From: Escallonia rubra
Taxonomy: Eukaryota > Streptophyta > Magnoliopsida > Escalloniales > Escalloniaceae
Direction: 5' to 3'
Length of the DNA stretch: 64,000 nucleotides
NCBI GenBank assembly: GCA_033065855.1
Contig: JAVXUO010000737.1
Coordinates: forward strand, 248,001 to 312,000
Numbering within the stretch: position 1 is the first letter of the stretch; every line of letters begins with the position of its first letter. Positions 1-64,000 of the stretch are shown piece by piece. Under the pieces are notes generated by a model, which was not told the origin of the DNA, did not search any database, and worked only from the letters and a program-made list of their open reading frames with translations. The position numbers and the translations under genes were made by a program.

Positions 1-1151
1 TAGGATCAAGCACTTACCACTGCACCAAAAGCAATTGCTGTTAGTAAGGGCGTAACTTTATTTCCTTATAGTCATGGCACAGCAGTCAGCGCACACGGTC
101 GAGTACATAAGGGAGTAGATGGACGTGGCCAACCTCCGATCTGCCAACAATCCCTTCCCCAGATACACCCCAGGGGACTCTAACCCGTGACCAACTCTGA
201 TACCAATTATTAGGATCAAGCGCTAACCACTGCACCAAAAGCAATTGCTGTTAGTAGAGGCGCAACTTTATTTCTTTATAGTCCTAGCACAGCAGCCAGC
301 GCACACGGTCGAGTACACGAGGGAGTAGATGGACGCGGCCAACCTCCGATCTGCCAACAATCCATTCCCCAGTTATACCCCGGGGGACTCGAACCCGTGA
401 CCTGCTCTGATACCACTTGTAAAGAAATATATTAGATTTCGCACCAAGCAATAAAGAAGAGAATAAAAAATAATAACAGAAAATAAACCCTTCTCTTTAC
501 ATTATTGTTTTACATTTGTGTTGAGATTGGTTGTTTACTTATTTGTGTTATTGAGATTGAAGTTTGTTGTTTGTTAATTTTTAAAGTAGTCTTAAAACCT
601 TATTCACTCCCTAGGGTTATTTTATTGGTTTCACCTTCCCCAGTTATACCCCGGGGGACTCGAACCCGTGACCTGTTCTGATACCACTTGTAAAGGAATA
701 TACTAGATTTCGCACCAAGCAATAAAGAAGAGAATCGAAAATAATAACAGAAAATAGAGACACAAGATTTACATGGTGTAGTGGTTAGCGCTTGATCCTA
801 ACAATTAGTATCAAAGCAGGTCACGGGTTCGAGTCCCCCAGGGTAACCACTACACCATGTAAATCTTGTGTCTCTATTTTCTGTTATTATTTTCGATTCT
901 CTTCTTTATTGCTTGGTGCGAAATCTAGTATATTTCTTTACAATTGGTATCAGAGCAGGTCACGGGTTCGAGTCCTCCGGGGTGTATCTAGGGAAGGGAT
1001 TGTTGGCAGATCGGAGGTTGGCCGCGTCCATCTACTCCCTTGTGTACTCGACCGTGTGCGTTGGCTACTGTGCCAGGACTATAAGAAAATAAAGTTGTGC
1101 CCTTACTAATAGCAATTGCTTTTGGTGCAGTGGTAAGCGCTTGATCCTAAC
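1..1151. repeat. Cluster of ~210-bp repeats with tRNA-like modules
   Basis: Two head-to-tail copies of a ~210-bp unit lie at 1-210 and 211-417, read on the minus strand, and a third copy lies in the opposite orientation at about 942-1151. At the unit junctions the sequence reads TGGTGCAGTGGTTAGCGC (A-box-like), then a GGTATCAGAGC motif, then GGTTCGAGTCC (B-box-like) about 40 nt on. A further module at 774-838 has the same order. The boxes suggest an old tRNA-derived (SINE-like) unit. TGGTATCAGAGC is also the usual primer-binding-site sequence of plant LTR retrotransposons, so rearranged retroelement ends are an alternative. No foldable complete tRNA gene was seen. Confidence 0.6.
688..943. 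repeat. Near-perfect ~99-bp inverted repeat around a tRNA-like module
   Basis: The arm at 688-786 is repeated as its reverse complement at 845-943 with very few differences. The ~58-nt spacer holds the GGTTCGAGTCC-containing module. A third, direct and truncated copy of the left arm lies at 417-487. A transcript across it could fold into a long hairpin. The arms end in TTACAA next to a GGTATCAGAGC motif, the arrangement found at an LTR/primer-binding-site junction. Confidence 0.75.
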
Positions 1152-2000
1152 ATGGAACATGCATCCTCCTCAACACCTGTCGCTCGTGGTCTCGCGTCGT
1201 CTCCGCGACGCCAACTGTCACCTGCGCACCGGCTTCACGGCGCCCGTCGCCAGCGTGCCGGCTTCACGGCACCCTTCGCCCGTGGTCGAGCGCTGTCGCC
1301 GCGACGCCCGCGGTCGCGTGCTGAATTCCCGGAGCTCGTCGCTAGCGGCCGCGCATAGGATTCACGACGCCCGTCGTCCGTGGTCACGAGCCGTCTCCTG
1401 CGCGCCGATTTCCCGGAGCTCGACGCCCGCGTGTCGGCTCCACGATGCCCGTCGCCTGCGCCTGCACCGCATCTCCAACACTTCTTCGCGCCCATGCGCC
1501 TCGCCACTGATACAGTCGCGCCCCCGGCTCTATGTCACACTACCACGCTCCTTGCGTTGGTCCATCTTATCACCACACCATGCGCACCTTGCCTTGGTCG
1601 TGAAACATGCTTCGACCCACTCTCCGCACAAGGACTCACCCGCGAGGATAGGAGACTCCTTTGGGACACTATCTCCGTCAGGGAGCTTTTCAACTCCCCT
1701 TCCGCTAGGTAGATGGCTCCTCCGGGATGCTGCCTCTGCTCGTCAGGTAGACGGCTCCTCCGGGATGCTACCTTGACGCGCTCCGAGTGCTCCGGCACAA
1801 GGACTCACCCGCGGGGATAGGCAACTCCTCCGAGACACTATCTCCGCCAGGGAGCTTTTCAACTCCCCTTCCACCAGGTAGACGGCTCCTCCGGGATGCT
1901 ACCTCAGCCCACGGAATATGTGACTCATCCGGCACACTATCTCCGCCATGGTGTCTGCGTGACTGGCCTACGTGCTCCGGCACTTGGGGCTTCATCAGCA
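1152..2000. repeat. GC-rich stretch with a ~170-bp tandem repeat
   Basis: A GC-rich block unlike the AT-rich surroundings. Two imperfect copies of a ~170-bp unit start near 1628 and 1797, each opening with GGACTCACCCGCG and containing CTCCTCCGGGATGCT segments, some of them doubled inside the unit. Several overlapping open frames exist on both strands. They have shuffled low-complexity composition and no recognisable domain, so I do not call a gene. Confidence 0.6.
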
Positions 2001-3376
2001 CCCCGAAGGACTATGACCCCTAAGTCACTCCGAGAAGGGAGCATGTCTCCGGAAGGCATCACGCCTAGTTCGCCTGGCAGTTGGGCGTCGGGTCTTCTCC
2101 ACTGTTGCCAGGCCCGTGGGACTCTGCAAGGGCTTGGATTGGTGGCTAGATCAAGGGGTGTTCTCTAGCAACACCAACGCTGTGGGAGCCAGTCTTTCTA
2201 GACAGACAGAGCGACGCTGTGCGGAGCGGGCCGGGTGAATATGCGATCCGATAGTCCGCGAAGAACCGGTATTTTTTGGACCCCTGGTGACCTGTCACTC
2301 CCAGGGGATGACACGTGTCAGCTGATGACACAGACGCACTTTTCCTTATAAATAGGGGACTTTGGATTTCATTTTTAAGAGAACTCTCTCATTTGACATT
2401 TTCACTTTCTCACTCTAGAATCCAAATCCTCTGGAATTCTAGAGAGAGAAACATACAAGATCTTGACTCTGAACCTAAGTATCGGACTGTGACTGTCGTC
2501 GTATATTCGCCCAGCGCCGTCACTCTCGCAGCACTGCCACCCTCAGGCTATGTCTGGGAAGCTCTTGGTCTCTGCCCTTAATTGCTCCACATTTGCTGTG
2601 TTTCACACCAGTACACTTGGCATCTGACTTGGATTGCATTCTTTGTGACACCTCCACGTCGACTGCAAACCCACTTTCCTTGGCATCAATTGGCTTGTAA
2701 CTTTTGCTTCTCCTTCTCTTCCTCTTTACATCTTAAAAGGCTGAAGAGTGTTTGTTCTCGTTCATTAATTAGCTTCTTTACTTGAAGTTGGCGGTACGTG
2801 ACGAAGGTTTTCAGTTCCCACAAAAGCGAAGTTACATCGTGTGATGACTTTTTCTGTCCAACTATCGAAACGCGCACAAAACTTGAGCTGAAACATGACC
2901 GAAATAATCAAACTTCTTCAAAATGTTTTGGTTATAGTCCCAACCAAACTCCACCGAGTAGAAAATTTCGTTCTAGAACCCAACGTAGAAGAGATTCAAA
3001 ATGAAAATGTTGCATGCGTATAATTCCATTTTTTAGCTTCATAGGCATATGATCAAGTTTCAACAGTCTTGAGACCAAGGTGATAACTTAGTAATACGTG
3101 AGTTGCATAGAAATAAGCGATAAGATTATCGGATTAATATGGCAGATTATCAGGAACCGATTGCGGTTATTAAGATCGGCACCAAAAGACTTGATCATGC
3201 TATTATGTGTCTTGAAAACTTCAGCTACATTGCTTTGGCAAGAAAAATGTCACATGAACCTCAGTTATGTTCATAGCTTGAAGATGGTTTCTTACATGGA
3301 AATTACAAGCCTTTTATTCTCCGGACAGAAAACAAAAACAAAACATAATGATGAGCTTTGCATGGTGATTACAATT
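2001..3376. other. Intergenic; possible degenerate LTR promoter region
   Basis: CTTATAAATAGGGG at about 2345 is a good TATA-like motif, followed by a pyrimidine-rich leader-like stretch to about 2460. This is the layout of an LTR U3/R boundary, but no matching second LTR and no gag or pol reading was seen. From about 2810 to the end of globulin A nothing is recognisable beyond the probable 3' untranslated region of that gene. Confidence 0.25.
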
Positions 3377-5283
3377 TTAAGCAGAAGCCAGGCTCCCTCT
3401 CTCAGACCTAGAACTTGGGCCAAACAAGATAGTTTCCTCTCTGCCGAACTTGAGCCTCTGTGCCTCCTCCCGTGAAATCTGGTAGGCATTGGCGATGACA
3501 TCCACCGGAATGGCCCGGATTGCTGAGGTCCGCCCGGCCAGGGTACTGATCATGGCGTTGTCATTGGTCCTGAAGGACACCCATTCAACTCCCTGGTTTC
3601 CAGCCTGTTTCATCACGGCGTAGTTCTGTGGGGCTATCACGACTTGTCCCTCTCGGATTTGGGTGTCAAACACGGCCTCTCCGCGCTGATCAACGATCTG
3701 TATCCTTGCATCTCCCCTTGTGATGTAGATCACGCTGTGGGAATTCAAGTTCCAGTGTGGTGCCTTGATTGCGTTCTGCATTCATGCATAGTGTAGGGTT
3801 AAACAACAATTTTATTGATACACTATTATTGTTTGAGTTCGATTCGAGCTTACTTGACGTTTACATAGTACAAAATTTATCCAAATTTCAGTGGAACATA
3901 TGTAGCAATGCGTAGAAACAGTACTGCATTCGATATTCAGGCAACTAATTCTCTTACCCTATGGAGAACGCCTCTCTGGGCACTGAGTTGGAGAAACCGG
4001 AGAATGGGAAGATTGAAGCTGTTGACGTTCGTAAGCCGACCTGCGCGTGGGTTGTATATATCGGCACTCGAAGGGTCGTTGATGTTCTCTCTCAGCCTTG
4101 CGGAGCAGATGGTTTCCTCCAAGCCATTTCCACGCCCTTGCTCTTGCTCTTGTCGTTCCTGTTCTTCTCGCGACATTTGTGGCCTTATCACCTGAAGCCC
4201 CCGTTCAACTCTGACAATATGGCCCCTCTCGTCGTTTTCTCCCCGAAGCTTCCTTGCCGTCTCCGTGTCCACGTTGAATGCCTCGGCCAAAGTCTCAACA
4301 TCAAAACCCCTGAAGATGTTGCCGCAACCCTCTTGTTGCCCACGCTTGCGGCCCTGCTGTCCGTACTGTTGTTCTTGTTCTTGTTCTTGTTGTGGGTTTC
4401 CAGCAAAGAAGAACCTCTACAATTCCATGCAACAATATGTGAGACACATCGCCCATCCAGTTTTGTTAGTTTGACAGCATTTAGCTACTGTCATTTGAGC
4501 TTGCAGCCTAAATCTAGCCCAAAAAAGACGATTAGTACGCCAGTTCTATACGTTCTTTGATTACTAGCTTAGTGCATTTCTTACCCTAGGATTTCGATCA
4601 AGCTGGTTGGCGTTGTTGCTGGTGTCAAGCAAAACAACAGCAACAAGGTCCTTATCACCATCATTGTAGAGCCAGTGTGCCGCTCCAGCAGGGATTGCCA
4701 CAATGTCACCCTCTCTGAAGTGCCTAATTTTCTGATGGCGATCCTGCTGGAACCTCTGCCCTTCTTGTTCTCGTCCTTGTTCAGATTGTTGGGATGATTG
4801 GAAGGTCTCCGCACAACCAGGGAAAATAACCTCATGAAACCCTCTTCCTGTTGAAAAATACAGCACAGTAGAAGACATGAATCGTACTAGGTTTATTTTG
4901 TGTTTCAACCTAAAATCTTGGCCTTTTAGCGATGCTTATGCTAGCTCTACGCACTTTATTTAAAACTAGTTGCTAAAGATATTTTACCCACCTCGTTCAA
5001 TATAGACAAGTGAAGGAGTGTTAGTGTAGGAGGGCAAGAGAAGGCCTTTGGATCGGATAACGTGGCGAATCATGGCCACGCCGGCACATTGGAACTGGTC
5101 GTTGTTCCAGTCCCAGAACTGGCTTTCGCCAGCTTCTGCTTCGACGCGGTTGTTGGGTTCAAGAGCGTTGATCCTCTGAAGTTGGCACTCATTTTCCTGC
5201 TGCCATTGTTGCTGGCGAGCAACACAGCCATGGAAGATCAAAAGGAAGCCTAGGGAAAGAGAAAGCAAGGAAGGGCGAGCCAT
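3377..5283 (-). CDS. 11S globulin (legumin-type seed storage protein), gene A
   Basis: Four exons on the minus strand: 5283-4992, 4847-4585, 4416-3958 and 3775-3377, giving 470 aa. All introns are GT-AG and frames join (phases 1, 0, 0), the usual 11S four-exon plan. Residues 1-22 form a signal peptide ending H-G-C-V-A. Two cupin domains follow. Legumin hallmarks are ECQLQRINA and FQCAGVA in the first exon, FPGCAETFQ in the second, and the asparaginyl-endopeptidase site NGLEETIC, with cleavage after Asn282, which separates acidic and basic chains and supplies the interchain Cys. A Gln/Glu-rich variable stretch precedes the site. The protein should pass through the ER to protein storage vacuoles and assemble as a hexamer in seeds. 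No stop or frameshift is seen, so it looks intact. Confidence 0.95.
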
Positions 5284-5346
5284 GGTGATCGAGTGTTTGG
5301 TGATCTGATACTGATCTGATGGGAAGTGGCGAGTGGAAGCTGCTGG

Positions 5347-5354
5347 TATTTATA
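5347..5354 (-). promoter_or_regulatory. TATA box of globulin A
   Basis: TATAAATA on the minus strand, about 64 bp upstream of the ATG at 5283. Spacing is right for a short 5' leader. Confidence 0.6.
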
Positions 5355-5428
5355 GAAGAGAAGGGTCGGGCGGTGGTTGACACATATGAGAGAGTTGGCA
5401 AGGGAGATCGACATGCCATCTTGCAGCT

Positions 5429-5533
5429 TGCATGACTACTAAACCGTAGCAGCTTACACCTAATACACAGTTGCAAGTGGCCTTGGCTTTGAGAGAATAA
5501 ATACAAACAAGCCTGTTCATATATGCATGCATG
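5429..5533 (-). promoter_or_regulatory. RY (CATGCA) motifs upstream of globulin A
   Basis: CATGCA cores lie at 5429-5434 and, overlapping in ATGCATGCATG, at 5524-5529 and 5528-5533. RY elements bind B3 factors (ABI3/FUS3/LEC2) and drive seed expression of legumin genes. Their position 75-190 bp above the TATA box fits that role. Function is inferred from motif and position only. Confidence 0.5.
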
Positions 5534-6822
5534 AATCGGATCTTCAAGAGGATATTCTAGTGTAATTAAGGAGTATCATTAGCAATGTTCTTAGCCTTAA
5601 TTTGTTGATCTTCAAGAGGATAGTTTATGATCTTTTGATGAATTCCGAATTACAATGGAACCTACTTCTTAAGGTCGAGCGAGGTAATTGTAAATTGCTA
5701 AGATAGTTCAAAGTCATCGATAACATTGTAAGCTCTTTAAGTCTAGAGTTACTTCTTTCTTGTTGGTCATTGTGTTGTGGACAACCTTGCTAATTTTACA
5801 ACCGAGCCAGAGAATTCACTCATTTATGCCAATTTAACTTATCCAAAAGTTGGGTGAATTGTGCATGGCATTGCAATTTAATAATTACCATACTGCCTTG
5901 TGAGTTTAGTTCTCGAAAGAATTAAGACCGCACCTTTTCACTTTCGATGAACGAAATGACTGGTATCTTTCTCTACATCGAAGCTTTCAAACAGAGGTTA
6001 CATAGTCAGTCGAGATGATGAACTCATTTGAAAAGTGTACATGCTAATTCTTTTACCCGTGTCCTTTTGTGAGTTTGTGCGTTTTAAGACTCATTTGATA
6101 TGTTCATTTCTCCTCTCTATCTTTCATTCGATTTGGATATTGAAGGAAAAAACTCTTGGTACACTAAGTAGAGTCTAAACAACAAATTTTCACAAGTCCC
6201 ATGATTCGTTTGGCGGGTGCAAACGGAGTCACCTATATATCTCTAATGCTATAGAGAAGGGACACTTTTTTTCCAACTCCGATCACTTCCTGGTCCAAAG
6301 CAGTTTACCGTAAGTCTGATCTGGTGGCCATTGAGCACGATCTTTGTCCTCGCTATAAATTTATCCTGATCATAGTCCTTTTCAGCAAGAGAAATTAAGG
6401 AACTCGGATCGACAACTGTAATAGGATTACAGCAGACATGTAATTAGAGTTACAACAGACAACATGCAAACGATCCGATTCCAAAATTAATAGACATGGC
6501 ACATGCTTGGAGTTCTGTGTTACTCACTCAAAACCTATCTCTTTTGGTGTACTGAAAGAAGGGAAATGTTATTCCCAGAGTCCCACCTACAAATGTGAAC
6601 TAGGCCCCCTAAAATAGTGGAGTATGTAGTGACCCTTGTAGTTGTAGATGCCAGCATGTCATTTTTAGTGACAATGTTGGAGTGGTTTAATTTAATTAGT
6701 TTAACTGCGACCCACTTAGTCAAAAGTTTGTCATCACTACCTACATTTTTTTCGACATACAAATGTCACCTCATTTGATAATCAAATCAATCAATCAATC
6801 AATTATTTTTAAAAACAAAAAC
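5534..6822. other. Intergenic, nothing recognised
   Basis: AT-rich DNA upstream of globulin A. I see no conserved reading frame, RNA gene or complete transposon. A TCAA(TCAA)n run occurs near 6787-6802. Confidence 0.5.
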
Positions 6823-7262
6823 ACTTGTTAGCTCCTTTCGGTAACACTTATTTCTCAAGTTTTTTCTCCAATTTTGTAAACTGGAGAAAATAAACGCGTT
6901 TGGCACACAATTTTTGTTTTGTTATTTTTTTTTCAGTTTTGAAAATCAGTTTTTAAAACAGGACTGTTTTTTAAAACTTCAAAAATGAGTTTTCGGTTTT
7001 CAATTTTGGTTTTTATTTTGAGACCACTACCACCACCCTCCCACCGCCGGCGACCACCGCCACCGCAAACCACTACCAAAGAAAAAACTCAAAATAAAAA
7101 CTGGGTAATCAAACACCCAAAAGAAAAAATTCAAAATAAAAATTAGGTAATCAAACACCCATTTGTTTTTGTAAATAAATAAATAAACTATTTTTTATTT
7201 TTGTTTTTTTGGAAATAGAAAATCAAAACGAGAAAGTGTTACCAAACGCTACCTAACAAGTT
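6823..7262. mobile_element. MITE-like element, copy 1 of a three-copy family
   Basis: The ends are inverted repeats. The left reads ACTTGTTAGCTCC...GGTAACACTT, and the right, reverse-complemented, reads ACTTGTTAGGTAGCGTTTGG then TAACACTT. The interior has runs of T, mirror phrases such as CAGTTTTGAAAA and CAAAATAAAAACTGGGTAATC, and a GC-rich CCACC/GCCGG core near 7026-7075. Related elements lie at 10564-10973 and 39714-40099. It has no coding capacity. Confidence 0.6.
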
Positions 7263-7610
7263 TGAAATATAGGTAATGGTACATAATTGATCAGTCAGCC
7301 CCTTATCTGTGCGAGGTCAAAAGTACGTGCCTCGTAGAGACGATGAAAAAACTCACTACCAAAGAAAAAACTCAAAATAAAAACTGGGTAATCAAACACC
7401 CAAAAAGAAAAAATTCAAAATAAAAACTAAGTAATCAAACACCCATTTGTTTTTGTAAATAAATAAATAATCTACTTTTGATTTTTGTTTTTTTGGAAAT
7501 AGAAAACCAAAACGAGAAAGTGTTACCAAACGCTACCTAACAAGTTTGAAATATTGGTAATGGTACATAATTGATCAGTCAGCCCCTTATTTATGCGAGG
7601 TGCCTCGTAG
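7071..7610. repeat. Tandem duplication of the right half of the MITE plus flank
   Basis: Sequence from 7071 to about 7345 is repeated at about 7354-7610 with a 283-bp offset and few differences. Both copies include the right end of the MITE, its flank (TGGTACATAATTGATCAGTC) and a CCTCGTAGAGACGATGA phrase. This is a direct duplication after insertion of the element. Confidence 0.8.
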
Positions 7611-7748
7611 AGACGATGAGATAATTGATAAAGTAATTTCCTTTCATTATAACTGAAAAAATAGAAATTATAGTTTATTACACCCTTACTTCTATTAACT
7701 TCTAGTAGTCCCTTCTTTTGTTGCATTAATCGGCCAGTACAATCGTTT

Positions 7749-8086
7749 TACTCTCTCCGTTCTAAAATATTTGATTGTCTTAAACTTATAAATTTACTTA
7801 AGATATGCGTCATATTTTATGAGTTTTTAATTATATTCGAGAGACAAAAATAATGAAGTGGGTAAGAGATAAGTGGGTCGATGGATATTATCCAGATAAA
7901 ATTGAAAACGACAGAGTTTCCAAAAAAAAGAGAATCTCAATTTAAAACCGCACAAGTCACGATGCCATCCGAAAAGCACAGCTGAAGATGTTAATAGAAG
8001 CAGTACTGATTAGAGAAGCCGAAAGAGAGATCTGTCCACATCTCAGATCCCAAATCCCAGCAGATGAACGTAGCAGGTGAGTCAAC
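7749..8086. other. Stowaway-like fragment and upstream region of the secreted-protein gene
   Basis: TACTCTCTCCGTTCTAAAAT at 7749 resembles the left end of a Stowaway-type MITE, with TA then CTCYCTCCGTYC. No matching right end was found. The remainder up to 8086 is presumably promoter and 5' leader. No clear TATA box was identified. Confidence 0.35.
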
Positions 8087-9600
8087 ATGCGGAGCTCCAT
8101 TTCACGGCCGAGTCGACTCGTCCTTCTTCTCCTTCTCATTTGCTTTGTAACCGCGGCACGGGCAGCCGCCGAGAAACGCCGCCCGGGGTTTCTCTACACA
8201 AGAACCCGAGGAAGGTGCTCCCCGCAGTAAGATCTCTCTTTCCCTTGTCACATTGGTGCATTTTAGTATTATAGCTTGCTCTCCTTTCTCTTAACATAAG
8301 GCTCTGATCGAACTTGGAGAGTGGACTCGGATGAAATCCTCCGAGTGATGTCGACTTCCAAACTGTTCTGTGATGAAATTCATGTAGACTCGGTCTGAAC
8401 TTTCGTTCTAGTTAATTCGGTATTTTCCGAAAATTTATCTGAAATTTTAATTTCCAGAACCAATAGTTGCAAATAGGATTATTTGGTGGAAAAGTTTTCG
8501 CTGCTACCCGTTGTAGGAAGATACCTGCATCTACTTGTATGGCGACTATTAAATATTATTGATAACTTTTCTGCTTTAACACTTTCAACAACAAAAAATT
8601 AGTAGCACTTTTTAAGTATTCTTTTATCGTCATTAAATAAAAGTAACAAAAAATATTTAACGATAATTGATTGTCACTACGGGGTTGAGCTGTTGTAACC
8701 AGTGGCTAGAATGTAGCGACAAAAAATAATTGCAATTGTGACATTTGTAAAGACGCTTTTAGCAATGAATTTTAACAAACTAATACATGTAAATAACTGT
8801 ATTAGAGACCATTTATTGACGTTATATCGGGTTGTAACCATGTCCTACAACACCGGTTGCATTTAAACAAATCCCGCTGACTTTCTGTTTTAAGCACATT
8901 GTTGTCACTTATTATATTTTGTAGCTGAATGATGCAACCAATTAAACTTTTTAGCACATAGAGGTCATTGATCAAAGGAACAGAATCCGAATTTGAGGTG
9001 GTATGTGGTTCATAGGTTTGGGGCTAGTTAATCGTCACGTCATTTTGAAGTTAAAATTTGGGAGAGACGGATTAAAATTGCCAAAATTGTCATGGAACTT
9101 GTCTGAAAATGGTGAACTATATCTTTGTTCTCCAACAATGGCCTTGACAATTTCTCGTGTCAATTTAGAGTAAAAGTTTGTGACTGAATTTGGGAAAAAG
9201 CTAGAGTTCAAGATTGACATAGTCATGGAAGTTGTACAAGTGAACTCAGGTACATATGTTCAATGATAATGGCAGATTCTGGAGCAGCAGGACAGAGTCG
9301 TGGCCAAGGATGGTGCCACAGAGATCTACGGTGTCGAAGGTGTTTGGATCGAGAGCGTACGAGCGGTATAGATACGACCTGACGCTGCTGGAAGCGACAG
9401 CCAGGAACGACGACGTAGAGAACGCCTTTGCTAGGCTGGTGAAGGAGTCCACTGCGGCTTTGCTCAACTCCTATGCCAGGAAAGGCTATCCGTACACTGC
9501 CTGGGAAGTGAAGACTTTGCTGATAAGAGGTTTGGTGTCGGAGAAGGCCGCAGCTGTTCAAGCTCAACGTTTCCATGAGGCCAATCAGGCCTGTAATTAG
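8087..9600 (+). CDS. Small predicted secreted plant protein of unknown function
   Basis: Two exons, 8087-8226 and 9276-9600, joined across a GT-AG phase-2 intron, give 154 aa. The join makes a Gln codon in the reading RCSPQFWSSR, which runs on smoothly. Residues 1 to about 27 are a classic signal peptide: basic N end, L-V-L-L-L-L-L-I core, A-A-R-A end. The mature part is basic, with EKRRPGFLYTRTRGRC, then MVPQRSTVSKVFGSRAYERY and an alanine- and leucine-rich helical C-terminal half ending EANQACN. It has two Cys after the signal region. I have an impression of similar short proteins across angiosperms but cannot name a characterised family. No catalytic motif is visible. It is probably apoplastic. 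Confidence 0.8.
8510..8700. mobile_element. MITE-like insertion in the intron of the secreted-protein gene
   Basis: It begins GTTGTAGGAAGATA and ends near CACTACGGGGTTGAGCTGTTGTAAC. The AT-rich inside has GTAACAAAAAATATTTAACG-type phrases. The same start and end motifs recur at 44163-44354, 45717-45885 and 55831-55861. It lies wholly within the 8227-9275 intron. Confidence 0.4.
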
Positions 9601-12600
9601 CTACAGAGGTTTGTTCATCAGTGTTGTACTTGTGTGCCCTTGTTTTCCTTTTCCGATCACTTCCATTTTTTGGACTCTCCAGGTTTGGATTGCACCCATA
9701 TGGGGGGTCCAAAAATCTCAAATGCCCGTCTGCATCTCACATTTCATTTTCTTCTTTCACTTATGGTTATTTGCATTAGTGTAAGGAAACTTTAGTTTGC
9801 ATACACCACAGAATACTGATGCATCAAAGTGACCCGTCTATTATATCGGAGAAGCTAGTGTGTTGTTATGTCATAAGAATTTAGTTTGACGTGGCTTTAA
9901 AACAACGTAATTTTGATAGTGTTAGGATGACTTGCTAACAATCCTATTAATTATGCCACCATATTTTGTGATAATTGACTTGTTCACGTAAAAATGTCAG
10001 TAATGTTAAGTCAAGAGCGTTGTTTAGAGCCACGTCGTAATTTTTTGTCTATCACATGGCAGTATTTGAGATATCTGAAGAGGATTGCTTTTTAGTTGAG
10101 GCCTCTGCAACGGGTATCGGATAGGATATGAAGAGGCTTGTACGGGTGATTTTGAGCATATTCACATCGATAAAAAAATTGATGGCCTATTGTACCAATA
10201 GAGGGATGGGCAAGTGCATGATCGTTGATTTCATTTAATCCGAACTCAACCTCCCGATATTGTCGGTTTGGCCAATTGGACGGGGAGGTTCAAAAATCTT
10301 ATAAACGATTGCTTAGATGATTGTATTTGCTGTTCATGCCCCTTTAACAACCGGAACCAGGAATCAAACAGGATATGAAGAGGCTTGTATTACCATTGAG
10401 TCTGTCCATTCGCAAAAGTTTCACCATCTAATGGATATGTGATGTGGTGAAGTTTGTTGTAACTAGTAATAAACGTTTTATCTTTGCATCAAGAACATAT
10501 TCATACGTAATGATGCTTGAACCCTAATCATGCTTTATTTCCCGATTTTATCAAGCTCATTTTAGGCTCTGTTTGACAACATTTTTTTTTTTTGTTTTCA
10601 GTTTCCAAAAGAAAAATATATATTAAAGAGCAGTTTAAAATTTTTTTTTTTTGGTGTTTGATAACCCAAATTTTATTTTGAGTTTTTCTTTTATTGTGGT
10701 GGTTTGCGGTGGTGGGGCGTGGCGGTGGCTGCCGGCGGTGGTCGCTGGCCCCCAGTCGCCTGAGGTGGCTGCCGGCCGGCGGTGATCGCCAGAGGTTGCG
10801 GCCGGTGGTGGTGGTCTAAAAAAAAAATTCGAAACTCATTTTTGGATTTTTTTTTTCTTTTTCAGTTTAAAATTTGGTTTTTTAAACTGAAGAAGAAAAA
10901 TGGTTACTAAACGCAAATATTTTTTTTCAGTTTCTAAAACTGAAGAAGAAAAAAGGAGTGTCAAATATGACCTTAGTCTATAAGTCGAGAGGTTGAATAC
11001 ATTTAGTTTAATGAGTGAAAAAGGTGCATGAATCGATCATGACATTGCGAGTTTTATTATTGCCTCGAACATTGTGTCGAGGGAATATTATTTTTGATCA
11101 AACGACACATTATTCTCATTCGAAATTTCGAATCGATGGGCTTGTTTCTCTCACGCTAATACATCATCCGATTTTAGAGGTTAAATAGGGAAATAAACCT
11201 ATTATAAAAGTAAGTGCAAATTTTTCTAGAGTGACATAAGCTAATTGTACAACGAAAAGAATCTTGTTTTAGCTAAATCCACGTTTGAGTGCCAGCGGTT
11301 ATCCATAAAACATAAGTTCCAAAAAGCTCGAAGCAATTAATAACTTCATAAATTCGGTTGCCTTTGGACATGCAAATTTTAATCTAAATACGAGTATCTT
11401 TTCTTCTCGGATATATTGTATGAGAGGATGATTATATCTGGTTCCATTGAATAAATGAACGGATCCAAATCGAAAAACCAATAGTGTTGCGTTGCATAAG
11501 CATATTTTCTTTAGCTCTAAGCAATAAATCCAATAATACGCCTTGAAGTTAGATTAGAGACTTTGCATAACTGCCACGTATATAATCTCAGATAATAAAA
11601 GCAAGATTTATGCGAAAGATCCTTTATGAACGACACAACTTTTAGAAAAAAAGTTTATTTTCACACTAACTTATATTTTTCGCTCTCATTCATCGCTAAA
11701 AAAGTTTACGTCCTCTTGTTAAGGTACATTTTAGCTACACAATGAAGATGAAACGTGTGTGCAAATTGAGACTCCCCAAATTTTATATGCTTGAGATATC
11801 TTAATTCCTACGAGAGTCTAGACGATCCTCATAGGAATTAACCCAAATTTAGGGTAGAAAATCTAATTTAACCCAAAAATCTAAGGTAAAATCGCACTTT
11901 AGTTTCAGCGACTTATACCAAGGTGCAGTTTGTTCCCCTCATGATAAGAAATATGTACTAAACATACCCTTACTCCGTAAAATTGTGCACATTAACCAAA
12001 ATCATTATGGGAATATTAAAAAGACATAATTACCCTCAAATTTTGTTTTATCCACCCATATTTATAAATATCGTATTGGAATGAGTATGGATTTTATTCG
12101 TATATCGATAACGTCTAGAATTTTATTCAAACCTTATAACTTTGGATTAAATTAACAACGAAGATGCAAAACATTGAAGTATTACATTTTTATCTCTTAA
12201 AACTTAAACCAAACAAAAAAAATATGTTGGGTCCCAACACTTGTCACCTTTCTCACACTTTAACAGCAAACTGGGTACCACCAAAAGCCTAAATTTTTCT
12301 GCCACGGCACGTCACCTTGACATGAAATCCTACCCCTCAACCATTACACTAGAAATTGAAGTAGCCTCACCACCGCCACCACCATAAAGTTCAGATCTGA
12401 CGCCCTTTCTTCATCACCACCACCATGGAGCCTCATTGTTGGTGTAGGTGGATTTGTTGGTGTTTTGAAAAGTGGATGGACTGGGGAAGGAAAAGGGGCT
12501 AAGTGGAGGAAAGGGAACGAAAAAAGGACGATCCCATTGGCGGCGATTCATTTTATGATGGATTTGAGTAGTGGTAATGCGGTTCAAATTGTTGATCTAA

Positions 12601-14567
12601 CGAATCTTTGGATTCACCGACAACAATGAATTCCAATTGAGATGGTAGTCGTCGAACTAAATACGAATTCTACTTTTCATGAGAAGATGGTGCAAAAGTG
12701 TTTTTGTCAGTCACTATTTTGGTTTCACTCGATTTCTTATTTCCGCTTGGTATATAACCAATATTGACCGATATTTGCCTAGTACGGCATATTAGCTATT
12801 TGTTCAGGGAGAATTCAAAAGTGAAATATACCGGCTGTCCACATGGTACTTGTGCGGTATTTATAACTATGATTCACCACCGAATACACCTCATCATCCC
12901 ATCACCATCACAGCCGCCACTTACCCCTGTCATCGTAGCACCCGACCATGGGCCACCGCCACCCGCAACACCATCACTGCATATAATTTCACCACCCCGA
13001 ACCACCCCATTATCCCACCCCATCGCCATAGGCGCCACCCACCCCGTCACCATAGCACCCGACCACTGTTTTCGCAACACTACTACTGCTGAAGGCAACA
13101 CCACCTCGATCCACACCATCATCCCACCCCAATGTCATAGCCTCCAACCCACCCCCATTGCCTTAGCACCCCGCCATCGACACTGCAACACCATTGTCGC
13201 CGCACGTGATACCACAGCTGCCAACATCAAGCACCACCCCAACTATCACCATTATCGAACCCAACACCACGACCACGACTACAATGCTTATAATCCTCAA
13301 CTACAACTACACGAACACCACCAAAGCAGTTGGCAATCGCCACTTAACATCATCATTCCCGTCAATGCTGTAATTTCCAAATTCGTAGGTGTTTGCACCT
13401 GATGTTTTCACATCGAAAACGGTGAAGTTCCAATGATGTGTTTGATGGGTTAATTACGACGGGTGGTTCTGATGGTTCCCATGGTTGGACTTCTAGTAGT
13501 GGTGCGTTTTCGTGTTGGATGTGGCGGGAATGCTGGTTGTTGTGATCGTCGAATACGAGTCTAGGTGGACTTGTAGTGCTGGCACGTGATGCGTTTGAGG
13601 GTTGGTTGTGGGGGGAGAATTGGTTGTGTGGTGGTCAGACATGAATGTGGGTGGGTTGTGATGGATAATCATAGTGACAGAAAGAGGAAATTAGGATTGA
13701 TGGTGGTGTCGATTGCGCTATTCGATGAGGTGGCCGAGGAGGAGCTTCAGTTACTTTCTCAAATTAATATTTTGGTTGCAAAATCGTCTTCCATATCTCT
13801 TATTGTGAAATCCCCCTTTAGCTCTTTTACAATTTACTTGGTTGTGGTTGCAATTTTCTTTGTTTCTATATTTTTTAAGATGCAAACAAGATATATTTTC
13901 CAAAGACTTTAAAACATGTATTAACTTGTGCTGGACACCATTTTTAAAAGTATCAAAATATTGAAATATGTTTAAATTCAACAACTTAAAGTATAAAACT
14001 CCTTTATTTTTTGAATACCATATTGAACACAATTATAAGTCTAAGGGCGATAAATATAATAGTATATTTTCACAAAGTCGATGAATAAAGTTTAGAAATG
14101 ATCGCTAAGAACACAACATAATTTTTTTAAAAATGATTATAGAATCAAACAGTGTGTTATTAGGGCTTGGAAATGAGGGAGAAAAAAAAGAGAGAAATTT
14201 GACAATTATTTAACTGAATGCAATATATGAGCTCAAAGGGGTAATTTGGCCTCAAAAAATAAAAATCATGGGCACCGAATAATTTTCGCCCAAAAACCGG
14301 ATTAGGTTGGAAGGAATCCGTTTAGTATGCACAATTTTGGGGAGCAGGGATAAGTTTGCAATATTTTTTGACACGAGGGTACAATTCGTACATTGGTATA
14401 AGTACAGGGGCCAAAGTGGAGTTTCATCAAAATCTAAAGAGTTAATATCCAAAATTAGGGCACAGAGTATCCTCTCGCGCAAGCCACTCCCTCTGTATGT
14501 CTCTTCTCCTTCGCGGGAAGAAGGTAAAATTATCGATCTAATTATCCTCAAAGATTAACGCCCCGTA
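9601..14567. other. Intergenic region between the secreted-protein gene and TIM44
   Basis: No gene is supported. It holds a MITE (10564-10973) and a C/A-rich block at about 12850-13350 made of CACCACC/CATCACC phrases, whose long open frame codes only His/Pro/Thr-rich low-complexity sequence. The last few hundred bases before 14568 should include the TIM44 promoter. I saw no convincing TATA box there. Confidence 0.5.
10564..10973. mobile_element. MITE-like element, copy 2
   Basis: The ends AGGCTCTGTTTGACAACA and, inverted, AGGTCATATTTGACACTCC form an imperfect terminal repeat. The interior has the same plan as the copy at 6823: T-rich arms with CAGTTT phrases around a GC-rich core (GGTGGTGGGGCGTGGCGGTG-like, about 10700-10815). 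Orientation of the core is reversed relative to copies 1 and 3. Confidence 0.5.
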
Positions 14568-17500
14568 ATGGCTACAAGAAAGCTGCTCCGAGATGTAATT
14601 CTCTCCAAACGGCCCCTTCACCGTCACCTATTAACCTATCAACAACAGGTAATTTCATTTCTCCTTTGCTTAGGTTATACGCATACCCACCCAGTACACA
14701 TCTACTGTCTGTGAGTTTGTGAATTTTTTTTTTGTTTGTTTGACCTAGGTTTCGACTTCGGCTACGAGATTACCCTCGCTTCTGGTGAACGGTAACCTTG
14801 GCGGCCGCCGTCAGTTTGGTGTTTTTAACGAGTTCTCCGAAAAGATTAAAGGCGAAGTTAACAGGTATTTTTTCGTTGCAATTAATTTTATGTTCTTTGA
14901 ATTCTTTGTAGAAAAATACTGGAAATTTAGTTTTTTTTTTACATTGATTATTTAATAAATTTAAAAGCTTGGTTAGTTGTATAATAAATTTGAAGAAGGA
15001 GAATTGCGCGGTTAAGAATTTTAAAGCTAATTATGGAACAGAGGAAAGACATTTAATGACAAATGTGAACCTTAAAGCTGCGTTCGGATCCTGGAATCCA
15101 CTAGGGAATGTGAGATTTAAAGCAAAGAGATATAAAGTTCTGGTCTTCTTGAAATTTCTTTGGTCATATGAGAATATAAATTACTTTTCCACCTTGCATG
15201 CCTTGAAAGACGAGGAGAAATGCGATACCTTTTTGTCTCTGGGGTCGATATTCTCTGAAATTTTTATGTTTGCAGAAATCAGGATTTCCAACGATCGGTC
15301 AAAGAACTGAAAGAAAAAACGGAGGGGGTAAAGGAGGATCTGAAAGTCAGGTAATTTTGCAATGTGGCTGCTTTCCTGTAGTTTTAGATACTTGCTTTAG
15401 GTGTTTATAGGCTGAGACATACCGTTGTATGTCAAGGCTGGGCAGACACTTCCCAATGGAGGCCCTGAGATGGTGAACTCGCAAATGCAGAACGAAGCAG
15501 ACAACGGAGGAGCTTTACAAGCATGTAGATGGCGCATGGACAGAAGCTGAAGCCACGGCAAAGAAGGTGTGTTTAGAACACCTCTCTTCATATGCTGTAG
15601 CAGTCCAAACCGGCGTTTCAGTTTGCATTCACTGATGGGTACTTGTATCACTTGTCCGTTCTTTCTCGATGCAATTGTATTACATGGTTCATTCAAGTGC
15701 TTTTTTAAAGAGGAATGTTAATCCAACAGGGTTATTTATATACAGACCCAATTTCATACCCACTGTTCGGAGGCGACGCCACAGCCTCCACAAGAGGGGC
15801 AGTTGTCCCCCCATGTGTCATTCGGAAACAAATTATGCATGTACTGACAAATTTAGTGCATATTTAAGCCTACTAACAAATTTAGTGCATATTTTGTTGC
15901 TACTTATGGAGCATATTTTTTCCTTCCAATTAGTGGATGTGTATCAGTTTTGGTTAGTGCTAAGTTATGCAAAAGTTCAAAAAAGTAAATCTAAAGTTTT
16001 GATCACTTTTATGTATAAATGTATTTATGCACGAAATACCGAAATAACTATGTACGTGTACTTGTGGGGGACAAACAACTATACATAGACACAAAGCATC
16101 ATCCGTTACGCAAAATTGCCTAATTAGTTATGCGAACATCCTAGAAAAACGTTCTTACAAAATAAACCATTATCCTCTTAGCGTAAATAAGTGTGATCGT
16201 TGTACAGTGCTATTTAGTCTCTTGTAGAGTCCCACCTAGAGTAAATAAATGTCGTTGGTGTGCAGTGTTCATTAGTCATTTTAAAGTTTACTATTAGACA
16301 AAGCTACTGTAACACCTAAAATTATGATAAGCCTTTTTGTAATTATTTGCCATTTTATAGTAGTGTTGTTGGACTAGTATGATAGGAAACCGTCATTTTG
16401 TTAGCATACCAGAGGTAGAAGAAAAAGACGCTACACTTTATTCGAACTGATTGCTGCTTTTAAGTCCGTCCCCATCAAGAGACGACGATAGATGAGAGAC
16501 GAGAGAGTGAGAGACTAAGAAATATACCACTTGGATATATCAACCTTCGGAGAAAGTAGAAGATAGAAGCCATCATTGTTGTCTTCAAACCAAGGCCAAT
16601 GTTGGGTCTTTGATGGGACTCATTGGTCCAATTACAATGGTTAAAGGAATTTGTTGCTATTTCTTGCATGGGCCAGGCCTGCTGTAGCAGGTGTGGTTGT
16701 GCATCTATGGAAGGATTTGGTGCCTGTCTGCTCTCGTGTGTTGATCTTGTATTCTTCTTATTTGTGCATTGTTTCCTGAATGATCAAACATTTTGTAAGG
16801 CTTTCATATTGATACGATTTTACCTACTTTTGTTCTTCCACTATTGGAATCTATCCCCTATCACTTTATATTTTCATGCATCAGTTTCTTTAGCAAATTG
16901 CAGTTGCAAGTTTCTTTGGGTCCAAAACAGCTCTAAGGTTTAAATTCATACGATCGGCTGTTTCAAGTAAAAATGCAAAGGCAGCACTGAATTTCCTCGA
17001 TGGCATTCTTGATATCGAATTCAAAGAGAGAAAAGCCTGTTTTGTTTTGCTCTAATGCAGAGCGATGTAGGAGAGAAGCAGATCTGGAATTCTGAATCTA
17101 ATTCGTGAAACGATGACGTGTTTGTAAACTTAGATCTGGATCTCCGGTTGAAAGCTTAGACATTTATGCTCCAGATCTGTGGATTCAGTTCTGAACCTTA
17201 ACTGCTCATCTCTACTTCTTCTCGACCATATCCTGTCGAAGATACTGCAATTGTATTACTAAAAAGAAAGTGGATATCTCAATTGGCCCCATAAACTTCT
17301 AAATATGTTTAGAGTGACCCCAAAAGCTTTACATATTTCTGTTGAACACGTTTTACCAGTTTATTAACCCTTCAGGTAGCAGGCATATCTTAATCAAATT
17401 TTTGTGAATGTTTTGAGTGCTAAATCGATTCGAATGATGTGCGTAAGGTGTTTATATTCTGAATCTTTGGAAAATGCAATGTGCAGTGTCGGTGTCGGAC

Positions 17501-20500
17501 ATGGTGTCTGTGTCCGTATCCGTGCTACTTAGGTGACTGGATAGAGTACAGATTCTCATGCAAATTGTTAGCTAAATCTGATTTCTGGTTCTCTATGCAA
17601 CAAATTGTCATGCAAAATTTGTCAATTTTGTCAACATGTAGGTGTCTACCAGTTTCAAGGAGAAGGTTTCGGCTGCTACGGAGGAGGTGTGCTATATATT
17701 ATCTGCTGAATAGGGATATACTGCCAAAGTTGATGGAATTAGTGATAGTCTAATCATTTGGATTTCTGATTTATGATCCAGGTAAAAGGAACTTTTGGTA
17801 CTGGGAAGCAAGAGCCATCAGAGCCCTCTGGTACTAAAGCTAACAATGGATCTCAAAAGCAAGAGGGTAGCGAGTTCGCGTCTGGAGAAGATAAGCAGCA
17901 GCAAGCCGAACATAATGATACTTCAGAAACAATATATAGCAAGATCAAGTCTAGTGTCTCTTCTATGTCTCCGAAGGTTTCGGTAGCCTTCCAAAAATTG
18001 AAGGAGGCAAAGCCCGTTGACTTGGCAAAAAAGGGTTATGACATTGTAAAGGACGAGTTAAGTGGTAATCCAAGTAAGCGAAAGCGCTTTGAAGCTACAC
18101 CTTCCTCAGATACCTCGCCAAAGGTCGAAATAAGTGCTAGAACCGATGTTGTGGTCGTACCTACAAAGCAATCCCGATGGAGTAAGATATGGGAGAAGGT
18201 AACAGATACGATGACGATTATTGGCGCTGCTTCTTTGTTCTATCATTTATTCTCAGTTAAAGTAGATTGTTTGTTTTATTCTAGGTGCAAAGTCATCCAA
18301 TATTCAAGCGTGCCACTAAGATAAGTGAACCTGTTGTTACAAAGGGCCAGGAGGTAATTTTCTACTACAAAGTTTTTTCTCCTTAACTAGTTTGGTGATA
18401 TACTCAATTTGTCAGGTTCCCGTTTCGGGTTCAAATGATCCTTGGTTTGGACTTTAATTGCTGTGTTAGTTGTTTACAGCTTTACTTCTGTTTTGAACAA
18501 GTACAACATAGGCAATACAGTGTTGACATTAGGCAGAAAAACAAGGATCAATTATGCAGTGTAGAACATTCACACATCTATTATTAGTGGCAATGTCTTG
18601 TCAGGATTGCCCTGTTTGCCATTTCCATGGCGTCATGTGGCTAAATAAGCTCTGCCACGATACAAACCTTGTTAGCTTTGGAGCAGCTTTGCCCGCTATT
18701 CTCTGCCCAGCAGCTTTACCTGGGAATCTATCAAAATAGCAAAGGTCTAAATGTTTAAAGAAAATTTTATTTAAGGCTGTAGCAGTAATATACCAAATTA
18801 CCAACAGTGAAATAATGAAACAGCAATGGAGAAGGCAATCTTTGGTCAAGTTCAAAACAGAGCTACATTCTTCTTATTACAATATTCTGCTTTAAATAGA
18901 ACAATAGTTGTGCTTAAAGAATGTTGATTTTTGTGGAATAAATAGATGGAGGACATTTTCAGTCACCTTGCAAATATTAGAATTCTATTATATAAAGAGG
19001 AGCAAAAAGAAAGACCTACAAACAAGCCAACATAATAGAAGTACATAAATGCATTTAGAACTTGGATAATAAGAAAGCGGGGATTCTCTCCCTGCATGAG
19101 AACTCCCTTTCCCCTTTCATGGACTTAATTCGAGTCTTTTTCCGTGCGCTGGTCCCTCTTTTTCCGATAAACAGTAATATATTAGAAGAGATACACGCGG
19201 GTACTCGCAAAGTTTACAGTGAAACTGAAAAGGGAAACCATACTTTCTTGCATCCAACCTTGCATCTCAATTGATGGAGCCCTACGTCCTTCTCAACTCT
19301 CTCACATTTACTCAAGCACCCACATCTAGCTTTAGGAGACACATACGCAGGGAGAAGGTGAGGTTCTCGCGTTCCATCTTACATCCCAATGTGAGGACTA
19401 CTTCAACATGCATGTGCAATGCTTTTTGGTCCTTAGTTGTTTTTGACTAATGGGAAGAAGGTTAATTATCCATGATGCTTAACATGTTATTGTGAACTGA
19501 TCCAACCAAAGGGAAAATGAAAGAACTTATTGTTTGTCATTACCCTTTGACACGTGTCCTTATAAATCTGGTATTGTAATAGTTTTCTTCATTGACAATG
19601 GCAGCTTGCAGAAGACGTGAGGGAAGCACTAGAAACCACCGATAATCCTCTCCTTATCAAACTGCAGGAGTATGCTGTTTATACTTACCTAGCCTTCATA
19701 CAATGCACGTGTTTTACAAAGACCTATAAGTGTTTAAATGATGTTGATAGTATAAACTTGTCTCTTTAATGTCAGTCTGAATGAAAGCGTCTTTGGTGAA
19801 ACTGATACTGCAATGTCTTTCAAAGAAATACGTCGCCGAGATCCGTAAGATGACGTGTCCTCTTTTTTTTCCTTTTGGATTTTTCCATGGGGGGGTTGGG
19901 GTGGAAGGGCATGTTTTTACCAGCGTACTAACTATTTCTCGAATAATGAATTGGTATTTGGCTAGATCTTTCTCTTTACCAGAATTTGTTGGTTGGGTTC
20001 AAGACATCGTCAAACCAGTTCTCACTGCTTACCTGAAGGTAAGCTTGAAGTTTATGTGGAATGCTTCAGAGGTGTTGTTGTATACGTTATGCACGTATGG
20101 ATGCATATGGACCTGCTAAGAAATTCTTCTCTCTCTCTCTTTCTTCCGCCACCACCACAGACACACACACACACACAAAAAGAAGAAGAAGAAAGGCACT
20201 AATCGGATGGTGAATGGTTGACTGCCTGTAGGGAGATACTGAAGCTTTAGCAACGTATTGCAGCCCTGAAGTAATTGAGCGTTGTAGAGTTGAACGCAAG
20301 GCTTATGAAAGCAGCAATATCTACTTTGATAACAAGGTAAGAGCAGAAGCTGGTCTTTATCTTATTAATGCTCTCCATAGGTTCTGAAATTTTGGTTGCT
20401 AAGTTGGATGTCTATTGTTTTTAATGTCATCTCTCTCTATCTCTATTTGACACTCACATTCACTAAAAAATGCACTCTACATTTTTCTTATTAAAGCTTT

Positions 20501-20735
20501 TCCTTCATTACAAACGCCTCTGATGCGTTTGTTACATATTCTGAAGCCTTCTTGAGGGAATGCCAATTTTGTAAAATAAAAAAGGAAAATAGAAGTGAAA
20601 TGTTACTTACTCTCTCTCTTTAGTGCAGATTCTACACATTTCTGACGTGGATTTAAAAGAGACAAAAATGATGGGAGACACTCCCATAATCATCGTGGCA
20701 GTAAGCACTTGTTCAGATTCAATCCTCCCTCGCTT

Positions 20736-20778
<43 letters not shown>

Positions 20779-23700
20779 TTCTCTCACACACACACACACA
20801 CTAACACGCGCGCGCGCGCACACAAAATAACTAACAGGATGATTCTTTTGCTGCGAAATTTCACAGTTCCAAACACAACAGATCTTTTGTGTACGTGACA
20901 GCTCTGGCTCAATAAAAGAAGGTGGCAAGGTAAAAGTTTTTCCTTCTGCATTTTAATGCACTGGCCAGGTAGTAACATCGAATAGCATAAAAAATTTAAT
21001 CGGACAATCAAAAACCTAGTTCCTTCTTGAGACTTTTTTTATTCAAAGATTACCACCTGAGTTTCAGACCTTCCTGAAACCACTGACTTGTTGAATCATG
21101 CATCTCTTTTGGTGAAAATAATTTGCTCTTACCCTTTTTTTGGAAAAGCCCTTCAGGTTCATGTAACCTCGATAATATGAATCTTCATCGTAAGATCTAC
21201 ACTTACATCTAGCTCATGCATTGTGAGCACAAGTTTGACATTGATCTGGACTTTTTCCCCCCTATAGTCACCTAGCTACGTATAGGGTTTAGTCTTGGTA
21301 AACTGAAACTGTGGCAATATTAAAACTTATAATTTTACATAATGGGACATATGGTAAAGGGCCGAGAAAGAATGGATGGCTCATTACATGATGGAAAAAG
21401 GGTAATATGGCGAGAGATGTCTCTGGAAGCCAAATTAGAAGAGAACAAATCAAAATTCATGTGATCGTAAAGGCATTACATTACACCTTAATTATATGCA
21501 ACTGTGCATTAATGAAGCTGCTTGACCATGATATGTTATTATGCTCAACTTTGTGCAGTATGTTAAAAAAAATTGCTCAATTTCAGATCCAAACCAAGTT
21601 GTTAAAGTTTGTGTATTACGATATCATCTTTGGAACTTTGTCTGACTAGTTTTCTCCTGTTACTAATGTCATAGGTGTTTTTACTTTTAACACTACTACA
21701 TCTAAAAGCTGTGTCCGAAGAAACATCGTTTTTTTTTGGGTCTAAAAATTGATTACCCTAAAAAGAACTCCTTCAAGGAAAAATTGGCTGGTCGGTTTTG
21801 TAGTTGTCCTTGCAGGTTACAAGTGCAAATCGATTAGGCACTGATATGCTTGGGACTTCCCAAGTTTGAAAGTCAAAGCGTACATGATAATCCACTCTTT
21901 CGCTGTTTTCCCATGTATAATTATTAACTTTTCATTCTAGTTTTTGAGCCTGGCTCTCCCAACCTTGAATAAACAAAGCCTCCACTATGCAACACCTAAG
22001 TTGCATTCCTTATTAGTAATGTCTAGATTTGTACCTTCGTGTTCCAAAGCTTCTTTTGGACCGCATCAGCAGATAGTATCTTGCTATGTGATTTTTTTGG
22101 GTTGTGTGTCTGTTGTGCTTTCGAAACTCTCATCTCGCTTTGTCTACAGTGTACTCATGCAGACACATTCCCCCTTGCAAACTACTCTCTCCGTCTCTCT
22201 TAACCTTTTTTGCCCTTTTTGCCAACTGCTTCGTCTATTTTGTTCATTTAGAAGTAATCTTTCTTACAAGGTGCTGAATTTTCCTAATGAAATAAGAAGC
22301 AGGGACTCCTTTTTAAGCTAAGTTTATATATTGGCTCCCGTTGACTGGTGTATTAAAATAGCATTTAATTGTTCCTTCACTTTCTGCCCTACAGTCATCT
22401 TGATTAATTGTTCAGTACTAGGTCTTCCTTTTCCTTTCCTTGTATAATTTTCTTATTTTTCTCCCCCCCTTGTGCAACATGGTTCTTCGTCAAATTGTTG
22501 TACCAACATTAACAACTTTTTTCAAGCTACATCATTATCATCATCCAAGCTTTTGTCCCAAACTAGTTAGGGTTGACTGCGTGAATCCTTCCATTCCCCA
22601 CTATCAAAGCAAATGTTCTCCAATAAATGCCGTGCAATCAAGTCTTTTCTTACTACTTCTCCCCAAGTTTTCCTCAGTCTACCTATCTCGTCTAACCCCA
22701 TCAACTTGGCAACAGTTAATTTTTCTCACAAATGCATCTAAAAGGCCTATGTTGAATATGACGAAAAATCTCAAGCATTTCTGCTCATTTTTTCCTTGAT
22801 TTGCGCCCCTCCCCCCCCACACGGTCATGAATATCCTCCTTGTTTTACTCCTCCTTGTGTGGCCACACGTCCACCTAAGCATTTGTAGTTTGGCTAGACT
22901 AAACTTATGTGGTGTTTCTTAGATGCCCAACATCATGAACCATACAACATTTGTTGGCCTCATTACCATTGTATAAGATTTTCCCATCATCAAAAGCTAC
23001 ATGCAATTTTGTAAAAATGGGCCAGACTGGCTGGCGAACTCTGAACTGATTAATTACTTAATTAAACCAAACCTGTGCAACCGTGCTTAAATTTTCACGT
23101 CGTCAACATTATCTTATTCTCTCTAACTGCCAAGACCGAATCTCCTTGCTTGCTTTGCCTTGTTAACTCAAAATTTCAGATCTGGCCTAGTTAGCCCTTG
23201 TTTGGTAAGAAACTTTATGATGGTCCATGAGGCGCGGGATATGTAACCTGGTGTTTTACATACCGAAGCCAGCCAGTGACCTTGTTATGATTGGCCCTCT
23301 TGAACAGCGAGATTTAATCTCCTCCTTCGCTTCATTATGAGGCTAACTGGTCCCGAAAATGAAGGGGAAACATCCACATGACCTCTCTGCAAGCAATATT
23401 TTTTTTTCCTTTTCATTCTCTGGAGTCATATTTGCTTGCAAGTCAAAATTTTTATGAGTTTAGCAATCATTATGGATGGTCGTCTAGTTGAGGAATCATC
23501 ATGCTTCAATTTGAAAGATAGAGCCTATGCTTTCAGAATGTTGGACTCGAATAGCTTTTAGTATTTTATGATGCAATTATGACGGTTTGGTTAAACCAAC
23601 CCGTCACATTTCCTGGGCTTAAAGCATTGTACCTTGAAAGTGTTGGTAGTGTATCACCAGCCTAATCAACGGAAAAGTAGTAAATTGCTATTATTAGCCT

Positions 23701-23932
23701 CTTTAGGTAAAAAAAAACTCTACTTTGACGACATCATCTTATTTTTTTCTCACAAGTGGTTCGAAGAGAAAATTAACATGTTGTTTGTTGAAATTTGTTG
23801 CTTGAGCAGGATACAATTCACACAGTACTCTACGCTTGGGCTATGCAACAAATAGAAGGAGAAGAGGGTTCTTTCTCCCCAATATGGAGGCTTCGAGAAA
23901 TGCAACAACTCAATATGCAGGCTCTTATCTGA
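14568..23932 (+). CDS. TIM44: Mitochondrial inner-membrane translocase subunit TIM44
   Basis: Fourteen exons: 14568-14648, 14749-14864, 15276-15350, 15491-15566, 17642-17686, 17782-18198, 18285-18353, 19605-19669, 19776-19844, 19966-20038, 20232-20336, 20629-20700, 20867-20929 and 23810-23932. They join in frame to 482 aa, the normal plant length. TIM44 is the peripheral matrix-side subunit that tethers mtHsp70 to TIM23 for protein import. The N-terminus is a basic, acid-poor presequence ([15 protein letters not shown]). [12 protein letters not shown] and a charged [15 protein letters not shown] coiled region follow. The C-terminal Tim44 domain (about residue 325 on) contains [47 protein letters not shown] and [14 protein letters not shown], ending [17 protein letters not shown]. 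All exons use GT-AG. The last intron is 2.9 kb. Confidence 0.95.
15567..17641. other. TIM44 intron 4
   Basis: A 2.1-kb intron with no recognisable gene or complete transposon. The GT at 15567 follows AAGAAG and the AG at 17640-17641 precedes GTGTCTACC. Confidence 0.7.
20739..20825. repeat. Compound microsatellite in TIM44 intron 12
   Basis: (CT)n, then (CA)n, then (CG)n with few interruptions. It lies in a 166-bp intron, between the donor at 20701 and the acceptor at 20865-20866. It supplies much of the intron's pyrimidine content and is likely length-polymorphic. Confidence 0.9.
20930..23809. other. TIM44 intron 13
   Basis: A 2.9-kb intron before the last exon. Short open frames inside show no domain or conservation that I recognise, and no complete transposon was seen. 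Confidence 0.6.
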
Positions 23933-24459
23933 TCACAATCCTCCGATTAGAGCGCTCCATACCTTGTGACAGGCATAGCGTGTCATTTCCGTCAAAGAAA
24001 GTCCGTAGTTTTTTTGATAGATTTTGGTGTCTTTGAGTTCTGTTTCTCCATTGCCCGGTATAATTTCTATCAGGCATTGCCTTCTAATATCTTTATAAAT
24101 GTAGTCAATGTAAACAGTAATTTTATTCATAAACGATATCATCTCGTGAAATTTTGAAGGAATCACATGGTAGCTTTAATGGGAAGAGAATTAGGAAAAC
24201 TGCTGTTGTACAATAAAAGCGGGAATATTTTTAATTGCCTCTCTGTCGAGCTATAATGTGATTTGTTGGACAGAAATAAACGTTCATTTCTCAATCAAGC
24301 TACGATGTGATTCGTTTGAAGTCAACGGTACATCAAAAACTGGAATAGATGTATTTCTGGTCTTTGTTCCGCTTGAAGTTCTATCACGCATGATGTCTTT
24401 TTATGGATTTGAGCTGAGGTACGAGAGGAAGAGGACTAAATCTACAAACTGAAGCTATC

Positions 24460-25803
24460 TGCTCTCAGACAAGTACTTGGCTCTCTCGACCAAAAACTGG
24501 CAACTTGAGAGTTTTCAAGGCCGAGGTCGACCTCGTCTTTTATTCATTCTTGCTCCTTCAGAGTAGATTAAAGCTGGGTTGTTTCCCTCTTGTTAACTCC
24601 CAACTTTAATTCTTAGAAAATACTAGTGAAGTTCTAGCTTGAAGAACTATCCTTGTGGCCTGCACTGTGCGCCGAGAACGGGAGCCTAATGTTATCTCTG
24701 GCAAATTCATCATTTTTGCATTTACAATATTGAAAATAGAAGGCTGCAAATCCTAAATAGTGAATACCATGACAGCCACGTTTCATTATTACCAACATTA
24801 TGAACCTCAGTCATACATATTTTTTTCCGCATCAAACATTCAAGACGGAATTTAGCATTTGGTCTAGCGCGTTAGGCTAGGCGGCACACGCAAGCTATTT
24901 TCTGCATCGAGAATGGTAGAACATGTTAGTGTATTCTCCTTGATACTTACTAGCTATGTGGTTTTGGTGCGGTCCTGTGTTTGTGTAGGTGTGGACATGT
25001 TGTACATTTACCTTTTTGGTATGTGATGGCTTATCTTATCTGTGTGGTTAATCATGGTTACGGGATGAGGATGTCATCCTAGATATAATATTTTTTTTCT
25101 ATATATATATCCTTTTCAAAGAAAAAAAAAGAAAAAGAAGAAGAAAAGGGACTAGTACTTGGCTCTCTTAACTGGCAACTTGAGAGTTTTCTAGGCCGAG
25201 GTCGGCCTCATTTTATATCAATTCTTGCTCCTTCAGAATATATTTTAAGTTAGGTTGTTTCGCTCTCGTTAAGTCCCAACTCTACATCTTAGGATGTACT
25301 GTATACTATTTCAGTACCAAGAATGCGCACAATCTAACATCACCCCAACACGCTTTCCATTTAGATACCGAAAACCAATTCAAGATTCAAAATACAAGTA
25401 GTTTTAGTAGAATTGTGAAGTTGTAGAGAAGTTCTGGCCTGAAGAATTGTCCTTGTGGTCGTTTGTTCGAGTCTCATTGGGGTGAGACGCAAAGCAATAC
25501 TTAGTTACCTTGTGAATTTCTAAGCAGGCCTGAATTTTGAGCCGCTCAATAGAGCATATACAGGGTAACACTGGGGCACCTAAACTAGTCAAGTTCTAGC
25601 TTGAAGAACTATCCTTGTGGACTGCACTTGCGCCGAGAACGGGAGCCTAATGGAATCCCTGCTAAATTCATCACTTTTGCATTTATATTTTTGAAAATGG
25701 AAGGCTGCAAAACCTAAATAGTACGTGAATACCATGACAGCCACGTTTTATTATTACTAACATTATAGACCTCAGTCATACATATTTTTCTCCGCATCAA
25801 ACA
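24460..25803. repeat. Broken direct duplication downstream of globulin B
   Basis: The segment at about 24460-24610 is repeated at 25150-25290 (shared TACTTGGCTCTCT, AACTGGCAACTTGAGAGTTT, GGCCGAGGTCG). The segment at about 24625-24840 is repeated at 25588-25803 (shared TCTAGCTTGAAGAACTATCC, GCGCCGAGAACGGGAGCCTA, ATACCATGACAGCCACGTTT). The order is kept, but ~300 bp of unrelated DNA separates the two parts in the second copy. The second copy ends ~90 bp from the globulin B stop codon. Confidence 0.85.
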
Positions 25804-25892
25804 TACACAACATAGATTTTTCTCCACTTAGGATTACATACTACTGGAAGTATCAGTAGTACTAGATAGGGGAATATGTAAAAAAGTGCCAT

Positions 25893-27785
25893 TCAAGAAC
25901 TCCTCCTCCCTGGAGAAAGCAGGTAAGACTGCCCTCCCCTGCTCAGCTTCAGATTCTGGGCTTCACTTGGGGAGATTTGATACGAGTTGGTAATGACTTG
26001 CAGCGGCATGGCCCTGAAAACTGAAGTGTAACCAGCAAGAGGGCTCGACATAGGCGAGCCAGTCGTCTTGAATGTCACCCATTCGAAGCCATCCCTTCCT
26101 GCCCTCACCGTGGAGGCATAAAACTGTGGTACCACAAACATGTTGCCTCGGTTTACCCTCTCGTTTAGTACTGTTTGGCCGTTGCTTCCGACGACTTGTA
26201 CTTGGGCTTCGCCTCTAGTCACATACACGATGTTGTGGCCATTCATTGACCAGTGTGGAGTGAACAATGCATTCTGGGACATGGGCAAAAAATGAAGGAG
26301 TTATACTCTAGTCAATGAGACTAGGTAGCACAAATTCGAGGGCAAGTTACAACTGCTCAAAATGATATGACGTGATTCATGTTTTGTATATAACTTGATC
26401 AGAATTTAAGTGCCACATGATAATATTTAGACTTGTGTGTTAGTGACTCTTGTAGGTTTGACATGCATATCTTACCGGTAGAAGGTTGCCTTTGGATGCA
26501 CTCATATCGAGCAATCGAAGAATGGGAAGCTTGTGCTGATTGACAATGTTAATTTTTCCAGCTTGCCTCGAGTAAATGTCAGCTTCTCTTCGGTTGTCAA
26601 TGTTGGTGCTGATCTTCATGGAGCAAATATTTTCTTCTAAGCCGTTAGATTCATCTGCCCGCGGTCCTTGCTGTTGCTGTTGTTCTTCTTCGTCAGGTCT
26701 TATCACGCTCATCCCTTCTCGGACCTTGACAATGAGTCCTCGTTCGTTTTCCTGTTGCATCCTCCTCACGATCTCCCTGGGTACGTTGAATGCCTCGGCC
26801 ATCAATTCCTCGTCGAAAGCACGGAAAATGTTCTGGAATGTCTCCCTAGCTTGCTGGCCATTCTGCCCCTGTTGTCCTTGCGTTGGAACTCCTCCGGCTA
26901 GGTAGAAGGCCTACATGCACACAAAAGATATAACATGCAGCACATTTAGCAACAAACTGCTGCTATATACGGTTTATCCAACTGTTGTGGCTGTGCTCGA
27001 AAGTGCTGTACAACATGCATTGCATGCATGAATCGTTTCATTAGAGCACAACAATTCAATGCATTGAGTACAATACTTGAAGAAGCGTGCGAGATATGCG
27101 CTGTGCATGTGGTTCTATGATTACCCTAAGTTTCTGGTCGAGCTGATTGGCCTGGTTGTTGAGGTCGGTGATTGAGACGGCAACTAGATCTTCATTGCCA
27201 TCGTTATAGCACCAGTGGGCTGCACCAGCCGGAAGGGCAATGATGTCTCCCCTACGGAAGCGGTGCACCTTCTGGTGCAGGTCAGATTTTCTGCCACGCC
27301 CTTCTTGTTGCTGCTGTTGCTCTTCTTCTTCTTGGCCCCTCCTGGATTGCTGTGACTTCGAGTGGTATGTCTCTGCACATCCTGGGAAGGTAATCCCGAT
27401 CAACCCCTGACCTGCATGCATCAAAAATCTTTTCAATGTCAGATGAAACATTAAGATTCATCTCTATGTAGTATTTGTCTCTCTCCTTCTTACCTTTCTC
27501 GATGTAAACTAAGCGAGGGGCAGGATGGAAGTTAGGCAAGGAGAGGGAATTGGGCCGCAAAGTGTTCCTCAAAGCCGCAACCCCGACGCACTGGAACTGG
27601 TCCTCCCTCTCGTTCCAAAGCTCGGTGGTACCGCCCTCGGACTGAATGCTTTGCGATGGTTGGCTAGCCGTTAGCCTTTGGAGCCGGCACTGTTGGGCCT
27701 CGCTCAGTCGGGTGGACTGGTTCCTCCCGACCGCGGCCGACACAAGCAGAGAGAGGAATATTGCTAGAAGCAGTTTGGTAGCCAT
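25893..27785 (-). CDS. 11S globulin (legumin-type seed storage protein), gene B
   Basis: Four exons on the minus strand: 27785-27494, 27411-27125, 26910-26476 and 26273-25893, giving 464 aa. Intron positions and phases match gene A, and the first exon is the same length (292 bp). Residues 1-20 are a signal peptide (LLLAIFLSLLVSAAVG). Cupin-family legumin marks are QQCRLQRLTA, FQCVGVAALR, FPGCAETYH and the processing site NGLEENIC, with cleavage after Asn282, the same residue number as in A. The variable region is Gln/Glu-rich, followed by RADESNG. The protein differs from A at roughly half of aligned positions by eye, so this is not a recent copy. No disruption is seen. Confidence 0.95.
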
Positions 27786-27852
27786 TGCAAGCAAGCACAG
27801 AGAGGGAAACGGGAGATCTCGAGATGCGATGGGTTTGGCCTGAGAGAGGCCA

Positions 27853-27859
27853 TTATATA
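27853..27859 (-). promoter_or_regulatory. TATA box of globulin B
   Basis: TATATAA on the minus strand, about 68 bp upstream of the ATG at 27785, matching the spacing in gene A. Confidence 0.55.
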
Positions 27860-27924
27860 GTGTACAGGGGCTTGGCTTCTAGGAAAAAGTGGCTGCCCGA
27901 GTGGCAATAAAGTCTGTTTTCTTC

Positions 27925-28026
27925 TGCATGAGGAGGGTAAGCCGTGTTGATCGGTTTGCGCCACCTTGCACTGGGGTGTTTACGTGGTGGTCTTGCTAAG
28001 TGGTGCATGGTGAACAACTCTGCATG
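27925..28026 (-). promoter_or_regulatory. RY (CATGCA) motifs upstream of globulin B
   Basis: CATGCA cores on the minus strand at 27925-27930, 28004-28009 and 28021-28026, with an ACGTG core near 27982. RY plus ACGT motifs are the common seed-specific promoter combination. Function is inferred. Confidence 0.5.
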
Positions 28027-29100
28027 GCACCAACCACTTGCCAAGTTCTCTCTGAGCTTCCAAAACTGGTAGCACACAGACATTTTTAGGTTTGTTTGGT
28101 GTTATGTTTGGGCTCGATCAGTTACCATACTTGAGATTGGACTTCCCTTTGGTGAATTTGGGTATTATGCACAGTAACACTGGACGTGGTACAACAACTT
28201 CATGCATTTTGTGCACAAGCTAGTGCGTTACTGGTGCTAAATCTTGGACATGACAACAGTCAATCGGTCAGGAGTCCCAGACGGTCGACTGGCATTGCCT
28301 GGTTCCGGGCTGGATCGATCTCCTTTGTAGACAGAAACACATAGTTGGTGAATGTGCAGATATTCGTTTTCTTATATACATTAGCGAAAACTGTATACCA
28401 AGTTCGAATCTGCTAATAATGTTGCAATTATTTTTGTGTCTAGAAACTAGGGGTCACCTTTTTACTACTTGCAAAAAATTATTGGCACTGCAGAATAAAA
28501 CCGAAGGGGATAGTATGCTGCTAAATTTACAGTGAGTTTTTGGCGGCTTAAGAAATCTGTCACCATCGCTAAAAACACAATTCATATTTCTTGATCATCT
28601 GTAGCACGTAAATTAGAAGATCCAATTATAGCACCCGAGATTATCGTCGCTGGCTCGTCTCAACTACCAGTTTGCAATGCACCTCGGAGCGGACAATGAC
28701 TGCGTGGTGCGAGTATATTGGTCGAAAAAATCAGAAACTTATACGAACCATATAGTGATATAGATTGAAGGGAAAAAAAAAAATAGGAGCGATAACTGGG
28801 GAATAAGGTCGTGGTCATGGCTCGGCTTAACTTGTAAGCTACTTAAGAATCTTTCAAGTGGGCAGTGGAAAGGAAATTCGTTGGCTGGCACAGGTAGTCG
28901 GAGTCCATCACTTTCATAATCATGTGCAAGTAACCATACGAGTTTAAGATAATGCACATCCTCAAGCTTTTCCCTGCCACGATCTTCACTTCTGGCAAAC
29001 TACGCAACATTTTAAGACTTGCAAAATGAGCAAAGGAGTACGTGGTGTTACGGTTTGCTTTCGACTAAGTTTGGAAACTTTACGGTACAAAAAGTCTCGA
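28027..29100. other. Intergenic, nothing recognised
   Basis: Upstream DNA of globulin B. No gene, RNA or complete mobile element was recognised. Confidence 0.5.
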
Positions 29101-29108
29101 GGCCAAGC

Positions 29109-30091
29109 CAGGGGCGGAACCCAAAATTTTTTTTTAGGGGGTGCAAAATTTCTATCGAATGCACCAAAAAAAAAATTATAATAAAATAATATTATATAGA
29201 GATTTTTTTAAATCTCTATATAATCACTGAATTAAACGCAATTTAAAAACTTTACTAAATATCTATATAATTACTGAAATTAAACTATATCAATGTTTCG
29301 ATACTAAAAATTTTAGAATTAAACTCTAGGTTTATGATACTTTTAATGTACAAATATATTTGTATTGACATCTATATACATGCAAAATAACCCAAGTCTG
29401 TAGTATAAGTATCGACATACAAATATAAAATAAATAATAACAATAAATTAACGATAATTTACCAAAACAGTGGGCCACTCCGTCAAACACTCAAGTCTCA
29501 AGTAGACAACACTCAACAGACAACAGACAAATTCACCACGGCTGGATGCAGCTCCACCACGAATTGGGATGAAGCAACATACAACAGACAAATTCCCAGC
29601 AGCAAATCCCAGCAATCGTCCGTGCAGCAGCTCGCGGCAGCCGGTAGGGTGACTGGGTGAGGCACTCTGTCAAGCAGATCTGGTCGCGTGGTCGAACGAT
29701 GTCAAGCAGTGGCACTCCGTCAAGCAGATCTGGTGACTGGTCGCGTGGTCGGACGCCGAACAAAGACTCGGAGATCTGGTCGCCGGCGGAGTGCCGTTTC
29801 TTCAAGATCTGGTCGCCGGTCGGAGATCTACAAGGTGGGTTCAGACCGTTCAGTCGCGTGGCGTCGCCGGCAATATGCCAGATCTAATCGCCGGTCGTTA
29901 TGTCCACTGTCCACCGATGAGGGAGAGAGAGAGAGAGAGAGCCGAGTTGTGGTCTCGGGGAACGGGGTATCGGGGATGGGGGAACGGCGTCTCGGGAACG
30001 GGGTGATGCGATTCCCGAAAACCAAATATTTTTTCCCCAAAAGTGAGGGGGTGCTTCAGCCCCCCCTTGCCACAACATAGGTCCGCCCTTG
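29109..30091. mobile_element. Non-autonomous hAT-like element (Tip100-type ends)
   Basis: Starts CAGGGGCGGAACCC and ends AGGTCCGCCCTTG, a short terminal inverted repeat of the CA(G/A)GGGCGGA kind seen in Tip100-like hAT elements. It is flanked by the perfect 8-bp direct repeat GGCCAAGC at 29101-29108 and 30092-30099, the hAT target-duplication length. The interior has no transposase frame. It has an AT-rich left part, a GC-rich right part with repeated CAAGCAGATCTGGT phrases (29670-29735), and a GA microsatellite near 29922-29942. Confidence 0.85.
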
Positions 30092-30683
30092 GGCCAAGCA
30101 ACCAGCATAACACATATGAGCTAGAAAATCTTTTAGTGTAATGGCGATCCAATGTGATGTAACGTAAATGTAGAATCTAACGGATTGGAGGGATTTTCAA
30201 ACAATAGTCGTTAGCTACAAGACATCATCTTTATAACCGTTACATTGAAGTTTTTTTCCACACATACAAGCTCTCGTTGGAGTCAATTCCACATTGCATT
30301 TCCAACCCAAAATGAATGTTGAGCAGTCCCCAGGTTCAGTTCCGCGTTTAGTTTAAGAATTATCTTCATGAAACGAGAACAAACACGAATACCCTTAATA
30401 TATACGATAAACAACGACATTGGAGAGATTAATTCAGACAGCACGAAATATTAGACTGAATAACTTTTATCGTGAAGTTTTATTTGGTCTGCATAAAATA
30501 ACCACCAGAATCTATTTGTAAGCGACTCACCCCAAATTTGGGACCTGCGAGAATCAGAACAAGAGCGGGTCCTGATCCATGGGCGTTCTTTAAAAAACTT
30601 AGCGTAAGAGTTAATATGCTGAAATCGCGTAGAAGCAAATAAACAACATTAATATAAGCAAGTAGAATCCCACTGGGCCATTC

Positions 30684-30690
30684 TATAAGA
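30684..30690 (+). promoter_or_regulatory. Possible TATA box of the DUF761 gene
   Basis: TATAAGA 43 bp before the ATG at 30733. The spacing would leave a very short leader, so the call is tentative. Confidence 0.3.
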
Positions 30691-30732
30691 GAACATCCCA
30701 CGGCCTCCTCTCCCCTCCATCAATTGTCCCCC

Positions 30733-31308
30733 ATGTCTTTCTTGAACATTAGGGGACTTCTACAAGCTAGAAAGGCGTGGAATGCATTCACCACAAAAGT
30801 ACAGAGCAAACTGCACAAGCTCCACAGATCCAGAGCCACCGAAAAACCCAACTATCAGCACAACGCTACCCGCAAGCCAGCTTTCTGGCGTTCCCTATCC
30901 CTTCAGTCCCGTTTTAAACGTAAAAGACGGACTACGCAACCACTCCATAAGTTCGGTTATCGTCTCCGTCATCGCCTCCAAAACGGACCTGCACCGGTGT
31001 ACATCGACCAGCTCTTCTTAGAGCCTTCATCATTTCTGAAGCAACATCAGCCATCAGCGAGCAATCGGGAAGTAAAAACGAGCTCGCCGAGTGCAAAGAA
31101 AAAGGAACTCACCATTGATCAGCAAGCCACTGTGGCAGGAGCAAGCAATGAAGATGGCGACCATGGAAACCATGTTGCCGATGATATGTGGGAATCCATG
31201 GTACTAGCCTCACCTCAATTGCACAGAATCAACGAGAGAGCAGAGGAATTCATAACTAGGTTCAGGGCAGAAATGCAGCTACAGGAAATGGTGGCTCGTC
31301 ATTTTTAG
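30733..31308 (+). CDS. DUF761 domain protein (cotton-fibre-protein type)
   Basis: A single exon of 191 aa. The ATG at 30733 (MSFLNIRGLL) is chosen because the nine bases above it open the frame only with a TTG. The N-terminal half is very basic (RSRATEKP, RFKRKRRTTQ, YRLRHRLQ). The middle is Ser/Lys-rich. The acidic linker GASNEDGDHG leads to a C-terminal helix, DDMWESMVLASPQLHRINER then AEEFITRFRAEMQLQE, which matches the short DUF761 motif of plant-specific proteins. The molecular function of this family is not established. No signal peptide or membrane span is visible. It is flanked by transposons on both sides but is itself intact. Confidence 0.85.
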   Translation: MSFLNIRGLLQARKAWNAFTTKVQSKLHKLHRSRATEKPNYQHNATRKPAFWRSLSLQSRFKRKRRTTQPLHKFGYRLRHRLQNGPAPVYIDQLFLEPSSFLKQHQPSASNREVKTSSPSAKKKELTIDQQATVAGASNEDGDHGNHVADDMWESMVLASPQLHRINERAEEFITRFRAEMQLQEMVARHF

Positions 31309-31493
31309 CTTAAGATATACAGTTCAGGATCTTTTTCCTTCCCGTTTCTAGTCGACTTTTAGATGCCAAGGTTGGATGCTCTTCGATGTCCGATAATATG
31401 TATATGTATATGAAAACATATAGCATGTGTGATGTGTATATCGAGTTTAAGTTTATGTAGCAACTATGATCAAGTTTCCTTAATAAGCCTGAC

Positions 31494-32249
31494 CTATGAA
31501 GCACATGTGCGGTGGTTTGGCTGAAGCACTGGCACTGGGTGTGTGTCCGAAATTATATATTTTTTAATTAATTTTCTGGACCTTGGGTGCGGCTGGGACA
31601 CTCCAAGGGGATACGGCTGAGACACGCACCTAGAGTCTTTCTGGCAGAGAGGAGTGAAAGAAGAAGAAGAAAAGAAGGAGAAGAAGGAACAACGTCCGCT
31701 GGTAGCGGCGACCGGCGATGTCCGGCAGCAGAAGCTATGGACGGTCTCCAGCAGCGGCGAGGGCTTCTGGTGGCAGAGCTCGCAGATCTGTTTTAGGTGA
31801 CGGCTCGTTAATAGCTAGAGTTTTAAGTGTGTACCCATATTTCTATTTATTATGTTTCGGTCCCTGTTTTATTGACAATCTTTTGAACTTCCCCACTACT
31901 TTCAATTGTAAGTGTACCCAACTTTTTATTTATTATGTTTCGGTCCCCGTTTTTTGACAATATTTTTAACTTACCCCACTACTTTCAAGAAATAACAAAC
32001 ATGTACCAAATTTAGCATATTTGGCTATGCATTTTTAATTTTCTAAAGTAACCCACCAAATTAACAAACTATCTTATCGTTTGTCTACAAAGCATTATTA
32101 TTGTTACACATATAGAATATACTTTAATAATTTTTTGCTGTATCCCCGCCGCACCCGTATCCTATTTTTTTTATAGAAAAATGACGTATCCGCACCCGTA
32201 TCGCATTCGCACCCGCACCCGCACCCGCACCGGAGTCCGTGCTTCTTAG
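31494..32249. mobile_element. Inverted-repeat element with CTATGAAGCAC ends, copy 1
   Basis: The left end reads CTATGAAGCACATG and the right end, reverse-complemented, reads CTAAGAAGCACGGACTCCGG. Near the right end lie repeated CGCACCCGCACCCG phrases. No transposase frame and no clear target duplication were found. Confidence 0.4.
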
Positions 32250-32257
32250 ATTTTATC

Positions 32258-33393
32258 CTATGAAGCACGTATACTTCAAAATGGGTGAAGCACTGGGATC
32301 GGGTACGTATCCATTTCTTTTGTTTTATTCTTTTACTTCCAGAAAATCGGGTGCGATTCGGATATGGGTCAGGTGCGTATCGGATATTTATGGGGGTTGA
32401 AAACATAATTTTGAAAAGACATTTTGGGGGTCAAAACGTAAATAAGAAATGAATGGACATATATGTGAAGAGGGGAGAAACTGAGAGAGAGAGAGCGAGA
32501 GAGCGAGAGAGAGCAGCGCCGGCGGCAGCCACGAGGCGACCACCGGCGACGACAGGCCTCACCTTCGACAGATCTTTGAAGAGTGGACAGACTCTCTGTG
32601 AGAGAGAGAGAGAGCAGTGGCGACCATCGAAGACCACCCGCACTGGAGACCACTCGCGACAACCTTCATCGACGGGCCTCACCTTCGGCAGATCTATTAA
32701 GGGGAGAGGGGGGGGGGGGGGGGTGGGAGAGAGAGAGAGCATCAATGACCATTGCAGACCACTGACAACCACCGCATATCACTGGCGACCACGTAAGTCC
32801 TATGATTTAAGTTTCCTTGCCAATAGGCTTTCTCCCTACCTGTCGTAATCTACTCCCTTTGATTCTTCCCTATGATTCTTCCCTTTGATTCTCCATCGAT
32901 AGTATTTTCCTTTTAATCTGGTGTGTCTGGGCTCCCAAAACAAAAAATAAACTTCAACTGCCTCAAAGGCAGAAAGAAATCAACGAATTGATTATGCGCT
33001 TAGAACTGCAAGTGGAGAGGTTGACCATTGGACTCTAATTGCCGTCTTTCATTGTGTTAGAATCATGTTTAATAGTTTCAGTGTTTTCGTGTGTTTTATG
33101 TATTTCAGTTTAATTTTTTTCACGTTCAAGCATTGGGTTAAGGGTTAACTATATGTTGTTGAATGGTTAAATTAAATTGCACAATATCTCCTCCTATTGC
33201 ATGTTCTTAAGATTTAAATGGTCCCTAATTTGTTTAGAAATTCAATACTAAGTGTGTGTGTGTGTGTGCATATATATATATATAATTTGCCGTATCTCCG
33301 CTGCACCCGTATTTTAAAATTTTTAAAGATGCCGTATCCGCATATCCACACCCGTATCGTATCTGCACCCGCACCCGTATCCGTGCTTCATAG
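32258..33393. mobile_element. Inverted-repeat element with CTATGAAGCAC ends, copy 2
   Basis: The left end reads CTATGAAGCACG. The right end, reverse-complemented, reads CTATGAAGCACGGATACGGG. The interior has GA-rich tracts and two copies of a ~140-bp unit (GGCCTCACCTTCG(A/G)CAGATCT at about 32552 and 32676), plus a 16-G run at 32708-32723. It lies 8 bp from copy 1. It is non-coding as far as I can see. Confidence 0.45.
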
Positions 33394-33661
33394 AGCATGA
33401 CCATGTTTTTACCCGAGGTCTTGATGAAGGACAAGGGATCTCATCAAGTTAGGAATGAACCAATCTGAAGGAAGTGGGGGTGAGGGAACTAAAAATTCTA
33501 GAAAGAGAAAATTGTGTTATATAACAGAGAAATAGATGCCAATGTATGAGGAATAATCATATTCACACACACAGAGCAGAGCGCATACAAAAAGAGACTG
33601 GCAACACAACTTAGAAGTTTTAAAACACCAGCAGTGTAGAGTGTAATATTCTAGTCTGAAC

Positions 33662-36600
33662 TCAGTTAAGGAAGTCCTTCATTGGATCATCGTGATGGAT
33701 CTTCTTCATCCTGTATGCCTCCATATGCTCAGCAGTAACCTATAAAGGGTACAAGTGTGGTTAAAAAACCACAAAAAGAGGAAAAAAATTCATTTCTTGA
33801 ATCACAGTGCTTCAGATCGCGAATAGAGCTAGGAAGTTGAGACATACCTCATCATTCCACTTGACATTGTATTTCCGCTTCCTTTCATCTCTCTCCTCTC
33901 TCCTCCTTTCGTCCTCCTGTCAGATCAAACGCAACAATGAAATGTGTCAGGTGAAGGTACTCACTGCCGTAAAACACCTCGGAAGCTTGACCCAAGTCCC
34001 CTAGGGAAGAGTTTTTCTCTGACCACCTCTAGTTTTTATCAGTTTCACAAGTCCTAGATTAAACAGCCAATCGCCCCTAGTATCAAATAAACATGAAGCC
34101 AAGTACACTAAACGACCAATCTATTAAAGTAATTGGAACACTAACAAGCCTAACCCAAAATCTCCTTACACCCCATCCCCCTTGCCTTCTCCCACCCCCC
34201 AACCTCCCACACAAAAACCCTTCTTTCCCAAGACATAAGTTCACATATAATTTACCTTCTTAAGCGCATCAGCCAGTTTTTCCTGGTCCAAAATCAAATC
34301 ATCTGGTATATCAGTTCCCCAAGTTGCAAGCTGCTTTTGCTCAGTAGGGGCAGGCATCTCTGATTCATAGTAAATAGTGTCAGACCAAGGGACTATAAAA
34401 ACAACATAATGTATATATTGAAGAAACTCAAAAGTACATTTCACATATAGAAAAACAACAAACTCCACAAAATAGTAACCATCTAGATTGCAATTGATGA
34501 TTAGCAAGAACTCAACAAAGAAGTAACAACTATAACGAGCATAATTAGCCTTAAAGCTAACCTTCAGCAGCCTCTTTACGAGCAATATTAGCCTTCATTA
34601 GATCTGCTGCAGCTTCAGCAGCTTCAATTCCTGCAGAACCTGTACAATAGCTATTCCTAATAAATTGTCTGCAGCACTTGTAACCCCACTGGTGATCCTT
34701 CCACCATGAACCCCAAACACTTGTGTGGTTATTGATGTAAACATCTTCTTCGTACTTGCTCTTTGGAAGAGCCATCTCCTGCAAATATAAGAGTGCTCAG
34801 TAAAAGACATCCACAAAAGCAGCATACTGTAAGCAATGTAACGGAGAGATCTCATGTCTGGTTGAAGGACACAAAACTTTATGTCATAAACTTGCCACTA
34901 CCTTAAGAGAGAGGAGGAAGAATACCAGCTAATAGACATACAATAGTGAAACCAACACAAAAAGAAACAACCAAACAAGACTTAGGTGATGGAAGTTATT
35001 TGTATTCTCCTTTTACAAGGACAAGACATCTTATCTATCTCCACCAAAAGTTTTAGCTTGTCATACGTTATTTTTTTCCCCATTGAGCATCTTTGTTGCC
35101 CATACGCATATGTGGAAGCAATATGCAGGTATTGAATAATCAGCATTCGAGGAGGAGGTCAGCTCAATCCAACCCTGGAATACCCAAAGTACACAAGGTC
35201 CTGGCCCACTAATATATGATGATTACCCTTACCCTCAAGAAGGGTTAGATGACCCTTCTTGAGGGTAAGGGTAATCAACATGTTATATGCAAACAACACG
35301 TAGACTGATCATCTATTTTTCATCCCCCACCACCAACCCCCAACCCGCACCCCACTCTGAGAGAGATAATGCAGAACTGGCCTATACATGAGACCATAGC
35401 CCCATACACATAAGTATAAAAAATTTCTATTGCTTTATGCTACACTATTGCAGGCATTCGTATGTTATATTTTAGTTACAAGGATCGATGGCCAAAGGGC
35501 CAAAGGGTTCCCCGCACGTGGTGCCGTGCGGGGGGCGGTCCCCCGAACAAGCTGTACAGTGTGCCTTAGAAAGAAGAAAAACATGAGGAGTGCTATATAC
35601 AAAGAGCCTCTCATATCTGTCCTAGGAATCTGTTTACATTTGAGATCCAGGCTAAAGAAGGAAGCGATATATATCCTCGAGTCCTGATAATCACAGGACT
35701 GAGCTGCAAGAAAATTTCTACCAAACCTTCCAAAGCACTGAAACTTAAAGGTTTCAAAAAATGTCAATATCTGAAAGGAGGAGAAGGCGACCACCATCTA
35801 TACTACTTATAAAGGGAATAGCCCTTTTGGTGTAACATCTCATTTGGTGTTACAAGCTTCCCTGAGTGACAAGTGTCACACTATTCAAGTGAGACATGGC
35901 ATTAAAAAATTAAAGATTAAAGCTATAAAAAAAGTGATAACGACTCCTTAATAATGAATTTTGCAAATGCATCGTATGTGCCACAAAACATAATTTCTTT
36001 AAGACAAATCGAGGTAACAATTTGCAGAATTTAACATGCCAAAATGTCGCAGGTTGATTGTCAGAGGAAGAACAAACCAAGTACAAAAATCCAGTAAGTA
36101 TACAAGATATTCTTCGATTATATCTTTAATGTATTGAAAGTGAGCAACAATTCCTTAACATGATTCCATATATAGCAAGATTCCATAATCACAATGACAT
36201 AACAAAAGCATCAAGAATTAACTTAAATCAAGTTTTTACCTGGCCCTTTATGACCCTACCGGCACGATCATATTCAACTTCTCTTTCACTTTGTCCCAGT
36301 AATAGTTCTTTTGGAAGTGCCTCCTCGGCAGCTGCATTTCCATACTTCTCCATGATTGTCTCCTTGACTTGGTACTTCAACTTCTCCTTATTGACCTTAT
36401 AATTTTTGTAAAGCAGCTCAGCTTGAGATGGAGCTGCTTGCATATGGACATCAGTTCCCTTGTCAAATGCTTCCCATGCATGGATATTAAGCTGCTTGAA
36501 CTCCAAAGCTTGACCACTTACCCTGTTTTGATTATCTCCCTGTAATGCAACAAAACACATGAAAGAAAATGAGAGAAATACGAACCAAGAGGGTAGGATA

Positions 36601-39405
36601 TACAGAGCGTGCTAGAAGACACTAAAATGTCTAAATTGTGAGGGGACTCACAGCATAGAACTTCTCATTTGGATCCATATCTGGAAGAGGATCCTCACGC
36701 ATGGATCGCGTTTTGGGATCATAGTGGGCAGAGTTGACATCAAGATTAAGAAGGTACTTCGCAGTATCCTCTCGGATACGAAGGTTCCTGACAATAAACA
36801 CAGATGACAAATCAGTAGACATAGAATTTTCTGGTCAACCTAAAAAAGCGACCCAAAAATCCCTACAAATTCTTTTAACACTTCATTCCCTTGTTTCTCC
36901 ACGGTGAAGTGCAAACAAAACCACTATAAAAGGAGGTCCATGTGTCACATAAAGAAATTATGTGTCACAAAAGGAGCCAGCCAAATACCAAGAGGGTAGA
37001 ATAGATTTTAGGTAAACCAAAAATTTGTAAAAAACTATCATTTATAAGAAGACATAAGGTTGGAAAAACCATGAAAGCAGAACAGAACAGAACAGCTCAC
37101 CTAACAGTTCCGGTACTGCCACCGCCTGTAGTACGCACACGCTTCTCGACCTTCGCAAAGTCCATCTGTTTGCTCTCATCAACCTTGGCTTCATCCACCT
37201 TTAAGTCGTCTTCATTATCTTCATCATCACTGGCCCCATCTTCTCCATTCTGGTTATTGTTTTTCTCCTCTAATTTTTTAAGCTGCTGATCCTTCAAAAA
37301 CTTCCTTCTAGCGTCATCCCTAGCCTCGTATCGTTCAATGACATGGGCGTATGATGCTGCATCATAACCATTCCAACGGTCCCGTTTGCCATCATAATCT
37401 AGCTCAAAGGTTTCTACTTTCTCATCAGGCGCAATATTTTTGCTTGTCCACTTCGCTCCCAACTTGCGGGGCCTTTCCATGCACGCCTTTGTAGTGTGTG
37501 TCATAGCTCCGCAGCTTTAGCAAGCAAAAGCGGCGATTGTAAGAATTTAAAGCAAGAAACATAATGGCGTCATGATGTTTCTATAGTACAATTCCTCGTA
37601 CTAATCCAGAATTAGTGCAAACATGCTATTTCTTGTCTCAAACATGAAAGAAGGTAATGCTAATTGTTCTTTTATTTATCTTTCATCTGTTCTTGTTGCT
37701 AAATCTGAGTTTTAACTGGTAAAGAAAATTTTAATCCCTGGCCTTATGCTTCTTTCTAACTCTATCAAGACATCTAAGTTTAGTATCTCTGTATCTTGTA
37801 CCGAAACAAACGCATAACATAGAATTCTTGCACCACGATGATGTGCCTGTTAAAAGCTTCCGAAAACTGAATCGTAATTAACCCCCACCAACACCAATAA
37901 ACCAATATCCCAAAAAAGAATATAAATAAATAAAAGGAAAGAAGAGAACAAGAAGAAAATCTCTTAGGAATTAAAGCGTCATAGATGAAGAACACAGAAC
38001 ATGCGCGCATGCGTAAAGATACACACAGAGATGTTAAGTTAATAAGAAAGAAGGACTAACTTACTTTTCGCATGCGCCTTTCCTGTACTTGTCAGCCTGA
38101 AATATTTTTGCACCTCTGTCATACCATGATTTCGTGTAATTTGGATCCGACTTCCATTTCCTTTGATGTTTTAGACTCTGGAAAAACAAAAAATTTGTTT
38201 CAGCCTCTAGCCTTCTGCGGCAAGGGAAGGCATACTATACGATAAAAAGCAGAAAACATACCGGCCTCTCCGCATTGAGATACCAAGGTGCAGATGACAT
38301 ATACTGAGGAATATGAGGGTTAATTTCTTTGCCATCCTCATCAACCTCCGCCGGTGCAAGCCCAGCCTTACGGGCTTCTTCCAATTCCATCTGCTTCCGA
38401 TGGTCCTCCCTGGATTTAAATGCCACTGGAATCCAAATAAATGCAATGATAGGTCATGGACACAAGAAAAAACAAAATCAAACAGCAAGAGAAATACAAA
38501 AAGAAAATTGTAATGCAGTTAGAAACAAGTCCAAACAAGTTCATTGCATCACAATTCAGAACACGAGGGAAACAATTAAGTCAAGATTATCATGATCATG
38601 GCAGTACCTTAGAGACTCAGAATTTGAAAGTGCAGAATTGCAATTTTCAGGCCACATATAGCTGTCGTAGTTAACAAGTGAATGCACAACATATGCAAGG
38701 CATAGCTACTTAATCCTAATCACTTGATGTTATTTTCACGACGATATTACTCGAGTTTTCGGCAGAAAACTGCAAGAAGTCTGGCGCAATGGAGACCTTC
38801 AGTGCATGCTTATGCCATGGTACCTGACTGTAACACGTTTAAAACGTCCATAGGAACACACTCACCGCTGCTGGCAGCAGACGTTGAGGTTGCGGGTGAA
38901 GTAGTCTCTATCACCCAGTCCACCCTTTCCAAGGGTGATAACCATGTCATGAAGGCTTACCGGCTGAAGTCGATTCTTCTCTTCAATCAACCAAAACCCC
39001 TCCCCAAACTCGACATGCTCGTGTGTGTGTTTTGTGGGTATTTCACCGTGTGTCTTTTGAGGGAGACTGTCGCATCCCAATTTCCTTTCGTAAAACCAGT
39101 AAAATTTATTCCCCCAAAGACCCATTTGTTTCCACGGAAACTAACACGATCCGGGTGCAAATAAATCTTCTTTACCAAAACAGAAGAAGATGAATTTCAT
39201 AAACAAAAACGCAATCGAAATTGAAAGAGATAAATCACAGCACAATATGGAGCACAAATACACCGGATGGACACTAGTGTTTACAAAGATACGATTATCT
39301 ACTGCCTAAACAAATTTTCTTTATTCCGACTGAATGAAATTAAAGTTTCAAATCAAACTGGATGATATGGGAAATTGATGAAAACACACCTGATGCGGTC
39401 GCCAT
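33662..39405 (-). CDS. SLU7: Pre-mRNA splicing factor SLU7
   Basis: Ten exons on the minus strand: 39405-39390, 38425-38262, 38177-38065, 37514-37101, 36787-36652, 36539-36240, 34778-34562, 34359-34256, 33916-33848 and 33739-33662. They join to 536 aa, the usual plant length. SLU7 acts in the nucleus at the second catalytic step of splicing and in 3' splice-site choice. The start [20 protein letters not shown] is family-typical, though its first exon codes only 16 bases. The CCHC zinc knuckle [14 protein letters not shown] occupies residues 96-109. [16 protein letters not shown], the acidic [15 protein letters not shown] block, [20 protein letters not shown] and [17 protein letters not shown] follow, with the C-terminus ending DDPMKDFLN. 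All splice sites are GT-AG, with no disruption. The intron at 34779-36239 carries a long perfect hairpin. Confidence 0.96.
35221..35276. repeat. Perfect 25-bp inverted repeat with 6-nt loop in a SLU7 intron
   Basis: The arms 35221-35245 and 35252-35276 are exact reverse complements, with loop TAGATG. The arm starts GATTACCCTTACCC and ends AAGAAGGGT. It lies inside the 34779-36239 intron, so the SLU7 pre-mRNA could form it. Perfect pairing over 25 bp points to recent origin or selection. Confidence 0.9.
35510..35533. repeat. GC-rich 9-bp hairpin in a SLU7 intron
   Basis: CCCCGCACG and CGTGCGGGG around TGGTGC, in a GC-rich island inside an AT-rich intron. It is probably part of a mobile-element remnant. 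Confidence 0.6.
35797..36010 (+). mobile_element. Helitron-like 5' terminus in a SLU7 intron
   Basis: TCTATACTACTTATAAAGGG preceded by A matches the TC(T)ATACTA 5' end common in plant Helitrons. GGTGTAACATCTCATTTGGT follows and is shared with the element at 49835-50205. No 3' hairpin with CTRR was identified, so the right limit is approximate. Confidence 0.35.
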
Positions 39406-39713
39406 GATTGAAACTTTGAAGAGAAGGAACCAGTTGCAGCGGAACCCTAGGGAAGATTTGAGCTGTGAATCCCTGGTTTACTGGTGTTTCGATAATTATG
39501 TTAAAAGATCGAGGACGATGATGATTTGTGTAACAAAAGTCGGATGTGGGTCGGTTCGATTCTGGTTAAACCGACTAACCCAACTCAACCCAGATTGGGA
39601 TCCCTTTTTTGGATAATATTTCCATGGGTTCGTATACCCGTATCTAAATGGGAGTTCGATGCCCGTACTTAAATGCGTAAATTACACTAAAACCCCATGA
39701 ATTTTATTTTAAC

Positions 39714-40099
39714 TAAGGGTCTGTTTTTTCTTTCCTCCAACATTGTAAACCGGAGAAAAAAAAAATGCGTTTGACACACACTTTTCGTTTTTTTTTCTTC
39801 AGTTTTGAAAAACAGTTTTTAAAATAGAGTTGTTTTTTAAAACTCTCATTTTGGAGTTTTTGTTTTTGTTGTAAGACCACCACCACCGCTACAGCCACCG
39901 CCCCCTTGCGCCGGTCACCGCCACGCCCCACCATAGCCACTGCAACCACCACCAAAGGAAAAACTTTAATTAAAATAAAAACTTAAAATAAAAACTGAAT
40001 AATCAAACATCTATTTGTTTTTGTAAAAAAAATAAACTAGTTTTTGTTTTTTTAGAAAGAGAAAATCAAAACTGTAAGTGATTTCAAACACTACCTAAG
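39714..40099. mobile_element. MITE-like element, copy 3
   Basis: Ends (A)CTAAGGGTCTGTTTT and, inverted, CTTAGGTAGTGTTTG. The interior plan matches the copy at 6823 closely, with shared GGAGAAAA...GCGTTTG(A/G)CACACA, TTGAAAA(A/T)CAGTTTTTAAAA, a CCACC/GCCGG core and AATAATCAAACA. It lies ~300 bp upstream of the SLU7 start. Confidence 0.6.
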
Positions 40100-40389
40100 A
40101 TTCCGAGGTTTCAATTTAAATACACAATACCCTAGAGTTGAGGATTGGTTCCAATTGGACCGAAAATTATTTTTCAGTTAAAAAGAGGTAGATGGCCTTC
40201 CACATTGAGGAAAATTTTGTATAACAAGGCACACACACAAAAACACAAAATATGCAGAAACACACAAACCCAACGATACATGGTGGTGCTCCCTACTCCC
40301 CCCTATAATTACCTACCACAAAAACACAACACCCGCACACATTGTGCAAAGAAAGCTACAAGCCTAAAATTCCTTTGAAGAGGTGGCAA

Positions 40390-41200
40390 TAGGTTTGAAT
40401 GCGCGCGCGTGTGTGTGTGTGTGTGTGTGTATGTGTGTGTGTGTGTGTAGGTGTTATGTGTTTGTGGTGGGTGATTAAAGGGTAGGGAGGGGGGTGGCAC
40501 CATTGTGTGTGAGTGAGTGGGTGTTTCATTGTGTATGCAGGCGGGGTTGTGTTTTGGTAGGTGATGCATAGGGCGGTGGACGGTGGTGTTGTATGGGTTG
40601 TGAGGGTGGTGATGCATGGGGCAATGTATGGTGGGTCTTGTGATAGTGAGTTATGGGGCAAATGGTGGGTGCACCAAGTGTTGTGTTTTCATGTATAAGC
40701 AAATGAGGATTGGGCGCGAAGATGACATGCTCTGTTGTGGGTTTTCTTTTTGCATTTGTGTGTGTGTGTGTGGTTTTTTTTTGTTTTTTTTTGGTGCGTG
40801 ATTAGGAGGGGGTGCTTAGGAGAGGGCACCGTCGTGTATGGGTGGGTGTTTCTTTGTGTGTGCATACTGAGTTGTGTGATCCATAGGGCGATGGATATTA
40901 GGTGTTAGCGGTGTTGGGTTTTGTGGGTGTTGAGTGTGTTATGATGATGGATGATGGGGCAGACGATGGGTGCCTCAGTGTGATGTTTTCGTGTGCGTGC
41001 AGATAAGGATTGGGGGGCAAGAGTGGCAAAGTCTGTGGGTGGGTCTTGCTTTTGTGTGTGTGTGTCTATGTGTGTTTAGTACATGATTAGAGGGATGGGG
41101 GTGAGGGGAGGGGGCACCACTGTATTTAAGGTGGCTATGTGTTTCTGTGTGTGTATGTGTGTGAGTGAGAGAGAGAGAAAAAAAGATAAACCAACACAAT
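40390..41200. repeat. GT-rich minisatellite
   Basis: Three imperfect units of about 300 bp, each with a (GT)n run, a GTGATTA(A/G)AGGG-like phrase, a GGGAGGGGG(T)GGCACC(A/G) phrase and GTGGGTGTTTC. They start near 40408, 40755 and 41053. No coding meaning. Open frames on either strand only translate the repeat. Confidence 0.65.
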
Positions 41201-44162
41201 TTCCTTCCAAAATGATTTCTTTTTGCTTGTTACCCACAACTGCCCCTCAAGGTGGATGGTAATCCAGTTTTTCTTAAATGACAAATTGATTTTGGGTCTA
41301 ATTAGAACCAATTCTTAACGTTAAGGCGTTATGTTTTTCAATTGAAACCTCAGGGTCTTATTTGAGACACCGAGGTAAACCTCATGGAGTTTGGAGTAAT
41401 TTATCCTATTTAAGTTGTAAGAAAATTAATTAGATTTTCTTAATATTAGGGTTCCCTAATTAATGATTTTGATTGCAGTGGAAAAATTATATTTTGAAAA
41501 TGTCAATAGTATCGTTAAACTACGTATCTTTCTCATCTCCCTTCTCCTCCCTCCACAGCCATCACAACCTCGCTCCACTGCTCACCGAACTCCAAACTCA
41601 ACTGCACCGGCCACCACATTCACACATTGGCCACCACCATCAAACAATCGCCTTCAGTTTCTTTCAATTTTTGACACGCACATACTCACACACACAAATT
41701 TTTAAATATGCATACAGACACACACACACACATAATTGGATGTATGTCTCTCTGTGTGTGCCTCCGCGCGTGCGTGAGTGTTTGTGGGTGCGAATGCAGA
41801 TTTGTGGGTGCGCGCGCGCATGTACGTTTGTGGTGTGTACTTTCACTTTTAGTGAGTGAATTCAACAACAAGCTTGTAACGAAGAAGATTAAGCTCAAGT
41901 TTGATACACATATACAAAATGAATTAAGGTTTCAATTTCACTGTTTTGCAAATAAAGATGTATTGATTTGTAGCATGAATTTTAGTTGTTGAGGTAGTGA
42001 TGTGGTGGTGGTTGGAGTTGAAGTGAGTAGATCTGGGTCAATGTAGTTAACTTTTTGCGGGTGCAGTTTTTTTTTTTTTTTTTTTTTGGGGTGGGGGGTG
42101 TGGTTAACCTATCAGAGTGTGTTTGGCAACGGCTTGGGGTTATGTGGTTGCTTTGGTTAGCGGTAGTGCCGTGGTGGTAGTTGATGGTTGGAGTTGGAGG
42201 GGGCAGAAAGACATGGTGGTGGTGATTAAAGTATGAGAGAGAAAAGAGAGTAAAAAGGCCATTAGGATTCTGTTTGCTCAACGGACACACGCCATATTAT
42301 GACAAAATGTAGTTCTCGGTGTAATTTATCTCTAAACTTAAGGAGTTCAGTGCACCTACTCCATTCAGGTTGCACTTCACCATATTTTGCTTTATGTGGA
42401 TCGAGGTTTAGGATCGTCTAATATTCCATGTTATACATAAGAGCGGATGCCAAAATTCCACGTTGACTATACGTGGAGATTGTGACCAGTTATTATATCT
42501 AGTGGGCTTAACCTTCTGATGAACATATTTTTACGTTGGGTACCAGGTTTAAAAAATCACCCTTTATATGGTTATTGATATTCAACATTCTTGCTTAGGA
42601 TGATGATTGGGAAAAGAAATAACATAAAATGAGTAAAACTATATAGCTACATCATGTAAATAGCTTCGTAAAAATGGGTGAGTTACACTCTATAGCATAT
42701 ATATAGAATTAAACAGTAACAAAAAGAAAAGAAAGGAAGAGTCGCGGTTTACTTCTATTTGAATTTTGTTCTTTCCTTTTGAGTGTTTTTTTTAGATGGT
42801 CTTTGTAAATAGATATTATGTTCTAATAAGTATTTTTCATTTATTTCATCCATGATGAGTCAAGGGACATAATTCAAGACATCTAACATCTCTTACGACC
42901 AATGTCTCCGACATCTCTCCCAACCTTAGCCACAAACAACCCGATATTCTTGCCACTGAAACTACCCATCTCGCCATTTCCATCACCACCTCGTCAGCCT
43001 CGCACCCTTGTTCCACATTGCAAACATCTTCACCACCTCGTCATCCCTGCACAATGGCCACCATATCCCCTGATTGGATCTGTTACCCTCATTTCCCGTT
43101 CAATATGCTACCCACCACCATCACCACTACCCCTTCACCCATCGTGCCTATCTTCGGATGATCAACCCACCCATTATCCTCTTTAACCATCTAAAACCAT
43201 TGACTTTGGTGGTGACTGTATGAAGTGATTGGTTTAGCGAGAAGAGCAGCTTGGTAAGATTTTTTCTTAAAAGAAATTATTTTTTTGCCCTTCCCTATTT
43301 GGATCTAAACTGATGAGATTGACAAAAAAGAACTTTTTGGAAGAGAAATTTTTTATACAATGAGCATTAAAAACAATTAAAAGCAGAATGAAGAAATCGC
43401 AACTGAAAGCAAAGGGAGAGGACTATTTTTGCTACTTTTCCCAACATAAACGCTAATCTTCGTTCATAAAGGTAATTTACAAGCAATTTTGGTTTCCTTA
43501 TAACTTCATTCACCTTTATTATTATTTTTTGTTGTGTTAGTCTATATATGCTTTTATTACTCTTTTAATTTTTATTATTAGATTTGCGTTGAGTTGCCAT
43601 AATCGAGGATTTGTTTGGTGAGTTTTTTCTCTGGAAACCTTAATTTCTAGAGAGAAGGCAGAGTCTCTCTCCTTTCTTTTGTAATGGTCTATATCTACCT
43701 TTATTACTCTTTTGATTTTTTATATAGCAGTTCAAATATTCGAGAGTACTTTTCACCATTGAGATAGAAAAAATAAATAGCTTAGTTACTCTTTTAATCG
43801 AAAAGAAAAACTCGAGATAACTCTAAAAAGTAACGCAAAATGATATTGAAAATCAAGCGGTTTGATTGTTTGGATCAACTAAACCCAATCTCAAGGCCCA
43901 GTGAAAGCTAATCCACTTTTGATCTACAAACAATTCAAGTCCAATCCATGTAGATCCAGAACCCATAACCTATATCCCTGGCTACTCTGGCTGCGTTGCT
44001 TAGTGAAGAATTATTTGGATTGGATCTCAGAGTTTTTGGATATGTAGGATCGCTGCCCATTTAACTCCTTAATGCCATTAATGGATTAAACCCATTAAAC
44101 CCCTGCCCAACTTGATCAACTGCGCTTAATTTAAAGATATAAAATTTTTGGTTACGGTCCGG

Positions 44163-44354
44163 GTCGTAGGAAGATAGATAGACTCTTATATACTGATAAT
44201 TAATATTACTAAATATTTTTATGGCTTTTCTCCTAACACTCTCAGTGTCAATTTTTAACAGTACTTTTATTGCGTCACTAGATAAAAGCCATTGAAAATA
44301 TTTTGTGATCATTAATTGTCACTATACAAGGGGTTGTAAGTATCTTCCTACAAC
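44163..44354. mobile_element. Short MITE with GTYGTAGGAAGATA ends
   Basis: The left end GTCGTAGGAAGATAGATAGA pairs with the right end, which reverse-complements to GTTGTAGGAAGATACTTACA. It is about 190 bp and AT-rich. Related end motifs appear at 8510, 45717-45885 and 55831-55861. Confidence 0.55.
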
Positions 44355-45529
44355 TCTGAAAGCAGCCACTTTTTTTTTTTTTAAGGATCCGATAGCCACA
44401 AAGAGAAGGTACAAATTGCATTTAACTGTCTAGGGAAAGATGTCGCTTTCCATCCTAGTTGCAGCAACTCATATTTAGTAACAAATAGTTATCATATTTA
44501 GGAACAAGTAATTATCACTGTACGTAGTAGTTATTGGCAACCACAATGTTGCATTAAGTGACAAATTAGAGCAGTAAGTTTTATTGTCACAAATTAAATG
44601 TACTGTTCATATTTACTGACAAGGATTTGTTACTAAAGGTAATGAAAGGCCACCGTTTAGGAGTCATGCTCCCAAACTTGTATTAAAATGTATCTTGGTG
44701 TTTTTCTTAAAAAGTTACCTAGTTATTCGTGTATTTAAGAAGACGAACTATCCACTTGTGCTCCAGAAGAGTAACTCATTTATTCTTATAACTTAATCGC
44801 ATTATAATACAATTATCCAGTTTAGCTTACAAAAAACAAAAAGGCCACGCTAAAAAGGCTAGGGACATTTGTCCATCTTTCTAGTTAAGCTTTCAATCAA
44901 AAGTAAAAAAAGGATTACTAGCTCGTCACGTCGTCTAAAAGTCCTAAGCAGACACATTACTTTTTGAATCTATAGTTGAGTATTTTGACTCTTTTCACCT
45001 ACGATTCAGAAGTGGAATGGGTCAGAAACGGTGACAATAGTCAAAATTATTAGTGTGAAATTTCAATGCAAAAAACTTTCAACGTGTTATCGATTTCCAA
45101 GATATAAGAGAGCTGTAGAAAGACATATTTAAATGTAAAAAACCTTTCTCCTTTTGGCAACATATATTTGCACATAAGTAAAGTGATGACAAATTTGGCA
45201 TTTTATTAGTATTAGTGAGTTAATTAAAGGGAGCTAGAAAAGGCAAAAGTTTGGCATGCATGGGGTTATGCATTAGACACCTAACAAAGCTTGCATCAGA
45301 GCTTATCCATCTCTTGGCATCTGATTCACATGAAGGCCCAGGATTATACAAGCTGACACATGAATCATTCCAAAGTCTTGTCAATTGAATTGCTTATTAT
45401 ACTAAAGATTAATGCATAATTAAACCTGCTAATCATGTTTGTTAGTAGCATTCTGCTTCTGCTGCAACTTTAGTTGTCAATTCAATTGCTTTTACTCTTT
45501 AAGCTGACGCAACAAGGTACTTGGCTCAC

Positions 45530-46150
45530 TTCATATATTTGGCATTAAGTGTTAATGATAGTTTTTTTTTCCTGTTATTTTAGTGATAATTAATAATTAC
45601 CGGATATAGTTAGTGATATTTTTGTCAACACTTTAAGCGACTATTCTTAGCATCACTTTTAAACATTATTAAATAAAAATTACTAAAATTATATAATGAC
45701 CATCAATTGTAGTTATATAGGAATTATAGTTATCTTCTTCCAAGTTCTAACCCGGACATCAGTCGGAATTTTTTCAACTGCTAATCAAACTTCAGAGTAC
45801 ACTTACCAAAGTTATACTTTTGTTGTCCCTTTGATAATTTAATATAAATATAATAATTTTTTTTACTGCAGTTCGGGTTGTAGGAAGAGTCAATAAACCT
45901 TGCATATGTACCGGAAAAAGGTGGTCACTACATATGCTTAGTTGCTTTTAATTAATGATGCCAAAAAAATGTTATGAAGAATTGCTATTAAAGATGTCTG
46001 CGAAAATACTCCTTGCAAAGAATTGTTACTGAAGAGGTTATTAGAGCACTATCTTTTGTTATGAACACGTCGTCTTTATCTATGTTCGTCACTAGAGACA
46101 TGTTTAATTGCAATATTTTAGCTTTAGCGACAAATAACGTTTGGAAAAAA
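45530..46150. repeat. Degenerate MITE remnants
   Basis: Two pieces carry the same family marks: a right end near 45731-45750 (AGTTATCTTCTTCCAAGTTC) and a left end near 45878-45891 (GGGTTGTAGGAAGA). Interiors have TTA(A/G)CGACAAATA-type phrases. Boundaries are not clear. Confidence 0.35.
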
Positions 46151-48255
46151 GTCCATAAATAGTAGAAAACAGAGCGTTAAATAACTTCACTCGGTCATTT
46201 ATATTGCAGGATCCCTACTAATTCTACAGGCATCCGGCTGCTAAAATTACCGTAAAGCAACACTTACAAAACTTTTGACAACAAAATTAGATGTTTTCAA
46301 CTTTGAACATCTCTCTCGAACTTCTTCGAAATCTCGTTGCATAAGATCAGTCATCCTATCAAACGTGACATGATCATCTGATCCTCACATCACATAACTT
46401 AGCCAAAATGTGTGTGGAAAAAAATAAAAAAAGCACTTCATGCATTAAAAGACATATGATCACTATCCGAGTTGTTTTAGAAGGATAGTTACAACTTCCC
46501 ATTCAATTAAAAGATCGTTAAATTTGTTAGTTACTTTTATTTGATCACGCTAAGAAAGTTATCACCCATACACAAAATTGTTGCTGTACAATTTTATATA
46601 ACGAAACTAACTATATTTTAGTGGTATTGATTATCGTTACAAAGAGTTATATTTGCACCAAAAAAAAAAAAAAAGTTACAAAGAGTTATAGCTATTTTAT
46701 TACAATGAGGTAACCTCAAAAAAATCAAGATAACATTCTTCTTCACCCCCCCCCCCCCCCCCCCAACCAACCAAAAGAAGTCACTCAAACGGTATGTTTC
46801 CGGTGATAATTACTATTACTATAACATTAACTTTACTGGCATTCTTTAACTAAACTAAGGAGACATGATAACTCCAAATCTTCTACCAAATCCAATCAAT
46901 CCACTGCCTACTAAAAGAGAAGTACCGTAAAGATCCTTTCTAAGTGGATCCCATGTAAATCACACTTAGTTAAAGGGTGAGCGAGAAAAGGGATGCAAGC
47001 CAAGGAACGTTGCTAACTTCCTATTCCGGACCCAATGATCTAAGACCAGGAAATGTAAATTTACTGGCACAATTGTTTTTTCATTTGTCTTTACGGTGTT
47101 AAGAACTTTTCAACGTTGTTTGGTACAAAAACACCAATTTAGAACAAAAAATTGGTATTGTGTGCTCCGTTAGGTCACCAGGTTCGCTAAGCAACACCGA
47201 GATAAAAAAAAATGAGAACGAAAAATGTAAAAGCGATAAAATTGATACGTATTAGGTTGTTATAGTTCACAAGCGCAAGCGCGAAATTTAAACCCCCAAT
47301 GCAAATTTGCTGATTTTGGTTACTCAAGTGTCTCCCTTATATTTGGACAGAATTTGTTGATGACCCGAATGAGCAAATTCTGTAGGAGGAAGAATCAAAT
47401 TTCTAAAAGACATCAAAATCGAGAGGAACTCCAGAGTGGAGTTATTTGGATAAAATTCACTGTCTTTTGCGGTATCTAGCTAGTTGTTTGCTTTGTTGGA
47501 CTCTTCAGTTTTGGCGGCTCATCCCGGATTCGGTCACCAAGTATTCATTCTTGTGGGTTTTATGACAAATTAGCTCCTGCTATCAACTGTTAATCAGCTC
47601 GTAGAAACTGAATTATACATATACATTTGCACTGTTAATCACTTCCTGCCTTTTAATTTTCTTCAGCACAAAATCCCCACAGATGAACTACCTTTGCATC
47701 GCACTTTGTGATGAGACATTATAGTTGCATTTCACGACACCAATGAAGAGATTTTGTGCACTTTGCTGGTACATCGCATGGTGTCACGGGGTGCTCTCGT
47801 GAGACCGGTATTGAGATGTTATTATGCATCTAAGGTCATAAGTATGCTTGGACACCAGGCTAATGTTGCCTTGTATTGGAGATGGTGGTTCATGACAGTG
47901 CACAAGTAAGTTACGAGTGTCATGAAGCTGCGACCGTTCTGCTGTGGCACGAAATTGTTCGGATCGTGAAACATGATCTCTCGGCAAGCCATGGCGTATA
48001 ATTAACTGAGCAAGTGGCACATAGTCCAGCATTCTCTATAGTGCGGAAGTCCTTTCTGTGATTGATCTGTCTATTTCAAGCTTCAGAGTCAATTCTACTG
48101 AATTCCTTGTTGATACAAAGTTTTGTCTGCCGACACACTTTTGTTTTGTCTATGAGAAATCAGGTGAAATCTAAGACTAATTAACAAAAATCAAATATCC
48201 TCTTCTCACCAGGACAAAAATGAAAGGGAATTACAATTGCATCTCAACAATAAGC

Positions 48256-49456
48256 TCACACGAATTCTGGTATGTCCCCATTCCTTGTGAAAACGTCGTA
48301 CCAAAAGTCCATGCCGTCATGCACCTTTGAATTGTAGCCATAAGCATTTCCCACTGCACGGGTTGGACAGGCTGGAAACTGAAGGTAATGATCATCATGG
48401 ACTGCCGGAAAATCGCTCGTCACACCGGAGTTTTCATCCATAAATACGTCTAACCAGAAATTTTCGTCGATTTCTGGGAAGTTGTGTAGTGCAGCAGCGT
48501 TCATGCACGCGTCCCTATTGTCATCGGAGGTGGCAGTGACTGAAGAGATCTCACTCAACGAACGTTGAGGGGAATTTGGAAGGTAACCATGATCATCAAA
48601 GCTCGAATGCTTGGTGGTTACTAGATCGGTGAGAAGGGGCTTTGATTCGAAACCAGACATGTCACCAGTCGGGTTTTGTTTGGTTCCTGGAATTTGGTTG
48701 AGTCTCTTTTTTAAGTGGGTGTGCCAAACATTCTTTATTTCATTGTCTGTTCGTCCCGGTAATCTTGCTGCAATGGCCGACCATCTGCAGATCAGAAGAC
48801 GATTATATAGTCATCAGTTATTGAGCAATTAAATCTCGTGTTTGAAAATCGCTACACGACCTTTAATTTGTCATCTATCTTTTCTTTTTTGCTCTAAAAC
48901 TTGTCCTTTATCAGCACATGAACATCAACTGGATCGGAATCTTTTCGTGACACTTGCGTTTCTTTAACCAGAAATGTGCTTGTGCGTGAGACATATAGAG
49001 AGAACAAAGCAGTGCCCACCTGTTGCCCAATAGTCCATGCAGCTTCATGATGGTGTCCTCCTCATCTTTGCTGAAATTCCCTCGTTTAATGTCTGGTCGC
49101 AAGTAATTCGTCCACCGGAGCCTACAGCTCTTTCCACACCTTAGCAGACCTGAGCAAAGAAATAAACGGAAAATCCTTCGAATAAGGCTTCTACCGATCG
49201 AGATACAAAAACAGATGTTTCCATGTTTCGAACATAAACATCTAAATTAAACACAGAGCAACCTTAGAGTTATTGCCCCGAGACTTCAAATACAGGCATA
49301 TAGAAGTAGTACAAGTAACGCACCGGCTTGTTTAGGAAGTGCGCGCCAGTTCCCGTGGCCGTAGAGAGCAATGTAATGGATGAGGATTTCGTCTTCTTCG
49401 CGTGTCCAGGGACCTTTCTTCAACCCCATCTTCTCGCAGCACGGAGATCTCACCAT
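48256..49456 (-). CDS. R2R3-MYB transcription factor, MYB13/14/15 (subgroup 2) type
   Basis: Three exons on the minus strand: 49456-49324, 49149-49020 and 48784-48256, giving 263 aa. Intron positions (phases 1 and 2 inside the repeats) are the standard R2R3 ones. [20 protein letters not shown] opens R2. R2 (about residues 14-62) and R3 (about 65-113) keep the regular Trp spacing and [20 protein letters not shown] and [19 protein letters not shown]. The bHLH-interaction signature in R3 is absent. The C-terminal part has [11 protein letters not shown] and the end motif [19 protein letters not shown], as in MYB13/14/15. These nuclear regulators act in stress and phenylpropanoid (for grape MYB14, stilbene) control; which applies here is not shown. 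Confidence 0.93.
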
Positions 49457-49542
49457 GTCCTCGAGTCTTGAGTACTCTCTCTGTGCTGAGAAAGTCGTCT
49501 CAAAGAGGTAACAAAGTGATTTCAACAGCACGAATGGCTGGC

Positions 49543-49548
49543 TATATA
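49543..49548 (-). promoter_or_regulatory. TATA-like box of the MYB gene
   Basis: TATATA within CTATATAGCC on the minus strand, about 90 bp upstream of the ATG at 49456. A second AT-rich candidate, TTTATAC, lies a few bases further up. Confidence 0.4.
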
Positions 49549-49834
49549 GTGTATAAATTTGAGATCTCTGAGAGGTACACGAGGTGCATGAAGCTTTTGA
49601 GGTCCCAGCTCCAAATAGGTCAAAAGTAGATCGATCGAGATGACTATTTTCTAAAAGGTGGCATGCCGCCTGCTATTTCTTGTAGAGTTTTTTTAGTGTG
49701 TGAATTGAGGCCTCTGACGTGATGATTAGTCTGATGGTCAAACAAAACGTGCGGTTTCTCGTCTTGTGGATGCTCAATACGATGAATTACGTCTTTGGAC
49801 GATAACTTCTGCGTAATTACTGTTAGTGAGAACG

Positions 49835-50205
49835 AGTCACCGCACACGCAATGCGTGTGCAAAAATGAAATTAATTGTACAAATTTTGTTATAAAAAAAA
49901 TCACGTATACGTGTTTATTAAATTACTGAAAAGTAAGTTAGTTATACCCGTCCAAATATAAGTTAGCAAAATATTTTATTGTATCAAACTTGACCATTAA
50001 ATTTTACTTTAACTCTATTTTTTGATGAATTTTAATTTGTAAGAACTGAACATAATTATATAGGTAGTTACTTACCCATAATTTTTTTTTGTATCATTTC
50101 TAAATTTTTTTGTTGCAATGCCATTTGTTATCATTGTAAGTTGGTAGTTATGTAACACAAAAAAAGTGTTACACCAAACAATGTTTGGCTTAAGAATAGT
50201 ATAGA
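49835..50205 (-). mobile_element. Small Helitron-like element
   Basis: On the minus strand it starts TCTATACTATTCTTAAGCCA, preceded by A. About 345 bp later it has the palindrome GCACACGCATTGCGTGTGC (49842-49860) followed by GGTGACT, the place where Helitrons carry a hairpin shortly before a CTRR end. The CTRR itself is degraded. GGTGTAACAC is shared with the element at 35797. It has no Rep/helicase coding sequence. Confidence 0.45.
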
Positions 50206-50999
50206 TTAAAGACAATCAGGCCACTAAGAAGGACGTAGACTTTTGACTGTGCAAATATTAATGTTGCGCTCCTATTATGCAAAAAACTTAATAAACTATA
50301 ACGAAATATTACACCCAAGCCGAACACATAAAAGAGGGATATAATACTCCATCCGGCCCTAATTAATTGATAATATTTTCTTTTTGCTGTCTGAAAAAAA
50401 TTGATCACTTCCCAAATTAAGAAGGGTTAATTACTCTCGGCACCCCTGAGGTTTACCCTAAATTACACTCGGACCCTCATACATTTTGAAAATTACACTC
50501 CACTACCCTGAGGTTTGTATCCGCATTTCACGGAGCCCCCAAAAATTGACGGAGACCCTAACTCCGTCAAAAGATGGTCTGACACTTCACTTTTTGGATT
50601 TTTCATCCCCAAAATGTCCATCCCTTTCTTGAATAAAACCCCTCTTGCCCTTAGGGTTTTTATTCTTCTTCTTCTTCTTCATTCTCTTTCTCTTCAGACC
50701 CATTTCTTTCTCCTTCTTCTCCCTTTCCTTCACTTCATTCTTTCCCTTCTAACCAAAAAATGTCAAGGTCAGGACATGGTGACTTCGATCTAATCTCCTC
50801 CACCTCTTTAGACATTTATTTACATTTTAAAATACAGAACTCTAGACGACAACATGGTCTATATCTGCCAACCTCCTTCTCATCCAATCTTCTCGGGACA
50901 AACAAGTACGAGCCTCTTTCTACCAATAATACTCGCCACCTTTTGATTTTCCAAATGAAGATGTTTACGTTGGCAAGCCTTGTTCTCCTAATCCTGTGT

Positions 51000-52225
51000 T
51001 TGAAAGCCACTTACCCTCTCACTCTTGTACTACTCCTGTTTGTCTCTCTTGCCCTTCTTCCTAAACCTCTGGTTGACTCCAGGAGGTTTTGCATGGAGAA
51101 CCTATGAACAGAAAATCCCTTCAAAGCTTCGTGGTCCCATCGGTTGGCCTTTCTTGGGGACGATCCCGGCTCTAATGCGGGCTCCTTTGAGAACGTTCCC
51201 CATGCTCCTGTCCATAGATGGACCGGCGACCCTACCCAAACAAACGGAGAGGACATGGGGATCTTCTACTCTGCTGCACGAGATCCCATATTCTACTGCC
51301 ACCATGCTAATGTTGACCGCGCATGGACGATATGGAAAACCCTATGAGGCAAACGCAAGGACTACAACGACCCAGACTGGTTAAACGCTTCGTTCGCATT
51401 CTACGACGAGAACGCGCAGCTAGTGCACGTCAAGGTGGCCGATTGTGGCGACCAGACAAGACTAGGGTACGCCTACCAGGCCGTGGACATACCCTGGCTC
51501 AAAAGCAAGCCGGTGCCTGGGAAGAAGAAGTCAAAAGTGGCTACTACGTTCGCAAGGGCAAACAACGCCACGGTTGTGTTCCCAATAACCTTAAACAAGA
51601 TAGTGCAAGTGGTGATCAAAAGGCCGAAAAAGTCCCGGAGCAAGAGGCAGAAAGAAGAAGAGGAGGAAGTGCTATGCTTAGAAGGGATAATGCTGGACAG
51701 GGCAAAGTACATCAAGTTTGATGTGTACATCAACGATGAAGATAGCAAGGGGAGTGCACCGGACAAGACGGAGCTGGTGGGGAGTTTTGTGAACTTGCCG
51801 CACCAGCACAGCCACAAGAGCATGTTCAAGAGAAGCCAGAAGTTTACCACAGATGGGCAGCCATGCTCACCGAAAACTAGCCGCTACGGCATGTTCCTTG
51901 GGCGCAACGCGTCTCATGGCATTCAGTCTCGGCGCGACCCGCGTGATCATCAGCAGTGACCCCGACACGGCCAAGGAAATCCTTTGTGGGAGCTCGTTTT
52001 TGGACCGCCCCACGAAGGAATCAGCCCGGCTGCTGATGTTCGAGCGTGCCATTGGATTCGCTCCCTCTGGTGCCTACTGGCGCCAGCTCAGGAAGATTGC
52101 GTCAAACCACATGTTCTCCCCAAGGAGAATTTCAAGCCTCGAGGGCGTTCGACAACATGTAGTCGACGACATGATTGCTGGGGCGGTCCAAAAACGGTCC
52201 AAAAGCATAAGAAACTCGAAGGTAA
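51000..52225 (+). pseudogene. Captured CYP78A cytochrome P450 5' fragment, interrupted
   Basis: Part 1, about 51000-51170, reads a hydrophobic anchor, then [20 protein letters not shown] and [12 protein letters not shown] frameshift seems to lie in the anchor, as hydrophobic reading occurs in two frames. Part 2, from 51853, reads MGSHAHRKLAATACSLGATR, FSLGATRVIISSDPDTAKEI, DRPTKESARLLMFERAIGFA and YWRQLRKIASNHMFSPRRIS, then loses homology near 52225. Both parts match the CYP78A N-terminal third and would join almost without loss at the proline-rich hinge. The region between is polyphenol oxidase. The oxygen-binding, ERR and haem-Cys regions are absent, so no enzyme can result. Confidence 0.88.
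51171..51852 (+). pseudogene. Polyphenol oxidase fragment inserted within the CYP78A fragment
   Basis: Starting near [19 protein letters not shown] it reads the tyrosinase CuB region, with the HxxxH pair and then [15 protein letters not shown]. It continues into DWLNASFAFYDENAQLVHVK and DIPWLKSKPVP. It ends inside the C-terminal PPO1_KFDV domain, at IKFDVYINDEDSKGSAPDKT, GSFVNLPHQHSHKS and MFKRSQKFTT. The CuA half, the transit peptide and the extreme C-terminus are missing. One in-frame TGA at 51345-51347 breaks the frame between WKTL and GKRKDYND. The rest stays open, suggesting recent capture. Confidence 0.9.
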
Positions 52226-52435
52226 TCCCTCCACCTCGTCACTAGTCTGCAATTTCAATTTTTGGGTGAGAGTTTGAGCTTCGCACAGTGGTTGTGGTGG
52301 CCACGAACATGGTTAGACAGTGGGGGAGTTGCAGGTGTTCATGTGTGTGTGTTCAGCTATTTTATGTGCATGATCTGTAGTATTATATGTTAATGTGTGA
52401 GTATGAGAGGAGGGGATGGATTTCAGTGAGTTGTT

Positions 52436-52445
52436 GAGGAGGTTG

Positions 52446-52482
<37 letters not shown>

Positions 52483-52490
52483 GGGTGTGT
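52436..52490. repeat. (GT)n microsatellite inside the Pack-MULE
   Basis: A run of TG dinucleotides between about 52446 and 52480, within a wider GT-rich stretch of the element. Confidence 0.85.
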
Positions 52491-53275
52491 TTGTGGGTGA
52501 TTATGTGTGCGAATTGAATGTAATTAGGTGTTAATGGTGCATATGTGTGTGTTGCAAGGTGTTTTGAGTGATATAGAGTGGGTTTGGTGGGGAATTAGTG
52601 TGTGTTTGTAAGGGTGATTGTGTGGGTGTGCGACTGTACGTTTGTGTGTGACTGTGTGTGTATATGTGATAATCTGTGCGTATAGGCTGGTGTAATTGTG
52701 TTTAAATTATGTTACTTGGTGTTAGTTAATCCATGGAGGTGTTTTCTAGTGTGTTGAGGACAAATTAATGGGTGTATGTGTGAGTTGGAACCGCCATGTG
52801 ATCCTGCTGAAGGTGGAAGAAGAGAAATAGGTGTAAATAAGGTGAAAGTAGGGGTGTGATTCAAATAGTAATTGAAATTGTCTTTCATGGTGAATGAAGG
52901 GTATGAGGGCAGAAAGGTCTTTTTATGACCAGCCGTTAACCCCGTCAAAGAAATCTAAATTTTTGGGGCTGAGTGTAATTTTCAAAGATAGTGAGGTCCG
53001 CGTGTAATTTAGGGTAAACCTCAGGGGTGCCGAGAGTAATTAACCCAATTAAGAAAGATTCTATAGTTGTTTTTCCATGTTTACCCTTCTTATACTTTTT
53101 TTGTTCTGTTTCTTTCTCCATATTAATCTTCCACCAACTCATTTTTTTTTTCATCTGACCCACTTTCTTTCCTCCCTCTCTCTTGGGGTAGAATGAGAAA
53201 CTTGTAAAATATAGCTCATATCCTAAATAAGTGTGCAAGTCAAATACGATCAATTAATTAGGGACGGAAGGAGTA

Positions 53276-56200
53276 TTAGAAAAAACACAAGAGGAGTTTG
53301 ACCATCATACTATTCGACATCTGATGTGAGATATTACAATTATTACAAGGAATCTGACCATCTTGATAGAGTCATTGTATTTTTATGCCAAGTTGAAACT
53401 AAGCGTGTCTCCTGCATTTTGAATCGAGAATGGCTTGGAGCGTTTGCAACATTAACATGTATACACGTATTTCGGCTAAACCTACCTCAAGATATGAGTA
53501 CCCCTTTAGATTTATCTATCAACAACTGTTTTACCTCCTACTTTTGCCATGTTTTGAAGTAAGAAAAAATTACTTTCATTTGTTGATTTATAATTAGACA
53601 ATCGTGAATAAGAGATAGCTAAAACTCCTATATAGATTGACATAAACGTCTTTAGAATGCATAAATACCAACCAAAGACGACCTTCATAATAATCTTTAG
53701 AATGCATATATACCCTCACGGGGGGTCAAAGAAAGAGGCCATGTAAAACGTTTTCCTGACTCGCTGACCTTGAAACAAAATGGAATGAGCTTTCGAGCAA
53801 CAGTGTTGTCCATATACCATGCAACTTGTAAGCAAACAGATGCTTCTCTCTTTCTCGCCCCCTTCGTTTCACCTTCTTTGCCTATGAGGTGTGCCTGACC
53901 CCCCAAGTTAAGCCAAGTAGTAACACTGGCGGTAATATATATATATATATACTTCGCTTCAAAGTGTATATTAATTAAGTTGGCATGGCGTTCTTGTATA
54001 TCACGTCTACGATATACCAATTGATGTATCTCAAATATACTCCCAATAATTGGGGAATACCGGCAATCCTAGTCGAACTGGCACTTGACCAATCATGCAA
54101 AGTGGAAACATAATTTTGCGTTAATACTTAAGCTGATCGAATAAGATGTTTATACACGAAAATACTGGAAAAAATATGAAAAATACGAAAAAGTAGTTTT
54201 CTAATGTCCTGCGCTAGACCGGAACAAACCCCTCCTAATTTTCCTTAGACGTAAGCGTTGAACTTTATCGGTGGCGATTATACTCTAGACACCCAAATAT
54301 AAAATAAGATCACTTCATTTAATTTTTCAAGTGGACCGCTAATGATTTCATGAGTTGAAAACCGGCCAGCCTGGTATCTTTCAGTTGTGAATTACCTGAA
54401 ATTTACAGATATGATGTCCACATCTAGAGTCCAAGTAAACTTAGGCTAGAATTTAATTAATACCAAGTGCAAGAAAGGAGTTAGTCCACTTAACGTAGTA
54501 TTAGCACCATAAAAGGGGTAGGCTTAATCAATAAACCACGTTTGCTAGCTACTTTGATGAAGTCATGCACATGTACATAACAACTGGCGACGGTTTTCCT
54601 CGTCCATCTCTTTGGCATTTGTGCTATATTAATATATCTTATACCTAATGTTTCACACAATTAATTAGGATTTTAATTTAGTCATCAGATTCTTTTGAAG
54701 CGTCACGATGCCCATCTAGCTCTAGACTCTCTCGCTCTCTCTGCGCTTTCACTCTTTGCTCTCGTTCTGTTTTTACCAAACACGTCTTTACATAGACCAC
54801 TCGTCTTTGCGCTCTTGTACTCCCATCCAGCAAAGCATCAAGCTTCTATATGTATTATTCTCAAATAAACGGAAATTGAACGCGCAAGAGATTATTTGCA
54901 CTTTCAAAAATCCTAATTCACTTACTTTAGTAAAAAGGTCAACACACATCCTTTTAAAAAAAAAAGCGACAGTATTAATGTTACTCTAATACCAGGTACA
55001 CTAGTCCAAGTAAGTGAGAATGAGCGACCAAGTCCAAGTCTAAAAAGGAAGAGTGCAAAAGAAAAGGGGGGAAAGAGTGATGATGTCATCGTATCGTATC
55101 CAAAATGTTGACCTTAAGAATGCCACGCTTTTCATGGCCAGCTTTTGAGAGCGGGGGACGGGCCCCTGCAAAGACCACAGAAAAAAAGGTGTGGCCACAT
55201 TTGTGTCCGTGAACCGTACACGGGCGACACCATACCGACATCAAATATATAAGCTAAAACGTCGGGATCAGATCGCGCTGCTGTATAACATATGTGCTGT
55301 ATTAAAAAAATACCGTTAAATATTTTTTAATGATAAAAAATTTTCATAACATAAATAAAACACTTTCTGCGACAACCTTTTTTTTGCTAAAATACAACAA
55401 AGAATTGAGGTAAGACTTGATCTCATGGAAGTGGAATTGAGAAAGGCTTGAGAACTTGTGCCCCATTGGATAAAGTAAGTACTTTACTAGTAAATATCAT
55501 ACCAAAAAGTTATCAAGTTATTTTGTATGTATGTATAGTAGTTTGAGATCCCGACGCCAATATGGAATTTGTGGCAATATCAACGTAGTTGTCCTTGTTC
55601 ATGTTACCAATTTGATTTCGAGTAGTAGAATCCACGTAAGTTTCGAAAAAATTATGGTTGCAACTCAATTGGAAAAAGATAGCTACAACCCCTTTATAGA
55701 GAGAATTAATGTTCTTTAAATAGTTTTAGTGACTTTTACTAAATGACCCTTAAAAAGTACTATTTAAAATTGTCGTCTGAGTGAGATTTTAGCAGATATA
55801 TATTTAACGACCACTGATTATCGTTATACAAAAAGTTATAACTATCTTCCTACAACCAGAGTAATAGTCTAGCCGCGATGTCAAAACAAATGTCTTGTTC
55901 CAAATCACTGTGCAATTTCGAAAGCTGGTGGTACGACGACTTCAAAGAGCAAATTGAATTGCAGTTCTAAACATTCCCTAAAAAAAAAAAAGGGCAAATT
56001 GACAAAAATTAAAACTATTTTGACAATAGATCTAACTAATTTAGGAACTCACCATTCAGAAATAGATTACAATAGAAGACCCTTCACTCTGTTGTCATTC
56101 TCTCTCTAAACTTTAAGCACAACCTGTAGAATGAGAATGACAGCAGAATGGAGGTTCATGCATCGTAATCGAATGGCAAAGACATAAGAAGCAACATCGT

Positions 56201-56279
56201 AATCCTACTAGCCAGAAAACCCATTGCAGTTTTGTATCCTTTATCAGAAATCAAGATCAACTTGGGGGGTTTTGTGTGT

Positions 56280-56310
<31 letters not shown>

Positions 56311-56783
56311 GGGGGGGTTGGTTGGTAAGGCATGTTTGGTAAGTCTCGAGGATTCTTCATATTTAAAGCAGTGTTCCGCAACCTACTTATAGGGGTAGTC
56401 CGTGATTTCTCAGGCTGTGAAATTAACCGTAGTAGCTGAAACTGATGAATCCTTAAGAATGCTCCTGCTCTGAAGTCAAATAGGAAAGCACCTGTCGAGT
56501 CATATTGCATATAATTTGTATTTACAGCACATTAGAAAGGTAAAAGAAACCAGCACATTGCATTTTTCGATATTCTGTCAGACCCATTACCTTGCTAAAT
56601 GCAATTTAGTCGGTATGATTTCAGCCAAAAATGCTATTTGTCTCGTAGAAGTATTCAGATACTCAACATGGCCTCGTGTCTGGCCAGTTTCTCAGCAGGC
56701 AAAGCACGTTCACTTGGATTACAACGATCAATCTGAGGCACAATTTGAACCTCGGACATGTCTACGTCACCTGAAAATGTTTT
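53276..56783. other. Intergenic, MITE remnants
   Basis: No gene is supported. A degenerate MITE end (ATAACTATCTTCCTACAACC) lies at 55838-55857, with related AT-rich DNA above it. A GT run followed by 24 G lies at 56272-56317. The last few hundred bases are the 3' side of RUS2. Confidence 0.5.
56294..56317. repeat. Run of 24 G after a GT microsatellite
   Basis: A homopolymer directly after (GT)n. Length at such a run is unreliable in most sequencing data. Confidence 0.9.
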
Positions 56784-59700
56784 TTACCACAAAGCAAATC
56801 GACTTCCTGTTCCATCAAGAAAACGATCAGTATGCCACCCTTTGGCCTGAAGTTCAGCAACAAATGGAGTAATCACGCTGTTCATCTTCCCATAAGCCTC
56901 TTCTAAGGCGTTTGCATTCGGCTCATGACCAGACTTTTCCAGGTTTGCAGCATATGCAGCAACCAGCCACCCCCTCAATGCATCTTCACCGGTAGCACTG
57001 TGCTCAAGTACCATATCAGTCCATCTAGTTCCACGAATTAAAAGAAACTTTTCCTCCGGGAATATTTTCTTAAGTTGGTGAAGTTTTGAGGGCTTGACAG
57101 CCTTGTGCACAGCCCTGCCCACTTTAACATCTCCAGCGTCCTTTATCAGTCTCCCAGGAAATAGGAAATTTTCTTGGTCTCTTAGGTCAGCGGGGCTTGA
57201 TATTTTCCCTGTCTGATTTAGTAGACTACAGTTAAACAACGAGCTAATGCAAAAGCTAATCAATACCCGAGCATGATGACTTGTATCCAAACCTTAAGAT
57301 AATCAGCCACGATCAGAGCAGTTCTCTGTTGATTCAAAGTGTTAATAGGAGTAGCTCGCATTTCTTCGCAGACGCCATAGATGTGTATAATAGAAAGTAG
57401 AGGCCCAACAACCAACTGCATGATGGCATTTATGATCAAAATCACCAAACTTTCTATAAAAGAACAAGCAGAAGCGGAAACAACGAGATTCTGTACCAAC
57501 TTCTTTCAATGTGGAAAGGTTTTTTCTTCGGTGAGCGATGCAAATGCTATATAGTGCCCCAATCTAAAGCATGTTAAGATAAGGACCCATACAAAGGAGA
57601 AATCAAGGGAAGATCACATCAGATTTGGCTTGCCCGTTTTTCCAACTTGATTAGAAAAGCTCCAATAGACTACTAAAAATTGATCGATATCACAATATAG
57701 TTATGTTTGGGAAGCCTGCAGATTTCATCTCTTGAAGTAGATGCTCGCCATATGCTACACCCTCAACACCTTCATAATTTGCTATGTCATATGCCATTGC
57801 AGCAAAACAGCGGATCCCTCACTAGTAATGGCCAGGTGTCCGAAAACTAAGAACTAAATTTAGGTCATGGAGCATGCTAAGAAGTGATGTTGATGCTCGA
57901 CACTCACAAGGACAACCTTTTTTCAATAGGTCAGTACTTGGTTAGAATGAAAGTCCCTTAATAGCAACAACGTGTTAAAAGCATAACAAATTATTTGTTC
58001 AAACGTGTAAATTTGGTAGCAAGAACTTACTAGTGCATTCACCAAATGGCAGATTCCACAATTAGACCTGGCAATATTGAACCGCACCTGCACATAGACC
58101 TGGCCTGCTGCCTAAATGCGGCCTGGCCAGTGGCAAGCCGGTACCACCTGGGTTGGGTGCGGGTTACTCGGTGAATTAGTGTTTCATTTTCTCGCCCTCC
58201 ACCTAAATCTTTAACTATCCCAGCCGCCAATCCTTGTCCCCAGCCGCAGAAGAAGCAGCAAGCAGCGGGCATGCCAACAATCCTCTCTATCACATCTCCT
58301 CCCTTTGATTTCCCTCATCCCCAAGCCCAATCAACTCTGAACTCTCTAATCTCCAAATGCGATCTCTAATTTCATCTTTTTTCACTGAGTTTTTAATTTG
58401 TCTCTCGTCTAATCCCATCTTTGCAATCATTTTCTCTTTCAGAATTTCAATGCGCTCGTATACATCATGTGTAGAATTATGGATTTTCTTCTTTTATGTT
58501 TATTTTCTTTTGGGTCGAAATGTTGTCTAAAATTGCGAAAAAACTTTAATTGTTGCATCCAAAGTCTCAAATAGATTGTTGGTGAAAAGCAGATTGCAGG
58601 ATGCCAAAACGGTTTAGAAAAAAAAAGACAGAAATGAAACTTGCAATAAATCACGGGGTTATCTGCGGATTTACACAGACCAGGCAAGCCGGTGTAGGTG
58701 CATGAAGGGACTACCCATAAGTTTTCCTGGGTTTTTTGACTATTTTCTAGCCGTACCCAAGCGGATTTGACCCATACTCGCTGGATTTACTCGTTTGCTA
58801 GGTCAAGCATCAGCATCACTCTAATTAACACACAGATCAGTCAAACCCATATCCACTCAATCAATAAGATTGGATCAATAAATATTAACAATACAACTTT
58901 ACAACCATCCTAGCACCATCAGGACCACCACTGTAACTGCTCTCACAACCCTACAACCATCACTATCCCCATACCGCATTTAGATATTGTGTCATACAAG
59001 GCTAGAACTTCTAGGAGTTCTTTTTCTGAGGAGTTGGTCTGTACATCAATCAGAGGGAGAATTGAAAAGATTGACAGAGTTTTTAGTTAAAAGTTCAGTG
59101 GCAGAATTCAGGCAATGAGCAAGTCATTGTATCTAAGTAGAATAAGCTTTCTTTGACAGTATTTAGGTATTAGATTACAGGTCAACTAAACTGTTGTTGT
59201 AATCAACTTCTAGATGGATAACAACAAAAAATAATAAAATACAGATAGGTTAGCACAATTACTCCCCAGAATAAGCTGAGAGCTGAAATAAATAATGGTG
59301 AGGAGATTGTACCTTTCCTTGCATTGATGAACAAACGGTAGACACTAACTGGATCCCGACACCTATCCCTAAAACATTAAAAACAGTTGAGATGGCCTCT
59401 CCTTTTGCAAATAAGTCACTAAGATTGCCTTCCTTGGCAAATGAAGAATATATTGGCAATCTTGTAGCTCTTGCTGCAACAACGGCCATTCCCTGTCAAA
59501 CCAAGATCATGACGAAAATGTAGTTCAACAAAAATTCAGTTGAAAAAACAACAAGTTTCAAATGTAATTTATGATGAAAGGATCATCAAGCAGCACAATT
59601 ACATACCAACATCATTCTCTCTCAGATGTAGGTGATTTTACTAACAACCTGAACCTTCATACTATATTGTACCAAAAGCAAATAAACACGTGAGTCTTAT

Positions 59701-62700
59701 ACAGGACTTACTTTTGCAAAATTGCCAAGGCCTGCCATTTCAAGAAATAGGTGTGGACATAAAGGGGAAAGAACTTCCAAACCAGTGCCCAAGTCATACA
59801 GAACATCAGCTGCAAGTTGGAAAGCTTATTCTATTTCAAAATCCGGTGCACACAAGCCAGAATATAATTTTTAAGGAGGAAGTAAGCGGTCCGCAGTAGT
59901 AACACATGGGGTTGCAAGGCTACTTTTTAACAAGAAAAGTAAGTTAGTGTTCTGCGAGGCAAGATATAAACCGAGTATTCTCCAACGTTTGGGCTCTGAA
60001 TCCATTCTTGCACCCAAATTGCTACATATGAGCTTTCCGGCATGCTGCATGCCATCCTTTAATATCTGTAGCCACCAATACAACCAAAAAAATTCTAAAT
60101 TGCATAGCCTGAGTCATGTAATATCTTCAACATGTATACTGTCCAACAAATTGTTAATCTTACCCAACTCACAGCCGTCGCCTGTGCAGGCGTAGGTCGT
60201 AAGCCTGCAGCAAATAGCAATGACTGCAAAGGAGTAAGATTACTGAGACATATACCCACCATAGGACTGTTAGTAACCAGAAAGAAAAACAATCCTTGAA
60301 TGTCAAGTGTTGATGGGTAGGATATGGCATGCACTATTTACTATAACTTCAAAAAAAAATTAATTCCAGATATAGACCAGCAAACATTCGCATCCCAACA
60401 ATCTATGCACTAAAATCCGTGTTACTTGAAACTCAAATTCTAATTAACTCTTTAGAAGCTATGCTGTTGCTCCACATATGCTTCATAGACATCAGAAGAA
60501 GACCTGAGTCGATAGAACAGATAGTGCTGCACTGGCAAAGTGTTGGAGTGCACGGAATTGCGTGTATCTAAGATACCCCTCGTTCACACTGCACAAGCAA
60601 GAGGATAGTAACTAATTCCAATGCAGTAGCATGCCAAGATTAACTTCAACACAAGACACTGAAAGATAACATAAACAAGTGCTCAAAATGAGAAGAATTG
60701 CATAACTCACCTATAAGGATAACCCGAAGGAAAAAACTTATTCCGAAAAGATTCAGCCATCTTATGTATGACTGGTCTTGAATCATTAACCACCTTCACC
60801 TACAAAGAATTTCCACCTTATAGTTCATTGATTCAAGAAAAGCTTAGCTTAAACTGTCCGAGACAAAAAAAAAAAAAATGCCACCAGAGAAATGCAATTA
60901 GGGATTCCCTGCTCTACCGTATAGGGTGACTAAGAAAGTATGAACTTGGTTAGAGGAGAGCATTAGTAGTACAACAAGTGTTTATGTTGGAGAACAACAA
61001 CATACCAGTAACTGAAAGTGGATGGCGAAACAACAACTTAAAGAGGGGTAAAGAAATAACGTTCAACACTTAATTCCTTCAAGCCTTCAAGGTGATTAAT
61101 CTATTATAGGAAGGGCCCTCTTGAAGGACAGCAACCATATGATCAACTAAATCCTAATTAATGGCATTTTTCAATAAGATCGCCAATCTACCTCGTAATT
61201 ATGTCAGGCCTAAGAAATCAATCAACTAGATATTCTTAGAGCACCTAGAAAAGGTCCACCAATTCGTCAAATTAGGCCACAGGGTATTCCCATCAGTATC
61301 CCTCTTTCGGTGGTTGTCTCCTCTGCAAGCATACGGACCATCATCAACCATATGATCCTCTAAAAGTGTTGTTCAATCTTCCATTACACTTGAATAACAC
61401 AGTCAATTGCATTAACCCTTCATGAAGTTTTGCTTGCTCTTCTCGTTGTAAAGGATCTTACACCAATAGGTTACCTTACCTAGAGGCAGCAAAGAAACTC
61501 TACTTAAAGGTGTAAACAAAATAAGGGGATACACATGCACATACAGACTTACAGATATAAGTATATACCTGCCTGTACTCTCTATCACCAAGGGCTAACT
61601 CTGAAGTTGCAGCCTTAATTTCTAAAATAGCTAGTAACCAAACTTTTTTTTTTGATAAGTAATGTAGCTAGTAACCGAAGTTGAACCTCAAACTGCATGA
61701 CTGCAGGGATACCATGTAAAGGTTAGTAGATATGACAGATCTCAGAGGTCATAGAAAGGGTGGGAGGCTACAGGTGTTCATAGCCCACTCTAGCAACTTA
61801 GGCTGCTTTTTTGTTACTGCCAAAAGGTACCGGATAGTCTGGTATAATTCTACTCAAGAGTGGAAGAGGAAATCCCTTGTCTAGCTCAGGCAGCATCAGT
61901 GGGGGGACTCACGGTTTTATGCTACCTTTTTAATGGTCGAGGAACGCCTGCTCTCAAGTTTCTCCCAAATTTTGTAGTTGCTACTTGAAAATTTTTGGGT
62001 GAAAATAATTATTCGGGTCGTCAATCGTCAATAAAGATGGATAGATTGGGCATGACGCTATCAGCAAAAGAAGATGTGCCTCGCATATGTGTGATCTTTG
62101 CCTAAATATGCAGTTGAAGGGATATATCCGTGAAACGCAGTCAAACCAGCGATTGTCTGTGATAAAACATCTCAAAGAAGCTACTACAGTGGCGGTGCAG
62201 ATGTTGCCATAGACGAGTGGTAGAGACAAGATCATGCAGTACACCACACGCACTTCCAATCTCTCCACAATTGATGATCCACCCTAACCAAAGATTCGGG
62301 CAGTCTGCTCTACCACTTGATTCTTCATCTTCAAAGCATCTCTATCATAATTCCTAAGCTGGCTTAAGTTGCAATCAGTACGAGATTTGAACCCTACATT
62401 CACGTGTTAATCCTCTTAGTTCTAGAGCTGTCCTCCATACTCCCAACAAAGCAATGTTTTTTATGTATTGAATGTACACATTACCACCCATTTATGAACG
62501 TGCAATCCATATATTTTCCGACAGTATAGTAAAAAACGATTCAAAGGATGGAAAAATGTGGGTTTCTATGGCAGACATGAGAGAATAGTAAGCAGTTGGT
62601 CCAAAATCAAAACATACCCTCCACCCGTTCCATTGGATTTAATCTATGACTGCCATTTCATTACATGTCCTAAAGGTCAATGTAGAAAATCCAATGGAAC

Positions 62701-62919
62701 TGAGGGGTCAATGTAGAAAGTCCAATGGAACTGAGGGGGTCAATGTAGAAAATCCAATGGAACAGAGGGAGTGATCGGATATAGATGGACAAAAGGATAA
62801 CTTACAGAGAGTAGGCCATCTGGTTCGAACTGGTAGTGGCGAGACACGGACTCGGAGGTTTCAATCCAGAACACCGGGCCTTGAGGCGGTGGACTGCTAA
62901 CTTCTTCTTTCTTTGGCAT
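56784..62919 (-). CDS. RUS2: Root UVB sensitive 2 (RUS2)-type DUF647 protein
   Basis: Nine exons on the minus strand: 62919-62806, 60799-60711, 60588-60504, 60223-60164, 60065-59972, 59809-59712, 59492-59313, 57415-57293 and 57212-56784. They join to 423 aa. The start is firm, since an in-frame TAG lies five codons above the ATG. DUF647 carries FFPSGYPYSVNEGYLRYTQF, SLLFAAGLRPTPAQATAVSW, LICSNLGARMDSEPKRWRIL, LCPHLFLEMAGLGNFAKGMA and SFAKEGNLSDLFAKGEAIST. The C-terminal part, VKVGRAVHKAVKPSKLHQLK to DRFLDGTGSRFALW, fits RUS2 best among the RUS proteins as I remember them. In Arabidopsis RUS1 and RUS2 act together in seedling UV-B response and auxin transport. There is no clear plastid transit peptide in this model. 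Confidence 0.92.
57416..59312. other. RUS2 intron 7
   Basis: A 1.9-kb intron. The part from about 58058 to 58806 has GACCTGGCAA-like ends and a CCCAAGCGGATTTGACCC phrase like some hAT-type repeats, but I could not find a target duplication. Confidence 0.4.
60800..62805. other. RUS2 intron 1
   Basis: A 2-kb first intron with a Stowaway-like insertion near its 5' end (62617-62771). Nothing else was recognised. Confidence 0.6.
62617..62771. mobile_element. Stowaway-like MITE with internal tandem repeats, in RUS2 intron 1
   Basis: The left end CCCTCCACCCGTTCCATTGG follows TA. The right end reverse-complements to CTCCCTCTGTTCCATTGG, the common Stowaway terminus. Inside, a 31-33 bp unit (GTCAATGTAGAAAATCCAAT...) starts at 62676, 62707 and 62739, each carrying a copy of the right-end sequence. 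Confidence 0.7.
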
Positions 62920-63079
62920 TCTTATCTTTCCCTAACAGGTACCCAAAACAACAAATTGAAACAAAAAAAGAACTCCGGGAAAGAAGGAGAGAGGACTAAC
63001 AATTCTAGGATATGAGAGCATTGTACCCGTTGGAAAATGGAGATGGTGAGGATACAAACAGTTTTTCACAGTTTTCACA

Positions 63080-63131
<52 letters not shown>

Positions 63132-63140
63132 AGAGAGCAG
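63080..63140. repeat. (GT)n(GA)n microsatellite upstream of RUS2
   Basis: GT repeats then a long GA run, followed by GCAGAGA repeats. It lies 160-220 bp above the RUS2 ATG. On the RUS2 strand it is a (TC)n(AC)n tract that may fall in the 5' leader. Confidence 0.9.
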
Positions 63141-64000
63141 AGAGCAGAGACCAGCAAGTTCATGGAGGGGGGCGATGAATTCAGCGCAGGGGATAAGAGC
63201 CGCGGCGGCTGAGTCGGGATTCGGGTCGGGAGCAAGACGGTAATCGATTCGAGAGTTTTTCACGTTATATAGTTGCTGCTTTGCAGATAAACGGCGTCGT
63301 GCGACTAAAAACAAACTGAAGTACAAGTGCTCTTAAATGAGTTAAAACCGATTTACCAATTTCTTTCACCAGAATCTATCTTTAAACAAGCTTTGTCTCC
63401 TATTCGAGTCGTAAAAATATATCCCCCCAATATAGTGAAAACGGGATATAAGTCATATAACCAAATTTTTTCCTTTATCTTTTGTATCCTCATTATAGCA
63501 ATGACTATAGTGAAAATGGTCATCACCTGTAAATAAAACCGTCTCAACGAAAAATGTTGTTATTGAAAGATCGCTCATTCTTCACATTAACAAAGCCATA
63601 AAAAATTGGCTCTGGAAGTCTAAAAACTTTTACAGTTTGTGGATAACAAATTTGAAAATCAGTTCCAGTACAACCATATTCCCTGAATTCATCTTAATAA
63701 TTCAATACCAAATCAATATAAATTTAACAAAATTTAAAGGGGTAAATGCTCTTTGACCCCCTTTACTAGAGGACGGTTGCAAAATGACCCATTCTTCTAA
63801 AAAAAGTTGAACTAAACCTCCCTATGAAATTGGGCAAAATGGACGGTTTCCATCCAAGTTAACAGTCTTTTTGGGCGAGAAATATTTTGGTGTTCAAAAC
63901 CTAAATTTTGAGGACGAAACTACCCTTTTGACCTAATGAAATGCTAAACACTTACCAAAAATCCACCATTTTCATTTCAGTTCATTTGCAAACCCTAGAA
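63141..64000. other. Intergenic, nothing recognised
   Basis: Upstream of RUS2. GGGGTAAATGCTCTTTGACC near 63740 resembles the end of a transposon that would continue outside the window. No gene seen. Confidence 0.4.

Follow-up and report, generated by a model that had tools for sequence, protein, structure and literature searches.

The window analysed here, a stretch of 64 kb (C2119, positions 248001–312000), carries two cupin-domain genes resembling 11S globulins, an SLU7 gene and a MYB gene; no Rfam families were found in these 64 kb. Between positions 50424 and 53046 lies an element of 2,623 bp. It is upstream of the MYB gene, its near end being 968 bp away from that gene's start codon (49456, minus strand). 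Its features, and those of the site into which it inserted, are given in Table 1.

Table 1. Features of the element and its insertion site (positions are those of the window)
Feature	Position	Strand	Remark
Left part of interrupted putative MITE (presumably Stowaway-like)	50342–50423	.	37-nt arm 50342–50378
Target site duplication AATTAAGAA, left copy	50415–50423	.	
Left MULE backbone	50424–50782	+	Common to transposase-bearing siblings
Left terminal inverted repeat	50424–50500	+	77 bp; end alignment and genome matches
P450 fragment, piece 1 (donor 5′ region and start of exon 1)	50780–51161	+	97.4% to L038 3670–4051
Polyphenol oxidase (PPO) fragment (tyrosinase-domain end, DWL, most of KFDV)	51156–51845	+	Nested in P450; 9/690 differences to L047 3600–4289
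TGA stop in PPO frame	51345–51347	+	Private to window copy; other two copies and donor have G at 51345
P450 fragment, piece 2	51844–52181	+	97.9% to L038 4053–4390
18-bp inverted copy of P450 sequence 51995–52012 (putative fold-back repair patch)	52179–52196	-	
Third captured sequence, dispersed repeat	52204–52882	+	Nested in P450; 94% to L039 4223–4902 on C80
P450 fragment, piece 3 (25 bp)	52883–52907	+	100% (25/25) to L038 4517–4541
Right MULE backbone, with right terminal repeat	52902–53046	+	Columns 2479–2623 or 2483–2623 common to several siblings
Right terminal inverted repeat	52971–53046		76 bp; inside right backbone
Target site duplication AATTAAGAA, right copy	53047–53055	.	
Right part of interrupted putative MITE	53056–53278	.	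Arm 53242–53278

The terminal inverted repeats are 90.9% identical over 77 alignment columns, and their first 45 bases are the same. Longer repeats were considered and rejected, as no convincing similarity was found between the ends past 77 bp (19 of 500 shuffles reached the same score). Directly outside both ends stands a perfect 9-bp duplication, AATTAAGAA, with no further occurrence in the window; when 61,359 positions were tested for identical 9-mer pairs at the spacing of the element, the single hit was the element's own site. A preliminary description of this DNA had proposed inverted ends with 45 identical bases and a perfect 9-bp duplication bounding 2.6 kb, and both the alignment and the window search agree with it. 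A second inverted-repeat element in the window, at 40096–41360, has a similar GAGGTTT end motif, but kinship with it is not supported, as the score of 24 lies within the range of shuffled sequences (up to 26). The terminal-repeat pattern had no matches in viral contigs and none in prokaryote genomes, in keeping with a family of plant elements.

When the flanks of the element are joined over one copy of AATTAAGAA, they form a paired-end sequence of some 305 bp, which suggests that the insertion split a MITE. The two 37-nt arms of this sequence are 89% complementary, and inspection by eye found TA on both sides. To judge from its end motif, the interrupted MITE would be Stowaway-like.

Relatives of the element were sought in the window's own assembly (566 Mb, 3,222 contigs). 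The left 97 bases (50424–50520) gave at least 41 matches, the element's own place included, at 91–100% identity among the best 40 of 1,392 candidates, so that the family size is a lower bound. The terminal repeat, which the preliminary description had suggested looking for elsewhere in the genome, is thus present in at least 40 further places. Thirty loci, three of them copies of this element, were read for a second end, which was found in 16 of them at a distance of 1.2–1.6 kb. A perfect 9-bp duplication flanks 11 of the 16 paired loci, and the other five have 8, 7, 7, 6 and 4 matching positions of 9; many of the sibling duplications are A/T-rich, which makes single cases weak.

Columns 1–359 of the element are common to siblings at L021, L027 and L029, and to L061 and L064, which are the L021 and L029 places, respectively, L061 being read further. 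On its opposite strand L061 has MULE (PF10551), Transposase_mut (PF00872), MuDR DNA-binding (PF03108) and SWIM domains, all above cut-off, in a transposase frame that is broken by stops when introns are left out of account. On the same strand it has a GRF zinc-finger frame, and the start codon of this frame in the siblings corresponds to 50760, in the last part of the left backbone. A search of 401 further bases for the right end of L061 did not find it. In L064 both ends are present at a distance of 5,690 bp, with frames similar to those of L061 and likewise split, and the two are 92–98% alike over their main colinear stretches; its flanking duplication matches at 8 of 9 positions and lies in a run of A, which makes it weak. 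Other siblings were scanned for cargo. That of L005 includes a piece of a Ctr copper transporter (Pfam E 9.5e-17), and L014 has a weak Glyco_transf_8 match below the curated cut-off; no Pfam matches were found in one further L005 frame or in the frames tested from L030 and L062.

We assign the element to the Mutator-like class because of the 9-bp duplications in most paired siblings and the MuDR-type transposase domains in siblings that share its end sequence. MULEs have target duplications of 9–11 bp, here a perfect 9 bp; long terminal inverted repeats, here 76–77 bp at 91%; and the same ends on elements with a Mutator-type transposase, here the domains of L061, which shares columns 1–359 and whose frames are interrupted. 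The repeats fall inside the range of 50–200 bp given for MULEs in excerpts of one source (PMC3276141) and below the 100–500 bp termed typical in excerpts of another (PMC3310237). Seven translated frames of the element, two of them from the 3′ part, were scanned against Pfam and yielded no transposase domain; the matches above cut-off were tyrosinase, DWL (PPO1_DWL) and KFDV (PPO1_KFDV) in the middle, with a P450 domain behind. With host gene fragments whose donors are identified by DNA match and no transposase match in the seven frames, the element is a non-autonomous Mutator-like element of the Pack-MULE type.

The donor of the P450 fragment was found at L038 on contig C3211, where pieces 1 and 2 are adjacent save for one base and piece 3 is preceded by a gap of 126 bp relative to the donor. 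The donor exon contains a P450 domain (Pfam). The gene is tentatively placed in the CYP78A type from its N-terminal and other motifs; the motif strings had no text match in the open-licence literature. When the PPO piece is left out of the element, the P450 protein alignment runs without a gap across the point, the best solved-structure match (7x2q) rises from 42.6 to 53.3 bits and the Pfam p450 score rises from 28.6 to 38.8 bits, gains to which the longer query contributes. A genome query with P450 piece 2 returned five matches, namely three copies of the element, the donor and the C80 repeat.

The PPO donor, L047 on C984, is 98.7% alike and has an open frame of 613 codons in which tyrosinase, DWL and KFDV all score above the Pfam cut-off, the combination that marks a plant polyphenol oxidase. 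A second PPO-like stretch on C984 is 90% alike, and a genome query with the PPO piece gave seven matches. The PPO domains in the element and the 98.7% donor gene bear out the fragment named in the preliminary description. The P450 and PPO pieces share the same coding direction. The MULE end is absent from all four donor or paralog stretches read (7–9 kb each).

The third captured sequence had 38 other matches among those listed (the best 40 of 98 candidates), shorter and 69–90% alike, and we therefore regard its source as a dispersed repeat. The C80 copy, at only 94% identity, may not be the true donor. As the preliminary description had it, the cargo includes pieces of two host genes, with no transposase match in the seven frames, and both parental genes, which it had proposed to search for, exist elsewhere in the same assembly; its count of two sources has to be raised to three by the repeat. 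Because the P450 and PPO pieces are both partial, the locus holds no full-length gene. The captured frames had been described as mostly open; relative to the donor, one inserted base shifts the P450 frame at its start, and the PPO frame has the stop at 51345 that is private to this copy.

The arrangement of these pieces is nested. The PPO piece sits inside an otherwise continuous P450 stretch, at a point where one donor base is missing, and the repeat is also inside the P450 fragment, behind the 18-bp inverted patch. The earlier picture of two genes captured side by side was dropped, since the PPO piece has P450 sequence both before and after it, and these two stretches adjoin in the donor but for that one base.

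Most junctions carry short stretches shared by the two sequences that meet there. The shared bases are TGA between the backbone and P450, GGGGAC on entry from P450 into PPO, TT on exit from PPO into P450, TGG between P450 and the inverted patch, and TATGAG between P450 and the backbone; the exit from the repeat into P450 is blunt, with nothing shared. At the junction of patch and repeat, 7 bases were unaccounted for in the automatic test, and by eye these belong to a second short fold-back copy: positions 52195–52204 are a ten-base copy from the same inverted source as the patch. Microhomology of 2–6 bp is thus present at five of the seven junctions (3, 6, 2, 3 and 6 bases). In a simulation that covered five junctions, the two at the patch being left out, random breakpoints shared 3.5 bases in total on average, whereas 17 were observed (P about 3e-5). 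Taken singly, the junctions gave P values of 0.06, 0.0015, 0.16, 1 and 0.002, so that chance is an unlikely source of the shared bases only at the two 6-base junctions.

The patch preserves a base that bears on the order of events. At 52001, within its source, a C>T change in a CG context sets the element apart from the donor gene, and here the patch follows the element; base 52001 and the patch version agree in all three copies. No inverted version of the patch sequence was found in the 9 kb read around the P450 donor. The donor residue at this position is Ser, as in two P450 matches, two other aligned P450s have Lys and Ala, and none has Leu, which is the element's version and is probably derived. 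As the patch carries the element's own base and not the donor's, the comparison suggests that the P450 piece was resident in the element before the patch was made. The argument would be weaker if the change was a copying error of that very repair, or if the donor is polymorphic at 52001.

Near-identical copies of the whole element are present on C2119 (the window), C1051 (L036) and C1924 (L037); they have their internal structure in common and differ in their flanks. Pairwise comparisons gave 8/2621, 7/2623 and 10/2623 mismatches, with 10, 3 and 9 gap columns. By eye, the C1051 copy has a perfect duplication, AAATTCTTT, on both sides, and that of the C1924 copy matches at 8 of 9 positions (AAATAAATA vs TAATAAATA). 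The same cargo thus occurs three times with separate duplications, as in a Pack-MULE that moves with its cargo. Near-identical copies at unrelated sites indicate that transposition followed completion of the cargo, and the element has, to judge from these sequences, moved recently. Recent activity had been suggested from the clean duplication and the mostly open frames; the presence of three copies with no more than 7 to 10 base differences backs it better than the open frames do. At a substitution rate of 6.5e-9 per site per year, a value uncertain for this species, the divergence of the copies corresponds to roughly 0.2–0.3 million years.

Nesting, microhomology and the inverted patch are together the marks left by break repair that copies foreign templates. 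We consider it likely that the interior of the element was replaced by host DNA through microhomology-guided break repair within captured cargo and that the product then moved; the captures probably took place in several events rather than one. The ends with their duplications, the donor matches, the nested order, the microhomology at the junctions, the inverted patch, the presence of three copies and the transposase domains of relatives are read directly from sequence; the repair process, its division into several steps and the origin of the transposase are inferred. On this reading, a backbone resembling that of the 5.7-kb siblings would have lost its transposase interior and gained one contiguous P450 fragment. 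Later breaks inside this fragment would have been repaired from foreign templates, in most cases where a few bases were shared. At one break the 690-bp PPO piece would have been gained, with the P450 donor base that is now missing lost. At the other, the broken end would have folded back on neighbouring P450 sequence, giving 18 bp in inverted form and then about 10 bp again, after which 679 bp of the repeat would have been copied and 126 bp of P450 lost. The finished element would then have moved to at least three sites, making its own target duplication at each, presumably with the help, in trans, of transposase from siblings that share its ends.

The same structure might have arisen in one episode of repair or replication, by serial template switching from MULE to P450, PPO, P450, fold-back, repeat, P450 and back to MULE. 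Microhomology at five of seven junctions and the common coding direction of P450 and PPO would fit such a process, as would the lack of an intermediate (P450 without PPO) among the five matches to P450 piece 2. Donor divergence is also compatible, as P450 (15/720, indels and the 25-bp piece left out) and PPO (8 shared differences/690) do not differ significantly (Fisher P 0.21); a time order of the captures, which we had sought in these figures, was rejected on the same grounds. We nevertheless hold a single episode to be rather unlikely, because the patch copies a base change specific to the element, which is simplest if P450 had already been resident for a while, and because a return from PPO to nearly the same P450 base is what would be expected of break repair in a resident P450 fragment. 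Nesting by itself is also compatible with entry of PPO and the repeat into a chromosomal P450 gene, the ready chimera being taken up later by a MULE. However, the matching P450 gene lacks such an insert, no chimera was found outside the three copies among the five matches to P450 piece 2 or the seven to the PPO piece, and the patch again has the element's base instead of the donor's, so that this sequence of events is very unlikely.

Fusion of two neighbouring MULE insertions, carrying off the DNA between them, is the route preferred for Pack-TYPE elements in the excerpts of PMC8903248, where compatible examples come from other superfamilies. For the present element it is extremely unlikely: the donors are on three other contigs with no such end in the 7–9 kb read, and nesting with 2–6 bp of microhomology is not its expected product. 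The junction evidence speaks for break repair inside the element rather than for a fusion of neighbours. That the arrangement arose by chance or in assembly is barely credible given three copies on three contigs that agree in internal structure and differ in their flanks.

There is no settled account of how Pack-MULEs acquire host DNA; Jiang et al. (2004) are said to have worked on these elements. In the excerpts of two sources, Pack-MULEs of rice, maize, tomato and others have the same inverted ends, 9-bp duplications and host gene pieces, and likewise combine several copies and no transposase found with related transposase-bearing siblings (PMC3276141, PMC3310237). The present element differs from these accounts in having shorter repeats than is typical, second and third captures nested in the first, readable junctions and an inverted patch. 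Maize Mu13 is also non-autonomous, makes a 9-bp duplication and contains gene-like sequence in the form of WD40-like frames, but it has 223-bp ends of the classical Mu family, and nested cargo goes unmentioned in the excerpted account (PMC3276141).

Outside Pack-MULEs, animal Pack-TIR elements, attributed to gap filling or fork switching, likewise show breakpoint microhomology and foreign templates between transposon ends, although in animal hosts; the excerpted text calls application of these models to plant Pack-MULEs worth exploring (PMC8277862). Pack-TYPE elements also assemble cargo from several loci in the course of time, for which the excerpts propose fusion of neighbours instead (PMC8903248), and maize helitrons do so stepwise, by the different mechanism of sequential helitron transposition, according to the portion of the source consulted (PMC3288121). 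Fold-back templated insertions in yeast, as excerpted, are likewise short inverted copies of nearby sequence with microhomology, mostly about 5–34 bp long, but arise at breaks in yeast with no transposon (PMC11724301).

A limited search of the open-licence literature returned no report of P450 and PPO together in a Pack-MULE, or of CYP78A in one. The category of the element is ordinary and known, and its cargo structure and donor set are unusually legible: with donors, backbone and three copies in one assembly, the junctions can be read base by base. The nesting, third donor, fold-back patch, probable MITE target and transposase-bearing siblings are absent from the preliminary description. The junction record provides markers for dating each capture step in other accessions. 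As a tentative generalization, to which we give somewhat less than an even chance, resident cargo in this MULE family may be the site of further capture, repeated breaks there being repaired through fold-back and microhomology-guided copying of unlinked genes, independently of transposition. If this is true, chimeric genes grow in layers inside the cargo and are then spread by transposition.

The open frame that reaches into the PPO region differs among the copies. In the C1051 copy, base 51156 is missing, which gives an unbroken frame of 284 codons in which out-of-frame P450 sequence runs on into the PPO piece; this frame starts at the equivalent of window position 51104 (51103 in the copy's own count). 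The corresponding frame of the C1924 copy has 234 codons.

When both flanks of the Pack-MULE are joined, paired 37-nt ends emerge. Judging from the sequence, the insertion appears to have split a MITE, which we take to be Stowaway-like.

In L036, the near-identical Pack-MULE copy on contig C1051, out-of-frame P450 sequence is joined with the PPO piece in a 284-codon frame (matching window 51104-51959), which is open because one base is missing. The donor of the PPO piece, L047, is one of two polyphenol oxidase sequences on contig C984, the other being L048, with ~28 kb between them. Among the genome matches to the left end of the Pack-MULE, six siblings of ~1.47 kb (L005-L010), near-equal in length and ends, are another Pack-MULE lineage, and L005, the member tested, contains a Ctr copper transporter fragment.

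Further repeats were observed in the window, including a second inverted-repeat element with a GAGGTTT motif close to one end, whose end aligned with that of the Pack-MULE family no better than shuffled sequence did. Two cupin genes in the window look like 11S seed storage globulins.

Features located in the window
Feature	Position	Strand	Details
Overlapping long inverted repeats, clustered	1-1150		arms up to 276 nt, 93%
11S seed storage globulin-like gene	3377-5349	minus	cupin domain in the single frame tested
Tandem repeat	7067-7601		284-bp unit, 1.9 copies, 95% matches
11S seed storage globulin-like gene	25893-27878	minus	cupin domain in the single frame tested
Second inverted-repeat element	40096-41360		arms ~135 bp
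Putative interrupted MITE	50342-53278
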